Source: Thermoleophilaceae bacterium (GTDB lineage: Bacteria > Actinomycetota > Thermoleophilia > Solirubrobacterales > Thermoleophilaceae). Taken from it: DNA of 64,000 nt. This document shows, piece after piece, positions 1-64,000 of this stretch. A program made the translations under genes and the position numbers. Every line of letters starts with the position of its first letter. Position 1 is the first letter of the stretch. The stretch is from positions 62,001 to 126,000 of the forward strand of contig DASUWY010000048.1 in NCBI GenBank assembly GCA_036378175.1, written 5' to 3'. The notes under the pieces are model-generated. The model did no database searches and was not told where the DNA came from. It saw only the letters and a list, made by a program, of their open reading frames with translations.

Positions 1-168
1 GTCCCGCAGCAGCGCCGGCAGCTGGTAGCAGAGCGACTTGCCCGACCCGGTGGGCATCACGACCAGCACGTCGCGGCCCGCAAGCGCGGCATCGCAAGCC
101 TCGCGCTGCCCTGGCCGGAAGGCCGGGAAGCCGAAGTGCTCGTGAAGGGATCGCTCCAGATCGGTCAC
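1..168 (-). CDS. recQ: ATP-dependent DNA helicase RecQ, N-terminal fragment (runs off the left edge)
   Basis: The first 56 codons of a RecQ-type superfamily 2 helicase, cut by the window edge. The peptide starts at a GTG (166-168) with [20 protein letters not shown]. It contains the RecQ zero motif FRPGQREA (residues 17-24) and Walker A MPTGSGKS (residues 38-45), followed by LCYQLPALL, the usual RecQ continuation. RecQ unwinds 3'-tailed DNA in recombination and repair. The rest of the helicase core, the zinc region and any HRDC domain lie outside the window. The family call is secure from these motifs; the start is the best in-frame choice. Confidence 0.88.
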
Positions 169-238
169 TCAGCGAGGGTAACCGCCGAATCGGCGGGATC
201 GGGGCCGCAGCGCCGCTTTGTCACAGTCCAGTTACGCA

Positions 239-589
239 ATGAGCGAAGTTGTTCCAACGGAGCGCTTCGATCCGGCTTCCCTCGCGGACCAACCTGAGCC
301 GGTACGGCGCTACTTCGTCCACGCAATCGCGCCCGGCGCGGTGCTCGCCGAGGGCGCGCGGCTCACCATGACCGGCGCGCTGTTCGGCCGCTTCCAGCTG
401 TTCGACGCCCATGACGAGGACACCACTCGCTCGGCGGCCGGACGCGCCGCAGTCGAGAGCTTCTGGTGGCCTCCGAGCCTGCTGCCGAGCCGCTGGGTGG
501 AGTGGCGTGCCCCGCGCTACGCGCCGTTCTTCCAGGCGACCGTCAGCGACGTCGTGCCGCGCCGATCATCACGGCAAGGTCGCGGCTGA
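239..589 (+). pseudogene. Decayed DUF6544/DUF6920-like gene remnant
   Basis: An open frame of 117 codons from ATG 239 (a TTG at 218 is also possible). The N-terminal half (PEPVRRYFVHAIAPG, then LTMTGALFGRF) and the stretch AAGRAAVESFWWPPSLLP resemble, from memory, two separated blocks of the DUF6544-type family. The segment that normally lies between them seems deleted at about residue 61-67. The C-terminal part of the family is replaced by unrelated low-complexity sequence, and the last 47 bases overlap the 3' end of the convergent methyltransferase gene. Function of the family is unknown. I read this as an internally deleted and truncated relic, but a short functional protein cannot be excluded. 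Confidence 0.5.
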
Positions 590-1127
590 CCCACGCCACA
601 TCGGCATCGAAGTCCGCCTGCTCCAGCCAGTCGAGCTGGGCGGCCACGGTGCTTGGCTTGTCATAGTCGCCGTCGATCGGCGTGATGGCGTCGGAAGGGT
701 CGTCCGGCACCACCACGTCACCAACGACGATCCGCCCGTGATCCGCGAGCACCTCCCGCGCGCGCGTGAAGAGATCCGCTTTCCCCGCCGCATCCAGGTG
801 ATGCACGGCGAGCGCGGAGAACACGACGTCGAACGGACCAGCAGGCAGGGGATCCTGCAGCCGCGCGACCAGGAGCTCGGCGCCGGAGAGCACACGAGCG
901 GCGCGGTCGAGCATCTCCGCGCTCGCATCGACGCCAACGAGATGTGCATCGGGGTGCCGAGCCAGCACCCGGCGGGCTGTCTCGCCCGTGCCCGTTCCCA
1001 GCTCCAGCAGGCGCGCGGCGCCGGCGCCGGTCGCGCGCGCGACCTCATCCTGCAGCCGCTCGTACTCCGGCACCTCGCGGCGCATCAGCGCCAGGTATTC
1101 CTCAGGCCTCCAGTGAAACTGGGCCAC
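543..1127 (-). CDS. Class I SAM-dependent methyltransferase
   Basis: A 194-residue protein with GTG start directly abutting the purF stop, so it is probably the last gene of the purine transcription unit. The Rossmann methyltransferase core is clear: motif I LLELGTGTGET (about residues 40-50), an acidic residue after strand 2 (VGVDAS), motif IV-like FDVVFSALAVHHLD and post-motif GRIVVGDVVVPDD. The substrate cannot be read from the sequence; small-molecule methylation is the usual role of this generic family (Methyltransf_25/11). Its link to purine synthesis is positional only. The 3' end overlaps the decayed gene on the other strand. Confidence 0.85.
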   Translation of the reverse strand: MAQFHWRPEEYLALMRREVPEYERLQDEVARATGAGAARLLELGTGTGETARRVLARHPDAHLVGVDASAEMLDRAARVLSGAELLVARLQDPLPAGPFDVVFSALAVHHLDAAGKADLFTRAREVLADHGRIVVGDVVVPDDPSDAITPIDGDYDKPSTVAAQLDWLEQADFDADVAWVSRDLAVMIGAARRR

Positions 1128-2585
1128 TCAGAGCAGCGCGCGCGACACCATCGGCAGCGGCTTGGACTCCGCCTCGAGGGCAAACTTGCCGTTTGCCGAC
1201 TCGGTGTGCTCCAGGGGGTATTCGCCCGTGAAGCACGCGTCGCAGTGGGTCTCGCGGCCAAGGCCGATCGCCTCGTACAGCCCGTCGATCGAGAGATACG
1301 CGAGCGAGTCGCAGCCGAGCTCCTCGGCCACCTCCTCGACGGTGCGGCCGTGGGCGACCATCTCCTCGGTGGTGGACATGTCGATCCCGTAGTGGCATGG
1401 GTGGCGAATCGGCGGCGCCGAGATGCGCATGTGCACCTCGGAGGCGCCCGCGTCGCGCAGCATCTTCACGATCTGCCGCGTGGTGTTGCCGCGCACGATC
1501 GAATCGTCCACCACCACGATGCGCTTGCCTCCCACGATCTCCGGCAGCGGGTTGAACTTCATCCGCAGCCCGTGCTTGCGCAGCTCCTGCCCAGGCTGGA
1601 TGAACGTGCGCGCCACGTAGCGGTTCTTGATCAGGCCGTCGTCCTTCGGGATGCCGGACGCGTTGGAGAAGCCGCCGGCGGCCGGGTTGCCGGAGTCGGG
1701 CACGGCGATCACGAGGTCCGCCTCCACCGGCGCCTCGCGCCAGAGGATCTCGCCCATCCTGCGCCGCGAGACCTGCGTGAGCCGGCCCTCGAGCTGCGAG
1801 TCGGGCCGCGCGAAGTAGATGTGCTCGAACACGCAGAACGCGCGCCGCGCGCCCTTCACCACCTGGCGCACCTCGAGCCCGCGCTCGCCGATCGACACGA
1901 GCTCGCCCGGCTCGACCTCGCGGAGCATCTTCGCGCCGATGATGTCGAAGGCGCAGCTCTCAGAGGCCACGCAGTAGCGGTCGCCGAGCTGGCCGATCGC
2001 CAGCGGGCGGAGGCCCGCGGGATCGCGGAACGCCACCACGCGATCCTCGGTGAGGACCACCGTGGAGAAGGCGCCCTCGAGCTGCGGCAACACGTCCTCC
2101 ACCGCGTCCTCGATCGCCTCGGCCTCGTGCATCGAGAGCAGCGCGGCGATGATCTCCGAGTCGGACGTTGAGGTGAAGCGCACGCCGCGCTCGCGCAGTC
2201 CGAGGTGAAGCTCCAGCGCGTTGATGAGGTTGCCGTTGTGGGCGAGGGCGAGCTCGCGACGGTCCGAGCGGTGGATCGGCTGCGAGTTCTCCCATGCGGA
2301 CGAGCCCGTGGTGGAGTAGCGAACGTGGCCGATCGCGCTCTGCCCGCCGAGCGCCTGCAGCTTGGGCTCGTCGAACACCTGCGACACAAGGCCGAGGTCG
2401 CGCAGCGCCATGATGTGGCCGTCCTCAGCGGTGGCGATGCCGGCCGACTCCTGGCCGCGGTGCTGGAGGGCGTACAGCGCGAAGTACGCGAGACGCGCGA
2501 CCTCGCGCTCGGGCGCGTAGACGCCGAAAACCCCGCACTCGTCGCGAGGGCCGTCGCGGAAAGAGATGGGCTCCGGAGGAGTCAT
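1128..2585 (-). CDS. purF: Amidophosphoribosyltransferase
   Basis: Catalyses the first committed purine step, PRPP plus glutamine to phosphoribosylamine. The 485-residue protein has a 16-residue propeptide before the N-terminal nucleophile Cys17 (DECGVFG), a class II glutamine amidotransferase domain (about 17-240) and a phosphoribosyltransferase domain with the PRPP loop IVVVDDSIVRGNTT. Cysteines at FCVFEH, HPCHYG and HCDACFTG match the four [4Fe-4S] ligands of the Bacillus-type enzyme, so an oxygen-sensitive cluster is expected. The start ATG overlaps the purL stop by four bases (ATGA), indicating coupled translation; the stop abuts the methyltransferase start. Confidence 0.97.
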   Translation of the reverse strand: MTPPEPISFRDGPRDECGVFGVYAPEREVARLAYFALYALQHRGQESAGIATAEDGHIMALRDLGLVSQVFDEPKLQALGGQSAIGHVRYSTTGSSAWENSQPIHRSDRRELALAHNGNLINALELHLGLRERGVRFTSTSDSEIIAALLSMHEAEAIEDAVEDVLPQLEGAFSTVVLTEDRVVAFRDPAGLRPLAIGQLGDRYCVASESCAFDIIGAKMLREVEPGELVSIGERGLEVRQVVKGARRAFCVFEHIYFARPDSQLEGRLTQVSRRRMGEILWREAPVEADLVIAVPDSGNPAAGGFSNASGIPKDDGLIKNRYVARTFIQPGQELRKHGLRMKFNPLPEIVGGKRIVVVDDSIVRGNTTRQIVKMLRDAGASEVHMRISAPPIRHPCHYGIDMSTTEEMVAHGRTVEEVAEELGCDSLAYLSIDGLYEAIGLGRETHCDACFTGEYPLEHTESANGKFALEAESKPLPMVSRALL

Positions 2586-4807
2586 GAGAAGCGGTCGGGG
2601 AGCCCCTGCTCATAGGCGGTCTTTGCCTCCTCAACCGGAAGCGAAAGCGTAGCAACGCCGCCCGTCAGCTCTAGCGCTTCGCCGCCAACCTCGCCGAGCC
2701 TGATCAGGCCGTCGGCACCCGCCTGCTCGGCCAGTCCCTCGATGGCTTCGAGGGTGCCGGACACGATCACCCCACCTGGCCCCTCGCCGAACAGCGCGGC
2801 CTCAGGTGGCGCGGCATCCCCCAGGCGGGCGAGCAGCGGCGCAAGGTCCACGCGCGCGCCGATCCCACCCGCGATGCAGCATTCAGCCAGCGCGCACGCA
2901 AGCCCGCCCTCGGACACATCGTGGGCCGCCTTCACCGCGCCGCCGCGCACCGACTCGCGCACGAGCCCGAGGTGCTTCGCGTGGAGCGAGAGGTCTGCCG
3001 GCGCGAGGCCGTCCGACAGGCCGCCCCGGAGCTTCTCGAGCTCGGACCCCGCGAGCGACGGCGAGAACGGCCCGAGCAGCGCGATCTGGTCGCCCTCCTC
3101 CGCGAAGGCATAGCCCGCCGCCCGCTCCGGGTCCGGCAGCTCGCCAACCATCCCCACGACCGGCGTGGGGAAGATCGGCCCCTCGCCGCCCTCGTTGTAG
3201 AGCGACACGTTGCCGCCCACCACCGGCACGCCCAACGCCTCGCACGCGTCCGCGAGCCCCTGCACCGCCTGCGTGAGCTGCCACGCGATGTGCGGTTTCT
3301 CGGGGTTGCCGAAGTTGAGGCAGTTGGTGAGCCCGAGCGGCTCCGCGCCCACGCAGGCGAGGTTGGAGGCGCACTCGAGCACCGCCTCCACGGCGCCGGC
3401 GTACGGATCGCACGCCACGCGGCGGCCGTTGCCATCGATGGACACGCCGAGGGCGCGGCTGCCGCCGTCCGGCCCCAGGGTGAGCACCGCGGCGTCGGCC
3501 GCCTCGGGGCGGCGCACCGTGCGCGAGCCCACGATCGAGTCGTACTGCTCGAACGCCCAGCGCTTGCTCGTGACGTTGGACGAACGCAGCAACGCCAGCA
3601 GCGTGTCGCGCGGCGAGACGTCGTCGGCGAGCACGCGCGGCGGCGGCGCGTACACGGGCGCCGACGGCCTCTCCGGCTCGAGGTCGTACAGCGGGCAGTC
3701 GTCCACGAGCGCCTCCACAGGCATGTCCCCCACGAGCTCGCCGCCCGCGAACACCCGCAGCCGCCGCGTGTCCGTCACCTCGCCGATCGGCGTGGCGCGC
3801 ACCTCCCACTTCTCGCACAGAGCGAGCACGTCGTCGAGCCTTTCGGGCGTGACCACGCACAGCATCCGCTCCTGCGACTCCGACACCATGATCTCGAACG
3901 GCTCCATGTCAGCCTCGCGCAGCGGGACCTTGGACACGTCGATGTCTAGCCCCACCTCGCCCTTCGACGCCATCTCGGACGAGGACGAAGAGAGCCCGGC
4001 GGCACCCAGGTCCTGCAACGACTCGAGCAGCCCAGCCTCCAGCAGCTCTAGGGAGCACTCGAGCAGCTTCGACTCCTCGAACGGGTCGCCGATCTGGACG
4101 CTCGGCCGCTTGGAATCGTCCTCGGCGTCGAGCTCGGCGCTCGCCAGGACCGACGCGCCGCCTATCCCGTCGCGCCCGGTGCGCGCGCCGAACAGCACGA
4201 GGTGGTTGCCCACGCCCGCGGCGGCGCTCCGCACCAGCCGCTCCTGCGGCGCAATGCCGAGGCACATCGCGTTCACGAGGCAGTTCTGCTCGTACGGCCC
4301 CTCGAAGTAGATCTCGCCCCCAACCGTGGCCACGCCGATCGAGTTCCCGTAATGGCCGATGCCCGCCACCGCGTGCTCGAGCAGGTAGCGCGAGCGGGCG
4401 GAGTCGAGCTCGCCGAAGCGCAGCGAGTCGAGGATCGCGATCGGCCGCGCGCCCACCGCGAACACGTCGCGCAGGATGCCGCCGACTCCGGTGGCCGCGC
4501 CCTGGAACGGCTCCACCGCGCTCGGATGGTTGTGCGACTCCACCTTGAACGCCACAGCCAACCCGTCCCCCACGTCCACGGCACCGGCGTTCTCACCCGG
4601 ACCCATCACCACGCGCTCGCCCTCCGTGGGCAGCTTGCGCAGCAGCTTCTTCGAATGCTTGTAGGCGCAGTGCTCAGACCACATGAGCGAGAACACCGCC
4701 AGCTCGAGGTCGCCCGGCTCGCGCTCCAGCAATTCAACTATGCGGTCGTACTCGGCGTCGGTGAGGCCGAGCTCGCGGTGGCGCGTGTCCGTCGCGCCGG
4801 CGCTCAT
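2582..4807 (-). CDS. purL: Phosphoribosylformylglycinamidine synthase, large subunit PurL
   Basis: A 741-residue small-type PurL, the synthetase subunit that converts FGAR to FGAM with ammonia from PurQ and PurS as the bridging subunit. Visible hallmarks are the substrate loop ESHNHPSAVEPFQGAATGVG near residue 90, the ATP-binding region GIGGASVLASAELD, and the second AIRS-like half with NCLNFGNPEKPHI and GGNVSLYNE. Length fits the roughly 740-residue family form that requires separate PurQ and PurS, both encoded just upstream. The start overlaps the purQ stop by four bases and the end overlaps purF by four. Confidence 0.97.
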   Translation of the reverse strand: MSAGATDTRHRELGLTDAEYDRIVELLEREPGDLELAVFSLMWSEHCAYKHSKKLLRKLPTEGERVVMGPGENAGAVDVGDGLAVAFKVESHNHPSAVEPFQGAATGVGGILRDVFAVGARPIAILDSLRFGELDSARSRYLLEHAVAGIGHYGNSIGVATVGGEIYFEGPYEQNCLVNAMCLGIAPQERLVRSAAAGVGNHLVLFGARTGRDGIGGASVLASAELDAEDDSKRPSVQIGDPFEESKLLECSLELLEAGLLESLQDLGAAGLSSSSSEMASKGEVGLDIDVSKVPLREADMEPFEIMVSESQERMLCVVTPERLDDVLALCEKWEVRATPIGEVTDTRRLRVFAGGELVGDMPVEALVDDCPLYDLEPERPSAPVYAPPPRVLADDVSPRDTLLALLRSSNVTSKRWAFEQYDSIVGSRTVRRPEAADAAVLTLGPDGGSRALGVSIDGNGRRVACDPYAGAVEAVLECASNLACVGAEPLGLTNCLNFGNPEKPHIAWQLTQAVQGLADACEALGVPVVGGNVSLYNEGGEGPIFPTPVVGMVGELPDPERAAGYAFAEEGDQIALLGPFSPSLAGSELEKLRGGLSDGLAPADLSLHAKHLGLVRESVRGGAVKAAHDVSEGGLACALAECCIAGGIGARVDLAPLLARLGDAAPPEAALFGEGPGGVIVSGTLEAIEGLAEQAGADGLIRLGEVGGEALELTGGVATLSLPVEEAKTAYEQGLPDRFS

Positions 4808-5481
4808 GCAGGCGCTAGCGCCTCGACGTGAGCGACGATCGACTCGAACAGCTTCCCGCCGTCGGCCGAGCCCGTGAGTCGATCCACCGCATGCTCCGGA
4901 TGCGGCATCAACCCGAACACGTTCTTCTGGCTGTTCGACACGCCCGCGATGTCGCGCGCGGAGCCGTTGGGGTTCTGTCCCTCGGCATAGCGCAGCAGCA
5001 CCTGGCCGTCGGCCTCGAGCTCGTGGAGTGCGGGCTCGGGCGCGTAGTAGCGGCCGGTGGTGTGCTTGACCGGCACCGAAAGCCGGTCCCCCTCCTCACA
5101 CGCGCGCGTGAATGGGGTGTTCGGGTTCTCCACCAGGAGATCGACCTGGCGGCAGACGAAGCGCAGGCTCGTGTTGGGCAGGAGCGCGCCGGGCAGGAGT
5201 CCCGCCTCGCACAGCACCTGGAAGCCGTTGCAGATGCCGAGCACCGGGCCTCCGCCAAGCGCGAACTCGCGCACCGCCTCCATCACCGGTGAGAAGCGGG
5301 CGATCGCCCCGGCGCGCAGGTAGTCGCCATAGGAGAAGCCGCCGGGGATGACCACCGCGTCTGCGCCCCTCAGGTCGCGGTCCGCGTGCCAGAGAAGCTC
5401 CGCCTCGCCGAAGCGCTCGCATGCGAGGAGAGCGTCCACCTCGTCGCACGACCCGGGGAAGCGGATCACGCCGAACTTCAC
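4804..5481 (-). CDS. purQ: Phosphoribosylformylglycinamidine synthase, glutaminase subunit PurQ
   Basis: A 225-residue class I glutamine amidotransferase that feeds ammonia to PurL. It has the nucleophile elbow LGICNGFQVLCEAGLLPG, the oxyanion GGFSYGDYLRAG segment and the catalytic His-Glu pair GLMPHPEHAVD. I place the start at the GTG (5479-5481) giving VKFGVIRFPGSCDEVD, the normal family N-terminus. This codon overlaps the purS TGA by four bases; the frame stays open further upstream but that part is antisense-like purS sequence. Confidence 0.96.
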   Translation of the reverse strand: MKFGVIRFPGSCDEVDALLACERFGEAELLWHADRDLRGADAVVIPGGFSYGDYLRAGAIARFSPVMEAVREFALGGGPVLGICNGFQVLCEAGLLPGALLPNTSLRFVCRQVDLLVENPNTPFTRACEEGDRLSVPVKHTTGRYYAPEPALHELEADGQVLLRYAEGQNPNGSARDIAGVSNSQKNVFGLMPHPEHAVDRLTGSADGGKLFESIVAHVEALAPA

Positions 5482-5705
5482 CGCTCCACCACCAGGATCT
5501 CGTAGTCCTCGATCAGCGGGTTGGCGAGCAGCTTCTCGCACATCTCGCCGATGCGGGACGCGTCCGGCACCTCCAGCTCGACCATGCGGCCCACGCGCAC
5601 GTCGTGCACGCCCTCGAAGCCGAGTGCGGGAAGGGCTCGCTCGACGGTCTGTCCCTGCGGGTCGAGGATCCCCTCCTTGGGCCTGATCAGGACCCGGGCT
5701 TTCAT
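5478..5705 (-). CDS. purS: Phosphoribosylformylglycinamidine synthase subunit PurS
   Basis: A 75-residue protein, MKARVLIRPKEGILDPQGQT at its N-terminus, which is the canonical PurS beginning (VxVxxKxGxLDPQG). PurS dimers bridge PurQ and PurL and stabilise the ammonia channel of FGAM synthase. Length is slightly under the usual 80-85. The start is the ATG at 5703-5705; the longer frame upstream runs through the purC end and is not coding. It is translationally coupled to purQ by a GTGA overlap. Confidence 0.93.
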   Translation of the reverse strand: MKARVLIRPKEGILDPQGQTVERALPALGFEGVHDVRVGRMVELEVPDASRIGEMCEKLLANPLIEDYEILVVER

Positions 5706-5802
5706 GAACGCCTGCAAATCGTCGCCGGCCGGCGTCCTCGTGTCTCGCCGTATTCCAATACTGCCTCGACTCTGTGTCCTTGGCTGGCTCGATTTTCGGC
5801 GT
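5706..5802 (-). other. Gap between purC and purS, possible secondary promoter
   Basis: A 97-base non-coding stretch in an otherwise tightly overlapping operon. On the minus strand it contains a small palindrome GTATTGGAATAC (stem GTATT/AATAC). No clear -35/-10 pair is visible. It could hold an internal promoter or a processing site for purSQLF. Confidence 0.3.
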
Positions 5803-6696
5803 TCACCGCGCCGCGCCGCTCCTGGTGAGCCAGGCGTCGAAGGACTCGCCGGTGATGCGCTGATAGGCATCCATGTAGAGCTCGCGCGTGCGCGCGACAA
5901 CGTCCTGCGGGATCTCGGGCGCGGGAGGCGTCTTGTCCCAGCCCGAACCGGCGGCCCAGTCGCGCACATACTGCTTGTCGAAAGACGGCTGGCCGTGGCC
6001 CGGTTCGTAGCCGTCGGCCGGCCAGAAGCGTGAGCTGTCCGGCGTGAGCACCTCATCGCCGAGCACGATCGTGCCGTCGGCGCGGCGCCCGAACTCGAAC
6101 TTCGTGTCCGCGAGGATCACCCCGCGCTCGCGCGCGTGATCGGCGGCGGAGGAATAGATCGCGAGCGTGAGGCGGCGAAGCTCCTCGAGCAGCCCGCGGT
6201 CGCCGAGGATCTCTGCCGCGCGGTCGAAGTCGATGTTCTCGTCATGGCCGACCTCCGCCTTCGTCGACGGCGTGAAGATCGGCTCGGGGAGCTGCTGTGA
6301 CTCCTGCAGGCCGGACGGCAGCTCGATGCCGCAAACGGCTCCGTTCGCCTGGTAGTCCTTCCACCCCGACCCGGTGATGTAGCCGCGTACCACGCACTCG
6401 ATCGGGATCATCTCGAGGCGCTCGACGAGCAGCGCGCGACCGCGCACCTCGTCCGGCACGTCCTCGAACGAGACGAGGTGGTTCGGGCAGATGTCCTTCG
6501 TCTTCTCGAACCAGAAGACCGACAGCCCGGTGAGCACCTTGCCCTTGTCCGGAATCGGGTTGGGATGGACTACGTCGTATGTGGAGATACGGTCGGAGGC
6601 GACCATCAGCAGGTGGTCCGGGCCGGCGTCGTACATCTCCCGGACCTTGCCCTGCGCGATCAGGTCATGGCCTTCGAGCGTGGCGGCATCGCTCAT
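5803..6696 (-). CDS. purC: Phosphoribosylaminoimidazole-succinocarboxamide synthase (SAICAR synthetase)
   Basis: Joins CAIR and aspartate using ATP. The 297-residue protein starts at ATG 6694-6696 (MSDAATLEGHDLIAQGKVRE). It shows the nucleotide-binding GKVREMYD, DRISTYDVVHPNPIPDKG, ECVVRGYITGSGWKDY and the late DTKFEFG segment, in family order. The length matches the roughly 295-residue bacterial/yeast-type enzyme rather than the short 240-residue form. An in-frame extension upstream of residue 1 lacks similarity and was not used. It is separated from purB by 270 bases, so it probably has its own promoter. Confidence 0.96.
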   Translation of the reverse strand: MSDAATLEGHDLIAQGKVREMYDAGPDHLLMVASDRISTYDVVHPNPIPDKGKVLTGLSVFWFEKTKDICPNHLVSFEDVPDEVRGRALLVERLEMIPIECVVRGYITGSGWKDYQANGAVCGIELPSGLQESQQLPEPIFTPSTKAEVGHDENIDFDRAAEILGDRGLLEELRRLTLAIYSSAADHARERGVILADTKFEFGRRADGTIVLGDEVLTPDSSRFWPADGYEPGHGQPSFDKQYVRDWAAGSGWDKTPPAPEIPQDVVARTRELYMDAYQRITGESFDAWLTRSGAAR

Positions 6697-6966
6697 GGAC
6701 CTGAGGCTAACAAGCGGAGCGGGCGAAGCCGCTGCTCGTCCGTTGCGACCGCGCAATGTGCGGGGATTGACCCTGGACATGCGCGGCGTTTGAGGTTCGC
6801 CGGCTCCGACGTTTGCGGGAACCCGTCCGCGGAGAAGGATCCCAACTAGCTGTTCTCCAGGAACAGCTTGATGGGATGGCTCCGCGTTTCGCCCCGTCTT
6901 TCGGGCCGGATGGCCGGCGCTCGCCGGGTCGACGATCCTCGACGTCCGCAGCTGGCGCGGCCGCGA
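6697..6966. other. Intergenic gap in the purine operon with a perfect 8-bp hairpin
   Basis: A 270-base gap between purB and purC, the longest in the cluster. It holds one perfect inverted repeat, AGCTGTTC (6848-6855), loop TCCAG, GAACAGCT (6861-6868), without a following T tract in either direction. No convincing ORF is present on either strand. Likely roles are a terminator or processing hairpin after purB and a promoter for purCSQLF; I see no recognisable riboswitch. Confidence 0.5.
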
Positions 6967-8247
6967 CTAGCCGATCGCATCCAGCCGTCCCACGATCTCC
7001 TCCGCGTGCTGCACGAACGCCGAGGGATCGAAGATGGCGTCGAGGTCGAGCCCCGGCGCGGCTGACGCCAGCAGGTCGCGGAACTCCACGCCCTCGTCCC
7101 ACGCGCGCTGCGCGTTCTCCTGGACGATGCGGTAGGCGTCGTCGCGCGAGCGTCCTGACTCCACCAGAGCAAGAAGCGCCCGCTGCGAGAACAGCGCCCC
7201 GTGCGTCGCGTTCAGGTTCGCGCGCATGCGATCCACGTGCACGGTCATGCCGTCCACCACGCGCTTCGCCAAGGACTGCGCGTAGTCGAGCAGGATCGTC
7301 GCGTCCGGCATCGCCACGCGCTCCACGGACGAATGCGAGATGTCGCGCTCGTGCCACAGTGCCACGTCCTCGATGCCGGCCTGCGCATACCCGCGCAGCA
7401 GCCGCGCGATGCCCGTGATGCGCTCGCTCACGATCGGGTTGCGCTTGTGCGGCATCGCGGACGAGCCCTTCTGTCCAGCCCGGAAGGGCTCCTCCACCTC
7501 GCGCACCTCGGTGCGCTGCAGGTGCCGGATCTCGGTGGCGAAGCGCTCGAGGCCGGCACCGGCCACAGCCACCGCCGACAGCAGTTCGGCATGCCTGTCG
7601 CGCGCCACCACCTGGGTGGACACGTTCTCTCGCCCCAGCCCCAGCCGCTCGAGCACGCGGCGCTCGAACTCGGGGCCGTTGGTCGCGTACGTACCGACCG
7701 CCCCCGACAGCGCACCCACCGACGCCTGCTCCACCGCCCGCTCGAGCCTGCGCAGGTTGCGGTGGGCCTCGAAGGCGAAGCCAGCCAGCTTCACGCCGAA
7801 CGTGGTGGGCTCGGCGTGCACGCCGTGCGTGCGGCCGACGCACAGGGTGTCGCGATACTCGCGAGCGCGGGCGATCAGCGCGTCGCGATAGTCGCGCGCC
7901 CCATTGATCAGGATCAGCCCGGCCGCGGTGAGCTGCAGCGCCAGCGCGGTGTCGAGCACGTCGGAGGAGGTCAGGCCGTGGTGCACCCAGCGCCCGGCCT
8001 CTCCAACCGAGCCTGCCACGACGTCAACGAACGCGGCGACGTCGTGGTCGGTGACCTTCTCCCGCTCCTTCACGGCCTGGACCGTGAACGACGCGCGATC
8101 GCGGATCTCCGCGGCATCCTCCGCCGGCACGATCCCCATCTCGGCGAGAACGTCCGTGGCCGCAAGCTCGACCACGAGCCAGCAGTCGAGCTTGCGCTGC
8201 TCGGACCAGACGGCCCCGATCTCGGGGCGTGTGTAGCGCTCGATCAC
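6967..8247 (-). CDS. purB: Adenylosuccinate lyase
   Basis: Catalyses fumarate elimination from SAICAR and from adenylosuccinate, so it serves both IMP and AMP synthesis. The 426-residue protein carries the fumarase/aspartase superfamily signature GSSAMPHKRNP (about residues 261-271), the substrate segment HGLTSSDVLDTA and the early TRPEIGAVWSEQRKLD. The start is GTG 8245-8247, overlapping the purE TGA by four bases; the upstream in-frame extension is purE sequence in another frame. Confidence 0.96.
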   Translation of the reverse strand: MIERYTRPEIGAVWSEQRKLDCWLVVELAATDVLAEMGIVPAEDAAEIRDRASFTVQAVKEREKVTDHDVAAFVDVVAGSVGEAGRWVHHGLTSSDVLDTALALQLTAAGLILINGARDYRDALIARAREYRDTLCVGRTHGVHAEPTTFGVKLAGFAFEAHRNLRRLERAVEQASVGALSGAVGTYATNGPEFERRVLERLGLGRENVSTQVVARDRHAELLSAVAVAGAGLERFATEIRHLQRTEVREVEEPFRAGQKGSSAMPHKRNPIVSERITGIARLLRGYAQAGIEDVALWHERDISHSSVERVAMPDATILLDYAQSLAKRVVDGMTVHVDRMRANLNATHGALFSQRALLALVESGRSRDDAYRIVQENAQRAWDEGVEFRDLLASAAPGLDLDAIFDPSAFVQHAEEIVGRLDAIG

Positions 8248-8729
8248 CCCTGGACGATCTTGGCAGCCATGATCGCCGCGTTCTTCGCGCCATTGATGCC
8301 CATGCACGCCACCGGTACACCCGGCGGCATCTGCGAGATGGCGAGCAGCGCGTCGAGCCCGCCGGCCACCGAGGTGGACGAGGTCAGGGGCACGCCGATC
8401 ACCGGCAGGTCCGTGTGCGCGGCCACCACGCCGGGCAGCGCGGCCGCCAGCCCCGCGCCGGCGATGATCACCTTGAGCCCGCGCATCCGAGCGTTCTGCG
8501 CGTAGTCCGCCACCACCTCGGGGTCGCGATGCGCGCTCATCACGCGGATCTCGTAGCGGATCCCGCGTTCCTCGAGCTCCTTGCCCGCCTTCTCCATCAC
8601 GGGCATGTCGCTCTTCGAGCCCATCACGATTCCCACGAGGGGAGCGTCCACGTCGAGGTCTTCGAACATCGTCTCGACCTCGGTCTGAGTCGAGGGCGTT
8701 CCAGCCGCCCCCGGCTGTTCTTCGCTCAA
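8244..8729 (-). CDS. purE: N5-carboxyaminoimidazole ribonucleotide mutase
   Basis: A 161-residue class I PurE that converts N5-CAIR to CAIR. The active-site regions GIVMGSKSDMPVME and VMSAHRDPEVV and the glycine-rich IIAGAGLAAALPG are intact, as is the C-terminal CMGINGAKNAA. About 28 residues precede the core, mostly acidic and low-complexity. The start is a TTG (8727-8729) that overlaps the purD TGA by four bases. No purK is in the window. Confidence 0.95.
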   Translation of the reverse strand: MSEEQPGAAGTPSTQTEVETMFEDLDVDAPLVGIVMGSKSDMPVMEKAGKELEERGIRYEIRVMSAHRDPEVVADYAQNARMRGLKVIIAGAGLAAALPGVVAAHTDLPVIGVPLTSSTSVAGGLDALLAISQMPPGVPVACMGINGAKNAAIMAAKIVQG

Positions 8730-10003
8730 GCTTCCACCCTTTCCACCGCGCGCGCGGCTATGTCATGACGCATCTGCTTGCCGTCGAACTCAACCCGCTC
8801 GGCGGCCGCATAGGCGCGGTCACGGGCCTCTCCCGGTGTCGCGCCGATGCCGGTCACGTTCAGTACCCGGCCTCCCGCCGTAACAAGCTTGCCGTCCTCT
8901 TCGGCTGTGCCAGCGTGCAGCAACTCCGTCTCGAGCGCGTCGATCGCGCGCAGGCCGCTGATCTCATCGCCCTTCGACGATGACTCCGGATAGCCGCGCG
9001 AGGCGAGCACCACGGTGACCGCCCACGCGTCCGACCACTCCATGTGCGCGCCCTCGAGCCCGCCCGGGCGCGAGGCGCGGTCCAGCAGGTCGAGCAGGTC
9101 CGAGCGCAGCCGCGGCAGCACCGCCTGGGTCTCCGGGTCGCCGAAGCGAGCGTTGTACTCGAGCACCTTCGGGCCGTCCGCGGTCATCATCAGGCCCGCG
9201 TAGAGCACGCCGTGGAACGGCGTGCCGCGCCGGCGCAGCTCGTCAACGATCGGCTGGTGCACGGTGCGCGCGAGCACCTCCACGTGGTCGGGCCCGATGC
9301 CCGGCACGGGCGAGTAGCTGCCCATGCCGCCCGTGTTCGGTCCCTGGTCGTCGTCGAAGATGCGCTTGTAGTCCTGCGCCGGCGCCATCGGCACGGCCGT
9401 CACTCCGTCGCACAGCGCAAGCAGCGACAGCTCCTCGCCCTCGAGGAACTGCTCAATCACGACCTTCGTCGCGCCGAACCGCTGGTCGACGAAGAACTCG
9501 TCCACCGCAGCGCGCGCGTCGCGCTCGGTCTGGCAGATGATCACGCCCTTGCCCGCGGCGAGCACGTCCGCCTTCAGCACCGCCGGATATGAAGCGCAGG
9601 AGAGATGGTCGATCGCCTCCTGCCGGTCCGTGAACACGGCATAGGAGGCGGTGGGTACGCCGACGTCCCGCATCAGTTCCTTGGCGTACGCCTTCGAGCC
9701 CTCGATGCGCGCGGCGGCGGCGCTCGGGCCGAACGCGCGGATCCCGGCGTCGGCGAGCCGGTCCACGATCCCGGCCACCAGCGGCGCCTCGGGGCCCACC
9801 ACCACGAAGTCGACCCTCTGGTCGAGCGCGAGCCTGACCAGCCCCGGCACGTCGTCGGCCGCCACGTCGAAGCACGGCACGCGATCGCGCGCGATCCCCG
9901 CGTTGCCCGGCGCCGCGATCAGCTCCGGGCGCTGCGGGCTGCGGAACAGGGCGCGAACGATCGCGTGCTCCCGCCCTCCTCCGCCGATTACAAGTACGCG
10001 CAC
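8726..10003 (-). CDS. purD: Phosphoribosylamine-glycine ligase (GAR synthetase)
   Basis: A 425-residue ATP-grasp enzyme joining phosphoribosylamine and glycine. It has the N-terminal GGGGREHAI loop (residues 7-15), the ATP-grasp signature VLKADVLAAGKGVIIC, the substrate segment PNTGGMGSYSPVPG and the metal-binding LEYNARFGDPETQ. GTG start at 10001-10003, five bases after the stop of the GYD-domain gene, which places both in one transcript. Confidence 0.96.
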   Translation of the reverse strand: MRVLVIGGGGREHAIVRALFRSPQRPELIAAPGNAGIARDRVPCFDVAADDVPGLVRLALDQRVDFVVVGPEAPLVAGIVDRLADAGIRAFGPSAAAARIEGSKAYAKELMRDVGVPTASYAVFTDRQEAIDHLSCASYPAVLKADVLAAGKGVIICQTERDARAAVDEFFVDQRFGATKVVIEQFLEGEELSLLALCDGVTAVPMAPAQDYKRIFDDDQGPNTGGMGSYSPVPGIGPDHVEVLARTVHQPIVDELRRRGTPFHGVLYAGLMMTADGPKVLEYNARFGDPETQAVLPRLRSDLLDLLDRASRPGGLEGAHMEWSDAWAVTVVLASRGYPESSSKGDEISGLRAIDALETELLHAGTAEEDGKLVTAGGRVLNVTGIGATPGEARDRAYAAAERVEFDGKQMRHDIAARAVERVEA

Positions 10004-10007
10004 AGGC

Positions 10008-10289
10008 CTAGAGCGCCGCGATGAAGTCGTCGACGGGGATGGCCACGAGCGTCTCGTACTTGGACGTGCCGCGCGATCCGAGCTCGAGCGACACCCGCGC
10101 GATCGTCTGCTCGTCCGGCGCCTCCACGATGTTCACGAAGTCGTAGCGGCCGAGCGTGGCCCACTGCGCCTTCACCGTCGCCCCGAGCTGCTCGACCTCC
10201 TTGTTCACCTCGCGGATGCGCGTGGGGTTGTTCTTGATCGTCTGGACCCCCTCAGGGGTCAGCGTGCTCAGGAGCACGAACGTGGGCAT
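10008..10289 (-). CDS. GYD-domain protein
   Basis: A 93-residue single-domain protein of the GYD family (ferredoxin-like fold). The start MPTFVLLSTLTPEGVQTIKN and the diagnostic GRYDFVNIVEAPDE match the family. The biochemical role is unknown. It is the first gene of the purine transcription unit and lies four bases before purD, a spacing that suggests co-regulation and perhaps a sensing or accessory role. A purine-rich stretch GGGAAAGGAAC lies upstream of the ATG as a possible ribosome site. Confidence 0.85.
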   Translation of the reverse strand: MPTFVLLSTLTPEGVQTIKNNPTRIREVNKEVEQLGATVKAQWATLGRYDFVNIVEAPDEQTIARVSLELGSRGTSKYETLVAIPVDDFIAAL

Positions 10290-10443
10290 GGCCGTTCCTT
10301 TCCCGTCTGATGCGTGCAGCCTGGGTTTCTCGCATCTTTTCCGGCTGGATGCAAGCCGGGTGCCTGCGGCCGCGTCGTTCGGGGTACAACTCGACGGTCA
10401 GCGCGACTCGCGCGGTCAGGGGACGACGAACCGGGAGGCCCAT

Positions 10444-11109
10444 ATGAGGAGTGGAACGATCGCGGCGGCCATCGCCGGACTCGCGGTGGCAGGCGGCGCC
10501 GCAAACGCTCAGGCGGCGACGGTGGCGGTGGATGCCGGTTGCTATCTCAGCGGCTCGACCGTGACCGCCAGCGGCACCGGCTTCACCGCGAACGGCCCGG
10601 TGAACTTCGCCTTCGACGGGCAGGTCTCCGGCAGCGGCGTGGCGGATCCGGCCGGCAACATCACCTCCCCACTCACCGCGCCGATACTCCCGTCCGGCAG
10701 CTTCCAGCACACCTACAGCCTCGCGGCGCAGGATCAGTCCAACCCCGCGCTCGCCGCCACCGTGCCCGTGAACGTGACCGCGCGGGTGGCCACCGTCGTG
10801 CCGCATCGAGCGCGTCCCCGGCGCAGGGTCAAGTTCGGCATCCACGGGCTCATCCCCGGGAAGCCGGTGTACCTCCACTACGTGTTCCACGGCAGGCAGC
10901 GCTACGTGAGGAAGCTCGGGACCGCCAAGGCGCCGTGCGGATCGCTCACCGCACGGAGGCGCTTCTTCCCGGTCAACAGGCCGAAGGTCGGCACATGGAC
11001 GTTCCAGCTCGACAACAGGCACCGCTATTCGAAGTCCACCCAGCCGCGGATCCGCGGCCCGGTGACGATCTTCAACGTGCTCAAGTCGTCGGCGGCGTCG
11101 GCGTTCTAA
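10444..11109 (+). CDS. Secreted protein of unknown function
   Basis: A 221-residue protein with a Sec signal peptide: MRSGTIAAAIAGLAVAGGAA then NAQA-ATV, cleavage likely near residue 26. The mature N-terminal half (about 27-115) looks like an Ig-like beta domain (SGSTVTASGTGFTANG, VNFAFDGQ). The C-terminal half is rich in Arg/Lys with Tyr and Phe (RPRRRVKFGIHGLIPGKP, YLHYVFHGRQRYVRK) and resembles cell-surface domains that are common but unnamed in this lineage. The ATG at 10444 is preceded by GGGAGG at good spacing; a longer frame upstream was rejected because the signal peptide begins here. No function is assigned. Confidence 0.7.
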   Translation: MRSGTIAAAIAGLAVAGGAANAQAATVAVDAGCYLSGSTVTASGTGFTANGPVNFAFDGQVSGSGVADPAGNITSPLTAPILPSGSFQHTYSLAAQDQSNPALAATVPVNVTARVATVVPHRARPRRRVKFGIHGLIPGKPVYLHYVFHGRQRYVRKLGTAKAPCGSLTARRRFFPVNRPKVGTWTFQLDNRHRYSKSTQPRIRGPVTIFNVLKSSAASAF

Positions 11110-11124
11110 GCTGCCGTCGCCGGA

Positions 11125-11445
11125 ATGCTGATCACGACCACAAACGACCTGCCCGGGCGCCAGGTGGTGGAGGTGCTCGGCGAGGTGATGGGGCTGACCG
11201 TGCGCTCGCGCAACATCGGCTCGCAGTTCGGCGCGAGCCTGAAGTCGCTGGTGGGCGGGGAGCTGAAGGGGATGACGAAGGCGCTCATCGACAGCCGTCA
11301 CCAGGTGATCGAGCGGATGGTGGCTGAGGCGGAGGCGAAGGGGGCAGACGCGATCCTCGCGATGCGCTTCGACACCTCGGAGCTCGGCCCGGGCTGGACG
11401 GAGATCTGCGCTTACGGCACGGCGGTGAAGACGCAGGCGCTGTAG
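11125..11445 (+). CDS. YbjQ/UPF0145-family protein
   Basis: A 106-residue protein of the YbjQ (UPF0145, putative heavy-metal-binding) family. Recognisable features are the start MLITTTNDLPGRQVVEVLGE, the central GGELKGMTKALIDSRHQVIERM and the end ADAILAMRFDTSELG-(x)-TEICAYGTAV. Members form pentamers in structural-genomics work, but their role is not established. It lies 15 bases after the secreted-protein gene on the same strand and is followed by a large inverted repeat. Confidence 0.88.
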   Translation: MLITTTNDLPGRQVVEVLGEVMGLTVRSRNIGSQFGASLKSLVGGELKGMTKALIDSRHQVIERMVAEAEAKGADAILAMRFDTSELGPGWTEICAYGTAVKTQAL

Positions 11446-11464
11446 TCCTCGCCCGGCGCGCACA

Positions 11465-11562
11465 CTGCAGCAATAAGGGGTGGGCGCGACGTGGCAGATT
11501 CTGCATTCGGTAACCGGCGGCAGAATCTGCCAGTTCGCTCGAACCGCCCTTTATTGCTGCAG
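11465..11562. repeat. Nested inverted repeat between convergent genes
   Basis: Two concentric inverted repeats. The outer arms are CTGCAGCAATAAGGG (11465-11479) and CCCTTTATTGCTGCAG (11547-11562), pairing 12 bp plus a bulge and GGG/CCC. The inner arms are TGGCAGATTCTGC (11492-11504) and GCAGAATCTGCCA (11520-11532), a perfect 13 bp, around a 15-base loop that itself contains GGTAACC. The element lies between the 3' ends of the YbjQ-like gene and clpB. It may be a bidirectional terminator or a palindromic mobile repeat; no ORF lies inside. Confidence 0.85.
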
Positions 11563-11579
11563 TTAGAGACGCAGCGGAG

Positions 11580-14107
<2,528 letters not shown>

Positions 14108-14111
<4 letters not shown>

Positions 14112-14599
14112 CTGCTCACCCCATCCGACGAAGTGGGCCGCTTCTTCTTGATCGGGATCTTCACGCCGGGCTGGTCCTTCGGCACGAGCGCCTTCTCCGG
14201 CGGCTCGTAAGGCACCATCTCGAAGCGGAAGGAGCGCCGCACGCGTTCGATCTCGTCGCGCATCTCCTTCTCCATGCGCTCGGCCTCGCGCTGTACACGG
14301 CGCATGCGCTCGGTCATACGCTCCATCTCCTGCTCGAGCGCGAACACACGCTCCACGCCGGCCAGGTTCATGCCCATCTCGGAGGTGAGCTCCTGGATGC
14401 GGCGCAGCCGGTCAACGTCCTCCTGCGAGTAGAGGCGGGTGTTGCCACGCGAGCGCTTGGGCGTGATCAGCCCGCGCGTCTCATAGATGCGCAGTGTCTG
14501 GGGATGCATGCCCGCGAGCTCCGCGGCCACGGAGATCATGTAGACGCCCCGCCGCCGATCGAGGCTCTCACCGCCGCCGTCAGCTTTCTTCCTGGTCAT
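14108..14599 (-). CDS. hspR: MerR-family heat-shock regulator HspR
   Basis: A 163-residue MerR-type regulator. The winged-helix DNA-binding part (about 20-90) has [20 protein letters not shown] and [20 protein letters not shown], the HspR pattern. A coiled coil (about 95-135, rich in E, R and M) follows, then a basic tail. In Streptomyces and mycobacteria HspR represses the dnaK operon with DnaK as co-repressor. Its place between dnaJ and clpB supports the same autoregulatory circuit, though no classical HAIR box is visible upstream of dnaK here. Confidence 0.92.
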
Positions 14600-14602
14600 C
14601 GC

Positions 14603-15718
14603 CTACCTCCTTTCCCCGAACAGCCGCTCGCGCGGGTTCCCGTTCATCACGGACGCGAGCTCGTCCACGGCCTGCTTCTGCTCCTTGTTCAGGGAGCGCG
14701 GCACGTCGATCGTGAGCCTGTAGTGAATGTCCCCCCGGCCCTTGCCGCCCAGCCTTGCCGGGCCCTCGCCGCGCAGCCGCTGCACGGTGCCGTGCTGGGT
14801 GCCGGCGGGCACGCGGATGCGCTTCGTGCCGGACAGCGTGGGCACCTCCACGGTGGCCCCGCGGATCGCCTCGGGGATCGTGATCGGCACATCCACCTCG
14901 AGGTTGTCCCCCTTGCGGCGGAACACGGGTGACTCGCCCACGCGCGTAATTACGTAGAGGTCGCCGGACTGACCGCCGCGGCGGCCGGGCTCGCCCTTGC
15001 CGGCGAGCCGCACGCGGCTGCCCTCCTTCACGCCGGCCGGGATGTTCACCCGGTAGCGCTTCACCTGCGTGGTCTGGCCGCGGCCGTGGCATGTGGGGCA
15101 CGGATCGGTGATCTGCGTGCCGGTGCCGCCGCACAGTGAGCACGGCTGTGAGATCGAGAAGAGACCCTGCCCCTGCGACTCGATTCCGCGGCCCTGGCAG
15201 CGAGGGCACACCTGCGGCGTGGTGCCGGGCTTGGCGCCGGTGCCGCGACAGGTCGGGCACGCCGCGGGCACCTGCACGTTCACGGGCACCTGGGCGCCCT
15301 CCATCGCCTGCTCGAACGAGATGTGCACCTCGGTCTCGAGGTCGCGACCGCGCTCGGGCCCGGGCCGGCGTGCGCCACCGGGGGCTCCGCCGCCCCCGAA
15401 GAGGTCGGACAGGATGTCCCCGATTCCGCCGAAGCCCCCGCCGCTTCCACCGGTGCGGAACGCGCCCGGGTCGAAGCCGCCGCCGCCGAAGCCGCCGAAG
15501 ACGCCCCCGCCCTGGTCGTACTGCTTGCGCTTCTCCGGGTCGGACAGGACGTCGTTGGCCGCCTGGATGTCCTTGAAGCGCTCCTCCGCCTTCTTGTCGC
15601 CCGGGTTCTTGTCCGGGTGGTACTGACGAGCGAGCTTGCGGTAGGCCTTCTTGATCTCGTCCTGGGAGGCCTTCTTGTCGACCCCCAGGGTCTTGTACGG
15701 ATCCTTCGGCGGCGCCAT
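14603..15718 (-). CDS. dnaJ: Chaperone protein DnaJ
   Basis: A 371-residue type I Hsp40. J domain (5-70) with the HPD tripeptide in QYHPDKNPG, a Gly/Phe-rich linker (about 75-125), and the zinc-binding region with four CxxCxGxG motifs: [24 protein letters not shown] and CPTCHGRG. The C-terminal substrate-binding domains follow. It stimulates DnaK ATPase and delivers substrates. It lies 13 bases after grpE and 3 bases before hspR. Confidence 0.96.
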
Positions 15719-15731
15719 CGTGGCCTACCTC

Positions 15732-16322
15732 TTACTGACTCACCACGACGCGAGCCGGACGCAGGACGGTGTCGTTCAGGCGGTAGCCCTTCTCCACCAC
15801 GTCCACCACGGTGCCGGGATGCGTGCCCTCGTCCGCCGGACGGGTGGACAGCGCCTCGTGCACCGTCGGGTCGAACGGCTCGCCCGCGGGGTCGAACGCC
15901 TGCACGCCCGAGCGCTCGAGCACGCCGAGCAGATCGGCGCGCACAAGCCGCACGCCCTCCACCACCGGCGACGCGTCGCCGTCGTCGTGAACCGCGGTGG
16001 CGAGAGCGCGCTCGAGGTTGTCGAGCACCGGCAGGAGCTCGCGCACGAGCCCGGCCTTCGCCCGCTCGCCCGCATTGGCCGCATCCTTCGCCGCCCGCTT
16101 GCGGTAGTTCTCGAAGTCAGCCTGAGTCCGCTGAGCGAGGTCGAGGTACTTGTCGCGTTCCGCGGCTATGGCGGACTGGGGATCGGCCTCCTCGGCCGAT
16201 CCCTCATCCCCCGTGGCGTCCTCGGTGGCTTCGAGGATCTCCTGCTCCACCTTCGGATCCTGCTCGCCCGACGGCTCGCCCGACTCGGGCTGCTGGGTTA
16301 CTGGCTGCTGTTCCTCGATCAC
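15732..16322 (-). CDS. grpE: Nucleotide exchange factor GrpE
   Basis: A 196-residue protein with an acidic, Gln/Glu-rich N-terminus (1-50), the long dimerising helix (about 50-105, [20 protein letters not shown]) and the beta-domain ending with the family signature [21 protein letters not shown]. GrpE releases ADP from DnaK. The GTG start (16320-16322) overlaps the dnaK TGA by four bases. Confidence 0.94.
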
Positions 16323-18244
16323 GACTCGCGCTCACCGTCCACGACCTCGGCGTCGACGACCTCTTCCTCGTCACCCGAGGCGTCGGTCGCGGCCGCGCCG
16401 TCGGTGCCGTTCGTCGTGCCGGCGCCGTCGGCCTGCTGGGCCTGAGCGGCCGCCGCGTACATCTGCTCGGACACCTTGTGGAAGGCCTCCTGCAGCGCCT
16501 GCGTCTTGGCGTTGATCGTGGCGACGTCGTCGGACTCGAGCGTGTCGCGCACGTCCTTGATCGCGGCCTCGATCTGGTCCTTCGAGGCGGAGTCCACCGA
16601 GTCGCCCATCTCCTTGAGCTGGCGCTCGGCCTGGTACGCCGCGTTCTCGGCCGTGTTGCGTGCCTCCACCAGCTCGCGCTGGCGACGGTCGTCCTCGGCG
16701 TGCGACTCGGCGTCCGCGACCATGCGCGAGACCTCCTCGTCGGACAGCCCGGAGCCGGAGCGGATCTCGATCTTCTGCTCCTTGCCCGTGCCGAGGTCCT
16801 TGGCGGACACGTTGAGGATGCCGTTCGCGTCGATGTCGAAGGTCACCTCGATCTGCGGGATTCCGCGAGGCGCCGGCGGGATGCCGGTGAGCTGGAACTT
16901 GCCGAGCGACTTGTTGTAGCTCGCCATCTCCCGCTCGCCCTGCAGCACGTGCACCTCCACGCTCGGCTGGTTGTCCTCAGCCGTGGAGAAGATCTCCGAC
17001 TTGCGCGTGGGAATCGTGGTGTTGCGCTCGATGAGCTTGGTCATCACGCCGCCCTTGGTCTCGATGCCGAGGGTGAGCGGGGTGACGTCCAGCAGGAGCA
17101 CGTCCTTCACGTCGCCCGCGAGCACGCCGGCCTGAATCGCGGCGCCCACGGCCACGACCTCGTCCGGGTTCACGCCCTTGTGCGGGTCCTTGCCGGTGAG
17201 CTGCTTGACCTTCTCCTGCACAGCCGGCATGCGGGTCATGCCGCCGACGAGCACGATGTGGTCGATGGAGTCGCCGGTCACGCCCGCGTCGTCCATCGCC
17301 TGCTTGGTCGGGCCCACCGTTCGGTCGAGCAGATCGGCCGTGAGCTCGTTCAGCTTCGAACGCGACAGGCGCGTGTCGAGGTGCTTCGGTCCCGACTGGT
17401 CCGCCGTGATGAACGGCAGGTTGATCTGCGTCTCCTGCGTGGTGGAGAGCTCGACCTTGGCCTTCTCCGCCGCCTCGTACAGGCGCTGGAGGGCCATCTT
17501 GTCCTGCGACAGGTCGATGCCCTGCGAAGCCTTGAACTCGGACACCATCCAGTCGACGATCGCCTTGTCGAAGTTGTCGCCGCCCAGGTGGTTGTCACCC
17601 GCGGTGGCCTTCACCTCGAACACGCCGTCGCCGATCTCGAGCACGGACACGTCGAACGTGCCGCCGCCGAGGTCGAAGACGAGGATGGTCTGGTCCGACT
17701 CCTTGTCGAGCCCGTAGGCGAGAGACGCCGCGGTGGGCTCGTTGATGATGCGCTTGACCTCGAGGCCGGCGATCTTGCCGGCGTCCTTGGTGGCCTGGCG
17801 CTGGTCATCGTTGAAGTACGCCGGAACGGTGATCACCGCGCTGTCCACGGTGTCTCCGAGGTAGGACTCGGCGTCGGCCTTGAGCTTCTGAAGGATCATC
17901 GCGCTGATCTCGGGCGGCGAGTACTCCTTGCCGCCTGCGCTCACGCGGGCGTCGCCGTTCGGGCCGCTCACGACCTTGAACGGGACGATCGTCTCCTCCT
18001 CCTTCACCTCAGCGGCCTTGCGGCCCATGAAGCGCTTCACGGAGAAGACGGTGTTCTCGGGATTGGTCACGGCCTGGCGCTTGGCCACCGTGCCCACGAG
18101 ACGCTCGCCGCCTGACGTGAACGCCACCACGGACGGCGTGGTGCGCGCGCCCTCGGCGTTCTCGATCACACGCGGCTCGCCACCCTCGAGCACGGCCATG
18201 CACGAGTTGGTCGTGCCAAGATCGATGCCGATTGTCTTTGCCAT
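16319..18244 (-). CDS. dnaK: Molecular chaperone DnaK (Hsp70)
   Basis: A 641-residue Hsp70. The actin-like ATPase domain begins with [20 protein letters not shown] and contains [34 protein letters not shown] and the linker region [18 protein letters not shown]. The substrate-binding domain and helical lid follow, and the tail ends in the acidic [13 protein letters not shown]. First gene of the dnaK-grpE-dnaJ-hspR-clpB operon. A strong AGGAGG ribosome site lies upstream of the ATG (18255-18260, plus-strand CCTCCT). Confidence 0.97.
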
Positions 18245-18281
18245 CTGCTTGCTTCCTCCTGTCGGAAAAAATCTAAGTGGA

Positions 18282-18310
18282 GTTATAGCAACCTTGGGTT
18301 CGAACGCCCA
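18282..18310 (-). promoter_or_regulatory. Candidate dnaK operon promoter/operator
   Basis: Upstream of dnaK on the minus strand there is a TATAAC box (plus-strand 18282-18287) and, further upstream, the perfect palindrome GTTCGAAC (18298-18305) embedded in the near-symmetric TTGGGTTCGAACGCCCA. The palindrome sits where a repressor would block the promoter. It is not the classical HAIR sequence (CTTGAGT-N7-ACTCAAG) bound by HspR in other actinomycetes. No good -35 box is visible. Confidence 0.4.
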
Positions 18311-18314
18311 GTCG

Positions 18315-18334
18315 GTGACTGGTGACTGTGACTG
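18315..18334. repeat. Heptanucleotide tandem repeat (GTGACTG, 2.9 copies)
   Basis: GTGACTG at 18315-18321 and 18322-18328 followed by TGACTG at 18329-18334, in the short gap between dnaK and the EamA transporter. It is one of five heptamer tandem repeats seen in this window. Confidence 0.7.
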
Positions 18335-18337
18335 GTG

Positions 18338-19210
18338 CTAGCCCTCTGGCAACGGGCGTGGGGGCCTGAATCGGGGAATGACTTCGACTCCTACTACGGC
18401 GACCATGATCAGTACGGCTCCGAACCAATTGATCGCTGTCAGGCGGTCGCCGTGCAGGTAGCCGAATAGGCCTGCGAAGGCTGGTTCCGAGGCGAGGATC
18501 AGGGCTGTTCTTGCCGGTGAGGCGTGCTGTTGGGCGTAGCTCTGGACGAAGAAGCCGAGGGCGCTCGCGATCAGCGCGGTGACGAGCAGGGCGGACCACA
18601 CCTGGCCGCCGCTCGGCGCCTCGAGGTCGCCTCCCAGTGCGCCGGCAATCAGGCTCACCACGCCACAGGTGCCGAGCTGGACGGCGAGCAGCGCTCCGAG
18701 GTTGTAGCTGCGCACGCCGTGGCTCGTGACGAGGATGTGTGCCGCGAAGCAGGCGGCGCAGAGGAGCGCGAGCGCGTCTCCGGAGTGCAGGCCGTTCGTG
18801 CCCGACAGCAGGAAGAGCCCAAGCGCTGAGAGCGCCGCCGCCAGCCACGCGAGCGTGCCGACGTGGTCGCGCAGGAAGATCGCTCCCAGCACCGGCGTGA
18901 TCACCACGAACAGGCCCGTGATGAAGCCGGCGTTCGACGCGGTGGTGTGCTCGAGGGCGAAGGTCTGCGCGAGGTAGCCGCCGGTGAGGAAGACGCCCAT
19001 GGCGAGCCCGGCGCGCCAGCCGTCGCGCGGGAGGCGGGCCAGCTCTCGCCGGAAGATCAGCGCGACGATCAGCGCCGCCGCGCTGAAGCGGTAGCCGAGG
19101 AACGCGAGCACCGGCAGGTGCTTCACCGCGCTCTGGACCATCACGAAGGTGAGCCCCCAGACGGCGGCGATCGCCACGAGCGCCGCCTCCGCGGCGTGGC
19201 GACTGCTCAT
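18338..19210 (-). CDS. EamA-type drug/metabolite transporter
   Basis: A 290-residue inner-membrane protein with about ten hydrophobic segments in two EamA repeats. Family signs are AAVWGLTFVMVQSAVKHLP at the start, TTASNAGFITGLFVVITPV in the first repeat and TALILASEPAFAGLFGYL in the second. Substrate unknown; family members export amino acids or other metabolites. I use the ATG at 19208-19210, which overlaps the endonuclease III stop by four bases, rather than a start 57 bases upstream lying inside that gene. Confidence 0.9.
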   Translation of the reverse strand: MSSRHAAEAALVAIAAVWGLTFVMVQSAVKHLPVLAFLGYRFSAAALIVALIFRRELARLPRDGWRAGLAMGVFLTGGYLAQTFALEHTTASNAGFITGLFVVITPVLGAIFLRDHVGTLAWLAAALSALGLFLLSGTNGLHSGDALALLCAACFAAHILVTSHGVRSYNLGALLAVQLGTCGVVSLIAGALGGDLEAPSGGQVWSALLVTALIASALGFFVQSYAQQHASPARTALILASEPAFAGLFGYLHGDRLTAINWFGAVLIMVAVVGVEVIPRFRPPRPLPEG

Positions 19211-19893
19211 ATCTCGCCGGATCGGCGGCGGGCCTTGCCGTACGGGCACAGGCTGAGCAGCGGGCAATCGCCGCAGCGCGGGTCCCGCGCCGTGCAGGTG
19301 CGGCGCCCGTGGCGGATCAGCCCCACGTGCACCTCGTAGGCCTCCTCGGGATCATCGGCCACGAGGCGCAGCATCTCGTCGTGCGCCTCGTCGAAGGAGG
19401 CCTTGGGGCGGAACAGGCCGAGTCGTGTGCCCACGCGGTAGACGTGAGTGTCCACTGGCACGTCGGCGCGGCCGAATGAGAACAGGAGCACGCAGGCCGC
19501 CGTCTTGCGGCCCACGCCCGGCAGCTCGCATAGCTCGGCGCGCGCCTGGTCGAGCGGCTCGTCGGCGAGGCGCGACAGGTCGTCGTCACCGATCGCGCGC
19601 AGGATCTTCTGGATCCGTTCCGCCTTCACGCGCGAGATGCCTCCCGGGCGAATGGCCTCCTCCACCTCGTCCTCGTCCGCGTCCCGCACCTCGTCCCAGC
19701 TCGAGAAGCGTTCCCGCAGGCGGGCGTAGGCAACGTCGCGATTGCGGTCGTTGGTGTTCTGCGACAGCACCGTGAGGATCAGCTCGTCCACCGGCGCCAG
19801 GTGCGGGCGCAGCGCCGGCCGCCCGTAGGCCTTGCGCAGGCGGTCGCGGATCGCAAGCAGCTTGCGGCGCGTGGCGGGCTTCCATTCGGACAC
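19207..19893 (-). CDS. nth: Endonuclease III-like DNA glycosylase/AP lyase
   Basis: A 228-residue HhH-GPD base-excision enzyme. It has the helix-hairpin-helix LPGVGRKTAACV with the catalytic Lys, the general-base Asp in VPVDTHVYRVGTRLGL, and the [4Fe-4S] loop with spacing C-x6-C-x2-C-x5-C near the C-terminus. These fit endonuclease III removing oxidised pyrimidines. GTG start. The gene is coupled to the EamA transporter by an ATGA overlap, probably without functional meaning. Confidence 0.9.
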   Translation of the reverse strand: MSEWKPATRRKLLAIRDRLRKAYGRPALRPHLAPVDELILTVLSQNTNDRNRDVAYARLRERFSSWDEVRDADEDEVEEAIRPGGISRVKAERIQKILRAIGDDDLSRLADEPLDQARAELCELPGVGRKTAACVLLFSFGRADVPVDTHVYRVGTRLGLFRPKASFDEAHDEMLRLVADDPEEAYEVHVGLIRHGRRTCTARDPRCGDCPLLSLCPYGKARRRSGEI

Positions 19894-19933
19894 GGCCGGA
19901 GAAGTTAGCCCGCCCTCATCCAGGTGCGGTCTA

Positions 19934-20758
19934 ATGCATCACGTGCCCGTCCACGACAAGCGCGCCGAGATCGGCGGCGTGGAGGTCTTCTGGCGCGAGG
20001 CTCCTTCGCCTGAAGGCCGCCCGCCCGTGCTCTACGTGCACGGCAATCCGACGAACTCGGACGATTGGGTCGACTTCCTCGAGCGCACCGGGGGCCTCGC
20101 TCCGGACCTGCCCGGGTTCGGCCGCTCAGGCAAGCCCGCGCACTTCGACTACTCGATCGAGGGCTACAGCAACCTGCTCGAAGCCTTCCTCGCGCAGCTG
20201 GGGGTTGAGCGCTACTCGCTGGTTGTGCACGACTGGGGGTCCGCCGCGCTCGGCCTGGCGCAGCGCGCGCCCGAACAAGTGGAGAGGCTCGTGTTGATGG
20301 ACTGCGTGCCGCTCGTCCCCGGCTACGAGTGGCACCGGCTCGCACGCATCTGGCGCACCCCACTCGCGGGCGAGCTCTTCATGGGTCTGAGCACGCGCTG
20401 GGGGTTCAAGCAGCTCTCGCGCGAGGCCACGGCCGCCCCCGGACCGGCTTCCGACGAGTTCATCGACCGCGTGTGGAGCCACTTCGATCACGGGACCCAG
20501 CGAGCGATCCTGAAGCTCTACCGTTCGGCCCCGAACTCGGTGCTCGAGCGCGCCGGCGACCGCCTCGGTGAGCTCAAGTCTCCGGCGCTGATCGTGTGGG
20601 GCGCGGACGATCCGTACATCGGCAGTGAGTTCGCTTCCCGGTTGGCCGACGCTCTCGGAGGGGATACTCGTGTGGAGGTCCTCCCAGGGGTGCGCCACTG
20701 GCCGTGGATCGACGATCCGAGCGTGATCGACACGGTGGCCCACTTCCTCCTCAGCTGA
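19934..20758 (+). CDS. Alpha/beta hydrolase of the haloalkane dehalogenase type
   Basis: A 274-residue alpha/beta hydrolase. The oxyanion-hole motif VLYVHGNPTNSDDW and the nucleophile elbow VVHDWGSA (Asp, then Trp) are those of haloalkane/fluoroacetate dehalogenases and epoxide hydrolases, not the Ser-type GxSxG. The acid is plausibly in VWGADDPYI and the catalytic His in GVRHWPWID. Haloalkane dehalogenases displace halide through an Asp ester; the real substrate here is unknown. Start: ATG 19934, or in-frame GTG 19943, which lies seven bases after a TCTAAT box and would suit a leaderless mRNA. The stop overlaps the next start by one base (TGATG). Confidence 0.78.
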   Translation: MHHVPVHDKRAEIGGVEVFWREAPSPEGRPPVLYVHGNPTNSDDWVDFLERTGGLAPDLPGFGRSGKPAHFDYSIEGYSNLLEAFLAQLGVERYSLVVHDWGSAALGLAQRAPEQVERLVLMDCVPLVPGYEWHRLARIWRTPLAGELFMGLSTRWGFKQLSREATAAPGPASDEFIDRVWSHFDHGTQRAILKLYRSAPNSVLERAGDRLGELKSPALIVWGADDPYIGSEFASRLADALGGDTRVEVLPGVRHWPWIDDPSVIDTVAHFLLS

Positions 20759-22380
20759 TGGCAACTCTCGAAACCACCCGTCCGCGGCAGCTGCCGTTCC
20801 TGCCGTCGCGTGCGGCCATGTGGGCTCTCGCGCCGGTGCTTGCGGCGGCACTTGCCGGCGGCATCTACCTCGTACTCGCGCCCAAGACCGGTGACCTCGC
20901 CGCGCACGTCTTCCGCTCCGAGTACTTCGCGCGTCATGGCTTCGCCGTCTGGAACGGCAACTGGTACGGCGGCCATCACATTCCGGCGTACAGCATCCTG
21001 TTCCCGCCGCTCGCCTGGGCGGTGGGCCCCGCCGTGGCGGGGGTGCTCGCCGCGCTTGCCGCGGCCGCGACATTCGAGCCGCTGGCGCGCCGCCACTTCG
21101 GTCCTGCGGCGCGCTGGGGCGCGCTCTGGTTCGGCGTGGCCACCTCCACGATGCTGTTCACCGGGCGCCTGCCCTACGCGCTCGGCATCGCGCTGGCCCT
21201 GGGCTCGCTGCTCGCCCTCCAGCGGGACAGGACGGTGCCCGCCGCGATCCTCGCGCTGCTCACGCCGCTCGGCAGCCCGGTGGCGGGCGTGTTCCTTGCG
21301 ATCGCCGCGGCGGCCGTCGCGCTCACGGGTCGCGGCGGGCAGCGCCGCGCCGCGCTGCTCGTGGCCGCGGGAGGCATCCTCCCGACGATCCTGCTCGCCG
21401 CCGCCTTCCCCGAGGGCGGCCGGCAGCCCTACGCGTTCATGACCTTCCTGCCGGTGCCCGTGACCGCGGCCCTGTTCGTATTGCTGCTCCCGCGCGAGGA
21501 GCGAACGCTGCGAGTGGGGGCCGCGCTGTACGGGCTGATGGCCGTGGCGGCGTACCTCGTGCCCACGCCGCTCGGCGGAAACGCCTCGCGGCTCGGAGAG
21601 CTCTTCGCGGGACCGGTGGCGCTGTGCTGCCTCCTGGGTCCGCGCCGCACCTGGGCCGGGCTTCTCGCCCTCACCGCTCTTCTCGCCACCACCGGCTTCT
21701 GGCAGCTCGCGGCTCCCGTGAGGGCGATCACGAACGGTGAGGATGACGCGTCCCGCTACCGCGCGTACTTCATGCCGCTCGTGGACTTCCTCCAGGACAA
21801 TCCGCAGCCGCCGGGGCGCGCGGAGGTGGTGTTCACCGACTCGCATTGGGAGACGGCGGACGTGGCAATTCACGTGCCCCTCGCGCGTGGCTGGGAACGC
21901 CAGCTCGACGTGGGCCGCAACTCGCTCTTCTATGACGGCACGCTGAATGCGCGCACGTACAGGCAATGGCTGGAGGAGAACGCCGTGCGCTGGGTCGCGC
22001 TGCCGGACACGAAGCTCGACTACAGCGCGATCCGCGAGGCGCAGCTCGTGCGCGCGGGGCTTCCGTATCTGAGGCTGCGCTGGACCGGCCCGCACTGGCG
22101 CGTGTACGAGGTCACGAGTCCGCACTCGCTCGTCACGCCGGAGGGCCGCGCGCGGATCCGCGCCGTGTCGTTCGGGGCCGAACAGGTGCGGCTCCAGGTG
22201 GACCGTCCCGGGAGCGCGCTCGTGCGCGTGCGGTGGACCCCGTACTGGATCGCGAACGGCGCATGCGTGCAGTCGGCCGGCGGCTGGACGCGGATCACCG
22301 CGCGACGGACCGGACCGGTGCGGATGCACATCGACTTCTCGCCGCTGCGGGTGTTTGAACGCGGACCTCGCTGCGCCTAA
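20758..22380 (+). CDS. Polytopic membrane protein, GT-C-like
   Basis: A 540-residue protein with an N-terminal block of about nine to ten transmembrane helices (residues 20-335) and a soluble C-terminal domain (about 345-540). After the first helix comes GDLAAHVFRSEYFARHG, with an acidic residue and His in the first outer loop, then VWNGNWYGGHHIPAYS. This layout recalls GT-C lipid-linked glycosyltransferases and related putative membrane proteins. No exact family is recognised. It begins on the last base of the preceding hydrolase gene and lies upstream of inositol-lipid genes, so a role in envelope glycolipid synthesis is a reasonable guess only. Confidence 0.65.
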   Translation: MATLETTRPRQLPFLPSRAAMWALAPVLAAALAGGIYLVLAPKTGDLAAHVFRSEYFARHGFAVWNGNWYGGHHIPAYSILFPPLAWAVGPAVAGVLAALAAAATFEPLARRHFGPAARWGALWFGVATSTMLFTGRLPYALGIALALGSLLALQRDRTVPAAILALLTPLGSPVAGVFLAIAAAAVALTGRGGQRRAALLVAAGGILPTILLAAAFPEGGRQPYAFMTFLPVPVTAALFVLLLPREERTLRVGAALYGLMAVAAYLVPTPLGGNASRLGELFAGPVALCCLLGPRRTWAGLLALTALLATTGFWQLAAPVRAITNGEDDASRYRAYFMPLVDFLQDNPQPPGRAEVVFTDSHWETADVAIHVPLARGWERQLDVGRNSLFYDGTLNARTYRQWLEENAVRWVALPDTKLDYSAIREAQLVRAGLPYLRLRWTGPHWRVYEVTSPHSLVTPEGRARIRAVSFGAEQVRLQVDRPGSALVRVRWTPYWIANGACVQSAGGWTRITARRTGPVRMHIDFSPLRVFERGPRCA

Positions 22381-22409
22381 ATAACCCGGCATGCGTGTGA
22401 CGCGGCCGT

Positions 22410-22415
22410 TAAGCT
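22410..22415 (+). promoter_or_regulatory. Candidate leaderless -10 box for the inositol-lipid operon
   Basis: TAAGCT is followed by six bases and then the ATG of the PAP2 gene at 22422. A TANNNT hexamer at this distance places the transcription start at or next to the A of the start codon, and no Shine-Dalgarno sequence is present. Confidence 0.45.
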
Positions 22416-22421
22416 CCAGTA

Positions 22422-23180
22422 ATGATCCGCGCACGCCAACTAAGCGCCAGGATCCTGCCGCGCGGACCTGTGGACGCATTGCGCCAGCTGCTGCTCTTCG
22501 GTGGCGCTTACTACCTGTACCGCATCGTGCGCGGAGTGGTGGACGGCGAGGTGACGGCGGCCTTCTCGCACGCACGCTGGATCGTGAATCTCGAGCGTGG
22601 GCTGCACCTCTTCTTCGAGCCGAGCGTGCAGACGTGGACCGTCGGACAGGGCTGGCTCATACACGTGGCGGACTTCACGTACGTGAACGCCCACTTCGTG
22701 ATCACCACGGCCTTCCTCGTGTGGCTCTACTTCTGGCGCAACGAGGCCTTCTACTTCGTGCGCAACATGTTCATGGTGGCGATGGGCCTCGCCCTCGTCC
22801 TCTACGTGCTCTATCCCACGGCGCCGCCGCGGTTCATGCCGGAGTGGGGCTTCACCGACACCGTCACCGACTTCTTCGGGCAGGGCGCCTCGCACAGCGC
22901 GAGCGTGCTCTACAACCCCTACGCGGCGATGCCGAGCATGCACGTGGCGTTCGCCCTGATGGTCGGGGTGACCGGCCTGCGGCTCGTCAAGTGGTTGCCG
23001 GGCAGGGTGTTTTGGATGCTGTACCCGCTGTTCATCAGCTGGGTCGTGATCGTCACGGCCAACCACTTCTGGCTCGACGCCGCAATGGGCGCGGTGGTGG
23101 CGGGGATTTCCGCCTACGCTTCAGCGGCGCTTGCCCGGGCACGACCTGACGCCTGGGCATTCGCCGGAGCCACCGCTTGA
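22422..23180 (+). CDS. PAP2-superfamily membrane phosphatase (AUR1-like)
   Basis: A 252-residue integral membrane protein with five or six helices. It carries the PAP2 core of the inositol-phosphoryl-transferase/AUR1-like branch: YPTAPPRFMPE, then PYAAMPSMHVAF (catalytic His174) and VTANHFWLDAAMG (His215, Asp219). These enzymes act on lipid phosphates or transfer phosphoinositol. The stop overlaps the start of the phosphatidylinositol-phosphate synthase-like gene by four bases (TTGA). This coupling makes it a candidate for the phosphatase that removes the inositol phosphate from phosphatidylinositol phosphate; that role is inference. Confidence 0.8.
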   Translation: MIRARQLSARILPRGPVDALRQLLLFGGAYYLYRIVRGVVDGEVTAAFSHARWIVNLERGLHLFFEPSVQTWTVGQGWLIHVADFTYVNAHFVITTAFLVWLYFWRNEAFYFVRNMFMVAMGLALVLYVLYPTAPPRFMPEWGFTDTVTDFFGQGASHSASVLYNPYAAMPSMHVAFALMVGVTGLRLVKWLPGRVFWMLYPLFISWVVIVTANHFWLDAAMGAVVAGISAYASAALARARPDAWAFAGATA

Positions 23181-23860
23181 CGCAAGAGCCACGAGACACC
23201 ACAGGCGCCACACGGGAGCGGCGCCAGAGGACGAGGGGTGCGGGACGTCGCAACGGCGAGCCGCTCACCGCGGCCGACGTTCGGCTGCGGGCGCGCAACC
23301 GCCTGATCGAGTCGCGCCTCACGCCCAACGCCATCTCGCTCACCGGCCTGGTGCTCAACGTGGCGGCGGCCGTCCTGATCACCCAGCGCCTGTTCGTGCT
23401 GGCAGGAGTGACCTTCATCGTCGGCTCGATCATGGACACGCTCGACGGCCGCTACTCACGCATGTCCGGCAAGGGCACGCCGTTCGGCGCGTTCCTCGAC
23501 TCCACGCTCGACCGCGCCGAGGAGGGAATCGTCCTCACGGCGGTGGCCGCCTACTTCGCCGACAGGCACGACCAGGTGGCGGTGGCCGCCGTCGTGATCA
23601 CCGTGCTCGGCTCGCTGCTCGTGAGCTACACGCGAGCCCGGGCGGAGGCACTGGGCGTGGAGTGCAAGGTCGGCATAGCCACACGTGCTGTACGGGTAGT
23701 CATCCTGTCGATAGGCTTGGTGTTCGCTCGTGGAGCGGGCTTGGGCAACTTCGAGCTGCTCAAGCCGGCCATCTACGTGATGGCGGTGCTTACGAGCTTC
23801 ACCGTGCTACAGCGCGTTTTCCACGTGAGGCGCGAGCTGAATCGCACAAGCCCCGCGTAA
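23177..23860 (+). CDS. CDP-alcohol phosphatidyltransferase, probable phosphatidylinositol-phosphate synthase
   Basis: A 227-residue membrane enzyme with TTG start. The CDP-alcohol phosphatidyltransferase signature is complete: Asp87-x2-Asp90-Gly91-x3-Arg95 ... Gly104-x3-Asp108-x3-Asp112. [11 protein letters not shown] resembles mycobacterial PgsA1, which makes phosphatidylinositol phosphate from CDP-diacylglycerol and inositol 1-phosphate. The first 40 residues are charged and probably cytosolic. Placement between PAP2 and ino1 strongly supports inositol phosphate as the acceptor, rather than glycerol phosphate. Confidence 0.88.
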
Positions 23861-23942
23861 CCGCGGGAGGGGAGTGGAGTTCGATAACCCTGCCCGGTCC
23901 CAAGCTCGGGACCGGCCGCAGACCTCAGGAGGGCTCAAACAC

Positions 23943-25109
23943 TTGACTGACAACGGACCTACCAACGGCGCCTCGCGCTACCAGGGGGAGAAGGTACGCG
24001 TAGCCATCATCGGCGTCGGCAACTGCGCCTCCGCCTTCGTGCAGGGCGTGCAGTACTACAAGGACGCGGACCCCAAGGAGCGCGTCCCAGGCCTCATGCA
24101 CGTGGACCTCGGCGGCTACCACGTGAGCGACATCGAGTTCACCGCCGCGTTCGACATCGACAAGGAGAAGGTCGGCAAGGACCTGTCCGAGGCGATCTGG
24201 TCGGGCCAGAACAACACGATCAAGTTCGCCGACGTGCCGAACCTCGGCGTGAAGGTTCACCGCGGCATGACGCACGACGGCCTCGGCAAGTACCTCTCGC
24301 AGAAGATCGAGAAGGCGCCGGGCGCCACCGACGACATCGTCCAGATCCTCAAGGACACGAAGACCGACGTGGTGGTGTCCTACCTCCCGGTGGGCTCTGA
24401 GCAGGCCACCAAGTGGTACGTGGAGCAGGTGCTCGAGGCCGGATGCGGCTTCGTGAACTGCATCCCCGTGTTCATCGCGCAGGAGGAGTACTGGGCGGGC
24501 CGCTTCAAGAAGGCCGGCCTCCCGATCGTCGGCGACGACATCAAGTCGCAGGTGGGCGCGACGATCGTGCACCGCCAGCTCGCCCGTCTGTTCGCGGACC
24601 GCGGCGTGAAGATGGTGCACACGTCGCAGCTCAACGTCGGCGGCAACATGGACTTCTACAACATGCTCGAACGCGAGCGGCTGGAGTCCAAGAAGATCTC
24701 GAAGACGCAGGCGGTGACCTCGATCATGGACGACAAGCTCCCGGCCGACGATGTCTACATCGGCCCGTCCGACTACGTACCGTGGCTCACCGACCGCAAG
24801 TGGGCTCACATTCGCGTGGAGGGCCAGGCGTTCGGCGACGTGCCGCTCAACGTCGAGATGAAGCTCGAGGTGTGGGACTCCCCGAACTCGGCGGGCATCG
24901 TGATCGACGCCGTGCGCTGCTGCAAGCTGGCGCTCAACCACGGCATCGGCGGCCCGCTCGAGGAGCCCAGCTCGTACCTGATGAAGTCGCCGCCCGTGCA
25001 GGTGCCCGATCCGGTGGCGCGCCAGAACACGGAGGACTTCATCGCCAAGTACGCCGGCGCGCCGAAGCTGCCGGGGACAGCAAAGATCAAGGCTCAGGCC
25101 AAGGCCTGA
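23943..25109 (+). CDS. ino1: Inositol-3-phosphate synthase
   Basis: Converts glucose 6-phosphate to inositol phosphate with NAD. The protein (388 residues from this start) closely follows the mycobacterial enzyme: [81 protein letters not shown] and [20 protein letters not shown] prefer the TTG at 23943, ten bases after AGGAGG; a GTG at 23874 is an in-frame alternative. It supplies the head group for the adjacent phosphatidyltransferase and perhaps for mycothiol-type thiols. Confidence 0.95.
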
Positions 25110-25117
25110 GGCTTGAT

Positions 25118-25193
25118 GTAGGGAGTAGGGCGTAGGGCGTAGGGAGGGCGGTCTCAAGGCCGCCCTCCCTACTCCATACGCCCTACTCCCCAC
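25118..25193. repeat. Heptamer-built hairpin, probable terminator or attenuator
   Basis: Left arm: four tandem heptamers GTAGGGA-GTAGGGC-GTAGGGC-GTAGGGA (25118-25145) then GGGCGG. Loop: TCTCAAGG (25152-25159). Right arm: CCGCCC then TCCCTAC-TCCATAC-GCCCTAC-TCCCCAC (25166-25193). The innermost 13 bp (25139-25151 with 25160-25172) pair perfectly, and an outer 14 bp (25121-25134 with 25177-25190) pairs as well. No T tract follows. It separates ino1 from the glycosyltransferase-PHP gene. Confidence 0.85.
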
Positions 25194-25199
25194 GCGAAC

Positions 25200-25205
25200 T
25201 ATCCT
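25200..25205 (+). promoter_or_regulatory. Candidate leaderless -10 box for the GT-PHP gene
   Basis: TATCCT followed by six bases and then the GTG start at 25212, with no Shine-Dalgarno sequence. It lies just after the heptamer hairpin, so the downstream genes probably have their own promoter. Confidence 0.45.
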
Positions 25206-25211
25206 GCGGCA

Positions 25212-27089
25212 GTGCCGCAGGATCGGTTCGCAATCGCCCAGGTAACCCCGTATGCCTGGGAACAGCACCATGAGGTGAACGCATATGTGGAGCGCGTCTC
25301 GGACGAGCTCTGCAGGCGCGGGCACCGCGTCGTGGTGGTTGCGCCGTCTGACTCTCGGGAGCTGATTCGAGAGGGCCGCCAGACGGTCAAGCGGCTCGCC
25401 GACGAGCCCGAGGCGGTGTTCGCCGATGAGGGCTGCGCGCAGGTGATCGCTGTGGGTCAGAGCCTGCCGTTTCCGCCCACGCGCAGGGGCGCGGCCGTGT
25501 CCTTGCCGCTGGACGTGTCGCGGACGATCGAGGAGCTGCTCGAGCGGGCGGCGTTCGATTTCGTGCACGTTCACGAGCCCTTCGCGCCGAGCGCGTCGTC
25601 GGTCGCGCTTCGGCACTCGCGCGCGCTGAACGTCGGCACGTTCCATGCTCCGGCGGAGCGGGTGCTCTCCACCCAGTTCGCGCGCCGGCTCGTGGAACTG
25701 CTCTTTGGACGCCTCGACGGCCGCACCGCGAGCTTCGGCGTGACGCGCGACCTGCTCGCTCGCTTCTTCCCGGGCGACTATCCCGTCATCCCCCCGGGCG
25801 CGGATGTGGTCGAACGCGAACGGCCGCAGGACGGCGAGGTGGAGATCCTCTTCTGCCTCGAGGAGGAGCGCGCCGCGCTGCGGCTCTTCCTCCGCGCGCT
25901 GCGGAAGCTGCCGGGGGAGCTTCCGTGGAGGGCGACGGTGTGGTCCCGAGTGCAGGCGCTCGAGCCCGCGGTGCCGCTGTCGCGGGCGCTCCGGGAGCGC
26001 GTGCGCTTCTGCGGGCCAGGCGATGGGTCCGAGGCGCACTTCCTGGGCGGCGCCCACATCTCGGTGGCGGCTTCTTCCGGAGTGTCGCCCGCGCCCCAGC
26101 ACCTGATCCGCGCTCTGGCGGGCGGCGCGGTGCCGGTGGCGTCGCGGCTGCCGGTGTACGAGGAGGTGCTGGCGGACGGCGAGCGCGGTCTGCTGTTCGA
26201 GCCTCGTGACTCGCAGACGCTCGCGTCGCAGATCGAGCGGCTCGTGGCCGACCGGGGGCTGCGGGAGCGCCTTCAGGCCGGCTGCAGGGATGCCGCGGGG
26301 GAGTTCACCTGGACCGCCACCGCCGACGCGATCGAGGAGGTGTACCGCCAGATCGCCGCCCGCCGGCACGACCCCGATGGAACGCCCGACGTGAGGCGGC
26401 GGCTCGGCTCGCGCGACTTCATTCACGTGGACCTCCACATGCACACCGACCACTCGCCCGACTGCGCGACCCCCGTGGACACGCTGCTCGACACTGCCAA
26501 GCGAGCGGGGCTCGGCGCGATCGCCGTCACGGATCACAACGAGATCTCGGGCGCGCTCGAGGCGCGCGAGCGCGCGAACGGGATCAAGGTGATCGTGGGC
26601 GAGGAGGTCAAGACAGCCGACCAGGGGGAGGTGATCGGCCTGTTCATCGAGGAGAAGATCCCACGCGGCATGACGCTGCAGGAGACGATCGCCGAGATCC
26701 GGCGCCAGGGTGGCCTCGTGTACGTGCCACATCCTTTCGACCGCATGCACTCGGTGCCGGACTACGAGCACCTGCTCACCGTGGTTGAGGACATCGACGC
26801 GATGGAGGTGTTCAACCCGCGCGTCGCGTTCTCCGCGTTCAACGAGGAGGCGGCTCGGTTCGCAGCCAAGTACCGCATCGTGGCGGGCGCGGGATCCGAC
26901 AGCCACGTGGCGCAGGGACTGGGCTCGGTGAAGATCCGGATGCGCGACTTCGACGGACCGCAGGAGTTCCTCGAATCGCTTCGCGACGCGGACATCGTGC
27001 GCAAGAAGCAGAGCCTGCTCTACGTGCAGGCTCTCAAGTTCATCCAGACGAAGACGCGGCAGCCGGCTCGCAAACGAGGCAACAAGTGA
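25212..27089 (+). CDS. Fusion of a degenerate GT4 glycosyltransferase domain and a PHP phosphoesterase domain
   Basis: A 625-residue two-domain protein. Residues 1-395 resemble PimA-type GT4 enzymes (FDFVHVHEPFAPSASSVALR, VGTFHA, VIPPGAD, VPVASRLPVYEEVLADGERG). The normally acidic EX7E motif is replaced by a GVSPAPQHLIRA stretch, and the basic phosphate-binding residues after the first C-terminal strand are replaced by acidic ones, so classical transfer activity is doubtful. Residues 404-610 form an intact PHP domain: HVDLHMHTDHSPDC, AVTDHNE near 439, VYVPHPFDRMH and AGSDSHVA near 560. PHP domains are metal-dependent phosphoesterases. The stop overlaps the next gene (GTGA). The substrate is unknown; the ino1 neighbourhood hints at an inositol or sugar phosphate. 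Confidence 0.82.
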   Translation: MPQDRFAIAQVTPYAWEQHHEVNAYVERVSDELCRRGHRVVVVAPSDSRELIREGRQTVKRLADEPEAVFADEGCAQVIAVGQSLPFPPTRRGAAVSLPLDVSRTIEELLERAAFDFVHVHEPFAPSASSVALRHSRALNVGTFHAPAERVLSTQFARRLVELLFGRLDGRTASFGVTRDLLARFFPGDYPVIPPGADVVERERPQDGEVEILFCLEEERAALRLFLRALRKLPGELPWRATVWSRVQALEPAVPLSRALRERVRFCGPGDGSEAHFLGGAHISVAASSGVSPAPQHLIRALAGGAVPVASRLPVYEEVLADGERGLLFEPRDSQTLASQIERLVADRGLRERLQAGCRDAAGEFTWTATADAIEEVYRQIAARRHDPDGTPDVRRRLGSRDFIHVDLHMHTDHSPDCATPVDTLLDTAKRAGLGAIAVTDHNEISGALEARERANGIKVIVGEEVKTADQGEVIGLFIEEKIPRGMTLQETIAEIRRQGGLVYVPHPFDRMHSVPDYEHLLTVVEDIDAMEVFNPRVAFSAFNEEAARFAAKYRIVAGAGSDSHVAQGLGSVKIRMRDFDGPQEFLESLRDADIVRKKQSLLYVQALKFIQTKTRQPARKRGNK

Positions 27090-27742
27090 TGCAGGCAAAA
27101 GGACAGGGGCCCGCGTCGTCAAAAACCGACACGCGAGTGCCGGCCACCGACGACGAGATCAGGGAGAAGTATCTGGAGCGCGCGATCCGTGAGCTGAACC
27201 AGCTCACGCGCGAGCTGCAGTCGTGCGACCACTGCCCGCGCGGCAACCTGATGCCGGTGCTCGGCTCGGGCCACCCGCAGGCCGACATCTTCCTGCTGAA
27301 GTACTCGCCGCTCCCGGCGGAGATCGAGGAGGGCGTGGCCTTCTACGGGCGCGCCGGCAGCGCGCTGATGAAGAGCTTCAAGCGGCTCGGCATCGACCCG
27401 CTGGCCGTCTACGGCACGCTGCTGATCAAGTGCCCGGTGCCGGACACCGACATGTCGGCGCCGGAGTGCCGGGCGCGCGTGCTCGAGGAGTTGGCGATCG
27501 TGCAGCCGCGGATCGTCGTGGTGATGGGCGAGCAGGCGCTCGACGAGTTGAACGAGCTGGGCGTGCCGCTCGGCCGCACACTCGAGCCGAAGCTCGGCGA
27601 GATACAGAACCTCACTCCCACCTGTGAGGCGCTGTACGTGCCCGATATCGATCACGCCCTGGACGAGGAGGGCGCCAAAAGGAGTTTCTGGCGCGCGTTC
27701 CGCCAGCTCGGCGACTGGTACGCGGATCTGCCGCCGTACTAG
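27086..27742 (+). CDS. Uracil-DNA-glycosylase-fold Fe-S protein lacking catalytic motifs
   Basis: A 218-residue protein of the UDG superfamily, nearest to family 4. The cluster ligands are kept: CDHC (with PRGNLMPVLGSGHPQADI after it), then KCPVPDTDMSAPEC. The fold markers GVAFYGRAGSALMKSF and PRIVVVMGEQALDEL are also present. The active-site motif GEaPGxxED is replaced by KYSPLPAEIEE, and the HPS motif is replaced by PDIDHALDEE. It therefore probably does not remove uracil. It starts at GTG 27086 (or ATG 27089) overlapping the GT-PHP stop, and so is translated with it. It may be a nucleic-acid or nucleotide-binding partner; function unknown. Confidence 0.75.
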   Translation: MMQAKGQGPASSKTDTRVPATDDEIREKYLERAIRELNQLTRELQSCDHCPRGNLMPVLGSGHPQADIFLLKYSPLPAEIEEGVAFYGRAGSALMKSFKRLGIDPLAVYGTLLIKCPVPDTDMSAPECRARVLEELAIVQPRIVVVMGEQALDELNELGVPLGRTLEPKLGEIQNLTPTCEALYVPDIDHALDEEGAKRSFWRAFRQLGDWYADLPPY

Positions 27743-27744
27743 CG

Positions 27745-27762
27745 CCGAAGCGTAAGCTTCGG
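27745..27762. terminator. Short perfect hairpin with GTAA loop
   Basis: CCGAAGC (27745-27751), loop GTAA, GCTTCGG (27756-27762), directly after the UDG-like stop codon and before the next ribosome site GAGAGGAGG. The stem could slow or end transcription, but there is no T tract. Confidence 0.4.
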
Positions 27763-27784
27763 AGTAAGCGAGAGAGGAGGCGTT

Positions 27785-28213
27785 GTGGCCAACGTACTAG
27801 TCGTTGCCAATCGCACTGCCGAGTCTCCTGAGCTTCTCGACGCGCTCCGTCAGCGCGCCGCTCGGGGCGAGGCGACCTTCACGCTGTTAGTCCCCGCGAC
27901 GCCTCACGGCGTGGCTTGGGCCGCGGACATGCACTCGGGCGGCTCAGAGGCCGAGGACCACATGAACGCGGCCGTGCAGCGCATGCGAGAAGCGGGGCTG
28001 AACGTGAGGGAGGGGAAGGTCGGCGATCCGGATCCGATCGCGGCCGTGCAGGACGAGGTGAACTTCGCGAGCTACGACGAGGTCGTGGTATCCACGCTGC
28101 CGGGCGGCATCTCGAAGTGGCTCAAGCTCGACCTGCCGCACCGCGTGGAACGCGTCACGGGACTGCCGACCACCCACGTGCTCGCACAGGAGGCTAAGGT
28201 TCCATCCTCCTGA
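27785..28213 (+). CDS. Universal-stress-protein-like protein
   Basis: A 142-residue alpha/beta protein starting at GTG 27785, eight bases after GAGGAGG. The start MANVLVVANRTAESPELLDAL and the repeated strand-helix pattern, with the later YDEVVVSTLPGGISKWLKLD, match a USP-like family common in actinomycetes (HUP fold). The classical ATP loop GxxGxxGS is not obvious. Role unknown, possibly nucleotide binding under stress. The stop overlaps the ATG of the next small gene by one base. Confidence 0.65.
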   Translation: MANVLVVANRTAESPELLDALRQRAARGEATFTLLVPATPHGVAWAADMHSGGSEAEDHMNAAVQRMREAGLNVREGKVGDPDPIAAVQDEVNFASYDEVVVSTLPGGISKWLKLDLPHRVERVTGLPTTHVLAQEAKVPSS

Positions 28214-28386
28214 TGGGCCTCGAAGAACACAGCCTCGACCCAGTAATCGAACGCAACTGCGCCGAGTGCGGCGCGAAGCTCACGAGCCAGGAGATCCAGG
28301 CGTCGCTCGATGCCGGTGGGCCGTTCCTGTGCTCTGTGCACGCGGCTGAGGAGGTTCCGCTGGAAGAGGAAGATCAGCCGGAGTAG
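28213..28386 (+). CDS. 57-residue Cys-rich protein, possible zinc ribbon
   Basis: A short gene beginning on the last base of the USP-like gene (TGATG) and ending at TAG 28384-28386. The peptide has an acidic N-terminus (MGLEEHSLDPVIERN), a CAECGAKLT knuckle at residues 15-23, and a second FLCSVH (Cys40, His43), giving C-x2-C ... C-x2-H ligands. The C-terminus is strongly acidic (EEVPLEEEDQPE). The coupling and the ligand pattern support a real product. Role unknown. Confidence 0.65.
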   Translation: MGLEEHSLDPVIERNCAECGAKLTSQEIQASLDAGGPFLCSVHAAEEVPLEEEDQPE

Positions 28387-28399
28387 ACGGCCACGGGCT

Positions 28400-29986
<1,587 letters not shown>

Positions 29987-30026
29987 TAGGTGCGATATCG
30001 GCGCGCGGCGTGAAGAGTTGAGCGGA

Positions 30027-31397
30027 TCAGCGCAGCGAAAGCTGTGCAACGCACTCGATGTGCGGTGTTTGCGGGAACATGTCGACCGGGCGAACCCGAT
30101 CGAGCGCGTACCCCGCGTCCGCAATCTGACGCGCGTTGGGTGCGAGCGTCGTGGGATTGCACGACACGTAGACGATCCGCTTCGCGCCGGCCTCGATCAT
30201 CCGCCGCACGATCTTCTGCGACAGGCCCGCCCGGGGCGGGTCCACCACCAGCACGTCCGGCGCGCCGGCCTCGTCCACGAGCGGGCGCATCGCCGTGCGC
30301 ACGTCACCGGCGTAGAAGCGGGCGTTGTCTATCCCGTTCAGCCGCGCGTTCTCGAGCGCGTCCGCCACCGCATGCTCCACCAGCTCGATGCCCCACACCT
30401 CGCCGGCGGCCGGCGCGAGCGCCAGCGCGATCGTGCCGATGCCGCTGAACAGGTCGTACACGCGCTCCCGGCCGCTCAGCTCCGCGAGCTCCACCGCCGC
30501 TCCGTAGAGGCGCTCGGCCATCTCGGTGTTCGTCTGGAAGAACGCATCGGGCGAGATGCGAAAGCGAAGGCGCTCGCCGGCGCAGGTGAGCTCCTCCTCG
30601 ATCGTCGCCGACCCGGTGAGCAAGTCCGTCTCGCCCTCGCGCGTGGTCTCGGCCACGCCTGCCGTGCGAGTCCAGAGCACGCCGGTGGCCTCCACCGCCT
30701 GCGCCAGATCGAGCGCACGGAAATCGCCCTCGCTCGTGACCACGCGCGCCTGCAGCTGTCCGCTGCGGCGGCCCTCTCTCACCACAAGGTTGCGCAGGAG
30801 CCCGCTGCCGCCCCGGCGGTCGTAGGCCGACAATCCCTCCTCGCGGCACCAGGCCTTCACCGCCTCCCGCACGGAGTCCACACGCTCGGACGCGAGTATG
30901 TCCTCGGTCACGTCATCGATCTCGTTCCAGCGGCCCGGCCGGTGGAAGCCGAGCACGAGCTCCCCGGCCTCGGACTCGCCGAACGAGTACTCGAGCTTGT
31001 TGCGGTAGCGCCACGGCTCCACCGCCGGGACGATCGGCTCGATGAGGACGTTCTCGAAGCCGCCGATGCGCGTGAGCGCCTCGCGCACCTGGGACTCCTT
31101 CTCCTCCAGCTGGCGCTCGTAGGGGAGCACCTGCCAGGGCGCACCGGGATGCGGCGCGCGCGGCTCGATCCGGTCGCCGCTCGGATCGAGCAGCTCCACC
31201 ACGCGGGCCTCGGCGTACGCGCGCTTACGCTTGCTCACCCGCGCAAGCACGCGGTCGCCGGGCACCGCTCCCTGAACGAAGACCACGTAGCCGTCGAGCC
31301 GCGCCACGCCGGCGCCGCCGTACGCGAGCGCGTCGATCGACAGCTCGAGCTCGTCGCCCAGCCGCGGCCGGGTGCCGGTGGGTGAGGAGGACTCCAC
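30027..31397 (-). CDS. RlmD/TrmA-type RNA (uracil-5-)-methyltransferase without Fe-S cysteines
   Basis: A 456-residue methyltransferase with an N-terminal TRAM domain (about 12-66), a central domain and a SAM-binding C-terminal domain: VYDLFSGIGTIALALAP, DVLVVDPPRAGLSQ and the catalytic Cys in YVSCNPTTLAP. The segment that holds the C-x5-C-x2-C cluster ligands in Escherichia RlmD reads PHPGAPWQVLPYERQLEEK here, so the cluster is absent, as in some Gram-positive relatives. Target rRNA or tRNA position cannot be told. The gene is divergent from the peptidase gene, with 20 bases between starts. Confidence 0.87.
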   Translation of the reverse strand: MESSSPTGTRPRLGDELELSIDALAYGGAGVARLDGYVVFVQGAVPGDRVLARVSKRKRAYAEARVVELLDPSGDRIEPRAPHPGAPWQVLPYERQLEEKESQVREALTRIGGFENVLIEPIVPAVEPWRYRNKLEYSFGESEAGELVLGFHRPGRWNEIDDVTEDILASERVDSVREAVKAWCREEGLSAYDRRGGSGLLRNLVVREGRRSGQLQARVVTSEGDFRALDLAQAVEATGVLWTRTAGVAETTREGETDLLTGSATIEEELTCAGERLRFRISPDAFFQTNTEMAERLYGAAVELAELSGRERVYDLFSGIGTIALALAPAAGEVWGIELVEHAVADALENARLNGIDNARFYAGDVRTAMRPLVDEAGAPDVLVVDPPRAGLSQKIVRRMIEAGAKRIVYVSCNPTTLAPNARQIADAGYALDRVRPVDMFPQTPHIECVAQLSLR

Positions 31398-31403
31398 GGT
31401 CTT

Positions 31404-31409
31404 TATGCT
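31404..31409 (+). promoter_or_regulatory. Candidate leaderless -10 box for the M3-like peptidase
   Basis: TATGCT, then eight bases, then the GTG start at 31418. The only room for a promoter is inside the 5' end of the divergent methyltransferase gene, so a leaderless transcript is likely. Confidence 0.4.
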
Positions 31410-31417
31410 GGCAGCCC

Positions 31418-32863
31418 GTGAACCTGCCCGCCTATCGCGACGACGCCGAGGAGTTCGTCTCGTCGCTCGACCGTGAGTACTACCGGCACTTCGCCGGGCT
31501 CCAGGACGAGTTCGACATAGAGGCGATCTACGACCGCCACGCCGAGCTGTTCTCGCGAGACAGCGTGCAGCGGCTGCGCGAGGAGGGCACGACCCAGCTC
31601 GTGGAGTTCGCCGTGCACGGATTCATCGGCCGCGCGACGAAGGCGGAGAGCGCGGAGCTCGCGCGGCGGGAGGCGGCCCTCGAGATCGAGGTGGACGGCG
31701 AGCGCATGCCGTTCAGGCAGTCGGCGGTGATCCAGGCGAACGAGCGCGATCCGGAGCGGCGCCACGCGATCGAGACGGCGCGCCTCGAGGCGGCGGAGCG
31801 GAAGCTCGACCCGCTGCTGCGCGAGGCGCTCGAGCGCTCGCACGCGCTGGCCGGGGAGCTGGGCTGGCCGAGCATGCGCGCGATGTGCGAGGAGCTGTCG
31901 GGCATCGACCTCGGCGCGCTCGAGGCGCAGACCTCCGCGTTCCTCGAGAGCACGGAGAACATGTACGAGCAGATCGTCTCCGGCCCACTGGAGAACGAGC
32001 TGGGCTACGGCTTCGACCGCTTCCGCCGCGCGGACATGGCCTACTTCTTCAGGGCGCCGTCGCTCGACGGCGTGTACCCCGACGCCCGCCTGCTCGAGAG
32101 CCTCGAGCAGACCCTGAGTGGGCTCCAGCTCCATCCGCCCGGCGTGATCCTCGATGTGGAGCAGCGGCCGAAGAAGAACCCCCGCGCGTTCTGCTCGCCC
32201 GTGCGCGTGCCCGACGAGGTGTACCTCGTGATCTCGCGCCGCGGCGGCCGCGACGACTACGAGACTCTCTTCCACGAGGCGGGGCACGCGCAGCACTTCG
32301 CGCACATGCCGGAGTCGCTGCCCATGGAGCACCGCTACCTCGGCGACAACTCGATCACCGAGAGCTTCGCCTTCCTCTTCCAGCACCTCACCGCCAACCC
32401 GGCGTGGCTGCGCGCGCGGCTCGACATCCAGGAGCCGGCGCAGATCGAGGCGCAGTTCCGCGCGGTCAAGCTGATCTTCCTGCGCCGCTACGCGGCGAAG
32501 CTCTCGTACGAGCTCGTGCTGCATTCGGCACCCCCGTCACTCGATCCGCTGCGCGAGGTCTATGCCCGGCGGCTGTCGGACGCGCTCCACATCGAGTGGC
32601 CGAGCGCGAGCTGGCTCAGCGACGTGGACGCGTTCTTCTACGCGGCTGCGTACATCCGAGCGTGGGCCCTCGAGACGCACGTGCGCCGTCTGCTGCACGA
32701 GCGCTTCGGCGACCTATGGTTCGACGAGCCGGAGGCGGGCGAGTTCCTCATCACGCTGTGGCGCCAGGGCCAGAGCATGCGCGGCGACGAGCTGCTGCGC
32801 GAGCTCACCGGCGCCGAGCTCGACTTCAGCGCGCTGCTCGACGACCTCAAGCTCGCCGCTTGA
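31418..32863 (+). CDS. M3-like zinc metallopeptidase
   Basis: A 481-residue mostly helical protein of the gluzincin type. The zinc motif HExxH is in ETLFHEAGHAQHFAH, and a third ligand Glu is in DNSITESFAFLFQHL about 25 residues later, the M3/M32 arrangement. AFCSPVRVPDEVYLVI before it and AYIRAWALETHVRR near the end also fit oligoendopeptidases. Likely a cytosolic oligopeptidase. Start GTG is supported by the upstream box; the frame is open about 36 bases further. The 3' end overlaps the convergent DHFR-like gene by 17 bases. Confidence 0.82.
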   Translation: MNLPAYRDDAEEFVSSLDREYYRHFAGLQDEFDIEAIYDRHAELFSRDSVQRLREEGTTQLVEFAVHGFIGRATKAESAELARREAALEIEVDGERMPFRQSAVIQANERDPERRHAIETARLEAAERKLDPLLREALERSHALAGELGWPSMRAMCEELSGIDLGALEAQTSAFLESTENMYEQIVSGPLENELGYGFDRFRRADMAYFFRAPSLDGVYPDARLLESLEQTLSGLQLHPPGVILDVEQRPKKNPRAFCSPVRVPDEVYLVISRRGGRDDYETLFHEAGHAQHFAHMPESLPMEHRYLGDNSITESFAFLFQHLTANPAWLRARLDIQEPAQIEAQFRAVKLIFLRRYAAKLSYELVLHSAPPSLDPLREVYARRLSDALHIEWPSASWLSDVDAFFYAAAYIRAWALETHVRRLLHERFGDLWFDEPEAGEFLITLWRQGQSMRGDELLRELTGAELDFSALLDDLKLAA

Positions 32864-33383
32864 GCGGGCGGTAGTCGAGCAGCACGAGGCGTCGGTCGAG
32901 GACCCGCTGCTCGGCCAGCTCGAGGTCGATGTCCGGCAGCCCGGCGAGGAATGGCTCGCGCCCGGTCTCGCCGAGGATCTGAGGGAAGACCACGAGCCGC
33001 AGGCGGTCGAGCAGCCCGTTTGCGAGAAGCGACCTCACGAGCGAAAGGCTGCCCATGCAGCGCAGCGGCGGACCCTCTTCGGACTTGAGCTCGCGCACCT
33101 TCTCGATCGAATCGAGCAGCCGCGCGTTCCAGGAGAGCGGCTCGCTCAGCGTCGTCGACACCACGAACTTCGGGAGCGCGTCCATCCGGTTGTCATACCC
33201 CTCGTTGGACATCGCCGAGAACAGCTCGTAGGTCACCCGGCCGAGCAGCAAACCCTGCGGCTTGGCCAGCTCCTCATCGATCCAGCGCTCGAGCTCAGGC
33301 CCCAGGTAGCCGAAGTACGCGGGGCTGCGCTCGCCCCTGGCGAACCCGTCGACGGTGGTGAAGAGGTCGGCGAGGAGCTCTAT
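32847..33383 (-). CDS. Dihydrofolate-reductase-fold (RibD C-terminal-like) protein with non-standard start
   Basis: A reductase-like protein of about 178 residues. The coding pattern runs from ELLADLFTTVDGFARGERSP through QGLLLGRVTYELF, RCMGSLSLVRSLL and LRLVVFPQILGETGRE, the usual order in small NADPH-dependent RibD-like proteins. No ATG, GTG or TTG occurs in frame before the internal TTG at 33249-33251, which would remove the conserved first 44 residues. The best start is ATA at 33381-33383, overlapping the TAG stop of the upstream gene (ATAG). Substrate unknown. Confidence 0.75.
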   Translation of the reverse strand: MELLADLFTTVDGFARGERSPAYFGYLGPELERWIDEELAKPQGLLLGRVTYELFSAMSNEGYDNRMDALPKFVVSTTLSEPLSWNARLLDSIEKVRELKSEEGPPLRCMGSLSLVRSLLANGLLDRLRLVVFPQILGETGREPFLAGLPDIDLELAEQRVLDRRLVLLDYRPLKRRA

Positions 33384-34147
33384 GAGCCCAGGCGCTGTTC
33401 GATGTCGCTGAGCACGGTCTTGCGGTTGGCGTGACGCTTCTCGTAGTCGCGCACCTTGCGCAGCTCCGCCGGCTTGAGGCCGCCGAGGCGGCCCTGCACC
33501 TGAGAGACCGTGAGGTCGTCGTAGCCGATGATCGGGAACGCGGGTCCCACGCCCGCGGCGCGGCGCGCTCGGTCCGCCTGCGCCAGCACCGGATCGGCCG
33601 CTGAGCGTGCGAGGGCCGTTGCCTCGGTCACCTGCCGGCGTGCGCGGCTCGCGGCGTCGGTGCCGCGCTTGCGCGCCCCGGTCACGCCGCCGCCGCTGCG
33701 CGCGAGCAGCGACTCGAGGTCACGCAGCACGTCGTCGGTCTGCTTGCGGCCCCGGTTGATCAGATCCTGCGCGAGCTTCTGAGCGTCGTCGGCGGTCATG
33801 CGGCCGCGGCTCACGGCGTCCTCCATCACCTCTTCGATGCGGTCGCGCGTGAGCATCACGAGGTTGAGCGGCCCGATGATCCCACGGCTGAGCGCGTTGC
33901 GAACGTCGGCCGCGCTCTTGCCCGAGAGCTCCGCCGGCTTGGTGGCGGCGGTGGCCGTCTGGCGCGCCCGCTTCTGGGCGGTCTGCTGCCGGCCTCGGGC
34001 CTGGCCGCCCTTCTTGGCGGCGGCTTTGCGCTTTGTCGAACCCGAGTTGCTGGACCGGGATGCAGAGCTGCTCCGGCTCTTGGTGGATGCGCTGGACTTG
34101 CGCGTAGATCCCCCACTGCGGCTGCCTGAACTGCGTCGTTCTGCCAT
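33380..34147 (-). CDS. Protein with a histone-like basic tail and phasin-like helical core
   Basis: A 255-residue protein starting at ATG 34145-34147 after GGAGAGGAG. Residues 1-85 are a disordered tail of Ser, Arg, Lys, Ala and Gly, like histone H1-type tails. Residues 90-160 form amphipathic helices (NALSRGIIGPLNLVMLTRDR, IEEVMEDAVSRGRMTADDAQ) that recall phasin-like or membrane-surface helices. The C-terminal 50 residues contain FPIIGYDDLTVSQVQGRLGG, ELRKVRDYEKRHANRKTVL, a module frequent in actinomycetes. DNA binding by the tail is inference. The stop overlaps the presumed start of the DHFR-like gene. Confidence 0.7.
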   Translation of the reverse strand: MAERRSSGSRSGGSTRKSSASTKSRSSSASRSSNSGSTKRKAAAKKGGQARGRQQTAQKRARQTATAATKPAELSGKSAADVRNALSRGIIGPLNLVMLTRDRIEEVMEDAVSRGRMTADDAQKLAQDLINRGRKQTDDVLRDLESLLARSGGGVTGARKRGTDAASRARRQVTEATALARSAADPVLAQADRARRAAGVGPAFPIIGYDDLTVSQVQGRLGGLKPAELRKVRDYEKRHANRKTVLSDIEQRLGS

Positions 34148-34182
34148 CCCTCGCTCCTCTCCCTGGTCGCAGGCACGCGGCA

Positions 34183-34932
34183 CTATGCCATGGAGAACAC
34201 TCCGGTGACCACCCCGTGGTCGGATAGGCGCGTCCCCGGATCGGCGTCGCGGCGCTCGGCCGGCAGCCAGTCCGGCCGCTCGATCACTTCCAGACCCCTC
34301 ACGAGGAGATGATCTATCGCCGTGGGGGCCGTGGGGGGTGCGAGGCCGAAGCGGCTACCGAGCTCATCGAAGGTGGCGGGGTCCTCGGCAGGGCGCAGGT
34401 TCAGGTCCCCGCCGAAGAGCAGCCGCTCGTTCGCGCCACACCAGTCCGCGGCGCGCACCAGCTCGCGAGCCGCGGCACGCGGGCGGTTGGCGCTCGCGTG
34501 CAGGTTCGCGACGGCGAGCGGCTCCGCGCCCTCGCGCTCGAGGCGAGCCCACAGGAGGCGGCGGCGCTCGGGGAAGCGAGCCAGCGTGAGACGCCGCGTG
34601 TCGGCGATGCGCCACGGCGGCCGGACGAGCAGCTGGTTCGACCCGCCCTCGTTCGACTTGATCAGGTCCGGCTTCCAATCGGCGATCCGGCCGCGCAGCG
34701 AGGAGCCGAAGTTGCGCGAGGTGAGCGCGATCGCACCGCTCGCCCCAACGCCGCGGCAGAGCTGCTCGAACCAGCGCGGAGGCGCCTCCTGGAGCAGCGC
34801 GATGTCCCACGGCTCACGCCGGAGCAGCTCCACGAACTCGTCCAGCAGCGGACGGCCCGCTGGCGGGTGGGCGCGACCGTGGAAGAGGTTCCACGTGAGC
34901 GCACGAAATACGATGCCGGGGTGACGCGCCAC
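34183..34932 (-). CDS. Endonuclease/exonuclease/phosphatase-family protein
   Basis: A 249-residue EEP-fold hydrolase. Motifs in order: LTWNLFHGR (Asn), IALLQEAP (metal-binding Glu), AVANLHASANRP, LLFGGDLNLRPAED (catalytic Asp-x-Asn) and the final RLSDHGVVTGVF (Asp-His). Substrate could be DNA, a nucleotide or a phospholipid head group. The GTG start at 34930-34932 is the only available one and lies past the argF start on the opposite strand, so the two genes overlap head to head by 12 bases. Confidence 0.82.
   Translation of the reverse strand: MARHPGIVFRALTWNLFHGRAHPPAGRPLLDEFVELLRREPWDIALLQEAPPRWFEQLCRGVGASGAIALTSRNFGSSLRGRIADWKPDLIKSNEGGSNQLLVRPPWRIADTRRLTLARFPERRRLLWARLEREGAEPLAVANLHASANRPRAAARELVRAADWCGANERLLFGGDLNLRPAEDPATFDELGSRFGLAPPTAPTAIDHLLVRGLEVIERPDWLPAERRDADPGTRLSDHGVVTGVFSMA
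34909..34914 (+). promoter_or_regulatory. Candidate leaderless -10 box for argF
   Basis: TACGAT, six bases, then the argF GTG at 34921. The box lies inside the 5' end of the divergent EEP gene and there is no Shine-Dalgarno sequence before the GTG. Confidence 0.5.
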
Positions 34933-35838
34933 TTCCTGACCGGCGAGGAGCTTACGGCTGACGAGCTCTCGGCCCTGCTCGACCGCGCCGACTTCCTCAA
35001 GCAGGACCGCTGGGCGTCCGCCCAGCTCACCGGCCGCAGCGTGGCACTCGTGTTCGAGAAGCCGTCCACGCGCACCCGCATCTCGTTCGAGGTTGGAGTG
35101 CGAGAGCTGGGCGGCAATCCGATCGTGCTGCGCGGCGACGAGATGCAGCTGTCCCGCGGCGAGTCACCGCGCGACACGGCGCTCGTGCTGTCGCGCTTCG
35201 TGCACGCGATTGCGGTGCGCACGTTCGCCGACGAGCTGCTCGAGGAGCTCGCGGCGCACGCGAGCGTGCCCGTGATCAACATGCTCACGGCGGGGCACCA
35301 TCCCTGCCAAGCGCTGGCCGATCTGCAGACGATCCGCGAGCGCTTCGGCACGCTCGAGGGACTGAAGCTCGCCTACGTGGGCGACGGCAACAACGTCGCG
35401 CACTCCCTGATGCTGCTCGGCGCCAAGGCCGGGATGGAGGTGGCGGTGGCGTGCCCGGCGGAGCTCGCTCCTGATCCGGAGATCGTCGCGCGTGCCGGTG
35501 GCGTTCTCGTGACGCAGGATCCCGCCGAGGCGGCGCAGGGCGCCCATGCTCTCTACACCGACGTGTGGGTGAGCATGGGAGACGAAGTCGAAGCGGAGCG
35601 GCGGCGTTCGCTGCTCGGGCCCTACCGGCTAGAACAGGCGCTGCTCGCGCGTGCGCGCCCTGACGCCATCGTGCTGCACTGCCTGCCCGCGCATCCCGGC
35701 GAGGAGATCACCGAGGAGCTGCTGTACGGCGAGCGCTCCGCGGTATGGGACCAGGCGGAGAACCGGCTGCACGCGCAGAAGGCGCTGCTCGAGCTACTTG
35801 TCACAAGCCGCCCTCGTAGCCTTCCCGCCTCCGGATGA
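34921..35838 (+). CDS. argF: Ornithine carbamoyltransferase
   Basis: Transfers the carbamoyl group to ornithine in arginine synthesis. The 305-residue protein has the carbamoyl-phosphate motif KPSTRTR (47-53), MLTAGHHPCQALADLQTI, VGDGNNVAHSLMLLGAK, TDVWVSMGDE and the ornithine-binding HCLPAHPGEEI. HHPCQALAD and the SMG loop favour ornithine over acetylornithine or aspartate as acceptor. GTG start giving VTRHFLTGEELT. The stop overlaps the next ATG (ATGA). No other arg genes are nearby. Confidence 0.94.
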   Translation: MTRHFLTGEELTADELSALLDRADFLKQDRWASAQLTGRSVALVFEKPSTRTRISFEVGVRELGGNPIVLRGDEMQLSRGESPRDTALVLSRFVHAIAVRTFADELLEELAAHASVPVINMLTAGHHPCQALADLQTIRERFGTLEGLKLAYVGDGNNVAHSLMLLGAKAGMEVAVACPAELAPDPEIVARAGGVLVTQDPAEAAQGAHALYTDVWVSMGDEVEAERRRSLLGPYRLEQALLARARPDAIVLHCLPAHPGEEITEELLYGERSAVWDQAENRLHAQKALLELLVTSRPRSLPASG

Positions 35839-36222
35839 GGCGCCCGATCTCACTTCTCACGTTCTCCCTCACGCTGCTCACGGCCGGCTGCGGCTCGAGC
35901 GGCGGGGGTACCGGCACCACCGCGCCACCTCAGGCGGCCGACAGCAACGGCGGCACGCCGGCCGGCGGCGTGACAAAGGTCTCGATGCACAACATCCAGT
36001 TCAACCCGAAGACGGTGACCGTGAAGACGGGCTCGACCGTGGAGTGGGTGAACGACGATTCGGTGAGCCACGACGTGACGAAGACGCTGGGACCGGGACC
36101 CAAGTTCCAGTCCGGCACCGGCGATCTGGCGAGCGGCGATACCTACAAGGTCACGTTCCACACCGCCGGCACCGTCAAGTACGAGTGCACCGTCCACCCG
36201 GGGATGACCGGGACCGTGGTCG

Positions 36223-36230
<8 letters not shown>
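35835..36230 (+). CDS. Plastocyanin-like copper lipoprotein
   Basis: A 131-residue lipoprotein: signal peptide with lipobox LTAGC (Cys19), a Gly/Ser/Thr-rich spacer (20-45) and a cupredoxin domain. The type 1 copper ligands are all present: His79 (SVSHDV), Cys118, His121 and Met124 in YECTVHPGMTG. Expected to be anchored outside the membrane and to carry electrons. It is coupled to argF by an ATGA overlap, which is probably positional only. Its 3' end overlaps the convergent gene by eight bases. Confidence 0.9.
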
Positions 36231-37685
<1,455 letters not shown>

Positions 37686-37689
<4 letters not shown>

Positions 37690-38783
37690 CGCACACCCAC
37701 CGCAAAGCGCTCCGGGCTGAACGGGCGCACCGCGGCCGGCACCTCGCCGCCAGTGAGGAGCCCTGCCACCGCGTCCGCCGTAATCGGCGTGAGCAGCACG
37801 CCGTTTCGGTAGTGGCCGGTGGCCCAGATCACGTTCGCCGGCTCGCCCCGGCCGATGATCGGCAGGTTGTCCGGCGTGGCGGGCCGCAGTCCGGCGCGCG
37901 CGCCCGCGAACTCCAGCTCGGTCACGTCGGGCAGCACCTCGTACGCCGCCTCGAGCAGCCGGTAGACGCCCTCCACGGTCACCTGGGTGTCGAAGCCGCG
38001 CTCCTCCATCGTCCCGCCGAGCACCACGCGGCCGTCGCCGCGGTCGAGCAGGTAGCAGCGCGGCGTGCGGATCAGGTGCTCGGTGAGCGGCCTGTCGAGC
38101 GGCCTCCGCAGCGCAAGGATCTGGCCCTTGAGCGGGCGCACGGGCATGTCCGGCAGCCCGTCGATGCCTGAGCCGCTCCAGCAACCGGCTGCGATCACCA
38201 CCTGGTCGGCGGCGAGGGTGGCACCGGAGCGCAGCCGTACGCCGTGCGCGTCCACCGCGGCCACGGGGTCGCCCGTCCGAATGTCAAGCCCCTTGCCCAC
38301 GAGCGCGGACACCACGGCCATCGGGTCGACGTGCTGCTCGTGCGGGGCGTAGATGCCACCGCCGCAGCGCGGCGAAAGCCCGGGCTCGCGGCGTCGACAC
38401 TCGCTCGGCGTCAGCCATTCTGCCTCGAGCCCGAGCGACCGCTGGAAGCGGTGGAGGCGATGGAGCGCCTCCGCATCGTCGCGGTCGGCCGCAACGAGCA
38501 GTGCCCCCTCGCGCCGGTGATGGAGCTCCCCGCCGAGCTCCGGCGCGAACTCCTGCCAGCGCGCGTGCGCCTCGAGGTTGAGCCTGAGCAGCTCCTCCTC
38601 GCCGAACTCGGCCTCGGTCACCGGGGCGAGCATCCCGGCGGCCACGCCCGATGCGCCGGCGCCCGGACCGTGCGCGTCCACCACGAGCACCGAGAGGCCC
38701 CGCTGGCCGGCTCGCCAAGCGCATGCCAGGCCGATCAGGCCCGCGCCGACGACGACTACGTCGTGGCCACTGCGTTCCGGCAC
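37686..38783 (-). CDS. thiO: Glycine oxidase ThiO
   Basis: A 365-residue FAD enzyme of the DAO family that oxidises glycine to the imine used by ThiG. It has the dinucleotide loop VVVVGAGLIGLACAWRAGQ, GASGVAAGMLAPVTEAEFGE, RPLKGQILAL and the C-terminal WATGHYRNGVLLTPITA, all typical of ThiO. GTG start at 38781-38783, preceded by the TPP riboswitch, making it the first gene of thiO-thiS-thiG. Confidence 0.93.
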
Positions 38784-38814
38784 TGCGTGAGCTCCTTCCT
38801 TCGGAGGTCGCGCC

Positions 38815-38909
38815 GGCAGTCCCTACGCCGGAATTACCCGGATCAGGTTCAACGGTCGGCAGCGACCAGCTGCCCTCTCAGCCCGGTTAACCCGAGCTCC
38901 CGTACTGCA
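38815..38909 (-). promoter_or_regulatory. TPP riboswitch (THI element) controlling thiO-thiS-thiG
   Basis: On the minus strand the conserved aptamer is readable: GGGCTGAGAGGGCAG, then ACCGTTGAACCTGATC and CGGGTAATTCCGGCGTAGGGA. The closing P1 stem GCAGT/ACTGC pairs plus-strand 38904-38908 with 38816-38820. It ends about 30 bases before the thiO GTG, fitting control of translation or transcription of the thiazole genes by thiamine pyrophosphate. Confidence 0.95.
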
Positions 38910-38933
38910 GTGAATGCTACTCCGCGCTTACGT

Positions 38934-39158
38934 CTAGTAACGACGCGTGGGCGGCTCGTCCACGTAGGCGTCGCGCCGCGTCCGCATGCGATCCGCCCAG
39001 AAGGCGGTGTAGAGCAGCGACAGGATCAGCCCGATGATTCCGACGATCATCAGAATCAGCCCAGCCGTGTTGATGTTGAACGACGAGCTGTGGACGTTGA
39101 CGGCGTAGCGCAGGATCGCGCCTACGGCGATCAGCAGTATGGAAGTGCCAATGGTCAC
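38934..39158 (-). CDS. Small two-helix membrane protein (DUF6458-like)
   Basis: A 74-residue protein with two transmembrane helices (about 4-20 and 31-53) and a charged C-terminal tail (WADRMRTRRDAYVDEPPTRR). The start TIGTSILLIAVGAILRYAV and the linker before TAGLILMIVGIIGLILSL resemble the small DUF6458-type proteins of actinomycetes. The GTG at 39156-39158 gives the family N-terminus; the longer open frame upstream is not similar. Function unknown. Confidence 0.75.
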   Translation of the reverse strand: MTIGTSILLIAVGAILRYAVNVHSSSFNINTAGLILMIVGIIGLILSLLYTAFWADRMRTRRDAYVDEPPTRRY

Positions 39159-39193
39159 GGCGTATGTGGTACCCAGCGAGGCGAGGTGCGAAT

Positions 39194-39230
39194 CCTCCCG
39201 CCTCCCGCCTCCCGCCTCCGACCTCCGACC
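39194..39230. repeat. Heptanucleotide tandem repeat (CCTCCCG/CCTCCGA, five copies)
   Basis: CCTCCCG three times (39194-39214) then CCTCCGA twice (39215-39228) and CC, in the gap between a small membrane protein and the glycosidase-like gene. Read on the minus strand it is GGAGGCG/GGAGGTC, the same heptamers as in the E2 gene at 49230. No pairing arm is close by. Confidence 0.85.
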
Positions 39231-39296
39231 GCAACTGCCGCCCACCTGAGCGGTTAACCCTCTGCCGCCCTGGCCGCCATTAGCATCGACGCAACG

Positions 39297-40979
39297 TTGA
39301 ACTCGCTCCCTCGCCGACTGGTCCTCGCCGCTCTGGCGCTCTGCGCTGCCCTGATCGCGGCTTCCCCCGCCTCGGCCAGCCCCACCCAGCTCACGATCGT
39401 CCAGGACGAGGGCCGGCTGCTCGAGCAGGGGCCTGCGGCCCAGAACCTGGCGCTCGACGAGATCAAGTCGCTCGGCGCCGAGGTGGTGAAGGTCACGGTG
39501 AATTGGCGCAACGTCGCTCCGGCCGGCTCCCACGCACCGGCGGGATTCGTGGGGGACGACCCCGCGGCGTATCCGGCAGTGAACTGGGCGCCGTTCGACA
39601 GCCTCGTCCGCGGCGCCGCGGCACGGGGACTGCGCGTGATGTTCCTCGTGGGCGGGCGCGCACCCTCGTGGGCGGTGTCGAGCACCAAGGCCCCGGTGGG
39701 GTCTTACCAGCCGAACGCTGTGGAGTTCGGCCGCTTCGTGAAGGCGCTCGGCACGCGCTACTCGGGCAGCTACAACCCCACCGCCGCGCCGGGCGGCCCG
39801 CCGCCCCCGCCGCCGCCGGGGCCGCCGCCCTGCCAGACCCCCACTCCTCCGGGTGATCCGTGCCCGCAGCCGATCCCCGCCTCCGCCGTCCGCGCCAACG
39901 CCGCGTTCGCCCCCACGGCCTGGGCGGCCGACGACAGCGGGCCTCTCCCACGTGTGGACCTCTGGTCGGTGTGGAACGAGCCGAACCTCTCCGGCTGGCT
40001 TCAGCCGCAGTACAACCGCCGCAAGCGCCCGATCTCGCCGCAGATCTACCGCGGCCTGTTCCTCGCCGCCTACGACGGGCTAGTGGCGAGCGGGCACGCG
40101 AAGGACCAGATCCTGATGGGCGACCTCCTGCCGTTCGCCCGCAGCGGCAAGACGTATCCGGCCCGCGTGTCCCCGATCAAGTTCCTGCGCGAGCTCGCCT
40201 GCGTGGACAGCCGCTACCGGGCGTACCGCGGCGCAGCCGCCGCGGCGCGGGGCTGCACGAACTACCAGCCGCTGCCTGGCACCGGGATCGCCTACCACCC
40301 GTACACGCTCGCCGAGGGCCCCGACGCGCTCACGCCGCTGGCTGACGACGCCACCATCAACGACCTCACTCGGCTCGACCGTGCGCTGCGCAAGCTCGCG
40401 CGCCGCTTCGTGGACCACAAGATGCCGATCTGGATCACGGAGTTCGGCTTCCAGACCGACCCGCCGGACCCGTTCGCATCGCCGGTCGGGCTCGTTCCGC
40501 GCTACATGAGCGAGAGCGAGTGGCTGGCCTACCACGACCGCCGCGTGAAGAGCTACGCGCAGTATCCGCTCAGCGACGACTCCACGGCCGGCCGGGGGCT
40601 CGGGCGCTTCCACGGCTTCCAGTCGGGCATCGACTCATCGTCGAACCGGCCGAAGAAGTTCGTCTACCAGGCCTTCCAGACCCCGCTGTTCGCGCGCCTC
40701 GCGTCCCGCTCGGCGGTGGAGGTATTCGGCGGCGTGCGGGTGGCGAATGGCGGCACGGCCGAGCTGCAGGTGGGCCGCGGCAAGTCGTTCCGCAAGCTCG
40801 CCACGGTGTCGCTCAACCGGATGGGCTACTTCGACCGCACGTTCCGCGTGTCGGGCGCCGCGCGGCGCAGTTTCCGGCTCGTGTACGGAGCGGAGACGAG
40901 CAACGTGGCGAAGCCGTTGAAGCGCCCGCGGGCCGGCACGCTGTATCCGCGCACGCCGCCCAGGAAGAAGAAGCACTAG
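39297..40979 (+). CDS. Secreted glycoside-hydrolase-like protein
   Basis: A 560-residue exported protein with signal peptide (1-27, ending ASPASA). The core is a TIM-barrel resembling GH5/GH39-type hydrolases: LGAEVVKVTVNWRNVAP early, the putative acid/base Glu in LWSVWNEPNLSGW, and the putative nucleophile Glu in PIWITEFGFQT. A proline-rich insertion (about residues 163-185, runs of seven and three prolines) and a basic tail (PPRKKKH) are unusual. TTG start at 39297, ten bases after a TAGCAT box. Polysaccharide target unknown. Confidence 0.8.
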   Translation: MNSLPRRLVLAALALCAALIAASPASASPTQLTIVQDEGRLLEQGPAAQNLALDEIKSLGAEVVKVTVNWRNVAPAGSHAPAGFVGDDPAAYPAVNWAPFDSLVRGAAARGLRVMFLVGGRAPSWAVSSTKAPVGSYQPNAVEFGRFVKALGTRYSGSYNPTAAPGGPPPPPPPGPPPCQTPTPPGDPCPQPIPASAVRANAAFAPTAWAADDSGPLPRVDLWSVWNEPNLSGWLQPQYNRRKRPISPQIYRGLFLAAYDGLVASGHAKDQILMGDLLPFARSGKTYPARVSPIKFLRELACVDSRYRAYRGAAAAARGCTNYQPLPGTGIAYHPYTLAEGPDALTPLADDATINDLTRLDRALRKLARRFVDHKMPIWITEFGFQTDPPDPFASPVGLVPRYMSESEWLAYHDRRVKSYAQYPLSDDSTAGRGLGRFHGFQSGIDSSSNRPKKFVYQAFQTPLFARLASRSAVEVFGGVRVANGGTAELQVGRGKSFRKLATVSLNRMGYFDRTFRVSGAARRSFRLVYGAETSNVAKPLKRPRAGTLYPRTPPRKKKH

Positions 40980-40984
40980 TGGCC

Positions 40985-40990
40985 TAGCAT
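40985..40990 (+). promoter_or_regulatory. Candidate leaderless -10 box for thiE
   Basis: TAGCAT, seven bases, then the thiE ATG at 40998, with no Shine-Dalgarno sequence. Confidence 0.45.
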
Positions 40991-40997
40991 CCGGCGC

Positions 40998-41636
40998 ATG
41001 TCCATCGCCGACATGCGACGCGAGCGCCTGGCGCGCGCCCGGCTCTACTTCGTCACCGACGCCGCGGGCGCCGAGCGCGCGCTGCCCGCCGCGTTCCACG
41101 GCGGCGTGGACATGGTGCAGCTGCGCGAGAAGTCCGCTTCTGACGGCGCGGTGGTGGAGGCGGGGCGGCGGCTCCGCGCGCTGTGCGACGAGCACGACGC
41201 GCTGCTGATCGTGAACGACCGCCCCGATCTCGCGCTCGAGTGCGGCGCCGACGGCGTGCACGTCGGCCAGGACGACGAGCCGCTGCCGAGCGTGCGCGAG
41301 CGCGTGGGAGCAGAGCTGATCGTGGGCATCTCCACCCACTCGCCGACGCAGGTGGACGCGGCGCTCGAGTCGGCCGCGGACTATCTCGGCGTCGGGCCGG
41401 TGTACGCCACTCCCACGAAGGAGGGGCGCGAGCCGGTGGGGCTCGAGCTCGTGCGATACGCCGCGGGGCACGCGAGCGCGAAGCCGTGGTTCGCCATCGG
41501 CGGCATCGATCCGGACAACGCCGCGGACGTGGCCGGCGCGGGGGCCACGCGCATCGCGGTGGTGCGCGCGATCCGCGATGCGGAGGATCCGTGCGCGGCG
41601 GCCACCCTGCTCCGGGGAGTGGAAGCACATGCCTGA
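40998..41636 (+). CDS. thiE: Thiamine-phosphate synthase
   Basis: Couples hydroxymethylpyrimidine diphosphate and thiazole phosphate. The 212-residue TIM barrel contains VDMVQLREKSASDG, LLIVNDRPDLAL, GVHVGQDDEPLP, GVGPVYATPTKEG and PWFAIGGIDPDN, covering the pyrophosphate- and pyrimidine-binding residues. It lies about 2.2 kb from the riboswitch-controlled thiO operon and on the opposite strand, without a second visible TPP aptamer. The stop overlaps the next gene by eight bases. Confidence 0.94.
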   Translation: MSIADMRRERLARARLYFVTDAAGAERALPAAFHGGVDMVQLREKSASDGAVVEAGRRLRALCDEHDALLIVNDRPDLALECGADGVHVGQDDEPLPSVRERVGAELIVGISTHSPTQVDAALESAADYLGVGPVYATPTKEGREPVGLELVRYAAGHASAKPWFAIGGIDPDNAADVAGAGATRIAVVRAIRDAEDPCAAATLLRGVEAHA

Positions 41637-42114
41637 GCGGCGCAAGCGCAAGCACCGGCCGGCGCCCGTCGCCGCCGCGGGCGGGACCCCGCCGCTCACC
41701 CGCCGCGAGCGCACCGAGGCGAAGAACGAGGCCGCGCGCGCCGCGCTGGCGCCGCTGGCTGAGGGCGAACGGCCGCCGTGGGTGACGGTCGCCGCGGTGG
41801 TGGCCTTCCTGCTGCCGGTGGCGAATGTGGCCGCCTACGCCGCGGGCGGCCGTGGCAAGGCCACAACACTCGCCTTCCAGACGCTGCTCATGTTCTCGCT
41901 GGCGTGGGGGATGTGGAACGTGCGCTACTGGGCGGTGCTCGGGATGGAGGCCGTACTCGCGCTGCTGATCGTGGTGCTGGCGGTGCTGCTGCTCAAGGCC
42001 TCCACGGTGCTCACCGTGCTGATCGTGGTGGGGATGATCTTCGCCGCCGGGCTCCTGTTCTGGAAGCTTGTGAAGGCGATGGCGCGCATACAGATGCCGA
42101 ACGAGCCGCGGTGA
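41629..42114 (+). CDS. Small polytopic membrane protein of unknown function
   Basis: A 161-residue protein with a basic N-terminus (PERRKRKHRP, residues 2-11) and four likely helices at about 49-70, 75-95, 98-120 and 122-142. It is coupled to thiE (eight-base overlap) and to the thioesterase gene (GTGA). No family is recognised. Confidence 0.7.
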   Translation: MPERRKRKHRPAPVAAAGGTPPLTRRERTEAKNEAARAALAPLAEGERPPWVTVAAVVAFLLPVANVAAYAAGGRGKATTLAFQTLLMFSLAWGMWNVRYWAVLGMEAVLALLIVVLAVLLLKASTVLTVLIVVGMIFAAGLLFWKLVKAMARIQMPNEPR

Positions 42115-42560
42115 GCGATCGCTACCGGAGCGACGGCGGCCCGCCCGACGGCGCCTTCTCGATGCTGCAGCGCGTGCGCTTCGGCGACCTCGACGCGATG
42201 CAGCACATGAACAACGTGGAGTACCTGCGCTTCTTCGAGACCGCGCGGATCGACTACCTGATGGGAATCCTGCCGGAGCACAACCCGGGCAGCCGCCGGC
42301 AGTTCGGCTTCATCTTTGCGGAGTGCCACATCGCCTACCGCTCGCCCGCGCACTTCGGCGAGGAGATCCGCACCTTCATCTGGCCGACGGATCTGCGGCG
42401 CTCGAGCGTGCGCCTCGAATTCGCGATGCGCTCCGAGTCCGACGGCCGCTCGCTCGCGGAGGGCTACGGCGTGCTCGTGGGCTACGACTACGCGGCGGGC
42501 GAGTCGCGCGCGGTGCCCGACGAGCTGCGCGAAAGGTTGGAGCCTGAGCTCGTTGGATAG
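42111..42560 (+). CDS. Acyl-CoA thioesterase of the 4HBT hot-dog family
   Basis: A 149-residue hot-dog-fold protein. RVRFGDLDAMQHMNNVEYLR gives the active-site Asp and the HMNN turn of 4-hydroxybenzoyl-CoA-thioesterase-like enzymes, followed by FFETARIDYL and the central helix pattern. It hydrolyses acyl-CoA esters; substrate unknown. The GTG start overlaps the upstream stop by four bases; the lpd gene begins 14 bases later. Confidence 0.85.
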   Translation: MSDRYRSDGGPPDGAFSMLQRVRFGDLDAMQHMNNVEYLRFFETARIDYLMGILPEHNPGSRRQFGFIFAECHIAYRSPAHFGEEIRTFIWPTDLRRSSVRLEFAMRSESDGRSLAEGYGVLVGYDYAAGESRAVPDELRERLEPELVG

Positions 42561-42574
42561 CCTCCCCTGCCGTT

Positions 42575-43963
42575 ATGCCTGAGTCGAAGTACGACTGCAT
42601 CGTCATCGGGTCCGGTCCCGGCGGCTACGTGACCGCCATCCGCGCGGCACAGCTCGGGATGAAGACCGCCGTGGTGGAGAAGGACAGGATCGGTGGCCGC
42701 TGCCTCAACTACGCGTGCATCCCCGCGAAGGCGGTGCTGCGTGCCGCCGAGGTGTGGAGCGAGGTCGGGCACAGCAAGAACTTCGGCATCACCGTGAAGG
42801 ACGCGTCCGTGGACATGAGCGGCGTGGGAGCTCACCGCGACAAGGTGGTGAAGACGCTCACCGGCGGCGTGGGGATGCTGCTGAACAAGAACAAGGTCGA
42901 CATCATCGAAGGCCACGGATCCGTGACGGACGAGGGCAATGTGAAGATCGGCGGCCAGTTCGACGGCACCGAGATCGAGGCGGGCACGGTGGTGCTCGCC
43001 ACCGGGTCCGTGCCCAAGCCGCTGCTCGGGCTCAGCTTCGGCGGGCGGGTGCTCGGCACCGAGACCGGCTGGGCATTGAACGAGCTGCCCGAGACAATGG
43101 CCGTGATCGGCGCCGGCGCGTCCGGCTCCGAGGTGGCGTCGGCCTTCGGCCGCCTGGGCACGAAGGTCACGCTCCTCGAGGCGCTGCCGCAGATCCTGCC
43201 GCTCGAGGACGAGGAGATGGCGAAGCTCGTTGCGCGGGAGCTCGCCAAGCAGAACGTGGAGGTTGTGGCCGGCGCGAACATCGAGGGCGCCGAGGCGAAG
43301 GACGACGGCGTGGAGCTCACCTTCGGCGGCGAGACCAAGAAGTACGACTACCTGTGCATCGCCGCTGGTCGCGGTCCCGATGTGGAGGGACTCGGGCTCG
43401 ACGAGGCCGGCATCAAGGTGAACGACAAGACCGGCCAGGTGGAGGTGGACGAGAGGATGCGCACGTCGCTCAGCGGCGTGTACGCGATCGGCGACCTCGT
43501 GCCCGTCGGCCCCGCACTCGCCCACAAGGCCTCAGACGAGGGCGTGATCGCGGTGGAGGACGCCGCCGGCATGGACACCCACCCGCTCGACTACCCGTAC
43601 ATCCCGCGCGCCACCTTCTGCTACCCGCAGGTGGCCAGCTTCGGACTCACCGAGAAGCAGGCGCGCGAGGCGGGCCATGACGTGGTGGTGGGGAAGATCC
43701 CGATGGGCGCGGTGGGCGCGCCCACCGTCTACGGCGACCGCGGCGGCCAGATCAAGATCGTCGGCGACAAGCAGTACGGCGAGCTGCTCGGCGCTCACAT
43801 CGTGAGTGTGAAGGCGGCCGACCTGCTGCAGGAGCTGGTGGTGGCGCACGACCTCGAGGGCGGCTTCCCGGAGGTGGCGCGCAGCGTCCACGCGCATCCG
43901 ACCTTCTCGGAGGTCGTGATGGAGGCCGCGCGCGCGGCCGACGGCTGGCTGATCCACGGCTGA
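42575..43963 (+). CDS. lpdA: Dihydrolipoyl dehydrogenase
   Basis: The E3 component, a 462-residue FAD disulfide oxidoreductase that re-oxidises lipoamide. FAD loop IGSGPGGYVTAIRAAQLG, redox pair CLNYAC (C-x4-C) in GGRCLNYACIPAKA, NAD loop AVIGAGASGSEVASAFGRLG, FAD-binding VYAIGDLVP and the C-terminal catalytic HAHPTFSE are all present. It lies 2.8 kb upstream of the E1/E2 genes and likely serves that complex. Confidence 0.95.
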   Translation: MPESKYDCIVIGSGPGGYVTAIRAAQLGMKTAVVEKDRIGGRCLNYACIPAKAVLRAAEVWSEVGHSKNFGITVKDASVDMSGVGAHRDKVVKTLTGGVGMLLNKNKVDIIEGHGSVTDEGNVKIGGQFDGTEIEAGTVVLATGSVPKPLLGLSFGGRVLGTETGWALNELPETMAVIGAGASGSEVASAFGRLGTKVTLLEALPQILPLEDEEMAKLVARELAKQNVEVVAGANIEGAEAKDDGVELTFGGETKKYDYLCIAAGRGPDVEGLGLDEAGIKVNDKTGQVEVDERMRTSLSGVYAIGDLVPVGPALAHKASDEGVIAVEDAAGMDTHPLDYPYIPRATFCYPQVASFGLTEKQAREAGHDVVVGKIPMGAVGAPTVYGDRGGQIKIVGDKQYGELLGAHIVSVKAADLLQELVVAHDLEGGFPEVARSVHAHPTFSEVVMEAARAADGWLIHG

Positions 43964-44017
43964 TCCTTCGTGACGCACCTCACGCTCCGCCGCTGAGCCG
44001 GCGGGTACGCGTCAGGT

Positions 44018-44875
44018 GTGGGACGCGTAGGGGTCATCGGAGCTGTGGCGGCGGCATCGCTTGCATTCGCCGCACCGGCGTCAGCCGCGAGCCATCTCGC
44101 CTACTCGGCGGGTTCGCCGAGCCAGGTGTTCACCGTTGATCCGAAGGGCGGCGCGGCTCAGCAGATCACGCATGAGGCGGCGGGCGCGGCGCATCCCGAC
44201 TGGTCGCCGGACGGGCGCTTCGTGGCCTACGACGTGGGCGGGCGCCACATCGCCGTATCGGACGCGGCCGGCGGCGGCGAGCACTTCATCACGATCAACC
44301 AGAGCGGGATCGATCCCACCTGGTCGCCCGACTCGTCGCAGCTCGCGTTCACCGGCGTGGAGTACGACGAGAACGGCAACCCCGAGACCACCTCGATCTA
44401 CGTGACGCAGGCGGACGGCTCGAACTACGTGCGCATCGGCAACGGCAGCGAGCCCGACTGGTCGCCGAAGAGCGACTGGATCGTGTACCGCTCGAACCCC
44501 GCGAACTCCGACGGGTGCCCCGGCATCTGGCGGATCCGCTCCGACGGCGGTGGCAACCGCGCGGTCGCACCCGGCTACCTGAACGCCGATGGCGCCACGT
44601 GCTCCGGCGGCGGCGCCGACCCGTCGTTCGCGCCGAACGGCAAGCGCGTGGCCTTCGTGTCGGCTGACGGGACGACCATCCTCACCACGAGCCTCTACGG
44701 AGGCAAGAAGCACCGCGTCGTGCGAGACGCCACCCCAAAGAGCTCGCCGGTGTTCTCGCCGGACGGTCGCTGGATCGTCTACTCCACCTCCGCAGGCCTG
44801 TGGAAGGTGAAGGCGAAGGGCGGGAAGCCCACGCGCATCGCGGGTGCCGCGGGGCCCGTGGCCTGGCAGCCCTAG
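44018..44875 (+). CDS. Secreted TolB-like beta-propeller protein
   Basis: A 285-residue exported protein with signal peptide (VGRVGVIGAVAAASLAFAAP, cleavage near ASA-ASH). The mature part is made of WD40-like/PD40 repeats, recognisable as HPDWSPDGRFVAYD, DPTWSPDSSQLAFT, EPDWSPKSDWIVY, DPSFAPNGKRVAF and SPVFSPDGRWIVY. No extra domain. Probably a binding or scaffolding protein outside the membrane. GTG start; a TACGCG box six bases before it suggests a leaderless transcript. Confidence 0.85.
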   Translation: MGRVGVIGAVAAASLAFAAPASAASHLAYSAGSPSQVFTVDPKGGAAQQITHEAAGAAHPDWSPDGRFVAYDVGGRHIAVSDAAGGGEHFITINQSGIDPTWSPDSSQLAFTGVEYDENGNPETTSIYVTQADGSNYVRIGNGSEPDWSPKSDWIVYRSNPANSDGCPGIWRIRSDGGGNRAVAPGYLNADGATCSGGGADPSFAPNGKRVAFVSADGTTILTTSLYGGKKHRVVRDATPKSSPVFSPDGRWIVYSTSAGLWKVKAKGGKPTRIAGAAGPVAWQP

Positions 44876-45109
44876 CCGAAGAGTCCGAGCGCCTCCAGCG
44901 GACCCGCTCAGGTTCGGCACGGGCCGTACCGGCTAATCGTGTTCGAGGCCACCGGCGGCAGCGGCCGGCAAAACGGCACGTTCACGATCAGCGCCGGCGG
45001 AAAGCACCGGCACCGGATCGCGCCGCCGCACGGCGGGCTGTCCTGGCAGCCTCTGCCGGCCGGCTGGAGCGAACGGCGCTCCGCACGCGCAGCGAGTGGC
45101 GCCAGGTGA
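44876..45109 (+). pseudogene. Remnant of a second secreted propeller-like C-terminus
   Basis: Directly after the TolB-like stop, and in the same frame, 77 codons stay open to TGA 45107-45109. The product contains YRLIVFEATGGSGRQNGTF, TISAGGKHRHRIA and LSWQPLPAGW, the last resembling the typical end of a PD40-repeat protein. No start codon or signal peptide is present and the 3' part overlaps the opposite FUSC gene. It looks like the leftover of a duplicated gene, or of a longer protein now cut by the TAG. Confidence 0.4.
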
Positions 45110-46136
45110 GGTCCTCGTCCTGGTCGCGCATCACGCGCAGCAGATCGCCGGCCGCCGCCCGCAGCTGCAGCTCGGCGGCGGCTATCGCCGGCGGGGCGTA
45201 GGAGGCGGGGCGCTCGTTTGCGATCGCGCTCACTCCCTCGCGCACGCGCTCGCGCTCGACCGGGGTGGCGCCGCGCGCCAGTGTGGCCGTGCCATCGGCG
45301 AGCTCGGTGAGCTCCTGCGTGAGCCGCGGCGGCGCCGGCTCTCCCGATTCGAGCACCGCCGCGGTGAGCCTGATCAGCGTGAGGGCGGTGTTGGCCAGGA
45401 GACCGACATGCGCGGCGCGGACGTCGGCGCGCTCGATCTCCGGCCGGTTGCGCCGGCGCAGCGGAGCGATACGCACGATGTCGCGCGCCGCCGCGCGCGC
45501 CTGCGTCAGCGCGCCCAGCCGGTCGTGAACCGCCTGGGTGATCCCGAGCGTGGCGTCGGCGTCGCGCGGCTCCCCGCTCTTCAGCGCCTCGGCTGCATTG
45601 GTGAGCGCGGAGGCCACCTGCTGAAGCGCGCCGCGCACCGCACTCGACAGCAGTGGGAGCGGGTGAGGCGGAAAGAGGAGCAGACTCACGAGCAGCGCGC
45701 AGCCACCGCCGATCCACGCGTCGATCAGCCGCTCGCCGGCGATGCCGCCGCTGCGCAGGGCCACCACGAGGATCGCCGACGCCGCCGCCTGGTTCACGAA
45801 CATCGGCATCGGGCTGAGCAGGACGGCGGCCGCCATCGCGATGAGCACGGAACCCGTGAGCGGCAGCACCCCTGTGCCGAACACCGCGACGATTCCCTCG
45901 GCCAGCACGATGCCGAGCGTGACGCCGAACATCATCTGCACGGCGTTCCGCCAGCGGCGGCCCACCACTGCGCTGAGCGAGATCGCCGCGGCGATCGGCG
46001 CGAAGAACGGCTGCGCATGCCCGAGCAGATCGTGCGTGATCCACCACGCGAGGCCGGAGGCAATCGCTGCCTGCACCACCGGCCACCAAGCCGCGCGCAG
46101 GCGCGCGAGCGATGCGCTCACCAGATCCCCAGTCAC
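44988..46136 (-). CDS. FUSC/aromatic-acid-exporter-like membrane protein
   Basis: A 382-residue protein with about six N-terminal transmembrane helices (20-165) and a long soluble helical C-terminal part. The FUSC-type segment PFFAPIAAAISLSAVVGRRW, RNAVQMMFGVTLGIVLAE and LLFPPHPL support the family, which includes efflux proteins for aromatic acids. GTG start 46134-46136, nine bases from the divergent isomerase gene. The C-terminus is Arg/Ala-rich and overlaps a decayed gene on the other strand, so its end may be eroded or extended. Confidence 0.8.
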   Translation of the reverse strand: MTGDLVSASLARLRAAWWPVVQAAIASGLAWWITHDLLGHAQPFFAPIAAAISLSAVVGRRWRNAVQMMFGVTLGIVLAEGIVAVFGTGVLPLTGSVLIAMAAAVLLSPMPMFVNQAAASAILVVALRSGGIAGERLIDAWIGGGCALLVSLLLFPPHPLPLLSSAVRGALQQVASALTNAAEALKSGEPRDADATLGITQAVHDRLGALTQARAAARDIVRIAPLRRRNRPEIERADVRAAHVGLLANTALTLIRLTAAVLESGEPAPPRLTQELTELADGTATLARGATPVERERVREGVSAIANERPASYAPPAIAAAELQLRAAAGDLLRVMRDQDEDLTWRHSLRVRSAVRSSRPAEAARTARRAAARSGAGAFRRR

Positions 46137-46145
46137 ACTGCATAT

Positions 46146-46721
46146 ATGCCCCAGCGGCCGATCTTCTACTTCGATCTCGGCTCGCCGTACTCGTATCTGG
46201 CCGCAGAGCGCGTGAACAGCCTGCTGCCCGAGGTGCCGGTGTGGCAGCCGGTGCTGCTCGGTGCGATCTTCCAGGCGCGCGGTTACGGCTCGTGGTCGCA
46301 GACCGACGAGCGCGAGGCGGGCATGGCCGAGGTGGAGAGGCGCGCGCGGGAACGCGGGCTGCCGGAGATCCGCTGGCCGGACCCGTGGCCGGGCAACACG
46401 CTCACCGCGATGCGCGCCGCCACGTTCGCGCAGCAGACCGGCCGCACCGTCGCGTTCGCGCTCGCCGCGTTCCGCCAGGCGTTCGCCGGCGGCCGCGATC
46501 TGAGCGAGGTGGACAACGTGCTGATCGCCGCGGCCGCGTGTGAGCTGCACCCGCGCGCGGTACTCACCGGGATAGAGATGCGATCGGTGAAGGACAGGCT
46601 GCGCGCCGCAACCGACGAGGCGATCGCGCGCGGTGTAACCGGTGTCCCCTCGATCGCGATCGGCGAGCAGGTCTTCTGGGGCGACGACAGGCTCGAAGAG
46701 GCGGCCGAGGCTATTCGCTAA
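46146..46721 (+). CDS. 2-hydroxychromene-2-carboxylate isomerase-like DsbA-fold protein
   Basis: A 191-residue DsbA-family protein (kappa-GST-like). FYFDLGSPYSYLAAERV (residues 7-23) carries the glutathione-site Ser of HCCA isomerases, and the C-terminal ARGVTGVPSIAIGEQVFWG is the cis-Pro loop. No CxxC. The known family reaction is in naphthalene breakdown, but many members have unknown substrates. The neighbouring FUSC exporter also points loosely to aromatic compounds. Confidence 0.82.
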   Translation: MPQRPIFYFDLGSPYSYLAAERVNSLLPEVPVWQPVLLGAIFQARGYGSWSQTDEREAGMAEVERRARERGLPEIRWPDPWPGNTLTAMRAATFAQQTGRTVAFALAAFRQAFAGGRDLSEVDNVLIAAAACELHPRAVLTGIEMRSVKDRLRAATDEAIARGVTGVPSIAIGEQVFWGDDRLEEAAEAIR

Positions 46722-46724
46722 CGT
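46719..46724 (+). promoter_or_regulatory. Candidate leaderless -10 box for the PDH operon
   Basis: TAACGT, overlapping the TAA stop of the isomerase gene, followed by eight bases and the E1-alpha ATG at 46733. No Shine-Dalgarno sequence is present. Confidence 0.4.
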
Positions 46725-46732
46725 CAAGCGGG

Positions 46733-47995
46733 ATGGCGCGCGACGCTGCGGTATCGAGGGAGAAGAGCACCGGCAACGGCGCGGGTGACGGAGCGCGCAA
46801 GCAACACTCGCTGCCGGACAAGAACACCTGCCGCGCGGTGCTCGCGAAGATGATGCTGATCCGCCGCTTCGAGGAGCGCGCGGGCGAGATGTACGCGAAA
46901 GCGAAGATCGGCGGGTTCCTCCATCTGTGCATCGGCGAGGAGGCGACGATCGTCGGCTCCACGCAGGCCATGCGCGAGAGCGACTACCTGCTCTCGACCT
47001 ACCGCGAGCACGGCCAGGCGCTCGCACGCGGCACGCATCCGAACGCGGTGATGGCGGAGCTGTTCGGCCGCGTGGACGGCTGCTCGAAGGGGCGTGGCGG
47101 ATCGATGCACCTGTTCGACATGGAGCGGCGCTTCCTCGGCGGCTACGGAATCGTGGGCGGCAACCTGCCGCTCGCCACCGGGGTCGCGCTGCAGTGCGAC
47201 TACAACGAAACGCCCGACGCGGTGGTGTGCATGTTCGGCGACGGCGCCACGAACCAGGGGACGTTCGGCGAGTCCATGAACATGGCCGCCCTCTGGAAGC
47301 TGCCCGTGGTGTTCATGGTGATCAACAACCAGTTCGGCATGGGCACCGCCCTCGAGCGGCATTCCGCGGTCACGGATCTTTCGAAGAAGGCCGAGGGCTA
47401 CGGCGTGCCCGGCTCGCGATGCGACGGCATGGACGTGCTCGACGTGCACGCCGCCACCACCGAGGCGCTGCGCAAGGCGCGCGAGGACCGGCAGCCGCAG
47501 CTGCTCGAGGCCGTGACCTACCGCTTCCGCGGGCACTCGATGGCGGACCCCGAGGAGTACCGGACGAAGGACGAGGTGGAGGAATGGCGGCGGCGCGATC
47601 CGATCGCGAGCTTCTCGCACCGTCTGGTGGAGGAGGACGTGTTCTCCCAGGAGGACATCGACAAGCTCGACCAGGAGGCGATTGCGACGGTGGATGAGTC
47701 CGTGCAGTTCGCGGACAACAGCCCGTTCCCCGACCTCGACTCGCTCTACGACGACCTGTACGTGCTCGGCGAGCAGGTGCGCGGCTGGTGGTCCGTGGAC
47801 GAGCGCTCGCCCGAGCCGCATCGCGGCGAGCGAGAGCGCGAGGCCGGACGAGTGCCGCACGAGCTGGCCGAGGCGGGTGCCGCGTACGCGGGCGTCGGCG
47901 AGGCGCAGGAGCGCAAGCGCCGCCAGCGCCAGACCGACGGCAGCCAGGCCGAGACCTCCGGCCAGATGCGCGACGAAGAAGGCGGCGGCGACTAG
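46733..47995 (+). CDS. pdhA: Pyruvate dehydrogenase E1 component, alpha subunit
   Basis: A 420-residue E1-alpha. Thiamine-pyrophosphate motif GDGATNQGTFGESMNMAA ... VINNQFGMGT, phosphorylation-loop-like YRFRGHSMADPEEYRTKDEV and the GGSMHLFD segment are diagnostic of pyruvate-type E1-alpha. The N-terminal 25 residues and the C-terminal 65 residues (Arg, Glu, Gln and Gly rich, mostly disordered) go beyond the usual roughly 330-residue core. The TAG stop shares one base with the next GTG. Confidence 0.93.
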   Translation: MARDAAVSREKSTGNGAGDGARKQHSLPDKNTCRAVLAKMMLIRRFEERAGEMYAKAKIGGFLHLCIGEEATIVGSTQAMRESDYLLSTYREHGQALARGTHPNAVMAELFGRVDGCSKGRGGSMHLFDMERRFLGGYGIVGGNLPLATGVALQCDYNETPDAVVCMFGDGATNQGTFGESMNMAALWKLPVVFMVINNQFGMGTALERHSAVTDLSKKAEGYGVPGSRCDGMDVLDVHAATTEALRKAREDRQPQLLEAVTYRFRGHSMADPEEYRTKDEVEEWRRRDPIASFSHRLVEEDVFSQEDIDKLDQEAIATVDESVQFADNSPFPDLDSLYDDLYVLGEQVRGWWSVDERSPEPHRGEREREAGRVPHELAEAGAAYAGVGEAQERKRRQRQTDGSQAETSGQMRDEEGGGD

Positions 47996-48978
47996 TGCCT
48001 GTAATGCGCTACCGCGAGGCGCTCAACCAGGCGCTTCGCGAGGAGATGGAGGCGGACGAGCGCGTCTTCATCATGGGCGAGGACATCGGCGTCTTCCAGG
48101 GCGCCTTCAAGGTCACGCAGGGGCTGCTCGAACAGTTCGGCGAAAAGCGCGTGCGCGACACGCCGATCTCCGAGAACACGATCGTGGGCGTGGGCGTGGG
48201 CAGCGCGATGGCGGGGCTGCGCCCGATCGTGGAGCTCATGACGATCAACTTCTCGCTGCTCGCCCTCGACCAGATCATCAATCACGCGGCCGCGATCCAC
48301 TACATGTTCGGCGGCCAGGCGAAGGTGCCGCTGGTTGTGCGGATGCCGCAGGGCGCCGGCCACCAGCTCGGGCCCACACACTCGCACTCGCTCGAGGCGA
48401 TGTACCTGCACGTGCCCGGGCTGCTCGTTGCCGTGCCGTCCACGGCCGCGGACGCCAAGGGGCTGTTGAAGGCAGCCATCCGCGACGACAACCCCGTGAT
48501 CTTCATCGAGCACGAGTACCTCTACGGCCAGCGCGGCGAGGTGCCGGAGAACGGCGGCCCGATGCGCTTCGGCGAGGCGGCAGTGCGGCGCAAGGGCAGC
48601 GACGTGACCGTGGTGGGCATCTCGCGCATGGCGGTAACCGCCGAGCGCGCCGCGGAGCAGCTCTCGCACGAGCACGAGCTCGAGGCGGAGGTGATCGATC
48701 CCCGCACGCTGCGCCCGCTCGACCTCGACACCATCCTCGAGTCCGTGAAGAAGACCAACCGCGCCGTGATCGTCGAGGAGGGCTGGCCGCATGGCGGCGT
48801 GGGCGCCAACCTCGCGGCCTTGATTCAGGAGCAGGCCTTCGACTACCTTGACGCGCCTGTGGCCAGGGTGACCGGCGCGGATGTTCCAATGCCGTATTCG
48901 AAACCGCTCGAGCAGGCAGCGTTCCCGCACGAGGAACACGTGATCCAAGCCTGCCTCTCCCTATTCAAGGATCTCTAG
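47995..48978 (+). CDS. pdhB: Pyruvate dehydrogenase E1 component, beta subunit
   Basis: A 327-residue E1-beta forming the alpha2beta2 decarboxylase with PdhA. It has MRYREALNQALREEM, VFIMGEDIGVFQGAFKVTQG, the conserved PISENTIVGVGVGSAMAG, LGPTHSHSLEAMYLHVPG and ALIQEQAFDYLDAPVARVTG. Start: GTG 47995 (overlapping the upstream TAG) or ATG 48004 three codons later; both are plausible. Confidence 0.94.
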   Translation: MPVMRYREALNQALREEMEADERVFIMGEDIGVFQGAFKVTQGLLEQFGEKRVRDTPISENTIVGVGVGSAMAGLRPIVELMTINFSLLALDQIINHAAAIHYMFGGQAKVPLVVRMPQGAGHQLGPTHSHSLEAMYLHVPGLLVAVPSTAADAKGLLKAAIRDDNPVIFIEHEYLYGQRGEVPENGGPMRFGEAAVRRKGSDVTVVGISRMAVTAERAAEQLSHEHELEAEVIDPRTLRPLDLDTILESVKKTNRAVIVEEGWPHGGVGANLAALIQEQAFDYLDAPVARVTGADVPMPYSKPLEQAAFPHEEHVIQACLSLFKDL

Positions 48979-48987
48979 GAACCGCCA

Positions 48988-50304
48988 ATGGCAAGCGACG
49001 TGATGATGCCCCGCCTCTCCGACTCGATGGAGGAGGGCACCGTGCTCAAGTGGCTCGTGGAAGTTGGAGGCGAGGTGAAGCGCGGCGAGCCGCTCGTGGA
49101 GATCGAGACGGACAAGGCGAACATGACCTATGAGGCGGATACCGATGGGGTTCTCATAGAGGTGCTTGCGGATGAGGGGCAGACGCTTCCAATCGGCGAG
49201 GTCATTGCTCGCATTGGGGCGCCTGGGGAGGAGGCCGGAGGCGGGAGGTCGGAGGAGAAGGAGCCTGCCTCCGAGGAGCCTGAGCCTGAGCCTGAGGCGG
49301 AGACTGAAGCTGGGGAAGAGGAGCCAGAGGAGGAGCCTGAACCGGAGCGTGAGCGTGAGCCCGCGCCTGCTGCTTCTTCGGACGGTGGCGGCGGCAATGG
49401 GCGTGTGAAGGCTTCGCCTGTTGCTCGGCGAATGGCGCGCGAGATGGGGCTCGAGTTGTCCGGAATCTCGGGCACGGGACCGGGCGGCCGGATCGTCAAG
49501 GCCGACATCGAGGCGGCCGCCAAGGGCGGCGGCACGGCGGTGGAGGAGCGCGAGGCCCCCGCGCGCGAGGAGCAGCCGGAGCGCGCGCCCGCGCCGCAGC
49601 CGTCAGCGGATGGCGCCAAGGGCGAGGTCCGAACTCAGGAGCTGACCCGTCTCCAGAGGACGGTCAGCAGGCGCATGGCCGAGTCCAAGGCCACCGCGCC
49701 CGAGTTCCACCTCAATATGGAGATCGACATGTCGGGCTGCGTCGAGCTGCGCGAGCGGCTCAAGGAGGTGGCGGAGCCCGCGCCGTCGTTCAACGACATG
49801 GTGGTGAAGGCCTGTGCCAGTGCGCTGCGCGAGTTCCCGCGCGTGAACGGCGCCTATCGCGACGGCCAGTGGGAGCTGTACTCGCGCGTGAACGTCGGCG
49901 TGGCGGTGGCCGCCCAGGACACGCTGATCGTGCCCACCATCTTCGACGCGGACCAGAAGTCGCTCGGCATGATCGCGCGTGACGCGCGGGCGCTGATCGG
50001 CAAGGTGCGCGAGGGCAACATCACTCCGCCGGAGCTGTCGGGCGGCACGTTCACCGTGTCGAATCTCGGCATGTACGGGATCGAGAGCTTCTCGGCCGTG
50101 ATCAACCCGCCACAGGCGGCGATCCTCGCCGTGGGCGCGCTGAAGAAGAAGCCCGTGGTGGACGAGTCCGGCCGGATCGTGGCGCGCGACATGATGGCCG
50201 TCACGCTCGTCTGCGACCACCGCATCCTCTACGGAGCGGACGGCGCCGAGTTCCTGGCGCGCGTGCGCGAGCTGCTCGAGCAGCCCCTGTCGCTGGCGCT
50301 CTAG
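48988..50304 (+). CDS. pdhC: Dihydrolipoamide acetyltransferase (E2)
   Basis: A 438-residue E2. Lipoyl domain (1-76) with the lipoylated Lys43 in EIETDKANMTYE; a Glu/Pro-rich linker (about 78-132); peripheral-subunit-binding domain (about 138-172, ASPVARRMAREMG and GTGPGGRIVKADIEA); second linker; acyltransferase domain with catalytic CDHRILYGADGAEF near the C-terminus. The first linker (roughly 49160-49440) is lower in GC at third positions than its surroundings and contains heptamer and hexamer repeats. Forms the core joining E1 and E3. Confidence 0.94.
   Translation: MASDVMMPRLSDSMEEGTVLKWLVEVGGEVKRGEPLVEIETDKANMTYEADTDGVLIEVLADEGQTLPIGEVIARIGAPGEEAGGGRSEEKEPASEEPEPEPEAETEAGEEEPEEEPEPEREREPAPAASSDGGGGNGRVKASPVARRMAREMGLELSGISGTGPGGRIVKADIEAAAKGGGTAVEEREAPAREEQPERAPAPQPSADGAKGEVRTQELTRLQRTVSRRMAESKATAPEFHLNMEIDMSGCVELRERLKEVAEPAPSFNDMVVKACASALREFPRVNGAYRDGQWELYSRVNVGVAVAAQDTLIVPTIFDADQKSLGMIARDARALIGKVREGNITPPELSGGTFTVSNLGMYGIESFSAVINPPQAAILAVGALKKKPVVDESGRIVARDMMAVTLVCDHRILYGADGAEFLARVRELLEQPLSLAL
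49230..49257 (+). repeat. Heptamer repeat inside the E2 linker (GGAGGNN, four copies)
   Basis: GGAGGCC, GGAGGCG, GGAGGTC and GGAGGAG in tandem, encoding Gly/Glu/Arg/Ser in the flexible linker after the lipoyl domain (residues 81-90). GGAGGCG and GGAGGTC are the exact reverse complements of the heptamer phases at 39194-39230. Confidence 0.75.
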
Positions 50305-50403
50305 GCGCCGGAGCCCGAGCAGGTGGGGTTGACGCCGACTTAGTGCGTTTCCGCGCCTGCGGCCTCGGGAATCCCCGCATCAGTAAAGGGGAGGAGAGGT
50401 CCC

Positions 50404-52065
50404 ATGTACAAGCAGGTGCTCGATCCAGTCGCGAACTCGCTCGGCTGGTCCTCGCTGTTCGCCGCGCTGCCGCTGATCACGCTCTTCGTGCTGCTGGGGG
50501 TGGTGCGCATGAAGGCGCAATGGGCGGCGCTGATATCGCTCGGGGTGTCGATCATCGTGGCGCTCGCCGTCTACTCGATGCCGTTCGGGCAGACCTTCGA
50601 CTCGGCCGCCGAGGGCGCCGTGTTCGGCTTCTATCCGATTCTCTGGATCGTGATCAACGCGATCTGGGTCTACAACATGACCCGGGAGACCGGGCACTTC
50701 GCGATCCTGCGCGAGTCCTTCAGCGCCGTGAGCTCGGACCAGCGCGTGCAGGCGGTGATCATCGCCTTCTCGTTCGGTGCGCTGATGGAGGCGCTCGCCG
50801 GCTTCGGGACTCCGGTGGCGATCTGCTCGGTGATGCTCATCGCGCTCGGGTTCAAGCCGGTGAAGGCCGCGAGCGTCGCGCTCGTGGCGAACACCGCTCC
50901 GGTGGCTTTCGGCGCCATCGCCGTTCCGATCACCACGCTCGCCACGGTCACCGGCTTCTCCACGCATCAGCTCGGCTCGATGGTGGGCCGCCAGACGCCG
51001 TTTCTCGCGGTGATCGTGCCGTTCATCCTGATCGGGATGGTCGATGGGCGGCGCGGGCTGCGGCAGGCGTGGCCGGCCGCGCTCGTGGGCGGCACGGTGT
51101 TCGCGGCCCTCCAGTTCGCCACCTCGAACTACATCTCCGTGCAGCTCACGGACATCGTGGCGTCGCTCGGCTCGGCCGCCGCGGTGGTCGCGCTGATGCA
51201 GATCTGGCATCCCGCGGAGCCCGTCCCAGGGCGCTTCAGCGGCCCGCGCCCGGCAATCGCCGGAGCATCGGTGCACTCGCCGGCGCTCGAGCAGGACGTG
51301 GCGCGCAGGCAGGCGCAGGGCACTCCGCCCGGCGAGGTCGTGCGCGCGTACGCGCCGTACGTGATCATCATCGCCGTCTTCGCCATCGCGCAGATCGGCC
51401 CGGTGAAGAGCGCGCTCGGCAGCGTGACCAAGGAGTTCTCGTGGCCCGGCCTGCACATCCTGAACAGCAAGGGTGAGGCACCGAAGTCCGAGACGTTCAA
51501 GTTCGACTGGCTCCAGTCGGCCGGCACGCTGATGCTGATCTCCGGCCTGCTCGCGATGCCGATCCTCAGGATCGGCCCGGCACGTGCGCTGCGGGTGTAC
51601 GGCGCCACGCTCAACCAGCTCAAGTGGGCGATCGTGACCGTGATGAGCGTGCTCTCGCTCGCCTACGTGATGAACATGTCGGGCCAGACGATCACGCTCG
51701 GCACGTGGGCGGCGGGCGCGGGCGGCTTCTTCGCGTTCCTGTCGCCGATCATCGGGTGGCTGGGCACGGCGGTCACCGGCTCTGACACGTCGTCGAACTC
51801 GCTGTTCGGCGCGCTTCAGGTAACCGCCGGCAAGCACGCCGGGATCAACCAGGTGCTGCTCGCGGCATCGAACAGCTCCGGAGGGGTGCTCGGCAAGATG
51901 GTCTCCCCGCAGAACCTCGCGATCGGGGCCGCCGCGGTGGGCATGGCGGGCCAGGAGGGCACGATCTTCCGCAAGGTGCTCGGCTGGAGCCTGCTGCTCC
52001 TGCTGCTCCTGTGCTGCCTGGTGCTGCTGCAGTCCACTGGCGCCCTGTCCTGGATGGTGCCCTGA
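50404..52065 (+). CDS. L-lactate/glycolate permease (LctP family)
   Basis: A 553-residue transporter with about twelve or more helices. LctP landmarks include RETGHFAILRESF, FGALMEALAGFGTPVAI, NTAPVAFGAIAVPI, SPIIGWLGTAVTGSDTSSN and ASNSSGGVLGKMVSPQN. The family takes up lactate and glycolate with protons. The glycolate oxidase genes directly downstream favour glycolate or both. A good ribosome site GGGGAGGAGAGG precedes the ATG, unlike the leaderless genes elsewhere. Confidence 0.93.
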   Translation: MYKQVLDPVANSLGWSSLFAALPLITLFVLLGVVRMKAQWAALISLGVSIIVALAVYSMPFGQTFDSAAEGAVFGFYPILWIVINAIWVYNMTRETGHFAILRESFSAVSSDQRVQAVIIAFSFGALMEALAGFGTPVAICSVMLIALGFKPVKAASVALVANTAPVAFGAIAVPITTLATVTGFSTHQLGSMVGRQTPFLAVIVPFILIGMVDGRRGLRQAWPAALVGGTVFAALQFATSNYISVQLTDIVASLGSAAAVVALMQIWHPAEPVPGRFSGPRPAIAGASVHSPALEQDVARRQAQGTPPGEVVRAYAPYVIIIAVFAIAQIGPVKSALGSVTKEFSWPGLHILNSKGEAPKSETFKFDWLQSAGTLMLISGLLAMPILRIGPARALRVYGATLNQLKWAIVTVMSVLSLAYVMNMSGQTITLGTWAAGAGGFFAFLSPIIGWLGTAVTGSDTSSNSLFGALQVTAGKHAGINQVLLAASNSSGGVLGKMVSPQNLAIGAAAVGMAGQEGTIFRKVLGWSLLLLLLLCCLVLLQSTGALSWMVP

Positions 52066-52094
52066 CGGAGCCGGCCAGGCAAAATGACGCGGGC

Positions 52095-53543
52095 ATGGCG
52101 CACGACCTGATCGAGAAGCTGCGCGAGGCCTGCGGCCGCGAGAACGTAGTCACACACCCGCACCAGCTGCGCACCTACGAGTCGGACGGGCTACTGCGCT
52201 ACCGCGTGACCCCGCGCGCGGTGGTGCTGCCCGGCTCCGCGGAGGAGGTGCAGAAGGTGCTGCGCGCCTGCCATGAGGCCGAGGTGCCGTGGGTGGCGCG
52301 CGGCTCGGGCACGGGGCTCTCCGGCGGCGCGCTGCCTGTGGAGGAGGGCATCGTGATCTCGGTGAACCGCATGAACCGCGTGCTCGAGGTGGACCTTCCC
52401 AACCAGCGGATGGTGGTGGAGCCGGGGGTGACGAACCTCGACGTGTCGAAGGCCGCCGGGCCCACGCACTTCTACCCGCCCGATCCTTCCTCGCAGATCG
52501 TGTGCTCGATCGGCGGGAACGTGGCGGAGAACGCTGGCGGCGCCCACTGCTTCAAGTACGGCTTCACCACCAACTACGTGACCGGCCTCGAGCTGGTGCT
52601 GCCGGATGGCGAGCTGATCGAGCTGGGCGGCAAGGAGCTCGACCGCCCGGGCTACGACCTGCTCGGAGCCTTCGTGGGCTCCGAGGGGACGCTTGGCATC
52701 GCCACCAAGATCACCGTGCGCATAGTGCCGGTGCCGGAGGCTGTGCGCACGCTCGTGGCGTTCTTCGAGCACACCTCGAATGCCGGTCGCGTGGTGTCGG
52801 ACATCGTGGCGGCGGGCATCGTGCCGGGCGCAATCGAGATGATGGACTCGCTCGCGATCGAGGCAGCTGAGGGAGCGACTCACGCCGGCTACCCGTCGGA
52901 CGCCGGTGCGGCTCTCGTGGTGGAGCTCGACGGCTCGGAGGCGGAATGCGAGCACCGCTTCAAAGAGGTGGAGAAGCTCTGCGAGGGCAATGGCGCCACG
53001 AGCATTCGCGTGGCGCAGGACGAGGACGAGCGGCAGCTGATCTGGAAGGCGCGCAAGGCCGCTTTTGCCGCGATGGGGCGCGTGTCCACGCACTACTACG
53101 TGCAGGACGGCGTGATCCCGCGCACGCGCCTGTCCGAGGTGCTCGAGCGCATAGACGAGCTCTCGAAGGAATACGGGATGCCCGTGGCCAACGTCTTCCA
53201 CGCGGGCGACGGCAACCTGCATCCGCTCGTGTGTTACGACGGCCACACCGAGGGCGAGGCCGAGCGCGCGGAGGAGCTGTCGGGCAAGATCCTCACCGCG
53301 TGCGTGGAGGCCGGCGGCTCGATCACCGGCGAGCACGGCGTGGGCTACGACAAGAAGCGCTACATGCCGCGCATGTTTGAGGAGCCCGACTTCGACGCGT
53401 TCCAGCGGCTTCGCTGCGCGTTCGACCCGGCGGGCATGGCCAATCCGGGCAAGGTGATGCCAACGCCGCGGCTCTGTGGCGAAGTTCCGGGCCCATACCG
53501 GCAGCACCCGCTCGAGGCCGCCGGGATAGCGGAGCGGTTTTGA
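52095..53543 (+). CDS. glcD: Glycolate oxidase subunit GlcD (FAD-binding)
   Basis: A 482-residue FAD-linked oxidase. The PCMH-type FAD domain has VPWVARGSGTGLSGGALPV, SIGGNVAENAGGAHCFKYG and GSEGTLGIATKITVRIVP; the C-terminal domain ends with VFHAGDGNLHPLV and SITGEHGVGYDKKRYM. It oxidises glycolate (or D-lactate) and passes electrons through GlcE and GlcF. The stop overlaps the glcE TTG start by four bases. Confidence 0.93.
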   Translation: MAHDLIEKLREACGRENVVTHPHQLRTYESDGLLRYRVTPRAVVLPGSAEEVQKVLRACHEAEVPWVARGSGTGLSGGALPVEEGIVISVNRMNRVLEVDLPNQRMVVEPGVTNLDVSKAAGPTHFYPPDPSSQIVCSIGGNVAENAGGAHCFKYGFTTNYVTGLELVLPDGELIELGGKELDRPGYDLLGAFVGSEGTLGIATKITVRIVPVPEAVRTLVAFFEHTSNAGRVVSDIVAAGIVPGAIEMMDSLAIEAAEGATHAGYPSDAGAALVVELDGSEAECEHRFKEVEKLCEGNGATSIRVAQDEDERQLIWKARKAAFAAMGRVSTHYYVQDGVIPRTRLSEVLERIDELSKEYGMPVANVFHAGDGNLHPLVCYDGHTEGEAERAEELSGKILTACVEAGGSITGEHGVGYDKKRYMPRMFEEPDFDAFQRLRCAFDPAGMANPGKVMPTPRLCGEVPGPYRQHPLEAAGIAERF

Positions 53544-54631
53544 CGGCCGCGGCTGAGCAGATCGCGGAATGCGGAGGCAGAGGGCAGAGCCTGCGGGTCC
53601 GGGGCGGGGGCACCAAGTTCGAGTGGGGGACTCCTGCGGGCGATCCGGACGTGGTGGTGAGCACCGCGGAGCTCGACCGGATCGTCGAGCACAACGAGGG
53701 CGACCTCACGGCGATCCTCGAGGCGGGCGTGCCGCTCGCGCGTGCGCAGCAGGAGTTCGCTTCGGCCGGGCAGATGCTCGCGCTCGATCCGCCTCTCGGC
53801 GCCGGCGCCGGGGCCACGATCGGCGGCGTGATCGCCACGGGCGACTCGGGCCCTCTCCGCCACCGCTACGGCGCGCCGCGCGACCTCGTGCTCGGGATGA
53901 CGGTGGCGCTGTCCGATGGCACGGTGGCGAAGTCCGGCAGCAGGGTGATCAAGAACGTGGCCGGCTATGACCTGGCCAAGCTCTTCGCCGGCTCGTTCGG
54001 CACGCTCGGCCTGATCCTGCAGGTGGTGGTGCGGCTGCACCCGAAGCCGAGCCAGAGCGTGAGCGCCATCGGCCGCTCTGGCGATCCCGACGCGGTGGCG
54101 CGGGGAGCCTCCGCTCTCGCGCATGCGTCGCTCGAGAAGGAATGCGTGGACGTGCGCTGGGGAGGAGGCGAGGGAGCTGCGCTCGCGCAGCTCGGCGGCG
54201 AGACCGCCGGCGCCCAGGCGGAAGCGGCCGCGCGCATCCTCGCCGACGCGGGGCTCGAGCCGGCGATCGTGGAGGACGACGAGGAGCTGTGGACGGAGCA
54301 GCGCAATGGGCAGCGGAGCAGCGACCGAGCGGTGGTTCGCGTGTCCGGGCTTCAGGCCGAGCTGGCGCGGACGATTCGCGTGGTGGAGTCGCTCGGCGGC
54401 TCGCTGGTGGGGCGCGCGTCGCTCGGCATCTCGTGGGTCACGCTCGACCCGTCGCGCATAGGCCACCTTCGCCGTGAGCTTGCCCCGTTCCCGTGTGTGG
54501 TGCTCGACGCGCCGCGCGAGGTGCGGGCGTCGCTCGACGTGTGGGATGCCGACCCGTCGCCGCTGGCCCAGCGGGTGAAGCATCGCTTCGACCCGGCAGG
54601 AGTCTTCGCCCCGGGAACCTTTCCCGTATGA
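53540..54631 (+). CDS. glcE: Glycolate oxidase subunit GlcE
   Basis: A 363-residue second FAD-binding subunit. It contains LRVRGGGTKFEWG, LALDPPLGAGAGATIGGVIA, RHRYGAPRDLVLGMTVALSD, KNVAGYDLAKLFAGSFGTLG and the end FDPAGVFAPGTFP, all GlcE-typical. TTG start overlapping glcD, and its stop overlaps the glcF ATG by four bases. Confidence 0.92.
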   Translation: MTAAAEQIAECGGRGQSLRVRGGGTKFEWGTPAGDPDVVVSTAELDRIVEHNEGDLTAILEAGVPLARAQQEFASAGQMLALDPPLGAGAGATIGGVIATGDSGPLRHRYGAPRDLVLGMTVALSDGTVAKSGSRVIKNVAGYDLAKLFAGSFGTLGLILQVVVRLHPKPSQSVSAIGRSGDPDAVARGASALAHASLEKECVDVRWGGGEGAALAQLGGETAGAQAEAAARILADAGLEPAIVEDDEELWTEQRNGQRSSDRAVVRVSGLQAELARTIRVVESLGGSLVGRASLGISWVTLDPSRIGHLRRELAPFPCVVLDAPREVRASLDVWDADPSPLAQRVKHRFDPAGVFAPGTFPV

Positions 54632-55891
54632 GCACGTTCGACACCATCCGCCCGCCCGAGAAGGAGCTGATCGAGGACTGCGTGCACTGCGGCTTCTGCC
54701 TGCCCACCTGCCCGACCTACCACCTCTGGGGCGAGGAGATGGACTCACCGCGCGGGCGGATCGTGCTGATGAGCGAGGCGCGCGAGGGTGCCGACGTGTC
54801 GGGCGAGATGGTCACTCACTGGGACCGCTGCCTCGGCTGCATGGCGTGCGTGACGGCCTGCCCATCCGGCGTGCAGTACGACAAGCTGATCGAGGACACG
54901 CGCGCCCAGGTGGAGCGCAACCACCCGCGTAGGCCGGGCGACCGTCTCTGGCGGAGCCTCCTGTTCGAGCTCTTCCCGCACCCCACACGGCTGCGCGCGC
55001 TCGCGCCGCTGATGGCGCTGTCGCGCAAGCTCGGCGTGCACAGGGTCGCGCGCCGCGGCGGCCCGCTTCCGCGTGCACGGGCGCTCGCGTCGCTCACTCC
55101 GGACACGCCGCTGCGCAAGTCGTTCAAGCGCCTGCCCGAGCGCATCGCCGCGCAGGGTGAGAAGCGCGGCACCGTTGGCCTCCTGCAGGGCTGCGTGCAG
55201 CGCGTGTTCTTCCACGATGTGAACGTGGCCACCGCGAAGGTGCTGGCCGCCGAGGGCTTCGAGGTGCTTGCGCCGCGCCTCCCGCGCTGCTGCGGCGCTC
55301 TTCAGATGCACACCGGCTACGACTCGACCGACCTCGCGCGAGCCACGATCGAGGCGTTCGAGAAGTGCGATTACGTGGTGGCGAACGCGGCCGGCTGCGG
55401 CTCGTCCATGAAGGACTACGGGCACCTGCTGCGAGAGGACCCGGCGTGGGCCGAGCGGGCGAAGGCATTCAGCTCCAAGGTGCGCGACGTCACGGAGCTG
55501 CTCGCCGCGGCGGGCAGCCGCGCCGAGCGCCATCCGGTGCACATGAAGGTCGCCTACCACGACGCCTGCCACCTCGCCCACGCCCAGGCCGTGCGCGCCC
55601 AGCCGCGCGAGCTCCTTCGCGAGATTCCGGGACTCGAGGTGGTCGAGCCCGAAGGTTGGGAGATTTGCTGCGGGTCCGCGGGTATCTACAACCTGTTGAA
55701 TCCGGAGCCCGCCACCGAGCTGGGGCGCCGGAAAGTGAAGAACCTCGTCGCCGCAGGCGCGGAGACGATCGCCGCCGGCAACCCCGGATGCGCGATCCAG
55801 ATCGCCGCCGTGAGCGAGCAGATGGGGCAGCCGCTGAGCGTGCTGCACCCGATAGAGCTGATTGAGATGTCGATACAGGGAGGCAGTCGGA

Positions 55892-55905
<14 letters not shown>
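54628..55905 (+). CDS. glcF: Glycolate oxidase iron-sulfur subunit GlcF
   Basis: A 425-residue subunit with two [4Fe-4S] ferredoxin motifs, CVHCGFCLPTCP and CLGCMACVTACPSG, and two CCG (DUF3483-like) domains with RCCGALQMHTG and EICCGSAGIYNLL. It links the flavin subunits to the membrane quinone pool. ATG 54628; the 3' end overlaps the malate synthase gene by 14 bases. Confidence 0.93.
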
Positions 55906-57497
<1,592 letters not shown>

Positions 57498-57505
<8 letters not shown>

Positions 57506-57563
57506 GTCATAGGAAGGGCCCCGATCAGGGCCCTATGCCCTATGCCCTATGCCCTCTATGCCC
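57498..57563. repeat. Heptamer-built hairpin between convergent genes, probable terminator
   Basis: Left: GGTCATA twice (57498-57511). Centre: AGGGCCC, loop CGATCA, GGGCCCT (57515-57534). Right: TATGCCC three times (57534-57554) and once more after TC (57557-57563). The right heptamers are near complements of the left ones. The element covers the stop codon of malate synthase and ends just before the stop of the convergent small gene, so it may end transcription from both sides. Confidence 0.8.
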
Positions 57564-57565
57564 TT

Positions 57566-57841
57566 CTAATGCCCCAGCACTCCGTCTAGCGGTACCTCGC
57601 CTGCCGGTGGGGCATTCGCATTGTCCTCGTCGTCCACCCAGCGCAACCACTTGTGGAACGCCGATACCTGGCGGCGTGCTTCGCGCAGCCGCAGGTAGAC
57701 GTCCATCTCACGCGGCGTGCCCAGCGAGCGCTGGTACTCGTCGGTGAGCCGGGCCTGCCTGTTCATCGCGTCCTCGATCCGGCGGATGGCGCGCTGGTGC
57801 TCATCCGCGTTCCCGAGTCCGGTGTTGGTCAGGGTCGCCAT
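57566..57841 (-). CDS. Small helical protein of unknown function
   Basis: A 91-residue soluble protein starting at ATG 57839-57841, eight bases after GAGGGAGG. MATLTNTGLGNADEHQRAIR is followed by charged helices (RIEDAMNRQARLTDEYQRSL, VYLRLREARRQVSAFHKWLR) and an acidic, Pro-rich end. No Cys, no membrane helix. Not recognised. Confidence 0.65.
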   Translation of the reverse strand: MATLTNTGLGNADEHQRAIRRIEDAMNRQARLTDEYQRSLGTPREMDVYLRLREARRQVSAFHKWLRWVDDEDNANAPPAGEVPLDGVLGH

Positions 57842-57884
57842 TTTTTCCTCCCTCAAGGTCGGGGACCCTTCCCTTGGAACGTGC

Positions 57885-58871
57885 CTAAGTTACTCCGCTT
57901 TCCCGGATCACGGAATACCCCAAACGTTGCAGCTCATCGAGCGTCCCGGCCTCGCTCACGGAGGCGAAGTCGAGCAGCCTGATGGCGAAGTCGTCGAGCG
58001 CCTTTTGCCCGACCACCGCGTGGCACCACACGCCCGCCTGGCGGCAGCGGGTGGCCACCTCGCCCACCGCCTTGCCCTCCAGCGTCTGCTCGTCGAGCCG
58101 GCCCTCGCCGGTGATCACCGCGCGCGACGCACGCATTCGGGCGTCGAAGCCAACCGTGTCGAGCACGTAGGCGGCGCCAGGCACGAGCTTCGCGCGCCTG
58201 TACGCGTAGAGCCCGCCTGAGAGCCCACCGGCGGCACCGGACATCGGCACCCCGCGGGGATCGCGCGGCGCCGCGGCCGCGAGCTTGTGGAGCCGTCGCT
58301 CCAGCCGCTTGATGGTCTTGGCGTCTGCGCCCTTCTGCGGGCCGAACACGGCGGGTGCGCGCTCGAACGAGGTGCGCACGTCGCACAGCACCTCGAGCTT
58401 GGGGTCCACCCCCGCTTCCTCCAGCGCCTCGAGAGCGCCCGCGCCGCCGTCGGTGGTGGCGCTCCCGCCCACCGTCACGAGCACCTCGCTCGCGCCTGCC
58501 TCCACCGCCGCCGCGATCAGCTCTCCCGTGCCGCGCGTGGATGCCGCCCAGGCATCGCGTTCCGCTTCGGGCACGAGCCCGAGGCCGCTCGCCTCAGCCG
58601 TCTCCACCACCGCGCGCCCGTCCGGCAGAAGCGCGAACCGGGCTTCAACCGGGCGCCCGAGAGGACCGCTCACGGTAGCGGTGCGCACCTCGCCTCCGAG
58701 GGTGGCCACGAGCGCGTCCATCGTGCCCTCCCCGCCGTCGCCGATCGGCAGCTCCTCGGCCTCGTCGCCCGCTTCGCGCACGCCTTCGGCGAGCGCGCGC
58801 GCAACGTCCACGGCGGAGAGGGTGCCCTTGAAGCTGTCGGGGGCGATGAGGATCACGTCGGCATAATCCAT
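57885..58871 (-). CDS. glxK: Glycerate kinase
   Basis: A 328-residue type 1 glycerate kinase (GckA/GlxK family). IAPDSFKGTLSAVDVARAL at the start, PIGDGGEGTMDALV, LVTVGGSATTDGGAGALEAL, MSGAAGGLSGGLYAY and VITGEGRLDEQTLEGKA are the family's conserved blocks. It phosphorylates glycerate, which can be formed from glyoxylate, so it fits the glycolate locus. ATG start at 58869-58871, just inside the 5' end of the divergent acyl-CoA dehydrogenase region. Confidence 0.92.
   Translation of the reverse strand: MDYADVILIAPDSFKGTLSAVDVARALAEGVREAGDEAEELPIGDGGEGTMDALVATLGGEVRTATVSGPLGRPVEARFALLPDGRAVVETAEASGLGLVPEAERDAWAASTRGTGELIAAAVEAGASEVLVTVGGSATTDGGAGALEALEEAGVDPKLEVLCDVRTSFERAPAVFGPQKGADAKTIKRLERRLHKLAAAAPRDPRGVPMSGAAGGLSGGLYAYRRAKLVPGAAYVLDTVGFDARMRASRAVITGEGRLDEQTLEGKAVGEVATRCRQAGVWCHAVVGQKALDDFAIRLLDFASVSEAGTLDELQRLGYSVIRESGVT
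58862..58867 (+). promoter_or_regulatory. Candidate -10 box for the acyl-CoA dehydrogenase
   Basis: CATAAT, seven bases before the ATC at 58875 where homology to acyl-CoA dehydrogenases can begin, and two bases before an out-of-frame ATG at 58870. Confidence 0.35.
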
Positions 58872-58874
58872 GAC

Positions 58875-60032
58875 ATCGCGGCCGAAGCCACAACCGACAG
58901 CTACGCGCTCAACGACGAGCAGCTCTCGTTCCGGGAGGTGGTTCGCCAGATCGCGCGCGAACGCGTGGCGCCGCGCGCGGCGGAGATCGACGAGAGGGCC
59001 GAGTACCCGCACGACCTGCGCAAGCTGCTCGCCGAGCAGGACATCCTCGGCCTGCCGTTCGACTCCGAGCACGGCGGCACCGGCACGGGCACGCTCACTC
59101 TGAACATCGCCGTGGAGGAGCTCGCGAAGGCCTGCGCGTCCACGGCCCTGATCCTGATGGTCCAGGAGCTCGGATCGCTCCCGATCAAGCTGTTCGGCAG
59201 CCACGAGCTCAAGCAGCGCTACCTGCCGCGCCTCGCGAGCGGCGAATGGACGCCCGCGTTCGCGCTCTCCGAGGTGGAGGCGGGCTCGGACCCCGGCGGC
59301 ATGCGCACCCGCGCGGTGCGGGACGGCGACGATTGGATCTTGAACGGCGAGAAGAACTGGATCACGAACCTCGGCATCGCCGACCTGTTCGTGGTATTCG
59401 CGGTCACAGACCCGGAGCAGGGACACTCGCACGGCATCTCCGCGTTCGTGGTGGAGGCGGACTGGCCGGGAGTGTCGATCGGCAAGCTCGAGCACAAGAT
59501 GGGCATCCGCGGGTCGCCGACGGGCCAGCCCGTGTTCAACGACGTTCGAGTGCCCGGCGGCAACCTCATCGGCGAGGCGGGCGAGGGCTTCAAGGTGGCG
59601 ATGTCCACGCTCGACCGCTCGCGCCTCGGCGTGGCCGCGCAGGGCCTCGGGCTCGCCCAGGGCGCCACCGATTACGCGGCGGCGTACGCGAAGGAGCGCC
59701 GGCAGTTCGGCAAGCCGATCATCGGCTTCCAGGGGATCCAGTTCAAGCTCGCCGACATGGAGACGCAGTGCGCGGCCGCCCGCGAGCTGCTCTACAAGGC
59801 CTGCGCCAAGGTGGACCGGCTCGAGCCTGACATGGGCAAGTACTCAGCCATGGCCAAGCTCTTCTGCTCCGACACGGCGATGAACGTGACCACCGAGGCC
59901 GTGCAGGTGCTCGGCGGCTACGGTTACGTGAAGGAGTACCCGGTGGAGCGCATGATGCGGGACGCCAAGATCACGCAGATCTACGAGGGCACGAACGAGA
60001 TCCAGCGCCTCGTGATCGCCCGCACGCTGTGA
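58875..60032 (+). CDS. Acyl-CoA dehydrogenase, start codon uncertain
   Basis: A roughly 385-residue FAD acyl-CoA dehydrogenase. Family blocks: SYALNDEQLSFREVVRQIAR, FALSEVEAGSDPGGMRTRA, WILNGEKNWITNLGIAD, YAKERRQFGKPIIGFQGIQF, VQVLGGYGYVKEYPVERMMR, and the end DAKITQIYEGTNEIQRLVIA with the catalytic Glu region. No ATG, GTG or TTG is in frame between the antisense glxK region and the GTG of EVVRQ, which is too late. Either ATC 58875 starts translation, or one base is missing after ATG 58870-58872 (MT + IAAEATTDSY). Acyl substrate unknown. Confidence 0.88.
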   Translation: MAAEATTDSYALNDEQLSFREVVRQIARERVAPRAAEIDERAEYPHDLRKLLAEQDILGLPFDSEHGGTGTGTLTLNIAVEELAKACASTALILMVQELGSLPIKLFGSHELKQRYLPRLASGEWTPAFALSEVEAGSDPGGMRTRAVRDGDDWILNGEKNWITNLGIADLFVVFAVTDPEQGHSHGISAFVVEADWPGVSIGKLEHKMGIRGSPTGQPVFNDVRVPGGNLIGEAGEGFKVAMSTLDRSRLGVAAQGLGLAQGATDYAAAYAKERRQFGKPIIGFQGIQFKLADMETQCAAARELLYKACAKVDRLEPDMGKYSAMAKLFCSDTAMNVTTEAVQVLGGYGYVKEYPVERMMRDAKITQIYEGTNEIQRLVIARTL

Positions 60033-60448
60033 TGGACCAGCGCGTGAGCCTGATCACCCTGGGCGTGTCCGACCTGGCGCGCGCCCGCGCGTTCTACGAG
60101 GCCCTCGGCTGGACCACCGGCGCCGCGCCGGCGGACGACGTCGTGTTCTTCCAGGCCGGCGGCATGATCGTCGCGCTCTGGGGGCGCCACCAGCTGGCGG
60201 AGGACAGCGGCGTGAGCGACAGCGGAGGGTGGGGCGGCGTCACGCTCGCCTACAACACGCGCTCGCCGGAGGAGGTGGACGAGGTGATCGCGCAGGCCGA
60301 GGCTGCCGGGGCGACCATTCCCCGCCACGGCGCCGAGACCTTCTGGGGCGGCTATTCGGGCGTGTTCGTCGACCCCGACGGCCACCCGTGGGAGGTCGCC
60401 CACAACCCGCACTGGACCGTGAACGACGACGGCTCGGTGAGCCTCTAG
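60032..60448 (+). CDS. VOC-family (glyoxalase/bleomycin-resistance-like) protein
   Basis: A 138-residue vicinal-oxygen-chelate protein: RVSLITLGVSDLARARAFYE, LGWTTGAAP, then the second half RHGAETFWGGYSGVFVDPDG, HPWEVAHNP. Metal and substrate unknown. The ATG shares a base with the dehydrogenase stop (TGATG; GTG 60029 is an alternative). Its TAG and the stop of the next, convergent gene lie in one CTAG palindrome. Confidence 0.88.
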   Translation: MDQRVSLITLGVSDLARARAFYEALGWTTGAAPADDVVFFQAGGMIVALWGRHQLAEDSGVSDSGGWGGVTLAYNTRSPEEVDEVIAQAEAAGATIPRHGAETFWGGYSGVFVDPDGHPWEVAHNPHWTVNDDGSVSL

Positions 60449-60918
60449 GACGGCTGGCGCTGCCCGCCCGGCAGACGCTGGACGAGGCGCGACAGCGGGC
60501 CGATCGACTCCTGCACCTGGTCCACGTGCCCGTCCAGCTCGCCCACGGTCTCGAGCAGCCGTTCGAGCGCTCCGGCGAGGAGGGTGATGTTCGCGTCGAG
60601 CCGCTCCAGCGTGTCGGGCACGCGCGCGAGGTGCTGCTGCACCTCCACCAGCACTGGCATCGCCTTCTCGATGCTCGCCATCCGGGCGTCCATCGTCTCC
60701 AGCACCTGCAGCGCCTCGCCGAAGCCCTGCATCTCGTCGCGCAGCGCCGGAAGCGCGCTCGCGTCGCGCGCGACGTCCGACACAGCCTCAAGCACCTGCG
60801 GCAGTACGGCCGTGGCACGTGCCATCGCAGCCGTGTTCTCGGCGATCGACGGCAGCACCCCAAGCGCGCCGAGCAGATCCGCGGGCACACTCGCGAGGCG
60901 CCCGAACGTCGAGGTCAC
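60445..60918 (-). CDS. Coiled-coil protein of unknown function
   Basis: A 157-residue, nearly all-helical acidic protein. Heptad-like patterns run through most of it (ENTAAMARATAVLPQVLEAV, DARMASIEKAMPVLVEVQQH, LERLDANITLLAGALERLLE), similar to actinomycete proteins predicted as tropomyosin-like. A GTG at 60916-60918 is the likeliest start; the open frame upstream is low-complexity. Stop shared with the VOC gene as CTAG. Confidence 0.65.
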   Translation of the reverse strand: MTSTFGRLASVPADLLGALGVLPSIAENTAAMARATAVLPQVLEAVSDVARDASALPALRDEMQGFGEALQVLETMDARMASIEKAMPVLVEVQQHLARVPDTLERLDANITLLAGALERLLETVGELDGHVDQVQESIGPLSRLVQRLPGGQRQPS

Positions 60919-61016
60919 TCCCACAGGGGAATCATTGCTGGTCTGGCGGCGGAGTGTCGCTCTCACCCGAATCGTGTGAGGCGGCGGGCGGCCACACGTA
61001 TGAGTGTCCGTCCGCA

Positions 61017-62594
61017 ATGAGAGCCCGGATGCTGCTTGCAGGCGCGGCCGCCACTCTGGCCACCGTCGCGCTGGTCCCGTCCAATGCCGGCGCGCGTGTG
61101 CTGCTCGTGGGAACCTGGCATGGCCATCACGGCTCGTTCACCTCGATCCAGGCAGCCGTGGACGCCGCGAAGCCGGGCGACTGGATCCTGGTCGGCCCCG
61201 GCGACTACCACGAGCGCGGTGACCGCGACCCGCGCTACAGGAAGCTGGCTGAAAAGGGCGCCGGCGTGATGATCACCACACCGCGCATCCACCTGCGCGG
61301 CATGAACCGCAACAGCGTGGTGGTGGACGGCACGAAGCCCGGGTCGACGAAGTGCAGCCGTAAGCCCTCGTCCCAGGACCTCGGTCCCGTGATTCACCAC
61401 AAGCACAACGGCCGCAACGGCGTGGAGGTGTTCAAGACCGCCGGGGTGACCGTCGAGAACCTCACCGCCTGCAACTTCCTCGAGGGCAACGGCAGCTCCG
61501 GCAACCAGATCTGGTTCAACTTCGGCGACGGCAGTGGCAAGAGCATGCGCGGCGCTTTCCGGGGCGCCTACCTCAACGCCACCTCCACCTACTACGCCAC
61601 CGGCAGGCCCGCAGCGTCCTACGGGATCTTCTCGAGCAACAGCCGGGGGCCGGGCGTGTTCGCCCACACCTACGCGAGCAACATGAACGACTCGAGCTAC
61701 TACATCGGCGCCTGCACCGACTGCAACCAGGTCCTGACCGATGGCCACGCCCAGTACAGCGTGCTCGGCTACTCAGGCACCAACGCCGGTGGCCACCTCA
61801 TTGTCGAGAACTCCGAGTGGGACCACAACCAGTCCGGCATCGTCACCAACAGCCAGAACAACGACGACGCCCCCTCGCCGCAGCTCGGCCTGTGCCCGGA
61901 GAGCACCTCCACGTCGTGCACGGTCTTCCGGAACAACAACATCCACGACAACAACAACCCCAACGTGCCGAAGGCCGGGAGCGCCTCCCTCGGCCCCGTG
62001 GGCTCGGGAATTGTGATCGCGGGCGGACGCCACGACACCGTCACGGGCAATCGGATCGCGAACAACGGCTCGTGGGGCGTGCTGCTGGTCCCCTTCCCCG
62101 ACCTCGGCACCCCGCCGCCGATCGCGCACTGCGAGGGGGGCGTGACCAACGGACCGCTGCCCGGTTGCTACTACGACGACTGGGGCAACGAGGTGTCGAA
62201 CAACAAGTTCACCCACAACGGCTTCTTCGGCAATCCCACCAACGGCGACGCCGGTGAGGTGAGCGGGCAGAACGTGTTCGGAAATTGCTGGCACGGCAAC
62301 ACCAACACCGCCGGCACGCCCATCACGAGCACGCCCGCCGACATCCAGACGTCCCACGGCATCTGCATGACGCCGAACGCCGGCGAGGGAGTGGACAGCG
62401 CGCTGGCGGCGCAGCTGATCTGCGCCACGGAGCTGCTCGCTCCGTGCCCCCCGGTGCCGGGGATGAGCTATCCGCGGGTCACGAAAGTGGTGATGCCCGC
62501 GCTGCCACGCGGCCTGCGCACGATGCCCAACCCATGCGCGGGCGTCCCGGCCAACGCCTTCTGCGCGCGCACCGGCCCGCGGTTCACCGGCTAG
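61017..62594 (+). CDS. Secreted right-handed beta-helix protein (pectate-lyase-like fold)
   Basis: A 525-residue exported protein: signal peptide MRARMLLAGAAATLATVALV to about residue 28 (NAGA-RVL). The mature part has the beta-helix entry SFTSIQAAVDAAKPGDWILV, repeated NBD-type turns such as GVEVFKTAGVTVENLTACN, GNQIWFNFG, NNNIHDNNNPN and TVTGNRIANNGSWG, and several cysteines likely in disulfides. No lyase catalytic triad is obvious. May bind or cut polysaccharide. Confidence 0.8.
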   Translation: MRARMLLAGAAATLATVALVPSNAGARVLLVGTWHGHHGSFTSIQAAVDAAKPGDWILVGPGDYHERGDRDPRYRKLAEKGAGVMITTPRIHLRGMNRNSVVVDGTKPGSTKCSRKPSSQDLGPVIHHKHNGRNGVEVFKTAGVTVENLTACNFLEGNGSSGNQIWFNFGDGSGKSMRGAFRGAYLNATSTYYATGRPAASYGIFSSNSRGPGVFAHTYASNMNDSSYYIGACTDCNQVLTDGHAQYSVLGYSGTNAGGHLIVENSEWDHNQSGIVTNSQNNDDAPSPQLGLCPESTSTSCTVFRNNNIHDNNNPNVPKAGSASLGPVGSGIVIAGGRHDTVTGNRIANNGSWGVLLVPFPDLGTPPPIAHCEGGVTNGPLPGCYYDDWGNEVSNNKFTHNGFFGNPTNGDAGEVSGQNVFGNCWHGNTNTAGTPITSTPADIQTSHGICMTPNAGEGVDSALAAQLICATELLAPCPPVPGMSYPRVTKVVMPALPRGLRTMPNPCAGVPANAFCARTGPRFTG

Positions 62595-62600
62595 CGTGGC

Positions 62601-63650
62601 CTACAGCCAGCGGAAGCCGAGCTCCGACGGCTGCGGCTCGAGCGGGCTCGACGGCAGCCCGTCCGGCGGTTCCGGCAGGTTGTAGCCCGACGGCGCCACG
62701 TCGTTCGGCGTGTTCGGGTGGAAGAGCGAGGCGAGGTACTGGATCTGGCCGCGCCCCGGCCCAAGCTCGAACTGGCCGCCGCCGTACGCGCCGATGCCGC
62801 GCTCCTCGCAGTAGTCGTAGGCGGCGAACAGCTCCTGCAGCCCGCCGAGGCGCGACGGCTTGATGTTCACCATCCGCGGCGGGAACGGCAGCGACTCGAT
62901 GTCCGCCACCGAGTGGATGTTCGCGTCCCAGGTGATGCGGTCGCGGTACGGCTCGAGCACCGGATCGGTCTCCTCGTTCAGCCGCGGGTCCTCGATCCAC
63001 GCGTCCGGGAACGCCTCGGCCACGCGCCGGTACAGCTCCGGATCGGCTCCGGCGTCCACCACCGTGCCCACGTAGAGCCCCTTGAGGTCAACCGAGTCCA
63101 CCGCGCCCGTGGCCACGAGCTCCGCGATCAGCTCGTCGGTCCACTCGTTGGTGGGGTCGAGCTTGAAGCGCAGCGTCGGATAGCGCGCTAGGCGCCTGCG
63201 CAACGGCTCGATGGTCGGTGGCTCGCCGAGCCGCAGCGACACGACGAAGGTGAGCGGCCGCATCTCACGCCCCACCGCGGCATGGAGCGTCGTACCCGCC
63301 TGCCTCAGCGCGAGGTCGAGCGCAGCGCTCTCGAAGGCCCAGCGCCGGTAGCGGCGCGACACATCCCGCACCGGCTCCGCCGGGAAGAGATCGAGCGACC
63401 CCACGAGGTCGCAGAACTCGCCAAGTGTGCGCGACCCCGCCAGGTCGAGCACGGGCCCCGCGTCCTGCAGCGCCACGTGGTCGAGCGCGTCATACGTCAC
63501 GTCCTCGCCCACGCCCTCGTGCCCGTCGCCGGAGATCCGGATGACGGTGGACAGCCGAGTGAAGTCCGACGACACGTCCGCCTCGAGCCCTTCGAGCGAG
63601 TAGCCGTCGATCTCGACGGGCAGCGATGCGACCGACTCGAAAAGGGCTAC
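62601..63650 (-). CDS. Enolase-superfamily enzyme (muconate/OSBS/epimerase type), GTA start
   Basis: A 349-residue protein counted from GTA 63648-63650. Catalytic features: RFKLDPTNEW (Lys), WIEDPRLNEE (Asp), TWDANIHSV (Asp) and NIKPSRLGGLQ (Lys on the other face), with ELGPGRGQIQY near the end. The reaction may be epimerisation, dehydration or cycloisomerisation. The expected family N-terminus VALFESVASLPVEIDGYSLE begins at the GTA, seven bases after AGGAGG, and overlaps the permease TAG (GTAG). The first standard in-frame start (63573-63575) would delete 25 conserved residues. Confidence 0.8.
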   Translation of the reverse strand, partial: VALFESVASLPVEIDGYSLEGLEADVSSDFTRLSTVIRISGDGHEGVGEDVTYDALDHVALQDAGPVLDLAGSRTLGEFCDLVGSLDLFPAEPVRDVSRRYRRWAFESAALDLALRQAGTTLHAAVGREMRPLTFVVSLRLGEPPTIEPLRRRLARYPTLRFKLDPTNEWTDELIAELVATGAVDSVDLKGLYVGTVVDAGADPELYRRVAEAFPDAWIEDPRLNEETDPVLEPYRDRITWDANIHSVADIESLPFPPRMVNIKPSRLGGLQELFAAYDYCEERGIGAYGGGQFELGPGRGQIQYLASLFHPNTPNDVAPSGYNLPEPPDGLPSSPLEPQPSELGFRWL

Positions 63651-64000
63651 GCGATCGCCTCCTGCTCAGGCCGCACCGCGGCCATCTTCTCGGCGCGGCG
63701 CTGCTGCAGCACCGTGAGGATCGCTATCCCCACCGTGAAGACGAAGATCATCGTGGCCACGATATTCACCTCGGGCGGGATCGACACGCGCGCCGCGCCC
63801 CAGATGAAGAGCGGATAGGTGACGGTCGAGCCGGCGTTGAAGTTCGTGATCACGAAGTCGTCGATCGACAGCGCGAACGCGAGCAACCCGGCCGCCAACA
63901 CGCCGGGGGCGATCAGCGGCAACGTGACGCGGTAGAAGGTCTGCCAGGCGTTCGCCCCAAGGTCCTGCGCCGCTTCCTCCAGGGAGCGGTCGAAGCCGAT
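63647..64000 (-). CDS. potC: Spermidine/putrescine-type ABC transporter permease, C-terminal part (runs off the right edge)
   Basis: The last 117 residues of an inner-membrane permease. IGFDRSLEEAAQDLGANAWQ carries the EAA loop that docks to the ATPase. LPLIAPGVLAAGLLAFALSI, DDFVITNFNAGSTVTYPLF and a final helix IFVFTVGIAILTVLQQRR follow; the DDFVITNF sequence is typical of PotC. The rest of the operon (PotA, PotB, PotD) must lie beyond the window. Confidence 0.9.
   Translation of the reverse strand: MGFDRSLEEAAQDLGANAWQTFYRVTLPLIAPGVLAAGLLAFALSIDDFVITNFNAGSTVTYPLFIWGAARVSIPPEVNIVATMIFVFTVGIAILTVLQQRRAEKMAAVRPEQEAIA

Follow-up and report, generated by a model that had tools for sequence, protein, structure and literature searches.

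The GTAG junction at which an enolase-superfamily gene meets the stop codon of an ABC transporter permease looks, from comparison with relatives, more like what a small deletion has left behind than like a new translation rule. Our preferred reading, to which we give an even chance of being right, is that the enolase-like gene may still be weakly translated from the GTA, in coupling with the permease. The junction was found in the window, that is, the whole 64,000-nucleotide stretch of DNA that was analysed; its genome (G000) is represented by a single assembly of 4.29 Mb in 89 contigs. Set beside its relatives, in which the permease and the enolase-like gene are also neighbours, G000 has lost the promoter-like element and the canonical start of this gene, and the coding sequence opens right at the permease stop (Table 1).

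Table 1. Features of the two NTAG junctions and their genes in the window.
Feature	Coordinates	Strand	Remarks
Enolase-superfamily gene	62601..63650	-	349 codons from GTA; nearest solved: o-succinylbenzoate synthase / N-acylamino acid racemase
GTG codon 26, earliest canonical codon of the frame	63573..63575	-	Starting there would take away the greater part of the capping domain's first strand
CTG codon 10, rival near-cognate start	63621..63623	-	Enolase-like frame, from the codon list
GTAG junction	63647..63650	-	GTA in the enolase-like start column, -4 overlap with permease TAG
ABC transporter permease gene, 3' part (BPD_transp_1, PF00528)	63647..64000	-	Tail VRPEQEAIA*; gene extends past the window; upstream operon in L061
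AGGAGG, Shine-Dalgarno-like	63658..63663	-	7 nt before GTA; permease codons CAG GAG G..
In-frame TGA	63666..63668	-	Closes the enolase-like frame upstream of GTA; 5 open codons between
RibD_C-domain gene (PF01872, E 6.4e-18)	32847..33383	-	No canonical start
ATAG junction	33380..33383	-	ATA at the RibD_C N-terminus, overlapping the upstream gene's TAG; identical in G067

Positions 63663-63647 of the minus strand read AGGAGG CGATCGC GTAG, which confirms the description in the sequence-only reading of an AGGAGG seven bases upstream of a GTA that overlaps the permease TAG. The GTA (63650-63648) sits one base ahead of the TAG (63649-63647), with both genes on the same strand, and the junction as assembled is GCGATCGCGTAGCCC. 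The last codons of the permease frame are GAG CAG GAG GCG ATC GCG TAG, and the DNA around this end reads GCG ATC GCG TAG CCC TTT TC. The enolase-like frame is open for 349 codons counting the GTA (348 beyond it). Upstream it is closed by a TGA (63668-63666) six codons before the GTA; the five codons between them (GCA GGA GGC GAT CGC) include no start codon, and the earliest ATG, GTG or TTG downstream is the GTG at 63575, codon 26. Since no canonical codon lies between this TGA and GTG 63575, the gene is without an ordinary start, and its homologous start has no ATG, GTG or TTG at or near it. The overlap shares no NTG with a TGA, its stop being TAG and its candidate start GTA. Taken by itself, the pattern AGGAGG-N3-10-NTAG is no more frequent in the window than chance allows (2 observed vs 0.84 expected; at least 2 in 18 of 100 shuffles), and it is homology that makes the GTAG observation real. 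Pattern statistics were rejected as a discriminator: coding DNA avoids TAG, so that a reversed control pattern turns up much more often. Folding of the GTA region is somewhat more stable than that of shuffles (z -1.66), a point against the preferred reading.

The enolase-like protein was found in 190 of the 201 genomes of the order that were searched. From 103 loci, removal of 10 duplicates and 2 edge cases left 91 distinct loci, the window included, which were aligned N-terminally. The GTA column holds a canonical codon in 71 of the 90 other loci (ATG 42, GTG 27, TTG 2) and the remaining 19 start at most 11 codons upstream, so that a canonical start at the column or no more than 11 codons before it is present in 90/90. 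The placement of the GTA at the enolase-family N-terminus is thereby borne out. GTAG itself stands at the start of none of the 90 orthologues, so the codon is not kept in relatives. A structure model built on a 30-row alignment (mean pLDDT 94.2) places a helix at residues 5-8 and strands at 11-14 and 16-27, with block means of pLDDT 94, 98 and 80 over residues 1-25. In this model residues 1-25 are part of the fold, and a protein begun at codon 26 would lack all or most of the helix and the strands. Near the ribosome site, no codon other than the GTA could start the full-length protein, and annotation restricted to canonical codons would miss the first 25 codons.

Two genomes of the genus were compared, and the scar is present in one of them. 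In the sister species (G067), the enzyme is 93% identical and is encoded on a 7759-base contig, with a GTG start at 1485. The permease of G067 ends GAG CAG GAG GCG ATC GCC GTC TAG CCG and is followed by a convergent gene. This gene (L062, 841-1428, minus strand) encodes 195 aa with a signal-peptide-like start and lies between permease and enzyme; no homologue of it was found in G000. In G014, from the same family, the permease ends GAG CAG GAA GCC GTT TAG CCC and the enzyme begins with an ATG 62 nt past the stop. Both relatives carry sequence between the genes that includes a start and a promoter-like element. In G000, DNA homology along the permease extends to 63651 and restarts within the enzyme gene. 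Judged by this comparison, G000 lacks everything between permease and enzyme, whichever arrangement is older; G067 could instead carry an insertion, which would not alter the finding that G000 has lost its start and promoter. Many joins tie at an edit distance of 9 in the breakpoint alignment, no single breakpoint standing out.

The sequence-only reading had called the AGGAGG an ideal ribosome site. The motif and its spacing of 7 nt stand; the hexamer is inherited permease coding sequence that G067 has without a following gene. It evidently did not arise as a ribosome site for the enzyme, because it lies in the codons of the PEQEA tail and is unchanged in G067 with no start behind it. G014 has AGGAAG in its place.

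We surveyed the upstream DNA of the 70 orthologues whose start column holds a canonical codon and whose upstream sequence is long enough. A -10-like TANNNT ending 5-11 nt before the start was present in 46 of them, against 0, 2, 0, 1 and 1 at shifted positions and a mean of 2.4 (maximum 6) in shuffles, and a Shine-Dalgarno-like motif in 10. Judging from this spacing, the gene seems to be normally leaderless, its transcript beginning at or next to the start codon. G067 has TACGCT 7 nt before the enzyme GTG, and no TANNNT occurs within 100 nt of the gene in G000. The combination of TANNNT with a rare Shine-Dalgarno motif recurs across the order (L003, L004, L015, L064 and others). In some other lineages, an ATGA, GTGA or TTGA joins the enolase-like gene to an upstream coding frame, which we take to be putatively xseB-like; in many of the 42 NTGA cases among the orthologues the frame upstream is short or does not code for protein, and these are incidental.

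According to the preferred reading, a small deletion would have removed the enzyme's own promoter and start and joined the gene to the permease stop. The GTA could be the permease's own G-TAG standing in for the lost start, or an old GTG changed to GTA, a change that would have come when the join also had to supply the permease stop. We infer that permease G-TAG-CC probably replaced the first codons, because TAG-CC is common to all three permease ends. Transcription would presumably come from the transporter operon. A ribosome terminating at the permease UAG would stand over both AGGAGG and GUA, and the AGGAGG in the final permease codons might happen to hold terminated ribosomes there. Re-initiation at GUA, with the initiator tRNA mispaired at the third base, is the less certain step; it would be weak but possible, at a low level, in the manner of the GTC of sigR behind its AGGAGGTG (PMC5472188). 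The gene would in this way have shifted from leaderless expression under its own promoter to operon-coupled expression from a weak start, and its product is predicted to begin (Met)-ALFESVASLPVEIDGYSLEGLEADVSSDFTR. In Escherichia coli, GTA is a poor start, falling in a group with 0.01-6.5% of the ATG value in a GFP library and in one with 0.5-15.7% in a lacZ library (PMC6925171), and no value for GUA appears in the accessible part of PMC11497404. The arrangement resembles overlapping genes formed by loss and replacement of a start, in which a start is lost and the gene boundary shifts onto the neighbour (PMC3887535); in that model, however, the replacement start is canonical, and the enolase-like gene of G000 has none available. 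Stop read-through was rejected, as the enzyme is in the -1 frame relative to the permease; a -1 frameshift was considered, and inspection by eye showed no slippery heptamer at either junction.

Alternatively, the gene is no longer usefully translated, and a recent deletion of promoter and start has made it an incipient pseudogene. We consider this rather unlikely. The loss of the -10-like element and the canonical start would be as expected, as would the weakness of GTA as a start (PMC6925171). Changes also fall in four of the first seven codons, which hold 4 of the 25 residue differences between G000 and G067; G067 has the commoner state in all four, and the N-terminus itself may have been rewritten in G000. 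Nevertheless, no stops or frameshifts interrupt the 349 codons. Of the 25 differences, scored against 28 outgroup rows, 11 depart from the commoner state in G000 and 13 in G067, with one tie, which gives no indication of faster decay on the G000 branch. The dN/dS against G067 is 0.083 for the enzyme (349 codons) and 0.059 for the permease tail (117 codons); like the branch counts, it averages the whole divergence and cannot date a loss. The intact sequence argues against long decay, not against recent loss, and could merely reflect how recent the deletion is.

Translation from a later codon, reached by scanning past the TAG, appears improbable, whether at CTG codon 10 (63623) or at GTG codon 26 (63575). 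A start at codon 10 would retain strand 16-27, and the column of GTG 63575 does hold a canonical codon in 17 of the 90 orthologue loci (absent in 73). On the other hand, the spacing of the AGGAGG suits the GTA and not the CTG, and beginning at codon 26 would cost helix 5-8 together with the greater part of the first long strand. A later start is required in none of the orthologues: the possibility that all of them begin at the later GTG fails, an earlier canonical start being present in 90/90.

An assembly or consensus error at the junction is less probable still. One extra base (e.g. GATCGCCGTAGCC) would fuse permease and enzyme in one frame, and one changed base (GTGG) would restore a GTG and let the permease run on. 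Such an error would be compatible with the single assembly in 89 contigs and with the 8-nt palindrome GCGATCGC at the junction; the permease of G067 moreover ends one codon later, in EAIAV*, and one extra C in G000 would read EAIAV-ALFESV. Against this, the junction contains no long homopolymer, its TAG matches the conserved permease end, and the missing spacer, promoter and convergent gene are inexplicable by a base error.

The sequence-only reading had also held that the overlap mirrors an ATAG case, and there is indeed a second NTA-on-TAG junction, at 33383-33380, that is shared with the sister species. No canonical codon occurs in the 112 open codons upstream of this ATA or in the 44 downstream. 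The identical junction of G067 (L138) reads GGCTCATAGAGCT (79% identity). Before the ATAG, the differences between the two genomes fall on third positions of the upstream gene (30/1/4 at RibD-frame positions 1/2/3 over 300 nt); after it, in the first 120 nt, most of them lie on third positions of the RibD frame (1/4/9). The RibD_C gene has a dN/dS of 0.368 across its 177 codons and of 0.193 in the first 20. Both genomes of the genus have thus kept the gene under moderate constraint without a canonical start, and the ATAG junction, identical in the two, is more promising than the GTAG as a real NTAG start. In G014 and G097, an ATG stands immediately ahead of the ATA column.

A codon-pair gene model was applied to 60 stretches of G000 together with the window (1,263,900 bases; 1134 genes scoring at least 25). 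In-frame -4 junctions were ATGA (103), GTGA (85), CTGA (41), CTAG (17), GTAG (15) and TTGA (14), with TTAG (4), GTAA (4), CTAA (3), ATAG (3) and TTAA (1) rarer. A junction was called startless if no canonical codon lay within 15 codons downstream or 25 upstream. Startless GTAG (1/15) and ATAG (1/3) junctions were limited to the two in the window, so that the ATAG and GTAG junctions of this 1.26 Mb gave no third case; other startless junctions were CTAG (2/17), TTAG (1/4), TTAA (1/1) and CTGA (7/41). The two window cases thus do not stand for a common habit, and the survey lends no support to a genome-wide rule or to the relaxed start-codon choice that had been proposed for this organism. In 400 kb of G144, a one-contig genome of the same order used as a control, neither of two GTAG junctions nor the one ATAG was startless.

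The start of infC points the same way. Its product, IF3, rejects non-canonical starts, and an ATT or ATC start of infC is the usual mark of this, ATT in E. coli and ATC in Streptomyces (PMC5472188). Directly ahead of the conserved N-terminus, infC has ATC in place of a canonical codon in G000 (L254) and ATT in G067 (L252); some relatives have GTG or GTC at the same position. These codons argue for normal start-codon discrimination in this organism. The anti-Shine-Dalgarno sequence was unreadable, no 16S gene having been found in the G000 assembly. That coupled re-initiation generally tolerates NTA starts on TAG stops here is very improbable: two startless NTAG genes do lie within one window, and G067 shares the ATAG unchanged, codon periodicity switching there from one gene to the next, but the other 16 of the 18 ATAG and GTAG junctions in the 1.26 Mb have a canonical start near, the control gave 0/3, and the ATC of infC suggests discrimination by IF3.

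Two further ATAG sites in the window were rejected as NTAG cases. At 42557 (+), the protein, which is presumably dihydrolipoamide-dehydrogenase-like, begins at an ATG six codons on; at 46714 (-), the frame is not protein-like and the gene model places a plus-strand gene. Startless CTGA overlaps in the survey included L204:11976 (+), L231:16998 (-), L186:3563 (+) and L175:5191 (-). At least some of these genes likely start at CTG, such as that for the LSLFRRGG...DWLIVGLGNPGD protein, which we take to be peptidyl-tRNA-hydrolase-like.

The junction shares with the NTGA overlaps of termination-reinitiation a start one base before the stop, a -1 frame and a nearby Shine-Dalgarno motif, and differs from them in its TAG stop and GTA candidate start. 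The -4 class is named as ATGA or GTGA in one source (PMC10666635) and as NTGA in another (PMC12548453); as far as the accessible parts of such reviews and surveys go, it is given as NTGA only, and GTAG or ATAG with an NTA start would be a variant of it. In the literature searched, mostly outside subscription journals, GTA or NTAG starts of bacteria were not described; PMC4648390 concerns non-bacterial cells and was set aside. Among non-canonical starts, the GTC of sigR in Streptomyces and the ATT or ATC of infC likewise mismatch a canonical start at the third base, sigR in an actinobacterium and behind an extended ribosome site, AGGAGGTG (PMC5472188). However, sigR is regulated and has been tested experimentally, whereas the GTA of G000 is a candidate start at a probable deletion scar, seen in one genome. 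A tentative extension, which we think somewhat unlikely, is that -4 TAG overlaps in this lineage carry NTA translation, the ATAG having been kept across a species split and the GTAG being a fresh instance after the deletion; codon-anticodon pairing would have to contribute little for a ribosome that is on the overlap from the outset. NTAG junctions would then form a functional class that has been overlooked and that gene finders put in the wrong place. If GTA or ATA does work, stop/start overlaps would extend beyond NTGA, and how strictly a start codon is chosen would vary with the ribosome's route, by re-initiation or not. Should neither work, the locus would be a clear natural case of a gene with a leaderless promoter moved into a neighbour's operon by a start-removing deletion.

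The enzyme resembles o-succinylbenzoate synthase and N-acylamino acid racemase in fold and profile matches (1sja, 1r0m, 2zc8), from which it differs in having only about 20% identity in the fold matches. Its score with the NCBIfam equivalog menC (39.6) is far below the cut-off of 200.65, so no reaction was assigned. Racemases and OSBS of the enolase superfamily carry a KxK motif; residues 163-165 here read K-L-D, and this actinobacterial family may, given that substitution, perform other catalysis. The gene beside the enzyme at 61017-62591 (+) has another gene in its position in G067, and its nearest DNA match in that genome (71%) is on another contig; with this neighbour displaced as well, both flanks of the enzyme gene are unstable.
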